64,000 bases of DNA from Diphasiastrum complanatum. Lineage: Eukaryota > Streptophyta > Lycopodiopsida > Lycopodiales > Lycopodiaceae. The notes below the pieces were generated by a model that was given only the letters and a program-made list of their open reading frames with translations, had not been told where the DNA came from and did not search any database. Numbering within the stretch: position 1 is the stretch's first letter; the number at the start of each line of letters is the position of its first letter. Below, in pieces: positions 1 through 64,000 of this stretch. Position numbers and translations under genes: made by a program. The stretch is from contig CM055111.1 in assembly GCA_029204225.1 (NCBI GenBank), forward strand, positions 47,111,224 through 47,175,223. Direction: 5' to 3'.

Positions 1-1123
1 TCAACATCTGCTCAATGTATCGTTGTTGAGAGATGAAGATTCCAGCCCCATGTGGAAGATCAACAAGAACCGGAATGTGGTTCTTCATGAGTGAGTCATA
101 CTCCTCTTGCATCACATCCTCCCAACATTTTATTCCTTTGGCCTGCTCATAAAAAACAGGTTCTACTGCACCATCCTCAATTGAAGTAAGAGCAAAATCA
201 GAAAAATCAACAAATTCTACTGATTTAGTAGAGGCACGAGTCTTCCTTTCATAGAAATGATCCACTTTGCTGTCCTGCAAAGTCTGCAACAATCATTTAG
301 GGACTGGTTTGGGCTGTCCAGCAGCCTTACCTTTGTCAACGCTTTGCTGTCCAAAGTGTTCCGAACTTGGACCTTGGTGTCCAAAGTCTTCAATAGGCTG
401 CTCTTCACCATAAATAGGTTCTTCTTGATGAACTATGGGCTGCAAACTTGAAGAAGCAGTGGGTTGTCCACTAGAAGTAGATGACAGTCCCTCCTCTTCA
501 TGATTAGATGGTGACACCAAATCTGGAAATACTTCAACATATGCATCATGGGGGCAGTCCCCTTTCATAACATGAGTGGGCGCAACATCATAGGAGGTCT
601 TTTCATCAAAATGAACATCATGACTCACTATGATCTTATTAGTATCAAAATTGAACAACCTATAGCCCTTGCTTTCACTATTATAGCCAACAAAGATGCA
701 CTTAACTCCTTTATCATCAAGTTTGGATTGAAGCTTATCGGGAATGAAAGAAACTTTTGCCGCGTTCTTTACTGGAAACATCTTGGCAAGAGTCTCCCAA
801 GCACTTTTGGAAGTCTTGCATGATCTAATATGAGGAAGGATAGATCTCTTCACTGATAATGCAATGACGGAATGTGCTTGTGCATCTCGTCGATCCCACT
901 TCTTTTGCTCATCGGAAGACACTTCCATAGATGATGAAGTAGTTGTTCTAGATGTTGTAATAGGTGCCAAGGTAGGCGGCCTCTCTTCGTCACCATTAAC
1001 TACTTCCCACAAACCTTTAGCAATTAGAAGGTTCTTTATCATGTAGCACCACAAGGAATAGTTTGTGCCATCCAACCTATCTTCATTAAATAAAGAACCA
1101 ATAGACTCCGATTCTTTAGCCAT
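1..1123 (-). pseudogene. Internally deleted Ty1/copia gag-pol remnant
   Basis: Read on the minus strand from ATG at 1123. Residues 1-125 are a copia gag N-terminus (NYSLW near residue 21; AWETLAKMF near 108). At about residue 126 (nt ~745) the protein switches to the integrase C-terminal tail (KCIFVGY, then a VSHDVHFDE-type motif), so the zinc knuckle, protease and integrase core are gone. The reading frame stays open across this junction. After a TGA at 293-295 the same frame continues as integrase/RT linker (WEDVMQEEYDSLMKN) and then jumps again, near nt 50-75, to the late-RT motif GIFISQQRYIEQML. RT catalytic motifs are absent. This is a dead or non-autonomous derivative. It is truncated by the window edge. 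Family assignment is firm; the exact junctions are by eye. Confidence 0.85.
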
Positions 1124-1522
1124 AACATAAAAATTAGCTTGTAGTAGCTAGGAAATAGACTTTCCAAGACAAAAATTACTCAAAGGGCAGCAACCTCAAA
1201 GTTGAAATCATGAGCACAATAGATTGCAATACTCCACATGCAATTTGCTTAACAAGTAATGAAATAGGTGGCTGATTTCTGCACAAAAATTTTCAGCATG
1301 TAATTGAGTCAAAATCACATGCAGTTGGTTTGAGCATGGGCGCCCTACTGCTAGCTCTCAAATAGGTGAAGGTGCTTTGCAATTTCTTGCAAAAAAGTTA
1401 TAAGAAGATGAACGGATTCTTCTCCTGCAAAAATCAGCAGCTTGATGATTTTCTGCTACCAAAAGGGGAAGAAGATAGCTTCCTGTTGGGTGCCCTCCTG
1501 CAAGCAATCTGATCACCTAAAG

Positions 1523-1534
1523 GCTCTGATACCA
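1523..1534 (-). other. Primer-binding site, initiator-tRNA-Met type
   Basis: The minus strand reads TGGTATCAGAGC immediately after a CA-ending LTR. This matches the complement of the plant initiator tRNA-Met 3' end used by many copia elements. It orients the gag remnant at 1-1123 and places its 5' LTR to the right. Confidence 0.8.
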
Positions 1535-1698
1535 TGTAGGAAATAGAAGCCTAAGGATCCAAGATCTTAACTATTCAATCACACAAAGCATTCTCAAAAG
1601 AAAGAGAGAGATGACTAGAAACCCTCTTGTAGAAACTCGTGGACAGCCAAGGAAGAACAATCAATATTGCTTACAAAAGTTTTGAATACAAAGGAGAT

Positions 1699-1706
<8 letters not shown>

Positions 1707-1740
<34 letters not shown>
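1707..1740. repeat. (AT)n microsatellite
   Basis: Perfect alternating AT run of about 17 units, preceded by a short CA run. It lies inside the putative LTR, where a TATA box is expected. Confidence 0.95.
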
Positions 1741-1745
<5 letters not shown>

Positions 1746-1751
1746 TCCAAA

Positions 1752-1840
1752 ATAACTATCTAACTTCTCCCTTCATGACTATCCAGCTTCATGACTATCC
1801 AACTTCTATGACTATCCAACTTCATGACTATCTAACTTCT
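1752..1840. repeat. 16-17 bp tandem repeat in LTR U3
   Basis: Four full units of ATGACTATCCAACTTC (1775, 1791, 1808, 1824), with one or two changes each, follow a partial unit at 1752. The location, upstream of the presumed TATA in LTR orientation, is where retrotransposon enhancer repeats often sit. Confidence 0.85.
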
Positions 1841-2002
1841 ATAAGTTACATAAAAAGAATAAGGTACTTCCAAATGTCAAGTTGGGGTACATATAGTCAC
1901 AATTAGGCCTAATGGACTCACGAATCCCTACTAAGTTAAGAACATACTAACTTAGCTAAATCTAAGCTTAGTGGGCCTAATGATAAATAAACCATGGTTA
2001 CA

Positions 2003-3633
2003 CAACTCTCAACCTTTTGGGTCAAAGTAACCTATGGTAATGTAAGCAATTCCATTTACATTCCAATAGATATTTATCATCTTTATGTCTCATACGAGTT
2101 GAGAGAAACTACATTAAACATTAGGAAGGGGCTTGGGGATGTTAGAGTTAAAAAGTGTTCTCAAATTTTTTTTCTCTTGCAAAATGTTCACTTTTTCCTG
2201 CTATTTGTAAATTTGTGAATGCTATGTGCAGCTTATACTATGTAGTATGTACCTCGGGACATAAGCATCAAACTAATTGCGTTTGTAACCTGGAAAGAAC
2301 AAGTTTTATGAGTTCACACATGGCTTGTGCTTGTAGAAACTCTAGTTGCTTTAGCCTTCTCTAGGATCATGGAGCCACTAGCCTGGCCGCAACATCAGAT
2401 AGTGATTATTTAGTAGATATCAATGTGGCACTTGGGGACCGTTAATTTCATATTTACCACTTGGGACCTGTGCTACTGTAAGATCTATTACTGAAAGGGT
2501 TCCTTCGTGTGAGAGTTGCTTGCTAGTGTGTCCTCTCTTGAGTGTGAAGGTATCTGTACTTCTCCCTTGTACTAGTAAAGGTTGCACTTGTTCTCTACCT
2601 GATATGCAGGAGTAGTTATGAGGGTTTTTGAATATGAGCTTTCTTTTGGTGCTATTGGTTTGTCTTAAATCGTTGTATCATGTATGTGAGGAGACTTTGT
2701 TAATCACACATTCTAAGATACCCTTAAAGATTTTAGATTTAATTTCCTAGAGTTCTTTGATCTAGTATATGAAGGTCCAACACTGATGAGGTCGTATGTC
2801 ATAAGACCTGAATCATGGAGATACCAACAAGTCCTTTTATGTGCAGCTTTTCAAGTCTTTTAGAGATTTTAAAAACGTTTTTTGTAGTGCATTAGCTTCT
2901 TTCACTGTCAAAGTTGACTTTGAATTTCACCATAATTCCGTAGGGTGCACAACAGTTCGTACAGGACGTTGTTCTGTACATACATTTTCTTATTCAATTT
3001 GTGTTTGAAATGGTTTGTTAGCATCAACAATCGTGTTTGAAATGGTTTGTTAGCATCAACAATAAGAAAAAATATATTCCCTCAAATAAAATTTTTAATT
3101 TATTCTGTGCATACTAAATAGAACATGCACTACCAAAGACCTAAGAAATGCCCATTTATGAATTTCACCTTTAGCAAGTCATAAAAAATAGCTCTGTTTG
3201 TGTCTAACCTGTTTTGAAATTCTTTTTTTCCATGGGGTACTGGACAATGTTCTAGTTTTGGAACCAGTGATATGGACTTAATTTGTCAACTCCTGACTAG
3301 CAATCTAGTGAAGTTACACACGCCCCTCTAGAAAGTCCAAGTGGATCTCTAGTAAAAGTATTCTGCAGCCTGCTGTTTATCCATTGGCACTTTCTATTGA
3401 GTTCAGTGTATTTATTTGCTTCTAACAACTATTTGTATAAGTTTGTACTCACCATGCCGTCACTTCTTGCATACTATTGCTGAATTGGACGGAAGTTTTG
3501 TGTGTAAATAACAATTGAAGTAGTCTGCTTAAGCAATGTATGCTAGTGTAACCAAATTATTTTCTGAGGTACCTGTCATTGGCTTTTTTTTCTAAGGTTT
3601 GTCTACCTGAAGTTTGTTCTTCCTTATTGCCAG
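2003..3633. other. No gene recognised; upstream of SWIB exons
   Basis: AT-rich DNA with only short ORFs and no clear transposon motif. The 5' exons of the SWIB gene, including any DEK-C domain, could lie here or further left, but no exon can be supported. Confidence 0.5.
3001..3063. repeat. 32-bp tandem duplication
   Basis: GTGTTTGAAATGGTTTGTTA and the following 12 bases occur twice back to back (3001-3032 and 3033-3063), essentially identical. Confidence 0.9.
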
Positions 3634-4326
3634 CTTAATGAAAGAGGCGAAAAGAGGACTTTACCGTCCCTTCCCTCTTTCCCCAGAGCTAAAGGCTTTT
3701 GTTGGCGAGGATGAAATGTCAAGGGCTGAGGTAATTACTGCACTTTTTGCTGAAGTAAAAAATTGGGTTGTCCCATGTAGTCACCTGCTAAAGTTTCCTT
3801 GCAGAGGGGTTCCAAAATTGCTTGTGGCTGGTTGATGTACGTCTAAGTCTAAGAATCTATCGGCTATAATTACAGGTGATACAAAAACTATGGGTATACA
3901 TTCGCGAGAACAATCTTCAAGATTCCGAAAATAGACGAAAAATACGGTGCAATGAGGCACTGCGTTCCCTATTTGATATTGACACAGTTGACATGCTGCA
4001 GATGAGCAAACTGATAAGCAAGCATATTCTGGTATCAGTGGGTCCCGATGGTAAATCTGTGGCACCATAACATTTATAGTGCATGCTTTGTTGTTATATC
4101 CATGTACATGACTTTTTTGTTTGCTGGCCGTGAATCCAACTTGCTTTCAGGATTGCCGAAGCCCAAAAAACCCAAAGCAACTGGGGCTACCAAAAAATCA
4201 CCAATATTTACACCTCAACCTATCTCCAAAGAGCTTCAAACATTTCTAGGATTAAGTGAAACTGAACTTGTACGGTCAACGGCTACCAAAATGATTTGGA
4301 GTTATATCAAAGAGAATAATCTTCAG
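3634..4326 (+). CDS. Tandem SWIB/MDM2-domain protein, three exons (partial)
   Basis: Three exons join in phase: 3634-3730, 3876-4050 and 4151-4326, each with AG acceptor and GT donor. The donor at 4051 is chosen over 4032 because only it keeps phase into exon 3. Exons 1-2 give one SWIB fold (RPFPLSPELKAFVG, then VIQKLWVYIRENNLQD and MSKLISKHIL). Exon 3 has a lysine/proline-rich linker and starts a second SWIB domain (PQPISKELQTFLG, MIWSYIKENNLQ). Plant proteins with an N-terminal DEK-C domain and two SWIB domains are chromatin- or transcription-associated nuclear factors, which is the likely class. No start codon or N-terminal exon is visible. The exon for the second half of SWIB 2 is not found in the next 2.5 kb, so the gene has a long intron, is rearranged, or is a 3'-truncated pseudogene. 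Confidence 0.8.
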
Positions 4327-4530
4327 GTTGGTTTGAACGACTTTGAAGTTACATATTTGTTGTATTCCCATTTGGTTGCATTTGTTTGCGGCTGTCTATC
4401 TAGAGAGTCTGTTATCTTGTGTAGGTGCTTCACTCAGTTGCAACAAGTTTCCTTTAGGTGTAAGGGTTAAAGTTTCATGGTTCTTTTGATCCCACCGTGT
4501 TTAGTATATGCTACAAATAATGGTACAGTT

Positions 4531-4533
<3 letters not shown>

Positions 4534-4623
<90 letters not shown>
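4534..4623. repeat. Compound (CT)n(CA)n microsatellite
   Basis: About 15 CT units (4534-4564) pass directly into about 29 AC units (4565-4623). It lies about 200 bp downstream of the last visible SWIB exon, possibly in its intron. Confidence 0.97.
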
Positions 4624-4624
<1 letters not shown>

Positions 4625-5426
4625 GCAAACCTATAAGGCAATACATGAACAATGTAACATTTAACTAACCTGTATTTCATCCATGAGAAAAGAATTGACT
4701 CTATATTTCTACTATGGAGGAATCTTGACATTTTTTGGACACCATATTAGGTGCTGTTGCCTTAGGAGATGAAAAAGCTTGGAGACCTAAGAAGGATAAC
4801 TCTACTCTCATCATTAAGATTTACACAGAGAATAGATGATATATAGTAATGCCTTAATGTGCTAAGTTGAAGGTACTTGCATCTTTATGGGTGACAACCT
4901 TAAATATTTTCAAGTTGAAGAGAGACATAGGTGATTTCATGAGGCCAAAGCTGCAGGTAAGTGGGTGATATTCCAAGATAATCAAGCACATATCATGGAC
5001 AAGATGTCCTTTATGGGTATGTGGCAACGCCTTGGGAGTAGAGTCCTGTGTGCATAGGAGCACCCTCAATGCCCCAGCTTCACTTAGTTAGGGTAAGCTT
5101 CTGGAATTGTAGATGTATTTGCTCATCATCCATTGGTCACTTATATTTCCAGGTTTCTTGTGGGAGTTGTTTATTGGGAGGATATCAGGTTGGGTAGAGG
5201 TTGTGGATTTAGAAAAGTGGCTTGTCTATACAAGGATTTCATACAGCCATCACTCACAATGATACATGGGCATGAGCAAGCATGATGTTTAAATTTTCCG
5301 ATCTCAAGGAGTGGTATGGAGTTGAAGAGAAATGTATTTATTGTGTTCTGCTAATTTTTGCCAGAGACACCATTGGTAGAGGTTACAAATAATTCATGGT
5401 AGTTGAATTTGTTGCAATGTTTCATT

Positions 5427-5765
5427 GAAACGCGTTTCGAACAAAGAAACGCATTTGAAACGACCCATTCGAAACGGGCCCGTCTCGAAACGCGTTTCTT
5501 ACATTCAAAACGACTGTTAAAAAAACATAAACTTTTTTGACTAAGGAAAGCAACCATACACAATTTCTCTTCTTGAAATTGCATTCTCTAGAGCTTTCTC
5601 ATGAAATTTGATGTATCTACTTGGTACTAGTCTTTCTATGACATCTCTAAACCCCAAAAACCCATAAAACACATTTAAAAAGAAAAAACCTAAAAAAGTT
5701 TCCCCTTTCGAACTTGAACCTCCTATTTCAAACGCGTTTCAAACCCATTTCGAACGACGTACAAA
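5427..5765. repeat. GAAACGCGTTTC palindrome cluster
   Basis: The perfect palindrome GAAACGCGTTTC occurs at 5427-5438 and 5487-5498. Between them lie ACGGGCCCGT and several GAAACG half-sites. A third near-copy (CAAACGCGTTTC) lies at about 5730. CpG-rich compared with its surroundings. Function unknown. Confidence 0.75.
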
Positions 5766-6461
5766 ACAGACTCATGAAACCTTGATTTGTTGTTCGACAT
5801 CATCTCCTATATAAAGAGGGGAGAAGTTGTTTTGTTTGTGCACTTGCATAGCAAGATGTCAGATAGACACACATGCTAGGGTTGAGGACCCACTACGCAT
5901 ACGTGCTCTTAGTTATGGGAAATTTGGTATTCTCTTTGTCTAGACTGGTTAGGTGATTTCCTAATATACATGCTTTGGTGTGAGCCATTGGCATGAGGCA
6001 TGCAAGCATTAGTTGATTATGGAAGGTGCAAGTCCTAGTCAATATGGAGAGGTTTTGCTTCAGTTAGCACATGCAGGATGCTCGGAGTGTCTTTTGTATC
6101 ACATTTTAGTAGCACTTATGATGATGTATGCAATACAGACATGGTGCTGTGGGCTTACGATGTTTTATTGGGCTTGTTTTCCTCACCTTCAAGTTTCCAT
6201 GTTATCAGGCATATGTGATAAACCATTGGTTTCACATTTGATTATCTTGGTAAAGTTTCCTATGCTTCCATTGTAATTGGAGGACATCTTTCAATCGATC
6301 GCATATTTTAAGAGGGTTTGATACTTGGTGATATTGAGTATGGGCAGATGAACACTTGGGTCACTCTTATAGTAACTAGAGGGCTCCATGATCAAGGACA
6401 TGCATCTTCTTGGTATTCCTAGGCGACATTTCTATTGGCAAACTTTCACATCTTCTTGAGG

Positions 6462-6631
6462 GGGATCACTCATATATCTGACGGTGTATTCATCAAGCAT
6501 AGACTTAGTGATCTTTGACGAACCCCTTCATGGTGAAGTTAGAATCGGGATCACTCATATATCTGACGGTGTATTCATCAAGCATAGACTTAGTGATCTT
6601 TGACGAACCCCTTCATGGTGAAGTTAGAATC
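6462..6631. repeat. Perfect 85-bp tandem duplication
   Basis: Positions 6462-6546 and 6547-6631 read identically by eye; both begin GGGATCACTCATATATCTGA. The lack of differences implies a recent duplication (or an assembly artefact). Confidence 0.95.
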
Positions 6632-7310
6632 TTATCAAACACTTTCTGCATGTAGTAGATATGGTGGCTTGACACTACCATGTGATTTAGACTCAAGCTT
6701 GTCACATAGTCATAGATGTACCTTGGAGTTGAAGAAAACTGGTGCTGAAACTGTTCGAAATCTTTTTGTTGATTTAGAAACCTGATTTATGTCTAGATGC
6801 TATCTTTAGAATGACTAATAGTCAAATTGACTTTGACTTAAGTACTTCGAATTTCCATTTAATTAGTAGATAACAAGAATAAATGTACTAAATTGAACAT
6901 AGAAAAACTATTATTCTTCATAATGATTACACAAATAAAAAAGATAGTACTCTATCATGAAAGTAGAAAGTACAATGATTAAGCCACAAAGATGGTAGCA
7001 TCAGCTTATCAAAAACCTTGAAGTACAAACTTGCTATAGATCCTCCTATTTATAGGCTTGTTACCTTCTCTCTCGAGTCTCGCCTACCATTAGCTAGCTA
7101 CCTACCTACTCACCTACTTAGCTACCTACCCACTAGTCACCTAGTCGCCTACCCTACCTACTTAATCAAATGTAGGCTAGCTTGATGTAGGCTATTAGGA
7201 GTAATTTGATGTAGACCCTTCTAAAATTAGAAAACTTTAATAGCAGTCTAGATACAAGTTTTTGGCCTATATATTCAATTGCCTAGATCTACATTAACTA
7301 ACTTACAAAA
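6632..7310 (-). mobile_element. Probable LTR remnant of the adjacent copia
   Basis: On the minus strand this follows the end of the copia RNase H and a weak purine-rich tract (AAGGTGGACT near 7310-7320). A TATA-like CCTATAAATAGG lies near 7046-7060, and tandem CTA-type repeats (7083-7165) are present. Neither LTR end could be defined. Confidence 0.35.
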
Positions 7311-9370
7311 GTCCACCTTAATGCGGATCTAAAAAAACTTGCACCTTTAGATTTAACTAGGTGTCATATTTGGTGTGTTTGTCCTTTGCAAATGCCTTGG
7401 TAAAAATATCATTTGTCATGTATTATGTTATGTAGTGTTCTGGCTTGACTTCTTTGTTCAGCACTTTGCCTTTGACATAATGACACTTAATTTCGATGGG
7501 CTTGCTTTTGGAATAGAACCTTGGGTTCAGAGTCAATGCTTTGCAACTCATGTTATCATGTGTAGTTGCTATGTACTCGGCTTTGGTTGAGGATAAGCCC
7601 ACTGAAGTTTGTTTCCGATTGTTCCAAGAGATTGGTCCATTGTTAACAAGATACATACCCAAAAGTTGATCTTGTGGTGTCAACATCTACAACCTAGTCT
7701 GCATTTGTGTATCAACATCTGTAGCCTAGTTCGCATTTGTCTATCCTTTTAAAACATTAGCCTCGCTTGTATTGTTGCCATAGTAGATGCACATGTCCTT
7801 GGTGGTATGGATATATCTTAGAACTTACAGTAATGCTTTTCAATGTACTATCCTTGGATTTGACACAAACTGACTTAAGGTACTTACTGCATAGGCAATG
7901 TCATGTCGAGTGCAAACCATTAGGCACATTAAGAATCCAATAATTGAGTGAGAAGGATATTCCTTCATGTCTGTTATCTTTTCTTTCATTTGAGGACATT
8001 GATTTTTTGAAAGCTTTATTCTCGAGTCCATAGGTATATCAACTGATTTGTAATTAGTTATCTCATACTTTGCCAAGATATTATGAATATATCTTTGTGG
8101 ACTGATTCATATTTCTTCACTATCTCTATTTATAGTGTTTGTATCCCTAGATAATAGTGTGCCTCTCGTAATTTGAAATTCACTTGATGTATTTCCTTTG
8201 TGAGAAATAATAACTTTGTATCATTGCTATATAGCAATGTATCATCAAAATACAAAGTTATTAAGATGAATGATTGGTCAACTTATAGTAGACATTTGAG
8301 TCAGCTATACTTGGAGTAAAGCACTTATCCAAAAAGAATGAATCGATTCTTTGAAACCATGCTCTAGGAAATTGCTTAAGCCTATTCAAGGCTTTATGCA
8401 CCTTAGACACATGGTCCTTTTCTCCATTTATAACATACCCCTCTTGTTGGGACTTATAAATATTTTCCTTGATTGCTCCATTTATTACTACTCTCTGTAC
8501 ATCCATTTGATGTACCTCTAGGTCTTCGATTGCTGCATACGATAATAGCATCCTTGAAGCTAATTGTACAACCTAAATGTCTCATGATACTCTATATTGG
8601 GAACTTGAGAGCACCCTTTGGCAGCCATCTTACTATACTCTTGGAGCTTCATAGCTGACCATGTTCGATTTATAATTTAAGAGTTATATTCTTTGTCCAT
8701 TGCTTGCTTCCATTCAACTGCATATGGATGTGCCATAGCTCCATTAGTAGATGTAGGTTCTTCAACAAATGCACATGAGGCTATCTCATTGACAAGCCTC
8801 CTAGGTGGTTGTCACTCTAGTAGATCTCCTCGCAAATCCCTATTGGATCCTCTCATCGTCATTTGTTTGAACATGTGACTTTCTTTCAGGAGTCTAATTC
8901 CCTTCTGCACAGGAGCTATTCCTTCTATGGCAAGATCAAAATTAGTTATTGAAAGGGTTAGATCAATTACTTTTCCCTTTGTCTTGAAGTCATAGAATTG
9001 ATCCTCAGTAAAAACTACATCTCTACTCACAAAAGTTCTTTGATGATACTGGATCATAGAGCTTATATCTTTTATGATCGGATGAGTAGTTAATACTTAA
9101 TAAAAGTGCAGTTGGAGCTTGTCTCATCAAGCTTTTTTGTCAATTTTTGAAGGTACATGCATAATCGCTATAAATCCAAATACTTTATGAAAGGTTTTGT
9201 CCCTGTCCATATCTCATAAGGTGTTACATTTTAAAGAGCTTTTGTGCAACATCTACTTTGGAGATATGCAGCTGTAGCAACTGCTTCAATCCAAAATGTC
9301 TTTGGTAGCTCAACATAAGTTTAGCATGCATATTGCCCTCTTTGCCACTATGTGATTTCATTTACTTTCA
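7311..9370 (-). pseudogene. Ty1/copia pol remnant (integrase end, RT, RNase H)
   Basis: On the minus strand, in order: the end of the integrase region (9370-9120, frameshifted); the integrase-RT linker with a SRDVVF motif (about 9057-8812); central RT (8551-8261: MDVQ, KVHKALNRLKQFPRAW); late RT (8076-7840: IIGFLMCLMVCTRHDIAYAV); and RNase H (7686-7423: GPISWNNRKQ, LSSTKAEYIA, KCHYVKGKV). Stops and frameshifts separate every block. In RNase H the frame runs from AEYIATTHD straight to LNPRFYSKSKP, deleting the segment that normally carries the CDNQ catalytic motif. The element is inactive. Confidence 0.85.
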
Positions 9371-9440
9371 TTTGTTGAGAGTCAAGTGAGTGCTAAGTGC
9401 ATTAGAACAGGTCCAAGATCATAGAGCAGTTATATTGCAT

Positions 9441-10229
9441 CATGGCTACTCATGTGATAGGCTCACCTCTCAAATTACTCAATTTGGAAGATAAGGATGA
9501 AGTCCTTGTTCGAAATGAGTGATTTCATGGATATTTTTGCATGTTTGGAGGAAAGATCACAACAAGCACAAGATCAAGTAAGGTTTGACAAGAGGGCTAA
9601 AAAATCCCTTCATGTCTATTCAGATATCCGCGACATAGTCCTAGACCATGTTATTTACTCGGAAACCTGTTGTAGAAGAAGAACCTGCAGAAATACACGC
9701 AAGTTCGAACATGTCAAAGGAATGCCAAAGAGTCACCACTCGTGAGTCTCTCAACTCGACTCGACACGACACTTGACTCAACAATCCTTCAACATCGACA
9801 TCGACAATCCTTCGACATTCGATAGTCGACAAACTGTTGACTTGAGAATGTTCAAGTGACATTTGACCATTACTCTTTATGTCTCAAGGACAAACATTAC
9901 CACTATTCTACGGGACTTCACGCTCACCTCATTGTATGGTCAGCCCAAAGGTTAACGACCAATAGAGTAACGATATATCAATCTAATTGTTGATGAGCAT
10001 GACTAATTAGAAGGAATACTATACTTTTCTTATTTGGTGAACTATGATGGAGAAAGGAAGGTAATTTATACAACCAATGATGGTGAATGTGCCATTAAGG
10101 GAGTCGGATGTACCTATTTGAAAAATGTGTTGGTTCATTCCTAGTATTACTAAAAGTCTTCTCAGTGTAGGGCAAATCATTGATAAAGGACATTATGCTG
10201 AATTTGTTGGTGACTCTTGCATATTAAAG

Positions 10230-10233
<4 letters not shown>
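9441..10233 (+). pseudogene. Deleted copia gag/protease fragment
   Basis: From ATG at about 9441 a gag start resembling that at 43801 is visible, but in two frames (DRLTS, then NYSIWKIRM, LFEMSDFMD, RFDKRAKKSLHV up to about 9622), so it has a frameshift. From 10010 a protease/GAG-pre-integrase section follows (TTNDGECAIKGVG, SITKSLLSVGQIIDKG, EFVGDSCILKKK) with further breaks. The 390 bp between them is unrelated, rich in TCGAC, and replaces the rest of gag. The fragment is cut off by a GA tract at 10234. The family is the same as the element at 42551-48385. Confidence 0.75.

Positions 10234-10277
<44 letters not shown>
10234..10277. repeat. (AG)22 microsatellite
   Basis: Perfect AG run placed exactly at the breakpoint between the copia fragment on the left and unrelated sequence on the right. 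Confidence 0.97.
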
Positions 10278-10281
<4 letters not shown>

Positions 10282-10966
10282 GCACAACGACATCTTAAAA
10301 CAGGGTGGATGATTGATGACGCTGACAGTCGAAGAGGTGTACTCATGTCATTTGGAAGTTCACAAGGATCGCCCTTCTTTGAGTACTGCCCACATTGAGT
10401 GTTCGTCCTTGGTCTGCGTTGAAAAAACTTTCTAATTCGGAGATAAGTACATCTCAAGTGTGATAGATGCTGAAAGGAGCATATGAATGTCTCCAAAAAC
10501 AAATGACAAACTATTAGCTAAAATAATTGGTCTAGCAAGACCGGACAAAATGTCTGAAATGTCGACATGAAAGTCTGAAATACAGTACAAAGGGGTGTCA
10601 TATAACTATCTGTCCAAATTGTATGGTAATCATGCCGCCACAGGACCACAGCTGAAGAAAGCAAGGATAGAAAAAGAAGCTGGTGCTGAAGTAGTAGGCT
10701 TGCGCACATGAACTCGAGATCTATGAGGTCTCCTGGTAGCTCTGAAGTGTGGTCTATAGGCAACCCGTTGTCGCCGATCACGAGGTAAGATATCTAACTC
10801 GTCCTCAGACAATATATCGGCATCAATGTCTGCTCTAGATCATTTCCTAGAGAAAAAGGAGGTAATTTGGGTCTGTTGGGAGTCATGGTATCTTAACCGA
10901 TCTCTCTGGCAAATATCTCGACGGAGCAGGAACATCTCTCATAGCATCAATGCCACACATCGAGGG
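10278..10966. other. Unrecognised sequence between GA tract and LINE-like piece
   Basis: Only short ORFs without recognisable motifs. On the minus strand it may be the decayed continuation of the LINE-like sequence at 10967-11236, but nothing diagnostic is left. Confidence 0.4.
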
Positions 10967-11236
10967 TCAACATATGAAATGAGTGAGCGAAGTGTGACAG
11001 GGGAATCTCGGAAAAGACAATGATAGCGTCCTTGAATCTCGTAAAACAGGACATTTGAATAGAAAATGTTCCTCTGACTCCACCTCCTCTAACGTGCACA
11101 TTTGACAAAGTATGCTTATATGAGGGACACCCTGGAAGCGCCCCCTCTCAATATATAGTTGGTGTGAGGAAACTCCGAATTGACCCAATGTAAAAGCCAC
11201 TATCCAAATAATGAGGCAAAACTGGGATCCCAGCAC
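10967..11236 (-). pseudogene. LINE-like zinc-binding RT tail fragment
   Basis: An 89-aa minus-strand ORF contains CQMCTLEEVESEEHFLFKCP. This C-x2-C ... EHFLFKCP pattern is typical of the zinc-binding domain (zf-RVT type) after non-LTR reverse transcriptases and of their domesticated plant relatives. No RT or endonuclease motif survives nearby, so it is a short fragment. A host gene with the same domain cannot be excluded. Confidence 0.45.
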
Positions 11237-11427
11237 TGTCTAGCTCATAGAAGTCCGGCTTGACTCCCAAGGGCTCCTGCCAAGACACTCAAGAGCATGC
11301 ACGATAAATAACCCCTCTGATATACTGATGAGAACCCGCTGGTAGGTCAGAGATATCGATGCCATATATCCGTAGAAGACGAGAAGCTTGGGAGTACCAT
11401 GATAATTGATGTCCCTAGTGATGAAGC

Positions 11428-11430
<3 letters not shown>

Positions 11431-11511
<81 letters not shown>
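11431..11511. repeat. (AG)40 microsatellite
   Basis: Perfect AG run immediately upstream of the hAT BED-finger fragment. Confidence 0.97.
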
Positions 11512-11513
<2 letters not shown>

Positions 11514-12765
11514 ATGTTACCATCGCTGTGGCCTATGGCACATCGGGCACCAAGAGATGGACTTGCAGATACTACCACCTCAATTACACGGGTGGGCCCA
11601 CATGCATCAGGGCACATTTATTACGTTGGAGGGGGTACAAGATTGCCCCTTGCATGCATGTTCATGACACGATATTCACTCCTGCTGCACCGGACGAGGT
11701 TGGCCCTTCGAGGTTGGGGCCCAAAGTGAGAGTTTAACACTCAACTCTTAGACTTCAGTTGATTCTTAAATGTTGAAAACTTGAATGCTCATTGTTCAGT
11801 GAGCATTGACGTGTCATGTTGACATTTGATGGTTTATGGTTGCACATTAAACATTTCATTTTTTGAAATTTGACTATTGATTTTTAAATTTTATCATCTT
11901 ACGTTTTCAGTGTTCAAGTTGCCATTGATGATTGTGTAATATGTATGTACTAATGCTTTGAACGGTGAAGTTTTCGAGTTTGAAACTTTGATGGTCTGAT
12001 TTGGTCATCATTGTACTGAATTCTAATGTTTCAATGTTCAATGCAATGCACACACTATGTAGGTTTGCATTTTATATTCCTGGTCATGGAACGACCGCTA
12101 AAAGTTCATTCGAGCTTGAGGCAAATGGTCGTTTCTAATGAGTGGGCGTAGTGGGGCCCATCACAACAGCCGAAGAGTATGAGATTCGAGCAAATCGTTA
12201 TGTCGCTTGCATTTTGGGATGAGGCACGATCCATTGTCGTGGGCCTGCAGCCTATCTACACTGTCTTGCCCCTTACAGATCGAGAGGGCTCCACATTGGG
12301 CCTCTTATATGAGTTCATGGACAGGTTGGGTGAGCAGCTACGTCTTTGCATGACCATTAGCCCAGAGAGGTATACCGCTTACTATATTGTTCTGTTGCAT
12401 GACTCATGAGTCCTTAGTACTTAGTACTTACTACTGTTTGAATTTTGAAGTGATGAATCCTTGGTTGATTTCTCAGTTTTCAATTATCTAATATCTAGTT
12501 TCTGTGGCATGTGCGATGTGTCCGACCAATGATTCTTGACTCCTGAGGGCTCATCATTTAACATTCAAATCTAATATCTATTATAATTTATCTTGCAGGC
12601 TTGAGGAAGCCCAGCGCCTCTGGCAGAGCAGGTGGGAGTGGTTTCACCAGCCTTTGCATGCCATGGCCCACATACTGCATCCACTCTTTGGAGGAGTCAG
12701 GAACAGTACCTTGATAGGGAGCTCAGGGATGGCTGGAATGCCCATGTCTAAAGTGTGTGATTTTT
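11512..12765 (+). pseudogene. hAT-family transposase remnant (BED finger plus core)
   Basis: At 11540-11680 the plus strand reads WTCRYYHLNYTGGPTCIRAH followed by LLRWRG and C-x-H: a BED zinc finger (C-x2-C ... H). From 12089 an uninterrupted match to the hAT core follows (RPLKVHSSLRQMVVSNEW, a TAG stop, then FEQIVMSLAFWDEARSIVVG and GLLYEFMDRLG) to 12409. After about 190 bp of unrelated sequence it resumes at 12600 (RWEWFHQPLHAMAHILHP) and shifts frame before 12750. Between 11700 and 12080 the coding sequence is unrecognisable. hAT transposases cut and paste DNA and make 8-bp target duplications; this one is dead. Confidence 0.7.
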
Positions 12766-12814
12766 AATCTTTGTGATGAGAAATGAATGTGTGATGTTAG
12801 TTCAATAAGATGGA

Positions 12815-13657
12815 ACGCCAGATAATAAAGGGATAGTATTTCAATGGATCTCGTGGTTGGGTTATCGAGGACAAATAAACAAAATGATGCAATTTGGTTA
12901 ATTGTTGATAGTCTGACCAAATTGGAATTCCAGCCCACGCTCTTTGGGTCAATCATATTTGCCAAACAGGAAACATCATTGAGCTTTAGTTCTTCAACTC
13001 ATCTCGAGGCAGACGGTTAGATGGAAAGAATTAATTAGATGATGGAACAAATGTTGCGAGCATATGTTTCTCGACAATAATCTCGTTGGGGAAAAATATC
13101 CTTGATTGAGTTTGCCTACAATAGCAATAAGCATTTGGCTATTGGTTATAGCCCGTTTATGCTTATGTATGGATATCAGCCTAGATCACCCATTCTCGAA
13201 TGATCAAGTCTCAGAATAATGCGAAAAGATCACCTCGAGATTTTCAAGAAAGGGATTGGGTGTATTTGCAAATTCTGAAGGATTCAGAAGTAACGCGTAT
13301 TGGCAAGCATCACAATTTTTGCTCGATATAGGGGACCATATAAAATACTAAAAACAATTGAATCTTTGGCTTACCAATTAGAACTTTCGGAGGTATTTCA
13401 CGGTAGTTGACTTAAAGTTTACTTGAAGGGGATCACCTTGATTCTAGAGATATATTGGACTCGTCTGACCCATTTTGAACTTGATAAGGTCTTGGATACA
13501 AGAACTAAGCGATTGCGTAATCATATAGTTACTGAGTATCGAGTTCGCTAGAAGGGCGATATGGATGATCACAACTCTTCAGAACATGGGGGTAGCCTTA
13601 GAAAGAACTTCTCTAACTTTAAGTTTTGAGGTGAGAACTTGATTAAGGGGGGAAGTA
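12815..13657 (+). pseudogene. Ty3/gypsy integrase C-terminus with chromodomain
   Basis: Plus-strand fragments in several frames: MDLVVGLSRT and KQNDAIWLIVDSLTK (integrase core start), MMEQMLRAYVSRQ, LIEFAYNSNKHLAIGYSPFM (core end), then LAYQLELSEVFHG and a chromodomain-like end (LDTRTKRLRNHIVTEYRVR, stop, KGD). This matches chromovirus-type gypsy elements, whose chromodomain guides insertion into heterochromatin. A purine-rich tract (AAGGGGGGAAG) follows at 13645-13655. The upstream gag-RT is missing. The left edge abuts the dead hAT element. Confidence 0.8.
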
Positions 13658-14196
13658 TGTCATGCCTACGATTGAACTGATCTCGCATTAATGTCTCGTA
13701 AGAGGTCAATAGGCCTAGCTCGACCCGTAATTTACTTATGGCTATGAGGGGTTGGGACGCTCATAATACTAAAGTCATAATTAATGCTCTAGAGGTCTAA
13801 AACTCATGATGGTGGATTTGCATGGAATTTGTAGTGACTTGTAGGGGAGTGGCTGATGTGGCCCAGTTAGGCTGTTGAGGTGTCCCAATGAGGTGTCACA
13901 GTTCAGTCCTAGTTTAGGTGGATCCTTGGAGGGCATAAGTGTACCCATAGGCCTCCCTTGGAGTGAGTTTGATGTTGTGTATGGTAGCTAGATGTTGTTG
14001 GTGTGACATCTCTCCTACCGAGTCTTTGTTGGTCCATAGCTTGGGGTCTAGATCCGTTTGATCTAGATTGGTGGGGTAGATATGATCCACCACCTGGTTC
14101 CTTTGTTTCTGTTGATTTAGCATCCTAGTGTCGGATCATTGGAGGAGGTCTTGAAAGTTACTGGGATTGCAAGCACACAACACTTGGTCCTTGACA
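13658..14196 (+). mobile_element. Putative 3' LTR of the gypsy fragment
   Basis: Begins TGTCATGCC just after the polypurine tract. A matching TGACA lies at 14192-14196, giving TGTCA...TGACA ends about 540 bp apart. No second LTR is available, so the end is provisional. Confidence 0.4.
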
Positions 14197-17100
14197 CTTC
14201 ATTTACTTTCATTTATCAGTATAACATGTGATTAGGCCCCTTGGGCTCTCTTAGCAATAGGATAAAATCAGTTAGTCTCATCAGCGATTCGGCTATGACT
14301 TAGCATTTTGAGAAGCTGAGTCATTCTTGTCAAGCACCTAGTCCTAACTCATTGAACTCTTAGCCAGCCATAATTAGGCTTAAGCTACCTCATTTGGTAG
14401 ATTGATTCTTTGAGATTAATCCTTAGCTTAGCATAAGTTACATTGGCTGTAGATAAACTTAGTCTTATCAATAATTCTTATAAAGACTATGATCATTGCT
14501 CTTTCTACTTGAAGTTCTTTCATCTCCTTCCTTCTTTATGTGTGGTAACTAGGACCCTAAACAAGCTAGGCTACTTCGATGGAGTTTTCCACCACCACTT
14601 CCAGCTAAAGGAGCTAGGGAAGAATGTTTATATATGGCCTACCCACCAAACTTTCCCCGTCCTTGCTAGAAGCTCTTTGCTTCAAGAATTGGAGACGAAG
14701 CCAAAATCTCTGGCCCCAAAGTTGGGGCACCCACTGCCATTCAGTACGTTCTGCACTTTTTAGCTACTTGGAAAGATGATCATGTGTCTTGAAGGTGGTG
14801 ATGTACAGTTTGGAGACCTTTTTCTTTTTGGAAGGGCTCATTGATATACTAAAGGTCTATGACCCCTTCACTTGTAACAGATCAAGCAATTGTTGTCCCA
14901 TTTGAGATGCATGTCTGTGATCTGCAATTGAAGTGAGACACTTCTTTGATGTCTTGGTCACTCACATGATTATCTGTGGTAGGAATGTGGAACTGTTAAG
15001 GCTTTCTACAATAGATAGGGCTATTCTTATGCAAGTGCAGAGTACACTTTTTCGGCCTGTACGTTACCTGTCACAAGGTCTTCCCACATGCCCCATCTTG
15101 CAATGGTTGTAGCCTAGACATTATGTACTAGCAAGATTCACAGCTCTCTAGAAATAGTATCGATTAGTTTGTACATATTAGATGTTTTGTGTGTTATCGA
15201 AATTATACTTTTTGCAGCATTCAGCTTATGCAGTATTTTTGATGTTACACTTAGAATACACCAATCAGTAACTTTAAGAGATGCATCACGCTCACCCTTT
15301 GGATGATACATTTGAGATCTACTTGGTAGTTTTATGTGTCATTTTGGCTCGTCAACACGCCAATAAATTGTTCGAGAAATATGGATGGCTTTCATGGACG
15401 CTGTGATTTTGTTGTCATCCTGGCGCTCATAGTAACAAATTTCTGAGATCTATTTTGCAGGATCCTGCTAACAAAAGGAATGTAATCTGTGACAGCAAAT
15501 TACGTGAATTGTTCAAATGTGAAAGTTTCGTAGGGATCTCCGTAACAAAACTTTTGGTCCCACATTTTCCAAAAGATGACACCATGTAACTGAAGATAGT
15601 GCAAGAAGAGTGAGTGCTTTGGGCAGCTATAGGGGCAGTTCTTCTCGTATGCCACTTGAGTGCCACAAGAGTTATAAGCAATGTTCATTGACAGAGGCAC
15701 ATATGGAGGGAGGATAGTCTGCGAGTCGTGAATAGAAGTTGACAATCTTTTGCTTGATCAAATTTTTGTGAACAATTCTCACTTAGCTTTATCTTAAGTG
15801 GATTTTTTTCTGATGGTTGTACATCGAGATTATGTTGACAAGGATAAATTGACATTGAAATTCCCTTTTGGAACTTATTTAGCATTGTGCTTCTTGATGC
15901 CTGTTACATTTTTTTGATAAATTATTTGATGTGTATTCCATGATAATTAGAAATCTGAATGTTGAATTGTTCAGCATGGAGAGATGCAATACTATCACAA
16001 AGTAAATTGTTTTAGTTTTCTTTAGAAGTTTTTACAAATAAATGCATGATTAAAAAGGTTCAAATGATCCGTTACTGCAAATGCCTTCTGTCCTACATAT
16101 GAGTTCGTAAGTGTGCAATTTTTGTTGTGCTTTGGACGATGATTATTGTACATAGCTGGAGATGATATTTTCACATAGGCTAGAACTTGATATACTTTAG
16201 AACTTGCCTTGACATGGACAAACAGTAATAATAAATGAATGTTGATCATTATGCCATGTTTTAGAAATGCATCACTTATTTTTTGCTCCGTCTCAAATGA
16301 TATCCTTTTCTTCGACCCATTTTGAAAGATAAAGAATACTATAATCATGGCAAGGCCTTGTCTCATTGCTGGGTTTTAATCCATCTCATATATTAGCTAG
16401 ATCTTGGTTACTTGCTCATTTCGGTAACACCATTTAAGTTGGTGCATAATTAACTTGTCAATTTGACTAGCTTGCTTTGGCAATTCACGTTGGCCTTTAA
16501 ATATTTTTAAAAGGAAAAATATGCAAATTATACCAACTATCAATGGGTTCTACAAGGTTTTGAAAGCAACGAGAAAGAAATGGATCAAGGGTGATGTAAA
16601 TAATAACATAAGATGGATGCGAGATGGAGTTGAAGTCAGCAGGAGGCACTAAGGCAAATCTTGGAAAAGGAAGTTGAGGTTCGAAGAAAGAGTGAAAAAT
16701 TATAAGGAAAATCAAAGGTACCTCAAGGATTAGAATGTAATGGCTTACTTTCTTGGTTGTTTGGCATTGGAATTTGTTTTATAAGTGCATCATACATTGC
16801 CAACATTAAAAGACAGTGTTGAAGCAAGGATTAAAATAAAAAAAAAGAAGCAAACAACATTTTTGAACAATAGAAAGCAAGACGTGTTATGTTGAATGAT
16901 CATTATTTTTGTAGGAGAGATCATATGCTCATTATTTAGTCAATTGAAAACTTTGATTTGAAAGGCTTAGAAGATACGTGTATTTCGATATAAGCCGAAT
17001 TGGACATTAATCTATTGGAATGCTCACATCTACTTCTACACAATGTAGCTCACTTTTTGTCTTTGGATTATGTTATGTCAAAAAAGTGAGTTTTGAGGAC

Positions 17101-19024
17101 CTTGAATACATCGTCCATTACCTACATGCACATTGCCAAATTACTCTTGATCAACTAGGATCTTGATGAGCTATGAAACGCAATTTGGATCTAGGCCAAA
17201 GCTCTTGTACGCAAAAGGCAATCATCATTCAAAGTCAAGCAACTCACGTATATCCTTGAAAAAACCAAGTAAATCTCATTGTGGAAGAGCCAAACAAGCA
17301 CCTAGCTCTCGAGTAGAGAGAGAAAGCAACCAAGCTCTCGGGTAGAGAGACAATAGACCAAAAGTATGCAAGTCAAAAACTTGATTAACTCTCAAAATTT
17401 TTAAAAGTACAATGAGAGTCCACATCCATATCGTGGTAGCTCGAGTTCCTACTCCATTAGGCATGTGGTGATCTCTAAAAATGATGGATCCATGATTTAT
17501 ACCTCAAAATTTGATTTCACCTCGAAAGTCAATGTGATGAGTTTTACAACCAATGAGATGTGACTCATCTGCTCACTTAATCCTAGATACAACACGCTCT
17601 CAACAAGTGACACATTTGTGTAAAGAGCATGGTGAGATGTTTGGAGCATGGATTTGGATATCTGCCACCCTAAGGTGATTGGTATGAGAAATTTATGAAT
17701 AAATCATTTGATAACTAGTACATGATAACAATAGTAAAGTGACTTTGATGTTGATTTACAGAATTATCTTGCACACACAAATTAGAGATTTTTTTGCAAG
17801 TAATTACACTTTTTTGAGTATGGATGCAGTTGCTCATACAAACATGTTATATAAGAACATACTACTGGCCAAACACAAACCTGAAACAATAAGGTGAATA
17901 TTCATGTGTTCAACTATTTGAGCCATGCCATATACTCAATCATGTATTTCGCACAAACAATATCTAGTTCAGAGGTGAAGTATCCCATTTGATTGCTCAT
18001 TTAGAGCATTCAAATGAAAAATTAAAGTAACTATCACTATTGTTGCATCTGCTTGTATCACATGCCTGCAACACTGATGGGGAGTGTCATGGTCTCTGTG
18101 AAGCAAAGAGAATATGTATTCACTGCTACAGGAATGATTGTCTATTTGGATTAGACTTGAGGTTATCTTCTGAGTGTTGCTAATTGCATGTGACTGTGAA
18201 TAGACTTGCTGGCAGCGTTCTGTAGGGTAGGTCGAAAATTCAATGGTAGATGAAACCTTTTGGCAGTACTACCCAGTTGTGATAACTTGTTTGAATCAGT
18301 CTGTGATTGGTTTATCTAAGAAAGCATATCATACACTTTGCTGAGCATAATTGCTGATAGTCTGCTTATGATTAAGCTTCAACATGACACAGTCAAAATC
18401 GATGCTAATATAGCCTCTTTATAGTGAGTTTATATAGAAGATTTGCATATCTACTGAATATGATACTATCGAACTTGTATGTGGCAGTTACAAAGGCCAA
18501 AGAGTACACAAAATGGATACACATGGCATATTTCTATAAGCGAACTACAGGTGGATGTGTTCTCATTGGTTCCTCTTTGAGAATGACTATAAAAGTCTGA
18601 AGCCTGTTGAGAGTTTTTAAAGGAGACGCTTTCCTGGTTCAATTCATTTATTCTTGTTTGCAGAGAGAAAAGCAGAGACTCACAAGGGTCTGAATTTTCA
18701 TCATTCATTCTCTTGTTTTCAGGACATAGAGATGCTGCTCTGCTCTATGTGCATGGTGTGAGTCATCTTGCTCTATTCCTGTAGTAACGTTTGAACCCCA
18801 GAGATTTCGACTCTCTGGATTGAGACGCGAAGACTTCATGTACTGAACCTGATGTAATTACTATTGTAATTTGTGTCTGTGGAGAATGTCAACAATAATG
18901 CACCAAGAAAAGTTGCAGCCTTATTCCTTTGTCAGTACAATGATGAGCTAAGGGAAATGTTCATGAGGGTACTTCTTTCATGAATTTGGATAATTTCTTT
19001 TAAAAGGTAAGCTACACCACAATC
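14197..19024. other. Long stretch without a recognisable gene
   Basis: AT-rich sequence with scattered ORFs of up to about 114 codons, none showing a motif I can name. A TATA-like GACTATAAAAG at about 18584 and a splice-acceptor-like TTTTCAGG near 18716 precede the small ORF at 19025, but this is too weak to call a promoter or exon. Confidence 0.5.
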
Positions 19025-19426
19025 CAACAACCTCCGCCACAGAGTATCTCTCCACCTCTTGCACCCCTCAATTCACAATCACCCCCACTTGCTTTTCATA
19101 CACCTCCGTTTAGCCTTGCTCTTGATTTTCTACCATTTAACCCAATGTCGTATCCTAACTACACACGCACCCTCCCCGACATTGGTCCTTGGGAGCAGTT
19201 ACCCCTTGCAGCCCAAAAAGCGGTATGGTTGGTGAATGAGCTCCAATACAATCTATTCGGCACCATAGGGGGACAGTATACTATGCGGCAATTCGACGAT
19301 GGTGCTATGGCGGACCTTCAGAAAGAAAAAACAAGGCTGGAGGAGGAAAACAAACAACAACAACTCGAAGCACTTGTATGTGCTATTTTGAGTATAGCAG
19401 AAATGCAGTTAAGTTGTATAATTTGA
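19025..19426 (+). CDS. Unknown proline-rich, coiled-coil ORF or exon
   Basis: An open frame with an N-terminal proline-rich stretch (PPPQSISPPLAPL), then a tryptophan/leucine segment (WEQLPLAAQKAVWLVNELQ) and a charged helix likely to form a coiled coil (LQKEKTRLEEENKQQQLEAL). A consensus donor GTATGT at 19376 directly after LEAL suggests the real exon ends there. The first in-frame ATG is at 19145, but the proline-rich part is in the same frame upstream. I do not recognise the family. The proline-rich then compact layout resembles the ORF at 59492-60881, though no sequence match is evident. Confidence 0.4.
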   Translation, partial: QQPPPQSISPPLAPLNSQSPPLAFHTPPFSLALDFLPFNPMSYPNYTRTLPDIGPWEQLPLAAQKAVWLVNELQYNLFGTIGGQYTMRQFDDGAMADLQKEKTRLEEENKQQQLEALVCAILSIAEMQLSCII

Positions 19427-20492
19427 AAGATGTCAACTGTTGTAGTATGGTTGTTTTGTGTTGATTTCTACAATAACCTTGGCTACCTTCCCAATCCATG
19501 TCTAAACATCCCTCAATCACCAACTTTTACAACCATTTTGAATTTATGTTAATAAGATGCTGATTTTACGTAAGCAATTTTAGATCTATGTTTTAGTAAT
19601 ATAATTTTGTGAGATTTCGTGCAATATCAAAGTTACTTCCAATTTGCCATAGAACTACTTTTTATTTTATGTTCTAAAAATTAATGGCTATGACCTTATT
19701 AAAAATTGAAGCACAATTGCACTTGACATTCAAAGCCCTGATTAAATGCTACTTTGACTCAAATCTCAAGGAATCCAAATTTCTAAGAAATCATGCTTGA
19801 ATGCTTTTAGGCCTATTTATGTGAAGCAAGACTTTGGCATGCAAAGGTACTCTTTGACCTTCAAGTTATATCCTCTTCTTAAAGGCTATACTCTAAGAGA
19901 GGGAAAATCTTAAATATCAGAAGGACAAATTCGAGTTTTCCAACAAAAGATTAAATATGCCCTTTGCTTTGGAATCGAATTTCCAAAATCAAAACTTTAC
20001 CTTAAATCAAACCTACCTAATTTTGCAATAAGTCTACCGAACCTCAATATGTACTTGATTGAACTGAGTTAGAGTTTAGAATCACTTGTGTCCTAATCTT
20101 TCCCAAGTATAGTTGTGCTAAGAGCAACTTTCCATGTTGCTCGGTCACTCATGGAAAGTGATGTATTTATGAAGAACGTTTGGTTGCTTGGGTGAACGGG
20201 TTTGCAAGAATGGTCAAGATTAGATGTTGGAGAGAATAGGTCACCCGTTCACCATGATGCACATTCTGGGTGGATGGATGACATGAAGGGCACCCTAAGG
20301 CCTATCGAAATCCTTACTCCTACCACATTGACAACCAAGAACATAATTAGGGTCATTCAAGACTAGAGAAAAGGCTGTTTTATCTTGGCCCTTTCACTTG
20401 CCACCCATTTTTTGAACTTTGGAAGTGAGTTGATGGGCAATTGATCAGCCCCCCCCTTTCAAACTTGGTTGGCTGCAATATGACTGGCCAGT
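19427..20492. other. No feature recognised
   Basis: AT-rich spacer between the unknown exon and the gag remnant. A C-rich run (20449-20457) is the only landmark. Confidence 0.5.
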
Positions 20493-21950
20493 TTGAATCC
20501 TTGCCATACCATTCATCCATTTTTCTTAAGTTTTCCTTGGCAATTCAACATGCCAGACAATACTATTAAGTTTCTTGAAAAGGACGAATGTACATACTGT
20601 TTTGGAAATCATACGAGTGCAAGACGTCCAATCAAGAATCCTCAACATGATGGACCAAAGGTGGAGCAGAAGGCCCGACAGCCAGATCCAACGGTTCAAC
20701 GGTCAGAAGCAGAATCAAGCCAACAAGGAGCTCATCTGAAGGATGGATGTCAGATAAACCCATCTAAATCACAAATTTCTTCAACAAACAGTGGCAAGGT
20801 AGAAGTTTTGGTTATATCCTCTTACATGTCACCGAACTCCATGGAGGACCATAACAGCCTACCAGTATTCTTTGTGGAAGATCCTAAGGAGAATCTATTA
20901 CCAGTGTATGCCTATCAACTTAGAGGCGAGGGATGATGTATTGCACTCGGTAAGATGTTATGGATGCGGAGGGAAACACCGTCGTGCTGAATGTCCACAT
21001 CGAGGGGATCCATCAACATTTGATCCCTCGTGTTCACAATGCGGAGTTAATCATCCATGCCGAGATTGCCCGATGAGAAATCCACAAATAGCCAGGAGGC
21101 ATTTGGCCTATGTAGACCGACATGCACCTGTGGTGACCCTTCCACCTCGAACGCACTATAAAAGAAAAATCTTGGTGCCACCGGGTTATGAAACGAGTGA
21201 CGAAGAGAACAATTTGGCAAAAGTCCCAAAGTACGCAAATATACCCTCGGGCAAACAAGTAAACAGAAGACAGAGATGGTAGAATCCATCACGCCAATGG
21301 TAAATGAGGAAGTCAAGAAATTGGCATCCGACGAAGTCCAACGGATTTTACCAAGTCTCTTGGCGCAATCACTACAAAGAATTCTTAGTGATGAATTACA
21401 AAGGGGACTAGCATCAACAGGACAACTTAAAGGCAATTCAACACAAGATCCAAGGAAAAATGCCATCACGCAGCCTTCAACGGGGAAGTGCAATGACCAA
21501 GGGAAGACTAAAGCTGATGATTGTCCCTCAACGAGCAAGATTCAACCAAAGTCTCATTGTTCCATAATGCAGCAGCCCAAACCAATGCCAAATCCAGGTA
21601 TATCCATTCTTCAAAGGCCAAATCCAGGGAATCCAAGCCCAAATAGGCCTCCAATACAGCAAGCACCAGCACCTACAATGACAAAGCCTTGTCCTAAATC
21701 TTTGATATTGATTGTTGAGGAAAGTCTTCAGGTTATGGCATACCATGAATACCTGGACAGACAAGAGAGTCAAGCAAGCATGTCATATCCACATTATGAT
21801 TTGGGGGAGTCCATGATGTTGGGACCAGTTGCGCCAATCTATGAGGATCCAGTTTTATCTTGGGATACTCTAATGGAATGTCTCAACTACCCAATTGTTG
21901 ATGAACAAGGTTATCCGGAATGGCCACTAGACCCTCATGGGTATTATTGA
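20493..21950 (+). pseudogene. Gag-like polyprotein with CX2CX3HX4C zinc knuckles
   Basis: Three overlapping frames (20493-20936, 20872-21282, 21276-21950) form one protein broken by two frameshifts. The middle part has two zinc knuckles, CYGCGGKHRRAEC and CSQCGVNHPCRDC, both spaced CX2CX3HX4C; retroviral and copia knuckles are usually CX2CX4HX4C. A possible third half-knuckle (CTYCFGNH) lies in the first frame. The last part is acidic/amphipathic (VKKLASDEVQRILPSLL) and then proline-rich. No protease or RT follows; a CT-rich LTR starts about 240 bp downstream. It looks like the gag of an LTR element lacking pol, but the family is unrecognised. Confidence 0.6.
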
Positions 21951-22193
21951 AAATCTGGCAAGTCCCAGTTCTTGCTGATCATCCACTAATAAAGCCTCAG
22001 GTTTTACGTAAGCAAATTCTATCCACGCTTTTCCTGAAGCAGCCATGTCCCAGCAATAAAAGAACCGACAACAGTGCCCCTTCACGACAGTTCCAGCCTA
22101 GTGCCGAGGGACCGACACTACTTTGGGTCGTGGACCCTGTTGTGGGTATTTCTTGCACAGTAATAAACAAGTGGGTCCCATCACTTAAAATAT

Positions 22194-22870
<677 letters not shown>

Positions 22871-22947
22871 GCTCCCAACGACGGATCCCTATGCTACACC
22901 GACGACACAACACCTATACAAACAACAAAAAAAACCAGACCTTACCC

Positions 22948-23985
22948 AATGGAACACCATAATGACCCCCATACCATAGAGGACTATCAACTCGAAATGG
23001 TTTCATCTATGTCTGAGCAAGTCCGACAGCATAGGTTCTCACGAATGAAATCCAGAATCCACGAGTCTTCCAAAAATCCATTTGAGAGATGAGAACCTGA
23101 TAGAGTCAAATCTTCACGTGCCAGAGCTCATTTTTATGGTGCTGACTCATCACAGGCTAGAACACACCTCAATGGAGCCTTTGCTAACCATGGCACTCCT
23201 ATTGAAAAACGAACTTTGAAGTTCTACCCAAGTACGATGGTAGTTCAGACCGTCAAATATTTTTACAAGTCTTTGAAAATGCATGCGACATTTATGGTGA
23301 AACATCCAACGACGCTATGGTCCAACCGTTTTCCATGACCATGATTGATAAAGCACGTGAATGGTTTTCTAACCTGGATCATGATGATAAATTAGATTGG
23401 ACTATTTTGAAAGAGTCCTTCATCAAATGTTTCAAGCCTTTTTGTTTGATAGAAATACCTTTTGTTGAATTGAGTAACGTCAAGATGGCAAAATATGAAA
23501 AAGTACGAGATTATATCGAGCGTTTCAAGCGCTTAGAAAGTTAAGTACAAGAACAACCCACAGAAATGATAGTCATCATCTGGTTCTTAGTCGGACTTCC
23601 AAGATGGATTAGACGCGAGCTTAGATCTAATGATGAATGTACATGCTTAAAGTTAGCTATGTCTGATGCCATCCGGGAGGAAGACGAAGGATCTGATGTT
23701 GACAAATCTAGGGAATGGAGAGCACATCGTGTTGTCCATGAATTGAAGCTGAACGAAGATACCCGAGATCAGCTTTGGAAATCGCAGATGGAGTTGCTTA
23801 ACCAGCAACACCAAATGCAAATGGAGAAACTCACTAAGGAGTTTCAAGACACCTTGACGTCTATCCAAAGCCATATGCCTAATCAGCTACCCCCTGCACA
23901 TGTAACTTATAGACAATGAAACATCTAGTGCCTACATTGTTGGGCTACACATCAAGTTAATGATTGCCCTTCATATCAGCCTATT
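22948..23985 (+). pseudogene. Ty3/gypsy-type gag remnant
   Basis: Follows the LTR at 22194-22870. After a decayed N-terminus, 23317-23541 matches the retrotransposon gag domain (MTMIDKAREWFSNL, LKESFIKCFKPF, MAKYEKVRDYIERF). A TAA at 23542 interrupts it. It continues with FLVGLPRWIRREL and an acidic then coiled-coil stretch (MELLNQQHQMQMEKLTKEF) to 23919. A knuckle after another stop reads CLHCWATHQVNDC, again CX2CX3HX4C. Gag would form the particle that packages element RNA. No pol follows; after about 24230 (a T17 run) unrelated copia sequence begins. Confidence 0.75.
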
Positions 23986-24419
23986 CAAGCCAATTTTATA
24001 CAATGACATGAAAAACAACCATCCCAATATGGAAATTCCTTGTCTTATCATGAATACCATCCAGAAAGATTGTGTCAGAAAACATAGTTTCAAAGATTGT
24101 CCAAAACAACCCAACAAGATCCAACCTGTCTGCCACATTCATAAATGAGTCATTGTCGGAAGACAGTCAAACATATATCTCGTCATCTGTTACAATTTCC
24201 AACCAAGAGCAACACCGCCAGGGAATTTTTTTTTTTTTTTTGCCTTTCTGCAACCTCAAATCTATATATCTTCCACATTCTGAGAAGATTTTCAATGCAT
24301 TACCCAGACTCGATCATTTGATATACCAAACGATGGATATAAACAACAAATATGAGAATCAGAAATCTATATGAAAATTCATTTTATGAATCTTCTGATT
24401 AGAGGAGTACTACGGCAAT

Positions 24420-26216
24420 ACATTACCTCCTTTTCGCCTCAGGCAAATAGTCTTGCTGAGAGAAAGAACATAACCTTAGTCTAATCGGAAAAGTGTATGT
24501 TATCACATGCGTCACTTCCGAAGTCCTTCTGGGCTGAAGCTGTTTCAACAACAACCTATATTCAGAACATATGTCCTACTAAAGGTCTCTCAAACAAAAT
24601 ACCATTCGAAGGTTGGACATGTACTAAACCTTCTTTATCAAACTTACGATTTTTTGGATGTACTGCTTATGCACAGATTCCTCATGATCTCAAGAAGAAG
24701 CTCGACTTCCAAAGTATCAAATGTATTTTCATCAGCTACACTACTTCAGATCAAGCTTACAAGTTGTTTGATCCCCTTGAGTCGAAGATATTCACTAGCT
24801 AGGATGTCATCTTCATCGAAGATCAGTTCATCGGCCTCAAGGGAAAAGGCAAAGCCCATGTAGCCGACTTGTCCGACTCTTCCAACATATGGAACTTTTC
24901 AACAATTCCTCAATTGACTATTTTTATCAAAGGTCCACTCTTGACGAACAACATATCAATGGCGAACCCAAAGATGATGATGTTGCAGCTCAACAACTAT
25001 AACATGATGAAAATGATCAACTTCCTCTATCACCCAGAAGATCAACAAGAGTTAGCAGACCACCTATTAGGTATATCGACGAGTCTGCAGCCTACCTTGT
25101 TTAGGAGCCGACGACTGTCGAAGAGGCACTCAGTCAGCTCGATTCGGATCTTTGGAAAAAAGATATGGATAAAGAGTATTCATCTCTTATCAAGAACCAG
25201 ACATGGACGATTGTCGAATTACCTACTAGCAGAAACGTAGTTGATTGCAAATGGATTTTCAAAAAATTTCAGCAATAGTATTGATCTGATAAAAGAAGCT
25301 AAGACAATGCTATCTTTCAAATTCGACATGACCGATCTGGGTGAAGCTCATTTCTGCCTTGGAATTCAAATCCACAGAGACAGAAATCAAAAGTTGATTT
25401 ACATTACTCAGTAGAGGTACATCTACAATATGTTAGTCAGATATAATCTGGTTAATTGCAAGTTAGCTCTCTCATCAATGGAACTAGGTCTCAAAGTCGA
25501 AGAGAAGGAGCAGAGATGCATGAATATCCTTATTATTCGATAATAGGATCTCTTATGTACGCCATAATCTGTACTAGACCAGACATAGCTTTTGTAGTCA
25601 GCTCCCTAAGTTAGTTTATGACTAACCCTGGTATAACACAGTGGAAAGCTCTTATCAGATTTATGGGATATCTTTGAACTACTAAGGACTTTTGCATTTG
25701 TTATGGAGCAGTCGACAATGACAAACTCAATTTACTCAGTGGTTTCACATATGCAAGTTGGGAAAGAGATGTAGACACTCATAAATCGACTTCCGGATTT
25801 ATATTCTTCCTCAACAATGGTCCTATTTCAAGGTATAGTCACAAAAAATCATCGATAGTTCTATCTTCCACTGCACCAGAGTATATTGCAGCCTCTCAAG
25901 CTACAAAGGAAGCAATCTGGTTGAGGAACTTACTCTCAGATATCGGTCTGAATCAATATGCTCCGACAATCTTATTTTGTGATAATCAAAGTGCCATTGT
26001 CTTATCGGCCAACCCTAGGTTTCATTCCAAGAGTAAGCACATTGATATCAAGTATCACTACGTCAGAAGCAAATTTCTCAACAAAGAGATTGACTTGCAG
26101 TACTGTTGAACGCAAGATATGACAGCAGATATTTTTACTAAGGCATTAAGTTTGGATACACACAGAAAGTTTTGTGCAGAACTAAGTTTGAAGGTCAAGG
26201 CATTCATGGATTCAGA
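24420..26216 (+). pseudogene. Ty1/copia pol remnant lacking the RT core
   Basis: Plus-strand order: integrase end (LAERKN, then LPKSFWAEAVSTTTYIQNIC and KCIFISY, 24450-24802), linker, RT start (KDMDKEYSSLIKNQTW, then CKWIFKKFQQ near 25250), then directly late RT (LIKEAKTMLSFKF, LGEAHFCLGIQIH). The RT centre, including the YVDD catalytic motif, is deleted. Late RT (IIGSLMYAIICTRPDIAF) and RNase H follow (TSGFIFFLN, LSSTAPEYIAASQATKEAIW, LFCDNQSAIVLS, YHYVRSKFLNKEID), with the terminal DMTADIFTKAL to 26216. Stops and frameshifts occur throughout, so it is dead. A polypurine tract, AAGGGGGAG, closes it at 26219-26227. Confidence 0.85.
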
Positions 26217-26227
26217 TTAAGGGGGAG

Positions 26228-27061
26228 TGTTGGATTGTTCTCCTACTAATCGACTAATCGAGTTTTAATCTTCATCCAACTTTTTCATCTAGACTTGCAG
26301 AATTCTTTGTGTTTCTACACAACTACTTGGAAATGGCTCACAAGTGTCTATGATGTTTATTGACATCATCGACAAACCTCAAAGACTTTGGGCACTTCGG
26401 TGACTTCGGAGACTTCGGCTTGAAGCTAAAGACTTGCCCTAATATTATAACAAGTAAATTTCCAAGAATTGCCAACTGGATGGATGCCAGCTCACTATGG
26501 CCTACTGGCCATTATGATCTGTGACCTAATTAGTTGTCCTACTAATTGGACAATGTAGCATTTGTTAGTATAAATAGCTGCTCATATTTCTACGTGATAA
26601 TAATCTCAAATCATCTTAGATCATCAAAGCATAGTTAGCATCTCTCAAGCTTTCAAGCTTGAACACTCTTGAGCATTCTAGCTCATTTTTTTAGAGTTGA
26701 TTTAGAGTTTGCTATTGCGCTTACTGCTTATTAGCAGAACTGCTTAATTCAGACAGAGTTACAGTTACTCAGAGATAGCTCAGAGCACGCGACTTTGATC
26801 TGCAATTTCTTTGTGCTCATTTCCATTCTGATTTGTTTTTTTTACTGAATCAATCTATTCCTTATTGCGTTCAGTATCATGTCAGTATGCGTGCATCTCT
26901 GTAATTCTTTTGTAACTGATAATCTCTTATTATTTGTTTGATAATGCTTTATATTTGGCTACGTAATCACTTGGTTGATAGCAATTTTAAATTTAGTTGC
27001 TAAATATTGAACGTGATTTTCATCACTACTTTTGTTCAAAATTGATAGGCATAGTCATGCA
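26228..27061 (+). mobile_element. 3' LTR of the copia remnant
   Basis: Begins TGTTGGATTG right after the polypurine tract. A U3 stretch of GACTTCGG/CATCGAC-type short repeats lies at 26365-26430, and TATAAATAGC at 26570. The start is secure; the 3' end (CATGCA at 27061) is a guess. Confidence 0.6.
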
Positions 27062-27368
27062 TAGGAAAGAAGGTCTCTTCCGTCACGCTCGATAAATCGT
27101 TTACCTACTTCGATGGTCAAATTATTTTCTCTTTCATCTCATCACCTCTTTCCAACATACCCGAGTATTGGTACTTGGATTTTCTCTCTACCCGAGAGCA
27201 AGGCTATTTTGTACTTAGTCTTTTCCACCTTAAGACTCCACATGTGTGAATGTACTTTGAAGAGTAATATATGCATGTTTCATTGTGATCTTGCCTCATA
27301 TTTTTGAGATAGATCATGGAAATCAATCTATGCTTGATCTATTGTGCAATCACCCATATCTTAGGAGA

Positions 27369-27833
27369 TCAAACACACTTTTGGGCTATCCCACATGTGC
27401 GAAATTCAAAATCTCCTATAAAGGCAAGTTCTTTGTTCAACTCCTTTACCCTCAAAACATATGAATGAGCACCTTCCCCCTTCTTTTGGTAACATTGAAA
27501 GATTTGATGCTTCAAGGGAAGCAATCCTGTAGTGTTCTTTGACTCATAGACCTTTTGAAAGGACTCACAAGCCTCTTGAGCCAAGGTACATTCTCCTACT
27601 TCCTTTAGGAATTCATTGGCTACATTCATTTTAATACAATGAAGGGCTAGTTTGCACCTTTTCTTGTATTTAGTGGATTCTTGAGGGTGGATAGGTTCAT
27701 CCTCTTCTCCACTCACTATATCCATAAGTTCTTGCATTACAAGGATTGATTCCATTCTTAGTTTCCAAATGGAATAGTTTGATTTGTTCAACCTATCATT
27801 GGAATCCAAAAGATATGCATTCATGGATGCCAT
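27369..27833 (-). pseudogene. Ty1/copia gag fragment
   Basis: A 154-codon minus-strand ORF from ATG at 27833: NDRLNKSNYSIWKLRMESIL, CKLALHCIKMNVANEFLKEV, AYVLRVKELNKELA-like segments. It is a copia gag N-terminal half of the same broad type as the one at 43801, clearly diverged. It stops after residue 154 without reaching a zinc knuckle, and no pol follows to the left. Its leader (27834-28591) runs back to a primer site and LTR, so the 5' end of one element is present and its 3' part is lost. Confidence 0.8.
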
Positions 27834-28591
27834 CCTCCTCTAAACAAGATCTTGATCTCTAAGAATGGATACACAATAGAAAAGATGCAAGTACTAGCTA
27901 TCCCACTATCTAGGGACCTGAGAATGATCAACAAAGGAATTATCAACAAGATGCTACTTGATCTTGAGCTCAATCAATTCTATTGAAAAAGATACAAATA
28001 GTAACCAACTTGCTTGATGTAGAAAATTGACCCAAATTGACTCCTCCTTGATCTAAAATTCACAAGGCTTTTAAAGATTCAATCAAATTGAGAAAATATG
28101 ATCTAAATGCACATAAATTCCACTCTAAATCACTCTTATAAAATCAGGTTGAACCTTTATGCAAAATCTACTTTCCAAGCACAAGCTAAAAAACTCACAA
28201 TTTTGACAAAAAAATTGATCTTAATGATGAGTAAGTACAAAATGCTTTAGACTGAACCTAAATGACTCTTAGGAGGTCTCTCATACACCTTAGAAAAGCC
28301 TAAATCAGCTCCAAAAAGTTTGATCCTTCTACCTCTCCAATGCTTTAATGCTACTCCTCGAGATTGTCTCCAAAACTCGCTTTGAATAAGGATCTTGTAG
28401 ATAAGAAATGACTTGAACCTGGTTTTAGAAGCCTAAACACCTTTGGATGAGATCCTGCAAGAACTTAATTTGATCAATAGTGGAGATACAAATCATAGAT
28501 AATCACAAAGAATCAATGAATGCTTGAATTGATCCAAAATCTATGATGCTAGTGAATCAAATTGCAAGAATCTAGCTCATTTCATGACATA

Positions 28592-28603
28592 GCTCTGATA
28601 CCA
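28592..28603 (-). other. Primer-binding site, initiator-tRNA-Met type
   Basis: The minus strand reads TGGTATCAGAGC directly after an LTR ending TTCTAACA. Confidence 0.8.
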
Positions 28604-29020
28604 TGTTAGAAATTCAGCAAAAAGACGCCAATAAAGTTGTGAAGTGATGGAGAAAGCACCTTGAATTGATCCAATTGAGATCCAATAGCAAAAACACCAT
28701 CCAATTTCGTGTTTAGTAACTTTTCCTTGGCTTTAATTCCCCTAGAAGACTCCAATTCTTGCAATTCCCTTCACACGTGTGAGTGTATGGACTTCCACAG
28801 GTAGAGAATAGTACCTCAACTTCCTAGTCAATCCCACAAGTACAAAGTACTCAATGCAAATAGAAAATATCAAGCACAAAGATCACCAACAACAATGATA
28901 GATGGAAAACCAAATTTTTACTCATAAATTGATGGAGAAACAATCACATATTTATACATAAGTAGCTCGGATCTGTGCATTTTAGGACTTCACTAAACTC
29001 ACCATAACCTAACCCTAACA
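28604..29020 (-). mobile_element. 5' LTR of the minus-strand copia
   Basis: Minus strand starts TGTTAGGGTT at 29020, has TATA-like TGTATAAATATG at about 28955, and ends TTTCTAACA before the primer site. The inverted ends TGTTAG...CTAACA support the limits; length about 417 bp. No partner LTR is visible. Confidence 0.6.
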
Positions 29021-29535
29021 TCCAACGTAATAGGTCATTGGATATGCCCTAATTAGGGATCAAGATTTCAAGATCCAAAAAAGATGTAAAACTTGCTATT
29101 TTTGGCTCCTACTTTTTCTCTAACCTATCTAAGTCACCTTCGTAGTAGGTTCGTCGCTGGGTGCGACAACCTCGCCTTCACCTACATAGCATGAAGAGAG
29201 AAGAGATTTTGAATTTTTTGGATTTTGAAAAGGGATTGGGTGCTTAGAACCGATCCTCCCACCTCACAATCTCTCCCCATAGTACACATACAAACAAAAA
29301 ATCTCAAAAAAAACAACAAATCTAACACTAATCACGCTAATATAACCCCAAAAAATCTGATTTTTTTGGTTAAAAAAAAGAATGCGTAAGAGAGAAAAAA
29401 AGAGAGAGAAGGAGAAAAGATGCTATGCGGCGAGACGAGAGTGTGGCACTCTGCGGCAACGGCGCCACTGTTGTGTCATCTTCGTAGTATAGAAGTTCAC
29501 GCTGGGAGCAACAACCTCGCCTTCACCTACATAGC

Positions 29536-29687
<152 letters not shown>

Positions 29688-29718
29688 GGAGCAACAACCT
29701 CGCCTTCACCTACATAGC

Positions 29719-29829
<111 letters not shown>

Positions 29830-29992
29830 GTGAGTGCCTAGGTCGAGAGAGGCTTTGGGGGCTCAAGCACCTACCCCAAGCTATTCACAGCCAACCTAGG
29901 AAGGAGAGAGAGAAAGAGAGAGGAGAGAGAGAAGGCCTTGGCTAGGGAAGGCTTTGGGGGCTCGAGCACCTACGCAAAGCTATTCGGGTCCT

Positions 29993-30565
<573 letters not shown>

Positions 30566-30605
30566 ATAGTTTTAGTGGTGGGACTCACTAATTTATTATT
30601 GTACA

Positions 30606-30958
<353 letters not shown>

Positions 30959-31403
30959 TCAAGTCATCAAGTGATGATGATATCTTGTGGCAAGATGGCA
31001 ATGGATGCTCAGTCATGGATTTTCATGGAGGATCCATATCAAGGAAGGACAAAGATGGAGGATACATGAAAGCAAATGGTTATCACTCACATTTATTGTT
31101 TGGTTGCTGTTATTTTCCAGAGAGATCAAGGTTGGAAGCATAGAGGAATCATTGCATTTACATTGTATTTGGTTCTTCACGTACTAGTTACATCTTGATA
31201 TGTAAAATTGATATAAGAAATAGTAAAGCATACAATATAGACATTATTATCTATATCAATTATGAAACTTATTATAAAACCATAGAAATGAGTTCTATAC
31301 TTAGGATAGATATCATTATTAAGATGGATCAAAATAGTGTGGTCAAATCTATGCTAAAACTACTTGGCAATTTTGAGGCCAAGACGAAATTTCAACTTAG
31401 AGA
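30959..31403 (+). pseudogene. Diverged homologue of the RT-replacing ORF
   Basis: The frame starting in the LTR tail encodes LWQDGNGCSVMDFHGG, YHSHLLFGCCYF, LICKIDIRNSKAYN, IIYINYE and SILRIDIIIKMDQNS. This parallels LWQDEDGGSFMEYHGG, DHSHLLFVCCIF, FTCKIDVRNSEASQ, ILYINYG and SILRKKIILMMDQSS in the insert at 46285-47345. Over about 125 codons the frame is kept, with one TAG (31141) and about one small gap, while many residues differ. It runs directly into sequence like the LTR of the 42551 element (CTATGCTAAAACTA, TTTTGAGGCCAAGACG), which is cut by the LTR starting at 31404. No gag-pol is attached. Function unknown. Confidence 0.65.
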
Positions 31404-32438
31404 TGTTGGATTTCTATCCTCTCCATCCCTATCTTTGTGCTAATCTAGATCCATTCATTAGTTGTATGTAAATACTTGTATAGTCGCATACTCTTCAAAA
31501 ATACACTTGTTTCCTAATAGTCTATAGAAATACAAAAGAATCGGTGACAATGTTCCGTCGACTGAGCCGACGCTGACTATTTGGCCACACTTCAACTATT
31601 CGGCCTACCTCGACTATTTGTCAAACACATCGACTCATCCACCACTGACTATTCGTCAAATATCCGACATCGACAATTCGACTTCACAACTAGTCGTATA
31701 TCACTATCAACTCCAATAGTCGACTCGAACAATTGGCGTCTCAACAATACCTTCATCACGACCGGACAGAATCAAACATCGTTCGAAGGCGGCTGCCAAC
31801 AACACGTAGTGCCTTGATCCTAATTGTAAAGTACATATTAAATATTCTTTTAATTAGTTAGCCGTGTGTATATATCCAGCAATTATCAGTTGTTTGGTTA
31901 GACAAGAAGAGATCAGTTAGCTAAATCATCTATCTAGTTGATCAATCAAACATCCAGAGCACAATTGTTTTGTTCTTCTCTCTATTATTACAGAGTATTG
32001 ATTCAAGAAGAACACGACTCTGTCTCCATTCAGACTGTATTTCTTTCATGATTGAATAATCATTGTTCCAGTAATCTAGGTCGTGTATGTCGTGCTGGAA
32101 TGCTTATTTTATTCATGTTTAAATCGATTCTTGCTTGTAGATAAACTTATTTGTAGATTAATTTGTTCATATGACTGATAGCCAATGTCGATTTGTCGCT
32201 CTAATTTTCACACCTAATACGTTTCCGCATAGCTAAATCTATAACCAAGCTAATTCGTGCCTGGCTATGGAATCGATCGTATCAATCCAATGACTTCGAA
32301 GCTCTGATCAAGTAGGTGTGATCAAGTAGGACATATTTCGATCAGTCAAAGTCGGTTTGAATTTGATAGATGTAGTTGCATGCACTGAGGATTCTGCGCG
32401 CTCGCCTCTGTTGTGCCATGACATATCGAATACCAACA
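31404..32438 (+). mobile_element. 5' LTR of a copia element (type shared with 62711-63950)
   Basis: Starts TGTTGGATTTCTATCCTC and ends ATACCAACA directly before a primer site; 1035 bp. Its first 60 bp and its last third (ATTGTTCC...CGTGTAT, CTGGCTATGGAATCGAT, GACTTCGAAGCTCTGATCAA) match the minus-strand LTR at the right edge of the window. A region rich in CGACTATT/CATCGAC repeats fills 31555-31760. Confidence 0.8.
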
Positions 32439-32450
32439 TGGTATTAGAGC
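32439..32450 (+). other. Primer-binding site, initiator-tRNA-Met type (one mismatch)
   Basis: TGGTATTAGAGC follows the LTR end. It differs from the usual TGGTATCAGAGC by one base. Confidence 0.75.
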
Positions 32451-33539
32451 AGTAATTTTTACTCTCTGATTCTTTTGAAGTGGACTTAGAGGTTACATTA
32501 TCAGAATGATTGTTCTGCACTTGCATATCCATCCATCGTGATCACTTTCACTCAACCACCCATACTTTATGAAAGTATTATGTGCCCTTGTTTTTGCCAA
32601 GATCTATGTCCATAAAGTTTTGGATCATGAAGGTACCATTCACTTGTGATATCCAAAGTTGCAAGGGCCATTTGTATGCATATTTGACCTACATAAACTT
32701 GTACCACTTGATTCGAGTGCTTGATCTTACATGAAATTCTCCACATAGATATATTTGATATTTATATGGTACATCTTGGAAGTTGGAAGTTGTGCATGTA
32801 TATCCACAACATCATACCTATCTTTTTATATTTATGATCCACATTGATAATATTAGATTTACCAAGTAAGGATAGCTTGTCAACATTGCTACATATGCAA
32901 GTAAGGAGTACTAGGAATACTAAAATGGATGAAGATTAAGATGTAAACAAAATCTAAGTAAATCATTAGCCAAAATGGAAGTATAACAATACAATATCCA
33001 ATCATTCATCCACCTATCTAATCATACACTTTTACAATCTACATATCCATCCATTCATCTAGTAGATTCGTCAACATTTTCACTTGAGTATCCATCCATC
33101 TCTGGGCACAATCATATATTCGTTCATCCATCCGCATAGTCACATTGTCTTGTAGCGTGGCTCCAAATTTGTAATTGTTTTTGAAGGGCAACTATACTTG
33201 TCATGCCACATCACAACCCAACCACTGACACATCAATTGTGTTTAGTATATCACTTCTACATGTATCATCACTATTAGCCCACAATTGCAAGGACATCCA
33301 ATTACATATCTCACCCATCTATGCTACCACACATGAACCACAATGTCCACTACAACATTCAATGGGACTTTGAATGGGTATGAAGGTGCAGATTTGAGGG
33401 GAAAGAAGATTTAAGCACCACGAGCATCAAGCATTTGTTGAGATAAGAACATTAAAATATGATGAGTTTGTAATATGTTGGATAAGACAAATTTTGATTT
33501 TTGGTTACCGGATAGCAATTGTCAATGTTGACCTTTTGA
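32451..33539. other. Internal or leader sequence without recognisable coding
   Basis: Follows the primer site but shows no gag. CATCCATC-rich low-complexity stretches occur around 33000-33130. The element's coding part seems lost or replaced. Confidence 0.5.
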
Positions 33540-33785
33540 ATCCAATGCCCCTTTCTATCGAATTTTCTTATAATAGCAGAAAACATTCTACTACAAGTTA
33601 TGTCTATTTAGGCTTATATACAATTATCAATCTAAATCTCCTGGTGCTGTGGAGACAAGATCTATTAAGATTCAGAAGGTTGCAGATTTATTGCATGAAA
33701 TGCAAGAAACGTTGCAAATTGCTCATGAGAGTATTCATGGTGCTTAAGATAGGGCTAAACATGCACTTAGGTTGTGGCATCACAA
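33540..33785 (+). pseudogene. Ty3/gypsy integrase C-terminal fragment
   Basis: SIEFSYNSRKHSTTSY, then after a frameshift KSPGAVETRSIKIQ and VADLLHEMQETLQIAHESI and RAKHALRLWHHN. This is the end of a gypsy integrase core and the following helix. It stops where the copia fragment on the opposite strand begins, which marks a join between two elements. Confidence 0.7.
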
Positions 33786-34919
33786 TGACCTTTCATACAT
33801 CATATAATCCTTCAAATAACGAGGAACACCATGTAAATATTTGGGTTCGTCTATTGCATTGATCCATATTTTGGCCACTATTGCTTCTTGATGGAGGATA
33901 TTTATTGTTATACCATTCGAACTCTCACCATTAATTTTTTTCCTTCCTATTTTGGCTTTAATCTTGAGCTCTGTGACAATGTCCTTTCTGCTCATGTCAT
34001 ACAGGCTCCGCATGTTCAGATGATACATTCTTCTATGCAAGAGCTGATCTTCGTTTTCTGAAGCATTTAATATGCTTTCAGAGTTGCTGATTATTTTGGC
34101 CTGGTAGAGATTTCCTTCTCTGCATCCGACCGTCAGCAACTTGTTTGTTGTCTTCTCGATCATACTGCAAGTGTTGCCGTCGAACAAAACTCGAATGCCT
34201 AGATCTGCCATCTTGGAGACAGATAGCAGATCCTTTCTGAGTGAGGGCACATAGAGTGCTCCTGGCAGCTCTGCTTGGCCTGACAGTGTTTGTAGCTGTA
34301 GAGAGCCGATGCCTTTGACATCGTGTCTGCTTCCATCGCCTAGAATCACTGCTCTGTCATTTTCGAGTTCGCGAAAGTTGATCAAGATCTTCTTGTTGCA
34401 GGTCATGTGAGATGTTGCTCCTGAATCGATGACTACATCGTAGTCGTGTTCAGAGTAGCTTGTCGAATCTTCATCGAGTATCGTGAAAGCTTCGTCACCT
34501 CTTTCAACATCCTTTGATGACTTTGCAACGTTTGCCTTTTCAACTTTGTTTTTTCTTTTTGGGTTGAGTCTGCAGTCGCATGCAGAATGCCCTTTCTTCT
34601 TGCAGTGCATGCAAGGTATCGTTGGATTGAACCAGCATTTGTTGGCCGTATGGTCTAGTTTGTGGCAATGATCGCAGGAAGAAGATTGCTGATTCGAGGA
34701 CTTTGTCTTCTTGAATCTTGGCTTGTTTTTGTTCTTCTTCCTTCCTTTCGTGAAGAGAGTCTTCTCTTGATCACTGCTTAAGAGCTCTACGTTTGTAATG
34801 GCAAATGGCATTTTCAAGCCATACAACATATTGGTGGTGATTACCACCATTGTAGTCTCCCCATGTGTCTTAATCCTATAGAATAATATACGAATGAAGC
34901 ACGCCTCATCAATTCTCAT
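33780..34919 (-). pseudogene. Ty1/copia gag C-terminus, protease and pre-integrase
   Basis: A 379-codon minus-strand ORF, open throughout. After a rearranged start it has a basic stretch and two zinc knuckles (CDHCHKLDHTANKC at residues 82-95 and CMHCKKKGHSACDC at 103-116, normal CX2CX4HX4C). Then comes the retropepsin site VVIDSGATSHMT (Asp at 165), protease body (GDGSRHDVKGIG, LYVPSLRKDLLSVSKM) and pre-integrase histidines (LHRRMYHLNMRSL). From about residue 320 the C-terminus does not follow domain order, so integrase, RT and RNase H are deleted. The long ORF could still express a Gag-protease, but no LTRs are attached. Confidence 0.8.
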
Positions 34920-36950
34920 CTGTGAGGAATTCTAGGGGGTGGTGGAGGTATATGCTAAGCATTCCCTAGTAGATCATCCTTTGCAGATTCCTACAAGGGC
35001 TCGTCATTAGCAAAAGGTGCCATAGATGTCGTCATTTGTGTGTGATGCCTTAGAAAACTGCTGTCACACAATAACCTAGTATGCCCAAAATTGGGGGAAA
35101 AGAATGCCCAAGAGGTCAACGTGAGGCAGCCCATCATACAAGCCAAAATGGTCGTAATCATTTTACTATAGCCTAAGATAGCAACACAGAATATTGATCC
35201 AAAAAGGTCTAGAAATGTGTCATTACAAACTGATTAAGATCAGACCATGAAACTAACTTGACCTATAACTCTTGCTAATCTCTAGCAAAAGCTTTCCAAA
35301 TGTTAAATGTAACCATTTAAAAGCTTTCAAACAGGCAGTCATATATGACTTTTAGAAGATATCAGATCAGAAAAATATTTTGTTTACAGAATGAAACAAA
35401 ATATTTGCAGAGTGTAATTCCACACTACTCATAGGCACAATTCTCATTTCTTTACTGCTTAATAAATATCAAATACCTAGCTAGAGATATGTTTACATTG
35501 AGTTAGAGTGATTCATTTGCAGAAAGATTTTCAATAATAAGCAAAGATACTTTGCTATATATATAAAGGCCTGTAAGATATTCACAACTGGGATGATAGG
35601 ACAGAGTGATCAACATGCTGAGGTAAATTCAACTATCTTTGCTCCAAAATTGAGTCTTTCTTACTTTCTAGTAATATCCTTCCAACAAGTATGCAAAGGA
35701 GTAAGATCTTTCAAACAGTTAATCTGCAACAAAGCCAACGAACTGAAGCTGCTTTTTCCTTTACCACTATCTACAACAGCGCCTGGTGAAATCATAGAGT
35801 AGCAAGAAGTTAATAACAGGAAAGCATTCGATCATGCAGTCAGTGAATTTGAGAAACTGCTTTGATATATTGTTTCTCAATTGACTAGTTTTTTGGACCC
35901 AAATACCGTCCTTTGAATATTACACGACAAAGTCAGACGACAAACATGCAAGCAGTCTCACATAACCACCTCAGGAAGATGCAATCATTTCAAGGCTATG
36001 ACGCAATAAATTGCTAATTTTGTGGTAGTGCATGCTTTCATTTTATGGTATGAAAAACTTTGACGATAAAATTAATGATTGGACCTACCATTTATACTGT
36101 TTTTATAAAAGATTTCCTCATCAACAATTACAAGGTGAGTATACTCAGATGGCTTGCTTTTGGTGCAATGAGGTAGGCTTTTATAGATTAAAAGCAAGCT
36201 TTTGAGGGACTTATTATGAAACAGGTAGGGCCCGCTTAGCAACTCGTACAAAAACTAGTGTTTATTTGCATCAGACCTGCTAGTTAAAATCTCCTGTCAA
36301 AAAGGGACAGTACAGACTTGATCGGGCACTCATGTGCTGCCTGTTGATGGATGGGGGTTATTGGCTTCTCAAGTGCTTCGAAGCTGAAAACTTTGACCAG
36401 AATAGACAACATTGTCCTAGTCATTCAATGTCAAGTCCACAAAAGTAGTGCAATGTTTAATTTGGTGCTTGATCGCTGGATCAATAAGCTTAGGGCTGAT
36501 CCCAGAAGACTTAAGCCTCTGTTATTCATGATATCCCAGGCTAAAGTGATTGATGGTATCTCTCTATGCTCCTGGAGATAAACTCAAATGGCTTCAAAGT
36601 CACGTGTTTCTGAACGATTTCAGATAATCCATGAAAGAAAAGAGTTTTTTTGCCTCTGTTGATGCCTTCAAATTAGTCACATCTTCCCAGCTTTCATCTG
36701 GCAGCAGATGATCCAGATAAGCTTAGTTAATTATGTTGCAGCATCAAAGAGTTTTGATGAATTCATCTTGAATAATTGTGGAAGTTTTTCTAACATACCT
36801 TTACCCCGTGGTATATTTCTGCAGAAGTGATCATCTGAGTACTTACCGGATTTTTGGGTACAATTGTGGTCCAATGACGTCTCTTTCACAAAGTTATACA
36901 GGACCAAAGGTTGAAAGGATCAGATTAAAACCAATAGCTGGCTGTTAGCC
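34920..36950. other. No gene recognised; 3' flank of the GALS-like gene
   Basis: Only short ORFs. The right end probably contains the 3' UTR of the minus-strand glycosyltransferase gene. Confidence 0.5.
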
Positions 36951-38945
36951 TTACACAGACATGTCGAGCTGCAAACCCAGTGATTTTCTTTCAAATTCTT
37001 TCACATCCCCAACAAGTGCTTTCATCCTTTCATCATATTTGTATGGATCCCCTTCAAACAAGACGTAACTGTCGTTTTGCAGTTTAATATACTCTCTGCA
37101 CAGTTCTCCCTGATAAGAGATAGTATTATGGTAGTGATAATACCTGAGCTTATATCCATTGGATCGAACTGTTTTCCCTACCAGATTCTGAGAGAGATGG
37201 ACACCTGCTGCAAATGCATTTCTCGCATTGATTACATACTTCCTGTTCCATCTGTGCCCCTTTTTGACATTATTGAAGACCAGTTTTTCAATTCCCCATG
37301 TACTGTGGCAAAGAAAACATGAAAAATTACTGCTCTGGTAGTCAAATTGTAATATAGGCTTAGCAATTTTGACAGCTAACAGAACAAGAACACATTTATA
37401 AGTAAAATTCCTTCGTTCTGGAGGCTGATAAGAGAATTTTCAACAGATCGCTCAGCATATGAGATAAAAGATTCTTCTTAGGCGAAAAGGGTTGTATCAT
37501 GTGCATTCAAAACAGCTACTTGGTTCAGCATGGAAGATGAAATGGGGACATAGCATCTAACACAAATAAATGTGGGACTTCCTAGGAAAGAAAACAAATC
37601 AGAGCCTCTGTTTGAATTAATTTTTGAGCTTTCAGGGCCAAAAGAAGAAAGCCCATTGTACCTGTTCGTTGCAGATAACAGATTAAAAACAATGCTTTAC
37701 AAAAGATTACAGCAAGATTCACATGGCTTACCTCGAATCTCCAGCTGTTATGTTATCAGAATTCAGCAAACAAAGCTTGTCTGAGATATGACGTTGCTCA
37801 ATCAGTATCTGAGAAGCCCCATGATTATCAAGAACAGAATCCATAGACTCACCAGGAGGAATATACACATACTCATCCACATCAAAGAAGAAGGTCCAGT
37901 CGGCCATAAATCTGTATTTGTGGAGGCAATCATTCACAAACAGAAACTGATTATAATAATACCCATCGTACTTTTTTTGCTCCTGGACAGACTCAATCTT
38001 CACACGCCCAAGCTTGATCCACGGATCCAAAACCTTCTTCAGCCCAGAATGCAGTCCTCCTGCATCATACAACACAAAATAGGAGCTGGCTCCAAGCAGC
38101 CATGCGTGGTAGACCATCCACTCACGCAATCTACTGGGATTGATGCTCCCATAAAGTGGAGAGCCACAGTATAGATACTTGTACGGATATGGAGGAATGA
38201 AACGACTGGAATTGTAGTGTCCTTTGAGCTCATTGAGAGCTGAAATGCGAACAGGCTTGCCAAAGCCATCACCGGAGTAAGCATGCAGCACCAGCTGTCC
38301 GCCCTCAGAATCAGTGCCCACATCAGTATGGAATGAGCAATTCACTACAACTACTGTGTAGATGCGGCCAAATCCCCAGTCAGGAAGCATTTTTGATCCT
38401 TCTGCTATCACAGAAGTATTGGATCGGGCGGGTATCCACTCGCAGTCAAATCCCGGGGTGCCAAAGACATGAAGTGGCTTAGAAGCTAAGCCCACCGTGG
38501 CGAAGCTTCTTGGGCCTCCCCTGTAGCTCCCCAGATGCACGAACAGGTGAGCCGCCACTCCGTAAGGCTGCAGCTGCCTGCCATCCTGGACTCCCTGGCT
38601 CTCCTCTTCTGTTACTGAAGAAGAATTGGCATACGGTGAGTTCGATCCATCTTCTGAGCTCAAAAGTGTATCCTGCCTTTCTAATGGGATGCTTTCCTCT
38701 AAAGCAAGAGTAGTTTTACCTGCAATTGGAAGAGAGTTGTCAACTATATGCGAGATTACCTGCTGCTGGACGGTACTGGCACTGCTGCTCTGCTGCCACG
38801 GTGGTAGACCGAAACTAAGATTGGAGGCGCAAGGGCATAGAGAATCCAGCAGCTGAATGAGTACCAAAAGCAGCCCAATTCCAGCCAAGGTGGTGATGAG
38901 TGCTTTTGAGATTGAACAAGTAGCAAAATTCATTTTCTTATCCAT
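36951..38945 (-). CDS. GALS: GT92 galactan beta-1,4-galactosyltransferase (GALS-like)
   Basis: Two exons on the minus strand: 38945-37732 (1214 nt) and 37302-36951 (352 nt), joined CGAG|GTAAGC...CCACAG|TACATGG. They give 521 aa with a TAA stop at 36951. Residues 13-32 are a hydrophobic signal anchor after a lysine-rich N-terminus, so the protein is probably type II in the Golgi. A serine-rich stem (50-125) precedes the GT92 domain: LASKPLHVFG (153), LPDWGFGRIYTVVVVNCSF (187), YLYCGSPLYG (257), REWMVYHAWLLG (274), FVLYDAGGLHS (290), DGYYYNQFLFVNDCLHKYRF (327) and the DxD-type FFFDVDEYVY (Asp 355/357). Exon 2 supplies WGIEKLVF, NARNAFAAGVH and KLRYYHYHNTI. In Arabidopsis GALS enzymes elongate beta-1,4-galactan side chains of pectic RG-I. 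No broken frame is seen. The ATG at 38945 is the first in frame and starts the anchor. Confidence 0.92.
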
Positions 38946-40185
38946 CTGGTCTCATCAATAACAGCTTTCTAATCTGGAAACTAAGTTTGGAAATATAAGC
39001 TTGTTTCCTGCTCTACGAAATCATCCTCACAGAGATGGAAATCAATAGAAATTTACTTGCACAGTGCTCAGTAAGAATCCAAGCTGTGCCAGGAATGATA
39101 TATTGCTTAGATCTCAACAACCCATAAAGCCCTTGTTCTTTTATATTGAAATTGAAGGAAAATCTCATGCAAGCAATCTCTCAACAAAGCATCTTACCCA
39201 CATGGCACATCTCTCTTTCTCTCTCTCTCTCTCCCTCTGTCACTTTTGTTTTCTTATTAGGGAGTGCAGTGGGATCAGTGGAGAAGTTACTAGCTACTAG
39301 TAGCTAGGCCCATAGTCAACCAAAATGAGGCCTTTACTAGGCATTTTTGTAAATTCCATGATTTGCTTATCATCATAAATGAGATTTAAGCATAAATAGT
39401 ACAGTTTGTTAGTAGGTGCAAGAAGGTGGACCCGTCACCCAAATAATTTGAGAAAGATACGTGCATTGCGCGCACACCTTCATCATTTAAGCAGACCTGT
39501 AAACCTAAGAGTGCTCATTGTGGAGAGTATTTGCATCTCTAGAACATATTTAGGGGACAATTCTTTAGGATAAACAAATTAAATTTCTCTAAAAATTTGT
39601 GAGTATACGATGATTTTGGAGTTTGCTTATTTTTAAAAATTATTTTCTTAAAGTCTTTGAAACATAAATGATCACAATAATGTTGGGTATCTACTTTTTG
39701 GGTGAAAAATTGAAAATCCAAATAACTTTCATAACTAAATCTTTTACTCAATTCGAAGGGTGCTACAATGTTTTTTGAAATAATAAACTTACAACTAGAA
39801 AGGCTAACATAAAATTGTATCTCTATGAAAGGAAAACAGGTTTTAAAGGGCTAAAAAGGTTTCAAAATGCAAGCCAAGAGACCCACTATGCAGGTTTGTG
39901 TGTGAAATGGGAATGAAGGTTTGTGTGTGAAATGGGAATGGAGGAGGACTAAAAAAACAAGAGGAAAGTGGCATATAGAGATGGAATTGAACTAAAACGT
40001 ACTTCTGTTAAAGACATGCTGCCAAAAATTTCCAGCATTCACAAACATCTCTCTAGCACTCCTAGGGGGCACCCAAGTCTTCTCATAGGTCACGTGCTAA
40101 AATCGGCAATTTTTTTTGCCCTTTTAAGCTTTTGAACTTATATTTTGAAAAAATTAGGCCCTTTTTAGACATAATCTTGATTGTT
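38946..40185. other. Promoter-side flank of the GALS-like gene; no gene seen
   Basis: Contains a short imperfect CT run (39210-39240), in the region where the 5' UTR or promoter of the minus-strand gene would lie, and a 25-bp tandem duplication at 39892-39941 (AGGTTTGTGTGTGAAATGGG unit). Nothing else recognised. Confidence 0.5.
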
Positions 40186-40649
40186 AAGGATCCTAAGGGG
40201 AAAGGCGAATAAGAAATAGAATTGAGTAGGCCCACAAAGAAGGTCAAAATCCATCAGGATTTGGATCTAGAATTTATTGTGGATCCTAAAGAAGGCACTC
40301 TCCACTCTTTTGATGATGTGTTAATGGAGGTAAAGCCTTTGCTATCGAAGTTGTTCCCTGTACCAAAGCCCTATGAGGCAAGAAACTAGTGGAAAGTTGG
40401 GGAGCCCCTCTTGACAATCTATGGCTTCCAACACTATGTGCCACCATTAAGGCAATATACCACAATAGTCAAAAATGCCTATAGAACTGCAAGTGCTGAC
40501 AAAGCTTCCTTCAAATATAGGCTGGACCAGGTGACCTATATCATCTCCTTTGCAACCTTGGATTTGGAAGACATTGAGATTCCAAGCAACCAGAAGCAGA
40601 TTCTAGCCAACAAGGCAAAGCTAGAGGACGTAGCACATCTCCTAGACAA
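40186..40649 (+). pseudogene. Unknown ORF broken by two stops
   Basis: One frame reads KKVKIHQDLDLEFIVDPKEG, SKLFPVPKPYEAR, TIYGFQHYVPPLRQYTTIVK, KYRLDQVTYIISFATLDLED and ILANKAKLEDVAHLLD, with TAA near 40210 and TAG near 40388. The frame coherence between stops suggests decayed coding sequence. I do not recognise the family; it resembles neither copia nor gypsy pol. It is cut by an LTR beginning at 40650. Confidence 0.4.
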
Positions 40650-40952
40650 TGTGAGAAATTGTCAGCTAGTTTGCTATTTTGGTCATATGTGTTTATTTGG
40701 CAATTGAGGCCAATTTTCATATTAGACTTAGAGTTTGACTTTCAAAGTTATATTAGTCTAAAAGCATTTGAATTACCACTTGCAGAAAGTGAGGGAAAAT
40801 AGAAGGTCGAGTTTGGACACATTCAAATTTGAATGTTAGATACATTGATTCTAGTCATGTTGTTGATAGGGTTTTTGATATGGAGGGAAACCAAGCTCAT
40901 AAATGAGGCATGGACCTATTATAAATAGATGTAAACTCGTGGGAGAAATGAT

Positions 40953-40988
<36 letters not shown>

Positions 40989-41075
40989 TCATTTCATGCT
41001 TATACATGAGTTCTCTTGGGTTCATCTATCCATTGGTGCACTATATCGATGATATCTTGCAATCTCATCCAGCTC
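40650..41075 (+). mobile_element. Old truncated LTR of the 42551-element family
   Basis: Begins TGTGAGAAATTGTCAGCTAG and aligns along its length with the LTR at 42551-43200: ATTGAGGCCAA, AGACTTAGAG, TATTATAAATAGATGTAAAC, CATCTCATTTCATGCTTATA, TCCATTGGTGCACTAT. It is clearly diverged and lacks the last ~125 bp and any primer site. The CT-rich stretch after the TATA has expanded to about (CT)15. Confidence 0.8.
40955..40985. repeat. (CT)15 microsatellite in old LTR
   Basis: CT run about 35 bp downstream of TATAAATAG. The younger LTRs of the family have only an imperfect CT-rich sequence at this place. Confidence 0.95.
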
Positions 41076-42001
41076 TTCGTTGTGCTTTTGGATTTTCTGG
41101 ATGAGTTTGCCATAGGCTTCCATAGCTTGGGCATCCATTTCCTGCTGCATCTTAGCCATGTGGTTCTTAACTTGGTCAGCTTCTTGGTGTCTTATTATGG
41201 AGCTCATCTGCCTCTCTTACTTGTTTTTTTTTCGTTGCTAACCTATGATGATGGAGCCGATTTTTCTACAACCAGTTCAAATCTTTTAGAAGCCCATGAG
41301 CATGGGAAAGGGCCCTGGCTACTGGTACATCTACTTCTTCTGGGGACTTGCCAAAATCTGGCACTAATGAGATGGGGATGCCCAAGGATGAAGGGCCCGT
41401 AGTTGTACCTTGACATTGGAGTTGCTTCGGTGTTGTCATGTCTGTATAAGGTCCTTCATCATACATATTTGGGGGTGGGGCTCCATCTGGGTATGTTGTA
41501 TACGTGTGTGTTGGTGATTCACACCCTTGGTATTTGAAAATAATCTCACCTCGTGGTCGCCTTGGGTCCCTTGATCAATTGTGGCTGCTGTGGTGATGGC
41601 TTGGCTATCTGGAACAGGTCCTACTACTAATTCTCGTAGTGGTGAATTGATTTCTTTGGGTATCTGTGACAAAGGAGGCAACTTGAACGAGGGCTTTCTC
41701 TTCATTAGCTCATGTACTTGGCTGCTTTTGCAGAGTGAGGTGGTAATTGTTGGTGACACTTGGGGTGTGGCAGCTTCACCTAGTAATATATTTTCTAGCT
41801 GCGAGGCAAAGTCTGGAGGTGGTGAGCTGGATGTGGCATGCATGAATGATTGGACTGAAATTCTTTGGACCACCTGTTGCCAGTCTGTATCGACTTCATT
41901 TGCCTTCTTGGCCTTCTCTCTTGGGGGTGCGGTTTCTCATGATGGGGCAGTCGAAAAAGCTGCTGAAAAATCGATGAGGTTGTTACCCTTACTTTTGCCA
42001 C
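41076..42001 (-). pseudogene. Unknown coiled-coil / gag-position ORF series
   Basis: Minus-strand frames 42001-41795, 41873-41436, 41466-41266 and 41207-41022 appear to be one decayed coding region with frameshifts. The longest (145 aa) has FASQLENILLGEAATPQVSP, SFKLPPLSQIPKEINSPLRE and a Gln/Thr-rich end. The last piece is a probable coiled coil (HMAKMQQEMDAQAMEAYGKL, KHNEELDEIA). No known domain is recognised. Its position next to an LTR and its low-complexity, helical character would fit a retrotransposon gag, but this is inference. Confidence 0.35.
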
Positions 42002-42550
42002 CTATCCTACAGATTTCACCTCTGTTAGAGAGAGAGCAATGGGCAAAAAAAAGGAAGGACCGACTTTGTTTTAGTATAGAGAGGTAGGGATTAGATGCAA
42101 TAGAGAATGTGTGATCTACAGGTAAACTATGTTGCTACGAATGAGGGAACGACAGTTTGTCAGGCTGCCTTTATGCTAACCTTCCTTCGGAGGATGAAAA
42201 CTACAATCAAACCCTAGAAGATACACAGGAATCTAACGTAAACTACTCCTACTTCATCATGGTTTTTTGTGGGCAGTGTACCCTTGTTGTTCTTGGCCTC
42301 TTTGGATTCCAAGGCATCCAACGCAAGGGAAATCCTACCTACGGTGGCTTAAGGCCCGTGATGTGGATCTAACACCTAATCTGTGAGCTGCAGCCAAGAA
42401 TAAAGGAATCAACGAGGGACAAGTCATGAATGAACTCGAAAGCCGATCTTCCTAAGCACAAGTCCATAACCTGAGAATAGAAACCTACATACAACACATT
42501 TCTATACAAGAGAGGATACTACATATGTCTACCGACCAAGGCATCGTACA
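42002..42550. other. No gene recognised; left flank of the chimeric copia
   Basis: Only short ORFs; ends with the target duplication GTACA (42546-42550). Confidence 0.5.
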
Positions 42551-43200
42551 TGTGAAAGAGTCAACTAGTTTCATCACATTTTGCAATATTTCTATATTTG
42601 GCATATTGAGGCCAAAACTTGTTTTAGACTTAGAGGTTGACTTTTCAAAGTTCATTAGTCTAAATTTCATTTGAATAAACACTTTTTGAAAGTGTGGGAA
42701 AGATAGAATGCGAGTTTGAGTAGATTCAATTTGAATAAGTTGGGTACATTGAATCTAGACCCAAACTTGGTAGGGTTAGCATTTTGGTGAGAAAGCCAAG
42801 TGGCCAAATAGGGTTTGGACCTGCTATAAAAGGATGTAACTCATGGAGAGAGTCATCTTCTCTCTTCTCTATCTCATTTCATGCTTATACATGGTTCTCT
42901 TGGGTTCTACTATCCATTGGTGCACTATCTTGGTGATTGCTTGCAATTCTATGTGTAGAATGATCTATATTTGCTATTTTTGGATCCACACGTGTGAAAT
43001 ACAGTAGCTTGCTGGTTTTGTATGGACAGCACCAGTACATAATCATTTCATTCAAGTTTGATCAAGTTCTATTAGTGTTTTCATCTCAAATTGTGTGTAG
43101 ATGCTGATTTTTCTACATTGGTGAAATTGATAGTGTATTTCTCTTTCTAACCAAAGATCATTCAAGTAGATTGGATCTTAAGGATCTGAAATCTTTCACA
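42551..43200 (+). mobile_element. 5' LTR of the chimeric copia
   Basis: 650 bp, TGTGAAAG...CTTTCACA inverted ends. TATA box TATAAAA at 42825-42831; CT-rich imperfect stretch TCTTCTCTCTTCTCTATCTC about 30 bp further, at the expected transcript start. Confidence 0.92.
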
Positions 43201-43212
43201 TGGTATCAGAGC
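43201..43212 (+). other. Primer-binding site, initiator-tRNA-Met
   Basis: TGGTATCAGAGC begins at the base after the LTR end; a standard copia primer site. Confidence 0.92.
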
Positions 43213-43800
43213 TTGTGTTTCAGGTTATGAAGGAGGAAATCAGATCTATCAATGATTTGGTAAAGATATCAAGTCTAGAGCATGCTAGAGAGGATTCTAC
43301 ACCAAAATCGGATTTTTTGCTTTTGTGGATTGGATCTTTTGTAGATCAAAACACTAAATAGGTCAATATACTTGTTCAATTCCATTTTTTGAGTTCACAT
43401 GCTGGATTTGGCCGATTTTTGGATCATTGGTTCAGCCTAAGTGGTGGCTTATAGATTGCATATCAAATTTTCAGCATTTGCATGTAGATTTGGAATAGTC
43501 AATTTTTTGTGATTTTGTCAAAACCCTAATTTTGATTGGATCTTTAGATAGTCAGGTTGTTGGACTTCATTTGAGTGTGTTTCAATCTTAGGAAGTGGCA
43601 AAAGTTATTAGATTGAGGATAGATCATAGGTTGATCAAGATTCCATGATTCTATGTGTTGATTTGCTTGGATAAGTGCTAGAAGAGAATTTGTGAGATAG
43701 TTTCAAATCTTGGTGATTTCTTTTGAAAGCATTTGTTGTTGTTCAAAGGAGTGCTTTGTGCATTGAAGCAAGTTGAAAGAGAAGATCAGGTCATTGCTAC

Positions 43801-45888
43801 ATGGCAACCTCAATTGGAGTCATGTTGGAAGCCAATGATAGGCTTACCTCAAGTAACTATTCATTATGGAAAGTGAGGATGGAGTCACTTCTTGAGATGA
43901 ATGATGTTTTGGATATTGTTGTAGGTTTGGAGGAGAGACCAGCAACACAACAAGATCAATTGAGGTATGACAAGAGGGCCAAGAAGGCTCTACACATGAT
44001 AAAGATGAATGTTACCAATGAACTTCTCAAGGAAGTTGGTAAGTGCACATCATCTTTGGAAGCTTGGAATTCATTGAAGAAGCTTTATGAATCCAAGTCT
44101 ACTTCTAGAGTGTTGACTCTAAGAAGGCAAATCTTTTCTTGTTTGCAAAAGAATGAAGAAAGTCCAAGTATTTTTGTTTTGAGAATAAAAGCATTGAATG
44201 ATGAGTTAGCTTGCATAGATGAAAGCATTAAGGAAGGAGAGCTTATTCAAGTGATTCTTAATGGCTTGTTGGATGCTCATGCTAACATTGTTCAAAGTAT
44301 TTCTATTCAAAAGACTTTGCCAAGTTTGATGGATCTTCAAAAGATCTTGATCAATGAGGAATATAGGCTTCAAGCAAGAGGTGGATCTACATCGACACTT
44401 CAAGAGGATGCTATGTTCACAAAGGGCAAATTCAAGGGCAAAACCAAAAGCAAGTGGTATAAAGGGCAAGATCAAGTGGATGCTTCTTCAAGTGGAAAAA
44501 AGAAGGATAGATCAAAGCTCAAGTGCTTCTATTGTGGCATCAAAGGACACTTTGCAAGTGAGTGCTACAAGAAGAAGAGAGATCAAGGAGACAAGCAAGG
44601 TAATCTTACTCTTGATGAGGATGGTTTGGATGTGCAAGATTCAAATGATGATGCTTTTGTGATGTCTTCATGTATGCTTGCTAATGATGGAGATCTAGAT
44701 CCTTGGTGGATTGATAGTGGAGCAAGTTCACACATGACCTTTCACAAAGAGTACTTCACTTCTTTGTTGGCATATGGAGGCGACAAGAGGGTGATCTACA
44801 CGGCCAATGATGGTGAGTGTGCAATCAAAGGGATTGGCACAATTCCTATTTCTCTCTCTACAAATAGGAATGTTCATTTGGAGGATGTCTTGTCCATTCC
44901 ATCTATTACCAAGAATTTGCTTAGTGTGAGTCAAATGCTAAGTAAGGGCCTCAAGGTGGAGTTTGATGGAGATGCTTGTTTGATCAAAAGGAAGGATGTC
45001 TTGATTGGAAAAGGTAAAAGGCAAGGGAAGTTGTTCAAACTTGATGCTTGTGTTATTGCTAACCAAGTTGGATGTGTTGCAAGAAAGCAAATTTCTATTC
45101 AAGAGGTTTGGCACAAAAGGATGGGACACCTCAACTTCAAGTCATTGGAGGTAATGGCAAGGAAGAAGGTTGTGATTGGTCTTCCAAGTTCCTTAAGTAA
45201 TGACAATCATGTTTGTGAGTCTTGTGATTTGTCTAAGTCACATAGACTAACTTATACTAGATCTATTTCTAGATCTACAAAGCCTTTTCAACTTTTACAT
45301 TCGGATATTCATGAATTTACTACAATTAGCAATAGTGGAGCTAAGATGTATGTAACATTCATTGATGATTTTAGTAGATTTTGTTGGATCTATCTACTAA
45401 AGAGCAAGGATGAAGTGTATGATGTCTTTGTCAAGTTCAAGAATGCAAGGGAGAACCAATTTTCCACAAAGATCAAGTGCTTGAGAGGTGACAATGGTGG
45501 TGAGTACATATCTAACAAGTTCAAGGCCTTTTGTGATGAGCATGGGATCAAGAGGGAGTATACAACATCAAGGACCCCACAACAAAATGGAGTGGCTGAA
45601 AGGAAGAATAGAACTTTATGTGAAAGTGCTAAAGCTATGAGGTTAAGTGCTAATCTTGACAAACCATTTTGGGATCAAGCTTTGTTGTGTGCCAATTTCT
45701 TGTGCAATAGGTGGCCGAGTGCTATTTTGGATGGAAGGACACCTTTTGAGATGCTATTCAAGAGGAGGCCGAGTGTCAACTTTCTAAGAACCTTTGGATG
45801 CACATGCTATGTCAACATTACTCTTGATGATAGGACAAGGAGGATCCATCTTCAAGAAGAGGTATTTTTGTTGGATATAGTGAGGTGA
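43801..45888 (+). CDS. Copia Gag-protease-integrase polyprotein (frameshifted end)
   Basis: 695 codons from ATG at 43801, about 590 nt after the primer site. Residues ~15-190 are the copia gag domain (NYSLWKVRMESLLEM, ILINEEYRLQARG). The zinc knuckle CFYCGIKGHFASEC starts at residue 242. The retropepsin site WWIDSGASSHMT has Asp 305. The pre-integrase zinc motif is HKRMGHLN ... CESC. The integrase triad is intact: LLHSDIHEF (Asp 502), LRGDNGGEY (Asp 564) and NGVAERKN (Glu 600), giving D,D-35-E spacing. Near 45860 a one-base shift ends the ORF; the next frame carries on with the integrase tail (FVGYSEVSKAYKVYIP, 45865-46154). The first three activities look complete. Integrase would insert the cDNA; Gag would package RNA. 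Confidence 0.92.
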   Translation: MATSIGVMLEANDRLTSSNYSLWKVRMESLLEMNDVLDIVVGLEERPATQQDQLRYDKRAKKALHMIKMNVTNELLKEVGKCTSSLEAWNSLKKLYESKSTSRVLTLRRQIFSCLQKNEESPSIFVLRIKALNDELACIDESIKEGELIQVILNGLLDAHANIVQSISIQKTLPSLMDLQKILINEEYRLQARGGSTSTLQEDAMFTKGKFKGKTKSKWYKGQDQVDASSSGKKKDRSKLKCFYCGIKGHFASECYKKKRDQGDKQGNLTLDEDGLDVQDSNDDAFVMSSCMLANDGDLDPWWIDSGASSHMTFHKEYFTSLLAYGGDKRVIYTANDGECAIKGIGTIPISLSTNRNVHLEDVLSIPSITKNLLSVSQMLSKGLKVEFDGDACLIKRKDVLIGKGKRQGKLFKLDACVIANQVGCVARKQISIQEVWHKRMGHLNFKSLEVMARKKVVIGLPSSLSNDNHVCESCDLSKSHRLTYTRSISRSTKPFQLLHSDIHEFTTISNSGAKMYVTFIDDFSRFCWIYLLKSKDEVYDVFVKFKNARENQFSTKIKCLRGDNGGEYISNKFKAFCDEHGIKREYTTSRTPQQNGVAERKNRTLCESAKAMRLSANLDKPFWDQALLCANFLCNRWPSAILDGRTPFEMLFKRRPSVNFLRTFGCTCYVNITLDDRTRRIHLQEEVFLLDIVR

Positions 45889-46285
45889 GTAAAGCCTACA
45901 AGGTTTACATTCCTTCTACTAACAAAGTGATTGTTGGTAGAGATGTCATTTTTGATGAGGGAAACATTCCAAAGGTGTCTTCAAGCATGATTGATGGTAA
46001 AGTAGATGGATCTAACATTCTTGATGTTGATGAGAAGGATCCTACTTTGGATGGTGGTGATGATGGACCTTCATCAAGTCAAAACCAAGGAGAACATCAA
46101 GAGAAAGACAAGTACCTTCAAGGCTCACATATGATCAAAAGGGTAAGCAAGTAGTTTCTGGAAATTATGTTGCTTTCCTAACCTCTTTGGATGATCCTAC
46201 AAGTGTAGATCTAGCAAGGAAAGAAGAGGAGTGGATCCAAGCAATGGATCTTGAGTATCAATCTCTTATGAAGAGTGGAACATCT
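45865..46285 (+). pseudogene. Integrase tail and first residues of RT
   Basis: After the frameshift, the C-terminal integrase segment (GRDVIFDEGNI) and an acidic linker run to a stop at 46152. A further frame from 46160 gives FLTSLDDPTSVDLARKEEEW, IQAMDLEYQSLMKSGT, the usual entry into copia RT. At about 46285 RT similarity ends abruptly, before any palm motif. Confidence 0.8.
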
Positions 46286-47365
46286 TTTGGAAGATCTTCT
46301 TGTGTACATGGAGCTATGCAAGTGGATGGATGTTATATCGCTGTAAAATCAAGTAATGGATCTGGAAAACAAAGTTTGTTCAATGACTTTGATGATCAAG
46401 TTGAAGATCAAGAAGTTGATCTCGAAGCGCTTCAACTAGTCAAAAGGGAAGGTGGCAATTTGGAGCTAGTCAAGAGCATCAAAGGAGAGGTAATTGGAAA
46501 AGGTGTTATGGATCTGTTTTTACAGCATATTGAAGACTCAAGTAAGGTCAAAGGAGCAGAAAGAAAGTGTTGTTCAAGTTTACTTTACTTGTTCTATCTC
46601 ATGTTTGAGCAATTTCATGTGGATGTGTGCAAATTGTCAAGATATGGTAAAACTAGCTACATTGGTGAGCATTGTTTTGATGTTGGATTTGTACTAGCAT
46701 TCTTGGCTGATTTTGCTGATGGAAATGAAGCTATTGGAGGTTCATTACGTCACTCATCCATGGCTAAGTTCTCAAGTGTTGAGCTACTTGGTGCCAATAC
46801 TTGGAGATTGTCAATTTTTGGTGAATTCATGGTCATTTTCTTGTGTCAAGTAGATCTTGAAGATGGACTAGTGCAAACTACTTCGTTTATGGAGTCATGT
46901 GGTGTTGGATTTGCATCATTTATGTACTCACCTACTCATGGATTTCCAAGGTTTGATGGTTTCTTGTGGCAAGATGAAGATGGAGGCTCATTCATGGAGT
47001 ATCATGGTGGATACAAGGCAACAAAGGACAAAGGAGGAGGAGACATGCAAGCAAAAGTTGATCACTCACATTTATTGTTTGTTTGCTGTATTTTTTCAGA
47101 GAGTTCAGAGTTGGAAGCATGGTGGAATCATTTCATTTACATTCTATTTGATTCTTCATGTTCTAGTCACATTTTTACATGCAAAATTGATGTAAGAAAT
47201 AGTGAAGCATCCCAAGTGGACACTATTCTCTATATCAATTATGGTTGTTTCTATTTTGAGCATTACATGATCATTGAAAGGAGATCTATTCTTAGGAAGA
47301 AGATCATTCTTATGATGGATCAAAGTTCTATTGGCAAAAACTATGCCAGGAGCATTGGAAGCTAG
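46187..47365 (+). CDS. ORF of unknown function replacing reverse transcriptase
   Basis: The frame that enters RT at 46187 stays open for 392 codons. The first ~33 are RT entry; from about 46285 the protein is unrelated to RT. It includes VDGCYIAVKSSNGSGKQSLF, an acidic stretch (DFDDQVEDQEVDLEAL), CCSSLLYLFYLMFEQFHVDV (hydrophobic), a GKTSYIGEHCFDVGFVLAFL segment, and the conserved block LWQDEDGG ... DHSHLLFVCCIF ... CKIDVRNSEAS ... ILYINYG ... MMDQSS. GSGKQS and RYGKTS resemble but do not satisfy a P-loop. The last block recurs in a frame-conserved, diverged copy at 30959-31403. RT catalytic motifs (YVDD, LKQAPRAW) are absent. The family is unrecognised. It may be a gene or non-autonomous-element segment captured by recombination. 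Confidence 0.65.
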   Translation: MDDPTSVDLARKEEEWIQAMDLEYQSLMKSGTSFGRSSCVHGAMQVDGCYIAVKSSNGSGKQSLFNDFDDQVEDQEVDLEALQLVKREGGNLELVKSIKGEVIGKGVMDLFLQHIEDSSKVKGAERKCCSSLLYLFYLMFEQFHVDVCKLSRYGKTSYIGEHCFDVGFVLAFLADFADGNEAIGGSLRHSSMAKFSSVELLGANTWRLSIFGEFMVIFLCQVDLEDGLVQTTSFMESCGVGFASFMYSPTHGFPRFDGFLWQDEDGGSFMEYHGGYKATKDKGGGDMQAKVDHSHLLFVCCIFSESSELEAWWNHFIYILFDSSCSSHIFTCKIDVRNSEASQVDTILYINYGCFYFEHYMIIERRSILRKKIILMMDQSSIGKNYARSIGS

Positions 47366-47865
47366 GAAAGCGAGTTTTGAGGTACATCATTGGAACTCGA
47401 GATTTTGGCATATTGTATGAGAGATCATAACCTAATCTTTTTGGATTTTCAGATTCGGACTATGTTGGAGATGTGATGGATAGGAAATCCATTAGTTCTT
47501 ATTGTATTTTCATAGGTGATGGAGCTATATCATGGATGTCAAAGAAACAAGCCACTATCTCATTGTCATCTAGTGAGGCCGAGTACAAAGCTCTTACACA
47601 TTGCACAAAGGAGATGGTATGGATCAAGAGGATGATCAAGGATTTTCACTTTTTGGATTTTTCAATTAGCCCAATCATCTTTTGTGACAATCAATCAGCC
47701 CAAAGAATGGCATCCAATCCTATCTTTCATGCTAGGAGCAAGCATATTGAGATACAATATCATTTTGTGAGGGAGCGAGTCATTGCAAAGGAGGTGGAGC
47801 TTCAACATGTGTCTTCAAGATATCTTCACCAAAGCATTGGGAGAAGACTTGTCCATGAAGCATAG
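47346..47865 (+). pseudogene. Copia RNase H domain
   Basis: Resumes normal copia order after the insert: KRVLRYIIGTRDFGILYE (with a TAA soon after), FSDSDYVGDVMDRKSISSY, GAISWMSKKQATISLSSSEA, EYKALTHCTKEMVW, IFCDNQSAQRMASNP, YHFVRERVIAKEVEL. From 47473 it is open to 47865. Catalytic DSDY, E and D (CDNQ) positions are retained. The frame is not that of the upstream ORF, and an in-frame stop near 47429 separates it, so it is probably not translated from this copy. Confidence 0.85.
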
Positions 47866-47918
47866 GACTTCACTTGGAGTATTATCAAAGTCTATGCTAA
47901 AACTAGTTGAAGAGGGAG

Positions 47919-48385
47919 TGTGAAAGATTCAACTAGTTTCATCACCCAAAATTGGTAGGGTTAGCATTTTGGTGGGAAAGCCAAGTGGCCAAATAGGGTT
48001 TGAACCTGTTATAAAAGGATGTAACTCGTGGAGAGAGTCATCTTCTCTCTTCTCTATCTCATTTCATGCTTATACATGGTTCTCTTGGGTTCTACTATCC
48101 ATTGGTGCACTATCTTGGTGATTGCTTGCAATTCTATGTGTAGAATGATCTATATTTGCTATTTTTGGATCCACACGTGTGAAATACAGTAGCTTGCTGG
48201 TTTTGTACGGACAGCAACAGTACATAATCATTTCATTCAAGTTTGATCAAGTTCTATTAGTGTTTGCATCTCAAATTGTGTGTAGATGCTGATTTTTCTA
48301 CATTGGTGAAATGGATAGTGTATTTCTCTTTCTAACCAAAGATCATTCAAGTAGATTGGATCTTAAGGATCTGAAATCTTTCACA
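47919..48385 (+). mobile_element. 3' LTR of the chimeric copia (U3-deleted)
   Basis: 467 bp with the same ends and TATA (48010-48016) as the 5' LTR. About 183 bp of U3 between TTTCATCAC and the AA(C/T)TTGGTAGGG-type block is missing. Followed by the target duplicate GTACA. Confidence 0.92.
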
Positions 48386-48452
48386 GTACATACATAATAG
48401 AGAAACAAGCACAAGCATAAAACATCAATCATTAAGCAAACACTTGGCTCAC

Positions 48453-50758
<2,306 letters not shown>

Positions 50759-53700
50759 TCACAGAACTCTTCCAAGTCTAACTTCTACAACAGACAAAGG
50801 CTTGGGAATGGTGGACTCGGAAAGAATGTCGTCTAGTGGCCGGGTACCTTTCCAAGAGGAATTTGCCCATAACCGGAGCCTCTCAGACTCATTAGTACGA
50901 TTATTTGTCGCAAGTAAATCTGCATACCGGGCTGCAAAGACAGGCAATTCCAAGCTATCCAGTGTAAGTAAAAGAGCATCATATAGCTCAATAACAAACC
51001 TCAAAAAGAAACATTCAATCGATAATCGAAGTACTAGGCTTTCGTGTTACCTCTTGATAAGGCTAATATGTCCAACAAGTCCTTAGCAGGTTGAAAATCT
51101 GCATGCAAGAAAAAACGAATACTCGTGTCAATTGCAGGTAGATGATTAAACTCACATGATAAACCTCTTAGCTAGCATACTTTTACGAAACAAGGAATCC
51201 TGTTTTGTATTTTATAACAAACCAACTTTAACTAGCAATAAGAAAGCATGCAAATGTAGTCTGCATTATCACAACACATAGATAACAGGAAACGGACACA
51301 GAAGTTGAAGTTGGAATGCCAAGTTTCGTATAAAGGCTATGAAGCTACAAACTAATGACGAAACAATGAAATTAGATCAAAATACATCTAGTTAAAACAT
51401 CTAAAATGTGAACCCCAGATTGACTTTGCATCCTTCCATTAACTACCCATGGGCCATAACTTAAATGCATTTGTGAGTTGATACCTTTTTATTTTATGCT
51501 ATATGTCAACAGAAATGCTTCTTACGTTATAAACACACAGCTTTTGTCAGCTTAATTTGTACTTTGTTTAACTATTACCCTTTTGGAATATAAATTCAGA
51601 TTCTAGCACACACTGCAACTTCAGACTTCCTGAAATATTAATATGATACAATCATTATTGAATCCACATTGGACAACAAAATTAAGCTGCAGCCAATCTG
51701 ATTCCAGGCCCAGACCAAAAAACACAGGCAAATTTTAGCAAAGGAGCTAAGAAAGAATCAAGAACGATAACACCTAGACTTAGAAGGATACATTGTTGGT
51801 GGGGATGTTTTGAACAAGAAAAACTACCCAAGGAAGAATGACTTAAACAAATATGAGCTCATCCAAATCTTATAATCATATACTCTAGGTGTCAGTTCTT
51901 TCTTATGAAACAACCTGTTATAAGAGAAAAATCTAACCAACTACATTGAAAAGCAGTGGTAAGAGAAATCATCGCAGAAGACATAATGATCAACAGAAAA
52001 CTTGCCTGCAATGGGCAAAGTTCTTCCGACCCAAAGGCACATTACCTTCATTGTCTATAGGAGGGGCTTCTAGTAGATCCAACGAACGCCGATACAAACC
52101 CTGCTCAAATAATAGTTCATGAGACCTTTGAAAAATCCAAAATTTCTTGAAAAACAATTTGGCCATAGGGCGACAGATGACATGATGTCATTCTCTTGAC
52201 TATGCAAGCACACAACTGTTGTTGATCACATATTGCATGAAAAAGTCCATCCCACAAAAGTACCTCTGCTAGGAGATAACCCGTGTTTTCCACTTTCGCT
52301 CTCCTTGCATAGAGGTGTCCCATGCAAGATAGCACCAACCCAACTCTAACATGATTCTCTCCTGGATCACACAATGAGTCAGAAGCAACAACAGGAGCTA
52401 GAAAAAAATGACAATGAAGAACAGAGTGGAAGCTATAGTACCCAAGATGGACAAAGACTCACCACCAAGAGTCTCTGCTTGCTTCAATGCCTCTGTAAGG
52501 TTCCTCTCTGCCTCATCAAATTCACTGTTAAGAATCCGCACATTGAACAAGTTCTGATTGAGTTAAATAATAGTTGTACTTATTGACAAATGACAACAAT
52601 TGCTACTTGACCTTCAACAACTTTACCTGAGATCTGCACGTAGCTGTCCCAAACCTACAAGAGCACCAATGCGGACTTCTTCGGGAGTTGTAGAGACTGC
52701 TGTCAAAGCTGGAAGAAGTTCATCTATTTCACTGTTTGCAAATTTGATAGCATCTTCATAAAAAGTTTTGGCTTGCAACAAAGAGCCTTGTACATGAGTG
52801 CACTCCGCAAGCGCTAGCATGGCAGAAGCTGCAAATAAATCATCTAATGATTTGAATCAGGTCAAAATAAAACCCAGGAAGTGTAACCGCACAACACTGC
52901 CAGAGGAAGGGATTGCTTGTGTATTCACTGATGCAATATAACAATGCATATAGCTTACCCAATCCAGCCACAGGTGTCATATTCGTATGAATCCCAAAAT
53001 TCTCATCCGTTCGGACATGTGAATCAGCTGCCAGAAAAAGTTACAAGATCATAGCCTCGAAAAATCAGTGAAATTGATGGATGTTAAAGTCAGAGAAACT
53101 AAATGAAGAAGAGGGATGAAAAAATGCCCAATAATAGAATCAAAGTTTTTTTGTAGTGCAAACATTTGAAAGCAATAGAGGGGATACCGGACTCAAGGTC
53201 TCCACTCGCAACTTTCACTAAATCCCTTGTCATAGTTGTTCGGAATTGTAGTTGTTGATCATCTGTACCACTAGCATCAGTCTCTACCAACTTAAAACCT
53301 GCTTGCGCCAGCCCAACAGCATCATCATCCTGAGTGTGAAGAAGTTAGAGTCTTCAGTAACTATCAAACCAAAAACATAGCAAAAACGAGTTCTTTACCA
53401 TCAAATGGGATGATTATCAAAAAAGGCCTTAGAAAAAGGAGAGATTCTGCTGTGCTAGCGATTATTTGACATGCCCATAAAAAGAATACTCTGGCATAGT
53501 GAGGCTACCATACTTCCAAAGGAACTCTCCCTGTAAGGCCTCAAACTGTGCATGCTTTTAGGTGAGAAATCTTGATTTTGTTTCTTTCATACATAAATAA
53601 CTTATTTGGTATGGGCTTGAAAGTCAACCACGTGTTTCCTCAGTTCTTGACTGAAAATAGACTATAGCTTCTTGATTTTGAAGTTTTCTAGTGCAAGAAA

Positions 53701-56700
53701 CATCTTAATGCAAAAAAAAAAAAAAGCTTCAACAATTTGTGCATATCTTGTTCCGTGACTAACCATCGCAACCATCGCAATGAGATTACAAATTTTCCAC
53801 TGAGTCTTGTTCTTTTTCAGCCCAACCAGCCATGTATGAACCTTAATCAATGTGATAAGGCAAAAGAAAGGAAAAAGAAAATTAAGACTCTGAAACAGGC
53901 AGCAAAATACTTATCATAATGACCTACCAGATGCATTCGTAGCTTAAGCATAGCCAAGGCCTCCAGAGCAGAAACTGCACTTCAACAAAAATGTCACATT
54001 CACAAGATAGCAATAAGGAAATAAGTGGCCACTCCCGCAAGATAACTATGATTTATTAGTCCAGATGCAAGGGCTGTTGAGTTTATAGCAATCAAGAACG
54101 GAGATAAATAGGAGGACAATACGATCAAATTTAAGGCTCCTTGAAACTAACCCCGCAGCTCCAATGAAGTTTCCGGCAACCTCATGACATGCTCCAAAGC
54201 TTCCACAGCATTTTCAAGCTTTTTGCTGCTCATACGATACCATAAATTTAAAAGTAACTGTCAACCCAAGAATTAGCTTTGCAAATCATACAATAGAACG
54301 TAAGAGTTATCTTGCATGCGGAAACAAACTTTCAGTAGGCCAAAAAACCATAATTTCCAACTACGGCCAAATATTTGAGCATCAGCCCACCAACACCACA
54401 TTGGAAATCTGCAAAGAAAAGAAAACTCATCAGTGTACCGGTCTGCATGGAAAGTTGCCATAGTATAAAGTACTCTTGCTGCAGCATTAGCACCAGCTGG
54501 AACATCTTGATCAAAGAAAGACAGTCCTTGCTCCAAGACACGTAATGCTTCTAGATACGATGAACCTGTATGGTACAACACAAGAATAAGCTCTTAAAAA
54601 ACTTAAGACTTTTTCTATAATGCCAAAAACATGTTCCTCCAGCACTCATCCTGTCATGACCTAAGCAGGTTTTAAAACACATACTTACTCTGTAACAGAA
54701 ACAGCTGCTAACCATCAACGAGATAAACCAATAACAGATAGCGTCCATTAGTGGACAAAGTATACAGACGTTAGTTGCAGCTGCTGTGATTCGATTTGCT
54801 TTATCTGACTATGGTTGTTAGTTGTCGAAAACTTTCACTGCATGAAAGAAAGTTCCTTCAACACCATCGCTTATCACAATTGATTGTATTCTTGTTTTGA
54901 GCTTTTTCATTACGAGTTTGTCTTGCATCTTCTTTTAAAGCAAACAAAACTGGACAGGCCAACATGAACAGTGTCAACGGATGAATCATGATGAGGCTTA
55001 TCTGGGTTAAGCTTTCAATGGATGCACCCAAAATGGTAAAGACAAAACCCAGCTCACACATACAGGATCAAATGGGGATTTGGATGACGCGACATGGTCT
55101 TATATTTTAAGCACCTAGAAATCGATTTAGAAAGTTGTGACAGGTGGATCATGTGTGTGGAATTCGGATAAGTACTAGGAGGTCTGAAGGACAATTTTTT
55201 CCTGCGACATAAATGTGAATAATTCACCTCTAGAATTAAAAGAAAGGGATCTCTCTCTTACGAATCTTATTCCAGAAGAGTACCCTATTCTACTAGCCAA
55301 AACTGGCTTCATCCCTCCAAGGTGATGCCAGCTACATTGGGGAAGGGATGGTACAGAGAGGGCATCACTTGTTAGGATAAATGCGCGATAGAGGAGAACA
55401 AGATCTTCCGGAGGTATGTCATAAGGGCACTCGTTCATCAAAAGCTTGAAGAGAAGATCTAACAAATCTCAAAGGAGACAACGACCATACACCCTAATCA
55501 TCTACTCAGCACAAGAATGCACGAACGAACGTTTTGTTTTTAAGTGGCACCGTAATTGTAGAACAAAGCCTAGTGTTGTTCACCTGAAAATAGAGAAATA
55601 AACGTTTTGTTTAAAAGTGGCACCTTAGAACAAAGCCTAGTGTTGTTCACCTGAAAATAGAGAAATAAACGTTTGTTTTTAAGTGGCACCTTAATTGTAG
55701 AACAAAGCCTAGTGTTGTTCACCTGAAAATAGAGAAATGAAGGTGGAAAGGACTTCAAAGAGAAGATAAAACTTGCAAGCTTCGAAATGGCAATGAGGTG
55801 AAACAAGGAGCATTTGATCTTTATCTATAAGTTATAACGCATATGTGCTAAGTCTAGACGCTGCAATCCAGCCTGAACTAAAAGCTGTTTCATAAACTGG
55901 AAGTTGTAAATTGTTACTACTAAAGAGGAACATGAAGTTGCATCAAGCAATGTGGGTGGCCGAAGAAAGGCATCATGACACTACATGTATATTTGTACGG
56001 CACAAGAATGCCACAAATCACCATAACTGGGATCATGGGGACCATAGAATTAATGAACCGTTATTGGTTCACCACAGTTTTGAGAATCGTACGGTTCTTA
56101 AAAATTTTTGCCCAGAACCGGGGTGACCCGTACTGATTAATTAATTTATTAATTAATTAATTTGTTTTTTAGTTCCCCCCCGCAAAAATAACTCAAAAAA
56201 ACGCAAAAAAAGGGCCAAAAAAATCTGTGAATTCTGTGAAATCATCTGTGAAATCTGTCAATCATCTGTATCATCTGTGAAATCATCTGTATCATCTGTC
56301 AAATGGCTCAAATCATCTGTATCATCTGTCAAATCATCTGTACATCATGTGGAATTTGTGAAATCTGTCAAATCAGTGATGATTTCAGATGATTTCACAT
56401 CTGTCAAATCATCTGTACATCATGTGAAATCTGTCAAATCTGTATCATCTGTGAAATCATCTGAATTTAGTAATTAATTGATTAATTAATTAATTAAATA
56501 GAGGAACCGTACCATGGTCCAAGGAACCGTGGTACGGTTCCGAGGACCCACGGTTCTGGGAACCGTGGGTTCTACGATGGGGACACATGCAAATGTTGTA
56601 ACAACAAGGGTACGGTTGTCAATAACAAACGATGATGTTGTACCACTTGACAAAGGAGCAATATATCATTTCATATAAGGCAGATAGGCTATCCTATCTC

Positions 56701-57937
56701 AATTCTCATCAGTTGCATGGCTATGCAAGGTCAAATTAAGGTCAGGATTGATAATAGAGCTTTATTAGAAAATTATTGTCAACTTTATCTGCACAAGGAT
56801 CTCCTACCTACGATTTCTGGGAAAACCTAAGTAGGGGTAATGGACATAATTTGTGGTAGGATCAAGTTGTGCACAAAAGATGGATTTTCCATGTATGAGC
56901 TCTTGCTCAGGTTTTGTTACTATCATTCAATAATACTGCATAGTAGGTTAAAAAAACTTTTCTGTTCTATGTATTTGCTTGATTCCTTGTCTATTGTGTT
57001 TTGATTTCAATATATGTGTGCTCATCGAAAGCACACGTGGTAACTTTATGTGATCACTAGGATTTTCCTAACGGCTACTCACTAACTAAGTGAGTACTTA
57101 ATTGTTGATCATACTCAAAGGTGACTTTTAAAGAAATAAAAATGGATTGGGAGTATCCCAATTGAACTGTGAACTTTTACCAGTGTTGATTTTATTTGGT
57201 GCATTGTCTACTGAGATTATCCATAGAACATGCATAAGGAGTATATTATTTCAAATATTTCTCCTTCTCAAATGCTTTGAAACTGCAAAAAGGAAAAAGC
57301 TTCACAAAAGAAGTGAAGCACGTGTTTCCTGGACAGGATGATTTACTTACAATGTCATGAGTTAAAAGTTTAAATAGCAAGATGATACTTAGCACAAAAA
57401 TGAAGATTCTAATCTGATTTCAACTTGATTTTCCAACTCTGCAAACTGCAAGAAAGCCAGCTCATGATCTAGCTTCAAAAGCAGGTCAGATGACCTGAAA
57501 ATTCCATCAAGGGGGACATCAGATCAAATTTACGGATTAGAAAGGAAGCCCAATAAATACCAGCATTCAATCTTACCGCCCTTATTTCTGGCCAACTGAG
57601 CATATCTTATCATTTGAGAGGCCAGAACTTCTTCCCGTCCCCCTGTCTTTTGGCTCACTGCACTTGATCCAGAATTGAAACATTTTATCTGTTGTGAAGG
57701 TTTGAAATTCCACTTTGTCTTTTTGTTTAGCATATGTGTGTAGGTATACCAGTAATTTCCACCCTCATTGGATGGATTGCAACCAGGAAAGTATGAACCC
57801 ACGTAATTAATTCTGTCCTGCAGCTGGGAGGAAAAAGGCTGGGCACTGGCAAGAAAAGATAGACGCCAAATCCTGCAACCCAATTTGCGCAGGCGAAACC
57901 CAGACGCCATAGCCATCAGACCCACAATGCTAAACAA
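50759..57937 (-). CDS. TPR-like superfamily protein, multi-exon
   Basis: Minus-strand exons: 57937-57561, 57494-about 57410 (end unresolved), then 54565-54439, 54225-54152, 53974-53928, 53329-53188, 53027-52959, 52828-52627, 52524-52463, 52361-52264, 52100-52046, 51098-51051 and 50931-50759 (TGA). From 54565 onward every junction is GT-AG and in phase. The N-terminus (MAMASGFRLRKLGCRIWRLS) is Arg-rich without acids, like an organelle-targeting peptide. Helical repeats follow: SYLEALRVLEQGLSFFDQ, LENAVEALEHVMRLPETSLE, SALEALAMLKLRMHL, LLQAKTFYEDAIKFA, FDEAERNLTEALKQAETLG, GLVLSCMGHLYARRAKVE, GLYRRSLDLLEAPP. These are TPR-type helix pairs, which serve as protein-protein scaffolds; partner unknown. 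At least one exon between 57410 and 54565 is not identified. A MITE and a tandem repeat lie in that interval. A 96-aa minus-strand ORF at 55175-55465 there is unrecognised. Confidence 0.8.
55530..55738. repeat. ~70-bp repeat in three tandem copies
   Basis: Units beginning ACGTTT(T)GTTT, with AAGTGGCACC, AACAAAGCCTAGTGTTGTTC and ACCTGAAAATAGAGAAAT, start near 55529, 55602 and 55670. The middle unit lacks the TAATTGTAG segment. It lies within the large TPR-gene intron. Confidence 0.9.
56043..56576. mobile_element. hAT-type MITE with 8-bp target duplication
   Basis: The 534-bp element is flanked by a perfect 8-bp direct repeat ATGGGGAC (56035-56042 and 56577-56584). Its ends are imperfect inverted repeats, CATAGAA... 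versus CGTAGAA... on the other strand, followed by many GGAACCGT/ACGGTTCC subterminal motifs. The right end folds into strong hairpins (GACCCACGGTTC-TGG-GAACCGTGGGTTC). There is no coding capacity. The centre is a (TTAA)n stretch and an ATCATCTGT/GAAATC minisatellite (56223-56465). An 8-bp duplication is the hAT hallmark, so a hAT transposase probably moved it. Confidence 0.8.
56223..56465. repeat. CATCTGT/GAAAT minisatellite
   Basis: Irregular repeats of AAATCATCTGT, ATCATCTGT and CAAATCTGT fill the MITE interior; unit length varies (about 9-20 bp). Flanked by TTAATTAATTAA blocks on both sides. Confidence 0.85.
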
Positions 57938-58139
57938 GAAAATGACCGTGGTGCTTCCTATGCTCTCCTGATCTTTGCTTTTGCTCTAATTGCTTTAGCG
58001 AGGACCAAGAATATGCCTTACCTCCTTTCATACGTTGTAGGTGTCATCATAGGTGGCAAGGAGTGGATGAAGTTACCTTATATGGGGCAAATTGGTGACA
58101 TCATTTTTTACCACTTGGTATTCTTATAAGTTTCTCTGA

Positions 58140-59420
58140 CTTTGTGGCTTCCTCTTTGCGGGACACTTTGGTCTTTGCCTTGGAAACTTATGGGAAATTC
58201 GATGTTCTATCATCTTGTGCAGGTATTGCAGCGAAGCTCCAAGGACGTGGTGCCTCACCTTTATTTATTATTACGTCTTATTATCGTCAACAAGTTTCTA
58301 CCACTTTACAATGCACTCAAGCACTTGCAATACTTCGACGTGTCGTGGTTGTTATAACTACTTTGTTGAGATTGTTGCGGCGGCTTGTGCATTTCCTACA
58401 TGGAGAAGGGGCATCTTTCAAAGGATTGCTTGAAGAAAAAACAAAAAAAATTCTGGCGGGCAACCTATGTCTTTTAAAGTGCTAGGTCTAACATATCTTT
58501 TATTGATTTATCCTTTAAGGATGACACTAATTGTGAGAATTGTTGTTTTCTATTTTTGGCCCCCACGATCTCATTCGTATGAATGGAATCGTAGGACGCC
58601 AAGCTGTGACTGTTCTTTTTTATGATGGTTCCACACATAACTTTATAAATGCTAAACTGGTGCAGAAGCTCAAGGCGGCTACCGCGCCAAGTAATCACTT
58701 GTATGTGGTGAAAATGGCGTCGAGGGAAGATCGGCAGGCTTGGGACCAGCTTGTTCCTTAGCTGTCGCTTCAGATTCAAGATTATGTTGAACTGCTAGAT
58801 TTTCATATAATGAATTTGGATAGCGTAGACACAATCTTAGGAAAAGAATGGTTTTACTCTAAAAATGAGTCTTTAAGAAAGGATTATGTTACACATAGCA
58901 TTTCCTTTTTGTATAAGGGCTCGTTGATTGAGGTAAAAGATGATGTAAATAGGCCTTTTGATCCTATGGTTTCTGCTTTAGAAGTTGTTGAATATTTGAA
59001 AGATTCTGGTAATAAAGTTTATCTTTGTTTTTTGAAAGATGAAATTTATGTGGATGACCATGCAATCCAGAGTCTAAATATTGATTTATCGCATTTGCCT
59101 TTGAATGTATAACCCCTTAAGTGTTAATTCACCTGAAGGAAGAACATTTAACAAACTTAGGCAAGAGTATAGCAATGTTTTTCCTAATAAACTCCCTGGT
59201 GGCCTACCTCTCCAAAGGAGTGTTGACCATCAGATTGAGTTGCTTCTTGGAAGACCTGTATCTCTCTTTCCATACAAGGTTCGCATCAAGGAAGAGGATG
59301 AAATTTGTAAGCAGTTACAAGAACTCCTTAGGATGGGCCATATTTGGCCTAGTAAGTTGTTTTGGGGAGTACCAATCCTTTTAGTTAACAAAAAGGAAAA
59401 GACAAAACTCGCGGGTACTG
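58140..59420 (+). pseudogene. Ty3/gypsy gag end, protease and RT start
   Basis: Plus strand. A gag knuckle near 58384-58440 reads CISYMEKGHLSKDC, with Tyr replacing the second Cys. Protease follows at 58576-58850 (VLFYDGSTHNFINAKLVQKL, TILGKEWFYS). The usual LIDSGSTHNFI active site reads FYDGSTHNFI, so the catalytic Asp is shifted or lost. A stop lies at 58759. Then comes the linker and RT entry (FPNKLPGGLPLQRSVDHQIE, QLQELLRMGHIWPSKLFWGV, ILLVNKK) to about 59400, where RT is cut off before its catalytic motifs and replaced by the unrelated ORF that follows. This is non-functional. Confidence 0.8.
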
Positions 59421-59491
59421 CAATGGACATTTTTCGGCCAATGAGAAATTCAAGTCTTCTGTTTCAGGTTTTTCAAGATGCTCATTAATGA

Positions 59492-60881
59492 ATGGACTTG
59501 AGGCTGAGCATCGAATTTCAATATACCTATCTTGGAGGGCACGATAATTCCAGTTCCTACATACCAACAGTTGTGACAAAAGTTGAAGGCAGTCTAGGCA
59601 GAGGCGCAACAAATGCAACAGACCACATCATCTCATATCGTTGCCCTGAACAACCAGATCCAACGCCTGGAAGAACAAATCAAGCAGACAAACACCACCT
59701 CCTGATCATGCCCAACATCAACAATGCCACATCTGTCAACAACCATGGGATGATCAAGGAGACTGTGGCACTGGTCCAAAAAATTCTTTGACATTTCCGT
59801 AGCAGCAGCCATTACTAGTCACTACCAAGCTCAACAACAAGGTTTTTACTCACAAGGAGGAGGGTCACCTCATACCCAAGATCAGGGAGGACAAACCCAA
59901 CAATCTCACCTCTCGTATCCTCCACACTCCGACACCCCCCACCCTCCACCCTCTTCCATTTCGACGCCATCTAATCCCCACCAATCCTACCTCCAAACCC
60001 GCTTTCCTCGACTTCCACCAAAACTCTTTCAACCTCTCTCATATCCCAACCCTCCACCCTCCGCAGTGGCACCTCCTAAATGGCATCGGGTGACATCCCG
60101 CAATCCAACTTGGGACATCCTCAAGTCTAATGAATTTAAGGCCAAGTATCCTATAGAAGAAGAGCGCGATGGATTTACCATATCTGATATCAAGCAGTGT
60201 CGCATACATCATGCCAAAGTTCAAGCACTTCAGCCTCAACCAGCTTGGAGACGGGCCATGTTCTTGGCAAATAAGCCAGCATTCTTACGCTATCTCAGCA
60301 TGCCTACATATTTGCAGATAAACCCAGAGTACTACGCGCTCAAACGGCGTGAGCCTTTTGCACCCAAGTTCATAGTCAACAAGATCTATTGGCCTCTACT
60401 TGTGAAATATGTGCAAATAGAGGATCTGGCCAGAAATTTCATTTTGAATTACAGTCATTTCTATAAGAAGTACCATCAGTGCCCGGACAGGAGTGTGCGC
60501 TACTTTGCCTACAATTGTGGCCTCATCGCCTTCTTGGCACCCTTGCAACCTCACTGAGATCATTCACTGTCTCCCATTCTCTTGGATATCAATAAGCCTC
60601 TAGCCACCAAGATGGATCACCTCAATATGGCTCGGCTATATTACCATGCTGCCATTACAAGTGCCCTCCATCTTGACAAGATTGAACTCACGCATGGCAT
60701 TTTACAAAACATGCTTCATTACTATGGATGGTGGCCATTTTTGAATAAGCTACGATGGCAGATGTTGGAGCAAGTTGGCAAAGAACTGCATACCATCAGG
60801 GTTACACTCAACAAGGAGACCTATGATGAGACAGTCCGGCAACGCGCAGCTGCCATTGGCGTGGGACCGCCAATCCAATAA
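59492..60881 (+). pseudogene. Unknown gag-position ORF before PPT and LTR
   Basis: A coherent coding region in two or three frames. A polar start (59492-59791) and a proline/serine-rich stretch (59880-60065) lead to a compact 163-aa frame (60066-60557: PPKWHRVTSRNPTWDILKSN, FTISDIKQCRIHHAKVQALQ, AWRRAMFLANKPAFLRYLSM, FVNKIYWPLL-like, SVRYFAYNCGLIAFLAPLQ). After one TGA it continues with LDINKPLATKMDHLNMARLY, LHYYGWWPFLNKLRWQMLEQ and RVTLNKETYDETVRQRAAAI, ending TAA at 60881. A polypurine tract and LTR follow at once, so it occupies the whole internal 3' part of an LTR element that lacks pol, as in gag-only (TR-GAG-like) elements. No known domain is recognised. Confidence 0.55.
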
Positions 60882-60890
60882 AGAGGGGGA
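60881..60890 (+). other. Polypurine tract
   Basis: AAGAGGGGGA, followed by TAA and an LTR start TGTTAGCCC at 60894. Confidence 0.7.
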
Positions 60891-60893
60891 TAA

Positions 60894-61400
60894 TGTTAGC
60901 CCTTATGTAGAAGAATTTATTGTGGCATGATTTTGTAAGCCCACAAGTAAATTCTATTGGTAGAGCACATAAAGGCTTAGGAAAAACTTATATTTAGACC
61001 TTTTACTATTGAAGGTTACCTATTACAAACAACCATTCAACATAGAAAGTCTAAGTTTAAGATTTAAATCCTAAGTTAAGTGCATTTTATTTGTTTAGAG
61101 AAGGCACTAAGCTTAAGTTTAGTCTCATAAGCACATTAGAACATAGGCCCACCACTCTTGGCATGTATAGGAGTGGAGGTGGGCCTTCCATAACACTTGT
61201 ATAAGCTATTGCTATAATAGGCCACTCTTTTGTGCTATCTTTTTATGTTATATTGTGTTCACTTTGGTGAATGAATACCTTGTGGTAGGTGCTTGAGCCC
61301 CACTTGGCTTTCCCCATTGGTATATTTTTATGATGAATGTACTTATGGGATAATTGTCTATCTCACATTGTTTCTCTATTTCCCTTGTGGAGTTAAGTGG
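60894..61400 (+). mobile_element. 3' LTR after the unknown gag ORF (CT-family relative)
   Basis: Starts TGTTAGCCCTTATG; contains TTGTAAGCCCACAAG and GGTAGGTGCTTGAGCCCCAC (61285), which match blocks of the CT-tract LTRs at 22194 and 29860. No long CT tract is present here. The right end is not defined. Confidence 0.55.
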
Positions 61401-62700
61401 GATTATTTAGGATTTTAGTTAAAGTACAAACTCTTCTAGTTGGGGCAGCCTTAGGAGGGGTTAAATTAGGTTCATCTACTAGTAGGGAGACCGCCTTAGA
61501 AGAAGATCAAGTGCCAACCAATAGAACTATGATTTGAGTGGAACCTACTTTTACGTATCCTACACAACGACCTTTAGGATCAATCTTAACTCTACTAGAT
61601 GGGAGACCGCCATAATAGATCTAGGAAAGAAACTAAAAGTACAACAGTACACAAGCCACTTTTCAAACATAAGTGCAACTGGCTTCAATATACACTCGAC
61701 TAAAAATTTGTAGGGTCGTAGTCATAGCGTAAGCCACCCTCCACTTGTCAAGAAGGATTAGATCCACAAGGATAGGTCTCTAACCATGATTAGTTGCTTA
61801 TTCTAGTTGCTTTTTCAACCAAAAAACTAACACTAACCACTCATACCATTCATAGTAGAGGTGAAAGGGAGAAAAGAGAGAGAGGTTAGAGGGAGGTAGC
61901 TCATTAGTTGTTGCTTAAATGAAAAGCGTTAGACACAAAACAAAGCTCATGAGGATGCTTGATTCCAAAAAGTGGTAGAGTTTCCTCCTCTCTATTAGCA
62001 TGTAAAATGGAGTACAAGAGGTGCCTTTTTACTCTTAGGTTTATAGGAAATAGCCTCAAAAGAGCCCCCTACTTGAAGTAGTGTCGGTCCCTCGGCATTA
62101 TGGCGCTAGTATGGGCTGCGTGTTTCTTGACGGTGTCTTATTAGAAAACCTGTGACCTGCTCCATAAACTGGACGCGAGCGAAGCTGTGTTTGTCAGTCA
62201 GTGGAAAGGAAACCTTGTGGACACCTAAAATGTCCCCCAGGACTCCAAATCGAGATAGAGCTTCCTAGAACACCAAGGGAGGATTGCCGTCCCAACCAAA
62301 CCTAGACCCAATACCGGTCTAGCCCCCGAGCAATCTAGGAGATAGGCAAGCCACAGGAAGAGCGCTTCACAGTCTGACAACATAACGGCCACAAACTCTT
62401 CCATCCACCTCATAGACATTGGTGAGGGTATATATAGAGATATAGCCAACCCCACCTGCCCATGCACCGAATCCACATGGAAGCACTCTAACTGATCATG
62501 CCAATCTCCCATGCATGTCCTCTGCATGTAGGTACCCCTAACCCATAATAGCCAAGACCCATGCATAAGCACAGTGCATGTACACCCTATCCCATACTAG
62601 GATGCAACACACATGCCTATACCGCATGCGAGTGTGACCTCATGGTCCTACTTGACTATTATCCAGATTAGGCCTAGCCCCTACGTCCAAGACAGCTCCT
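61401..62700. other. No gene recognised
   Basis: AT-rich, with CCGCC-containing short repeats (GGGAGACCGCC at 61485 and 61602). A 19-bp stretch at 62078-62096 is the exact reverse complement of 22103-22121, which hints at a minus-strand relative of the element ending at 22194. Confidence 0.5.
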
Positions 62701-62710
62701 AATGATACCA
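62701..62710 (-). other. Possible primer-binding site next to LTR
   Basis: Minus strand TGGTATCATT follows an LTR-like end CTCACA; the first eight bases match the initiator-tRNA-Met site. If the LTR is the 3' LTR of an element extending right, no primer site is expected here, so this may be chance or a tandem/recombinant arrangement. Confidence 0.35.
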
Positions 62711-63950
62711 TGTGAGAATTTGTCATAAGACACTTCTCAACAATATGCTAATGCTCCCTGACTAGTTTATGCATGCAAATAAACTTAGTCCAATGAACAC
62801 ATAGTGGATCCACATGATTAAGAACTTGCTCAAAGAAAACATGATCCCACTATGATTCAGTACATAGCATAAATCTGTAGATCTCACCCCATTTGTATAT
62901 AATAGATGCCTAACTGAGAATCCTGTAACCCAGTTGTCATGAGAGAGAATATCTCTTTGGCATTCTCAGGTCATACAAGCTTTATTATGGTCACATTGAT
63001 CAGTTAGTGTTTATCGGATTCGGGCAGATCAGGTCTGCCTTACTTGATCACAGCTTCGAAGTCACTGGATCTATGCAATCGATTCCATAGCCATGCACAA
63101 AATTATGGTGAATTGAATTTTAGCTTTGCGGAAGCGTTGAACTAGGTGTAGTGATCAGAGCAAGAAATCGAACAGTGCTATCAGTCATATAAAATGATAA
63201 AATCTACAAAATAATCAATCTGCAAGCATGAATCAGTTTGAACATGCAATCACCATACACGATCTAAATTGCCGGAACAATGATGGATTAGTCATGCAGA
63301 AATACAATGTGATTGCAGAATAGATCAAGCGCGTTCTCCTTGATACAAGGCTTTGTGATAACAAAGAAGAGGAACGATGCAATTGCACTCTGAATGAATT
63401 ATTGATCATACTGATTCATCAATCTTACATGAATATGTATACATGGCTAACTGATTAACAGGATGGTTAACACATATTTTACAAATTAGGATTAAGGCAC
63501 TACTTGTTGTTGCATGTCGCTTTCAGTCGACATCTGAATTAGTTAGAGACGTTGGACATGTCGATGACTTCATACAAGTTGGAGATCATGGACAAGCTGC
63601 AAGACGTTGGACAAGTCGATGACATGGACATCGAGGACGTGGACATCGATCAAGTTGGAGACGTCGGAGATGTCGATGACTTTGGACAAGTTGATGACGT
63701 GGAAGTCGAGGACATGGATGCTGAATAAGTTGGAGACATCGGACATGTCGACGACTTCGGACAAGTCAATGACGTGGACGTCGGTTAAGTTGAAGATGTC
63801 GAACATGTCGATGACTTGACAAGTTGATGGACACTATCATCAAATTGTTTTGTATTTCTGCAGATGTCGCGGCCATAGAAATATTTACAACAGCTAAAAA
63901 ATGATTCTAAATTAGCATAAAATAAGGATGGGGAGGATAGATAGCCAACA
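62711..63950 (-). mobile_element. LTR of a copia element (type shared with 31404-32438)
   Basis: On the minus strand it starts TGTTGGCTATCTATCCTC at 63950, adjoining a polypurine tract, and ends CTCACA at 62711; about 1240 bp. Start and downstream blocks (GTGTATGGTGATTGCATG area, GCATGGCTATGGAATCGATT, GACTTCGAAGCTGTGATCAA) match the LTR at 31404. U3 carries a long minisatellite. Confidence 0.75.
63541..63830. repeat. Minisatellite of GACATGTCGATGAC-type units in LTR
   Basis: Variant units of AGTTGGAGACGTCGGA, GATGTCGATGACTT and GGACAAGTTGATGACGTGGA repeat with a higher-order period near 75 bp. Both strands stay open because the period is a multiple of three. Confidence 0.85.
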
Positions 63951-64000
63951 CCCCCACTTAATCTGGATTCTTAAATGCCTTGATTCTTAAATTCAAGATA
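63951..64000 (-). pseudogene. C-terminal end of a copia pol, runs off the window
   Basis: The minus strand encodes LNLRIKAF and a stop, then AAGTGGGGG (polypurine tract) before the LTR. It parallels LSLKVKAFMDSD at the end of the copia pol at 26190-26219. The body lies beyond 64000. Confidence 0.6.

Follow-up and report, generated by a model that had tools for sequence, protein, structure and literature searches.

Autonomous and non-autonomous retrotransposon partners were reportedly described in soybean, with LTR swapping, by Du and co-workers. Maize Bs1 is an LTR element without reverse transcriptase (RT), which holds foreign coding sequence in sense orientation and carries recognisable cellular genes. 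It is named as a transducing LTR element in PMC11963269, and is cited too in PMC3726574. For co-packaged LTR elements, PMC1950507 proposes template switching, with integration and target duplications, in 2 cases that stand beside 20 recombinant complexes, and PMC5668417 proposes recombination that is pairwise and most likely took place between transcripts packaged together.

The locus compared here is a Ty1/copia element at 42551-48385 of a 64,000-nt window (the whole stretch of DNA analysed; the parts of the element, the second module copy and the LTR-like stretches given below are on the plus strand, and the target duplications are unstranded). It is flanked by a perfect 5-bp target-site duplication, GTACA (42546-42550 and 48386-48390, read from the sequence), and bounded by LTRs with TG...CA termini; the 5' LTR spans 650 bp (TGTG...CACA, 42551-43200, LTR comparison) and the 3' LTR 467 bp (47919-48385, LTR alignment). 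The primer binding site TGGTATCAGAGC at 43201-43212, which we take to pair with initiator tRNA-Met, and the polypurine tract (PPT) GAAGAGGGAG at 47909-47918 were both read directly. An earlier note on this DNA had seen in the LTRs, primer site, PPT and perfect duplication a single inserted unit; the coordinates confirm all of these, and one LTR-to-LTR unit is supported. They likewise confirm its gag-protease-integrase frame, open for 695 codons from 43801 to 45888 (ORF list, Pfam) and ended by a frameshift inside the SH3-like domain. Pfam matches in this frame are to gag, zinc knuckle, Pol_BBD, gag_pre-integrase, rve and the start of SH3_retrovirus: PF14223, PF22936, PF13976 and PF00665 occur in that order, each above its cut-off; the match to the start of SH3_retrovirus has an E-value of 1.1e-4 and lies under its curated cut-off. 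The frameshift divides PF25597, whose second half begins at about 45864 in a different frame and, with a linker, extends to 46110 (Pfam SH3_retrovirus and frames; 3' limit approximate). Close protein relatives of gag-protease-integrase were absent among 7,997 candidates scored, the best 120 of 597 matches sharing 27-41% identity. Membership of Ty1/copia is indicated by the LTRs, primer site, PPT and 5-bp duplication, by copia gag, protease and integrase regions that precede the RT position, and by a copia RNase H, with one internal stop, at the end of pol (tblastn); RVT_2 is not present, which makes this a defective or non-autonomous element.

The pre-RT part of pol reaches 46282 and RNase H starts at about 47350; between them, where the RT domain would be, are 1.06 kb of other DNA. 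The pol stub (...EEEWIQAMDLEYQSLMKSGT; 46112-46282, 5' limit approximate, tblastn) ends just 5' of the expected RVT_2 start, and in P0007 and P0010, the two of four RT-bearing relatives with a listed upstream match, RVT_2 starts 3' of the end of that match. When 121 proteins, 120 copia relatives and the orphan protein P0001, were compared by tblastn (E ≤ 1e-3), none of the copia relatives matched 46283-47325 and P0001 alone did; matches of P0012 and P0107 extend to 46282, that of P0012 stopping at the T of its ...QNQTW. On the RNase H side at least 20 of the 121 match from 47326-47350, and among the other matches listed some begin at 47353-47356 and one at 47467; in the RT-bearing P0007, P0010, P0015 and P0020, 32-54 residues separate the end of RVT_2 from the start of the RNase H match. 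These limits agree with the earlier reading, which had RT similarity ending at about 46285, RNase H resuming at about 47346 and some 1.06 kb of non-RT DNA between them. The RNase H region (47350-47815; tblastn, frames) is interrupted by a stop at about 47428 and shifts frame near 47815, its 130-codon piece gave no Pfam RNase H match, and pol ends in a C-terminal tail, ...LSKSMLKLVEEG(V), at 47813-47917 (frame reading). A degenerate RT at this position was ruled out by the lack of matches to the 120 copia relatives (tblastn, E ≤ 1e-3, inside 46283-47325) and to Pfam.

The inserted module (46283-47346, ends approximate to a few bases) is an orphan coding sequence; its frame, which is that of the pol stub, stays open for 353 codons, and it has no known domain. 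The replacement of RT by an unrelated open frame, as first described, holds. The longest six-frame ORF was 294 codons in 2,000 order-2 simulations and 198 codons in 2,000 order-1 simulations, and the module is 3-periodic (p = 1.8e-6), which the 5' UTR, LTR and flank are not; random open DNA is ruled out by the simulations and the codon periodicity, and the module is coding-like. Compared with the gag ORF, codon usage scores 0.076 in the sense frame of the module, equalled by one antisense frame and exceeded by another, and so does not single out the sense frame. Its sole database relative is P0001, a 233-aa protein of the clubmoss Diphasiastrum complanatum (gene O6H91_02G086300); neither has a Pfam match, P0001 has no PDB sequence match up to E = 1, and structure prediction for the module ORF with P0001 gave no usable fold (mean pLDDT 29.9). 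None of the 44 pattern matches in viral contigs and 58 in bacterial/archaeal contigs, from collections without plant genomes as such, coded for a relative.

Capture of a host transcript, in which the module would be a piece of cellular mRNA later passed to related elements, fits its coding-like character, its gag-pol sense and its lack of any retroelement domain, and LTR elements such as maize Bs1 are said in PMC11963269 to transduce cellular sequence. A search for host-gene transduction found no cellular source gene, however: there was no cellular homologue in 5.8 billion proteins (searched by shared 5-residue words), and the only match, P0001, ends like a copia tail. As the account of this element we think such capture decidedly unlikely; it may be the first origin of an RT-less parent, and as such is compatible with the template switch favoured below.

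The module is not private to this locus: sequence comparison finds it again, each time running into the copia tail that this element has, in P0001 (judged from the protein) and in a second copy within the window. The second copy, at 30952-31365 (sequence comparison), is a decayed 3' part of the module which continues directly into the tail, matching the copia tail in 20 of 21 aligned columns with one gap. A start at about 30930-30951 was rejected for this copy and the start set at about 30952, because that stretch, which resembled the module start, by eye matches another repeat at 22843-22867. Directly 3' of its tail, 31361-31408 resembles the U3 of this LTR family (alignment to the 5' LTR U3, against shuffles), a short match barely above shuffles (score 33, shuffle maximum 32, reached by 0 of 500); the match to a related LTR fragment at 40652-41063 (74% identity to the 5' LTR, sequence comparison) is weaker (score 28, reached by 3 of 500). 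P0001 ends in KLVEEGV, identical to the tail end of the element at its PPT, and the EEGV ending is shared by P0001 and the element tail and by 0 of 120 other relatives, though many of these are gene models and may not show the true ends; we judge P0001 to be tied to an LTR element by this ending.

Over their shared part the three module copies have amino-acid identities of 77/119, 68/119 and 74/118, figures by which P0001 and the second copy do not form a group. About 60 residues inside the insert, and another 4 residues, are missing from P0001; the second copy is likewise without the 4 residues, and joins at the point where P0001 resumes after the longer gap. CTATGC occurs both at the module end and in the tail, and the module end resembles the tail, scoring 27 against a shuffle maximum of 20. 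Deletion between these repeats could give the arrangement of P0001, that of the element at 42551-48385 being possibly the older. The module and the decayed copy differ by dS 0.28 and dN 0.29 over 133 aligned codons, so that purifying selection is not evident (dN/dS 1.04, 0.65-1.83), and the decayed copy has one in-frame stop; the two nevertheless share their frame except for a single 1-nt gap at the extreme end of the module, the chance of zero frameshifts being 0.04, 0.002 or 0.00008 at an assumed one indel per 20, 10 or 7 substitutions.

The LTRs, put by eye at about 2 percent apart in the earlier note, differ on alignment at 10 of 467 sites (K2P 0.022; 95% CI of p 0.010-0.039). The same alignment has 183 bp of U3 in the 5' LTR that are missing from the 3' LTR, a gap which that note had missed; since one template is the source of both LTRs, this loss should be later than the insertion. 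The note had argued that the element was mobilised in trans, and from the low divergence that the chimera was present before its last insertion. Part of this stands, as the element has no RT of its own, and RT must have come from elsewhere if the chimera already existed at integration; the dating gains no support from LTR divergence, which gives the date of integration and says nothing on the age of the junctions. Had the template been switched in the very cycle that produced this copy, the outcome would look identical. Outside the module we read three frame shifts and one stop over 3,036 bp, close to the load expected from the age of the LTRs (1.4 stops, and 3.2-6.5 indels under assumed indel ratios), and therefore gag-protease-integrase and RNase H had probably suffered no damage by the time of insertion, which a recent origin from an autonomous parent would lead one to expect.

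Our preferred reading, to which we give an even chance, is that an autonomous copia and an RT-less relative were combined into this chimera by helper RT, through template switching. One parent, an autonomous copia, would have supplied the LTR, gag-protease-integrase, RNase H and tail, and the other, a related RT-less LTR element, would have carried the orphan module running directly into the same tail, PPT and LTR. Transcripts of both would have been co-packaged in a single particle, where the helper RT would have switched template twice in minus-strand synthesis and so put the module where the RT domain had been, and the chimeric product would have integrated with a normal 5-bp duplication. 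On this reading the switches would have taken place at the last insertion or shortly before it. Alternatively, an RT-bearing copia inserted and its RT was swapped afterwards, by gene conversion or break repair from an RT-less relative. LTR divergence, dating insertion only, leaves room for such an event, and the 183-bp loss points to one later rearrangement, but two breakpoints are needed which jointly remove the RT domain and spare both flanks, and we see in it a slim chance, a shade below that of host capture.

A standing non-autonomous family, in which an old chimera of gag-protease-integrase, orphan module and RNase H spread in trans by helper copia RT and gave rise to the P0001 type by the short-repeat deletion, would explain the recurrence of the module, the age of its copies, the CTATGC at both deletion points and the frame maintained between the window copies. 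The dN/dS and in-frame stop tell against it, however, as does the open gag-protease-integrase, since we know of no force that would preserve this frame in an element that depends on the proteins of a helper, and no further copy with both junctions was found within the window; we consider such a family possible but unlikely. More of a long shot is a lasting lycophyte copia lineage which gave up RT while retaining gag, protease, integrase and RNase H, and in which an orphan protein in the position of RT would stay in frame because it serves the parasite. Such a protein might, for example, recruit helper RT or RNA to the particle or retain it there. Should there be copies with both junctions, this plant group, little studied so far, would offer a natural two-component system for RT borrowing by parasitic LTR elements, one that could test whether a captured ORF benefits such elements.

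A narrow literature search, covering few subscription journals, returned no title that deals with such elements in lycophytes. The partners of Du and co-workers are alike in that a non-autonomous partner shares LTR and tail with an autonomous helper, whereas here the helper and the full partner are hypothetical. Bs1, RT-less too, is alike in having foreign coding sequence in sense; the module here differs in being without a known source and in lying between gag-protease-integrase and RNase H. The Triticeae complexes (PMC1950507) and Arabidopsis ONSEN recombinants (PMC5668417) are alike in two parents, one integrated product and a normal target duplication. They are tandem complexes or within-family recombinants, whereas here one domain is swapped for an unrelated coding module, and the switching event is deduced from structure rather than observed. 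Enzyme-deficient LTR elements are already known, as is recombination between copies packaged together; what is unusual in this element is that the RT domain alone is exchanged for an orphan coding module, one which recurs joined to the same 3' end elsewhere.

The copia element at 42551-48385 was inserted as a single unit: GTACA flanks it left and right, its LTR termini read TG...CA, and a primer site and polypurine tract are both present, confirming the two LTRs, priming sites and perfect 5-bp target duplication which an earlier note had read from the sequence. Within a 695-codon open reading frame, the length also given there for gag-protease-integrase, the copia gag, zinc knuckle, protease region and integrase lie in order. 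A frameshift within the SH3-like domain ends this frame, and the second half of the domain is in another one. The pol frame is regained from ~46112 and passes through a pre-RT segment, EEEWIQAMDLEYQSLMKSGT, straight into the insert, in frame. We compared 121 proteins with the window (tblastn, E <= 1e-3): the 120 gag-protease-integrase relatives listed of 597 matches, and P0001, a hypothetical protein (233 aa) from Diphasiastrum complanatum, a clubmoss. None except P0001 matched within 46283-47325; two relatives matched up to 46282, and on the RNase H side at least 20 proteins had matches starting at 47326-47350, with some of the other listed matches starting at 47353-47356 and one at 47467. 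In four RT-bearing relatives the RT domain (Pfam RVT_2) ends 32-54 residues ahead of the RNase H match start, and in the two with an upstream match listed it starts beyond the end of that match. The junctions placed by eye near 46285 and 47346 are therefore right within a few bases, and by this comparison no recognisable RVT_2 is left in the element.

One sense frame of the 1.06 kb insert stays open over 353 codons; in simulations, none of the six frames stayed open beyond 294 codons (2,000 order-2 simulations) or 198 codons (2,000 order-1 simulations). Three-base periodicity was found in the insert (p = 1.8e-6) and gag-integrase (p = 3.6e-13), was absent from the 5' UTR, LTR and flank, and was not significant in the short, decayed RNase H stretch (p = 0.26); codon usage of the insert was ambiguous. 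No Pfam domain was found in the insert, and its one match among 5.8 billion proteins was P0001 (E 2.3e-78; 42% identity in gapped BLASTP, 69% over MAFFT-aligned columns), which as a query matched only itself.

P0001 ends in KTMPKLVEEGV and the tail of the element in KSMLKLVEEGV, the stop codon of the latter being supplied by the first LTR bases; the ending EEGV occurs in 0 of the 120 other fetched relatives, many of which are gene models whose ends are possibly not the true ones. A second, decayed coding copy of the module at 30952-31365 (63% identity to P0001) continues into TCAAATCTATGCTAAAACTA, which agrees with the tail of the element in 20 of 21 aligned columns (score 35; shuffles reach 29 at most, 0/500). 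The U3-like stretch which follows scores 33 against this element's LTR (shuffle maximum 32, 0/500) and 28 against the related LTR fragment at 40652..41063 (3/500). On sequence resemblance, the module thus appears to belong to LTR elements. From the tails of P0001 and the second copy, it occurs in two arrangements: directly ahead of the tail and, in this element, between pre-RT pol and RNase H. Together, P0001 and the second copy point to a clubmoss as host. Insert and second copy show no sign of purifying selection in either dN/dS (1.04, bootstrap 0.65-1.83) or differences by codon position, which are even (32, 33, 30). One in-frame stop interrupts the second copy. Length changes seen between the two are limited to 12 nt inside the module plus a single nt at its extreme end, and the frame may have been preserved during part of the module's history.

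Other features of the window include further copia remnants at 33780-34919 (-) and 9455-9603 (+), the latter with 77% identity to the gag start of this element. A 276-codon copia ORF at 293-1123 (-) is a further internally deleted copia, its gag part fused in frame to an SH3-like domain part with no Pfam protease or integrase match between them. Repeat copies at 30608-30899 and 22422-22718 (85% identity) carry a TATA-like stretch and a long CT microsatellite and resemble the LTRs of a different element; further CT or GA arrays of this kind occur in those parts of the window that were read. A 405-codon frame at 37728-38945 (-), with Pfam glycosyltransferase family 92, is likely a host gene exon.

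The aligned LTRs differ at 10/467 sites (K2P 0.022; p 95% CI 0.010-0.039), in agreement with the ~2 percent estimated by eye, an estimate which overlooked that the 3' LTR lacks 183 bp of the U3 found in the 5' LTR (42578-42760), with ~2 bp of common sequence at the break, by eye. As one template gives both LTRs, we interpret this loss as a deletion that came later. Outside the insert, reading frames give three frame shifts and one stop in 3,036 bp of coding sequence, whereas the part of the LTR divergence that falls to one copy would predict 1.4 stops and, under assumed indel ratios, 3.2-6.5 indels, so the rest of pol was probably intact at insertion. The earlier note had proposed a pre-existing chimera mobilised in trans; the evidence suits a smaller claim, that RT-less relatives in which the module adjoins the tail probably exist, and that this copy is probably one of them combined with an autonomous copia. 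Two template switches, in or near the last cycle, would combine the two, leaving gag-protease-integrase intact, the ends clean and the target duplication normal. Either module arrangement may have come first, because a deletion from one CTATGC repeat to the next would convert this form to the other. Among known systems, an Arabidopsis study reports pairwise recombination, most likely between co-packaged transcripts (PMC5668417), a Triticeae account proposes chimeric products which integrate with target duplications (PMC1950507), and non-autonomous LTR elements are described in a further paper as relying on other elements (PMC11963269).
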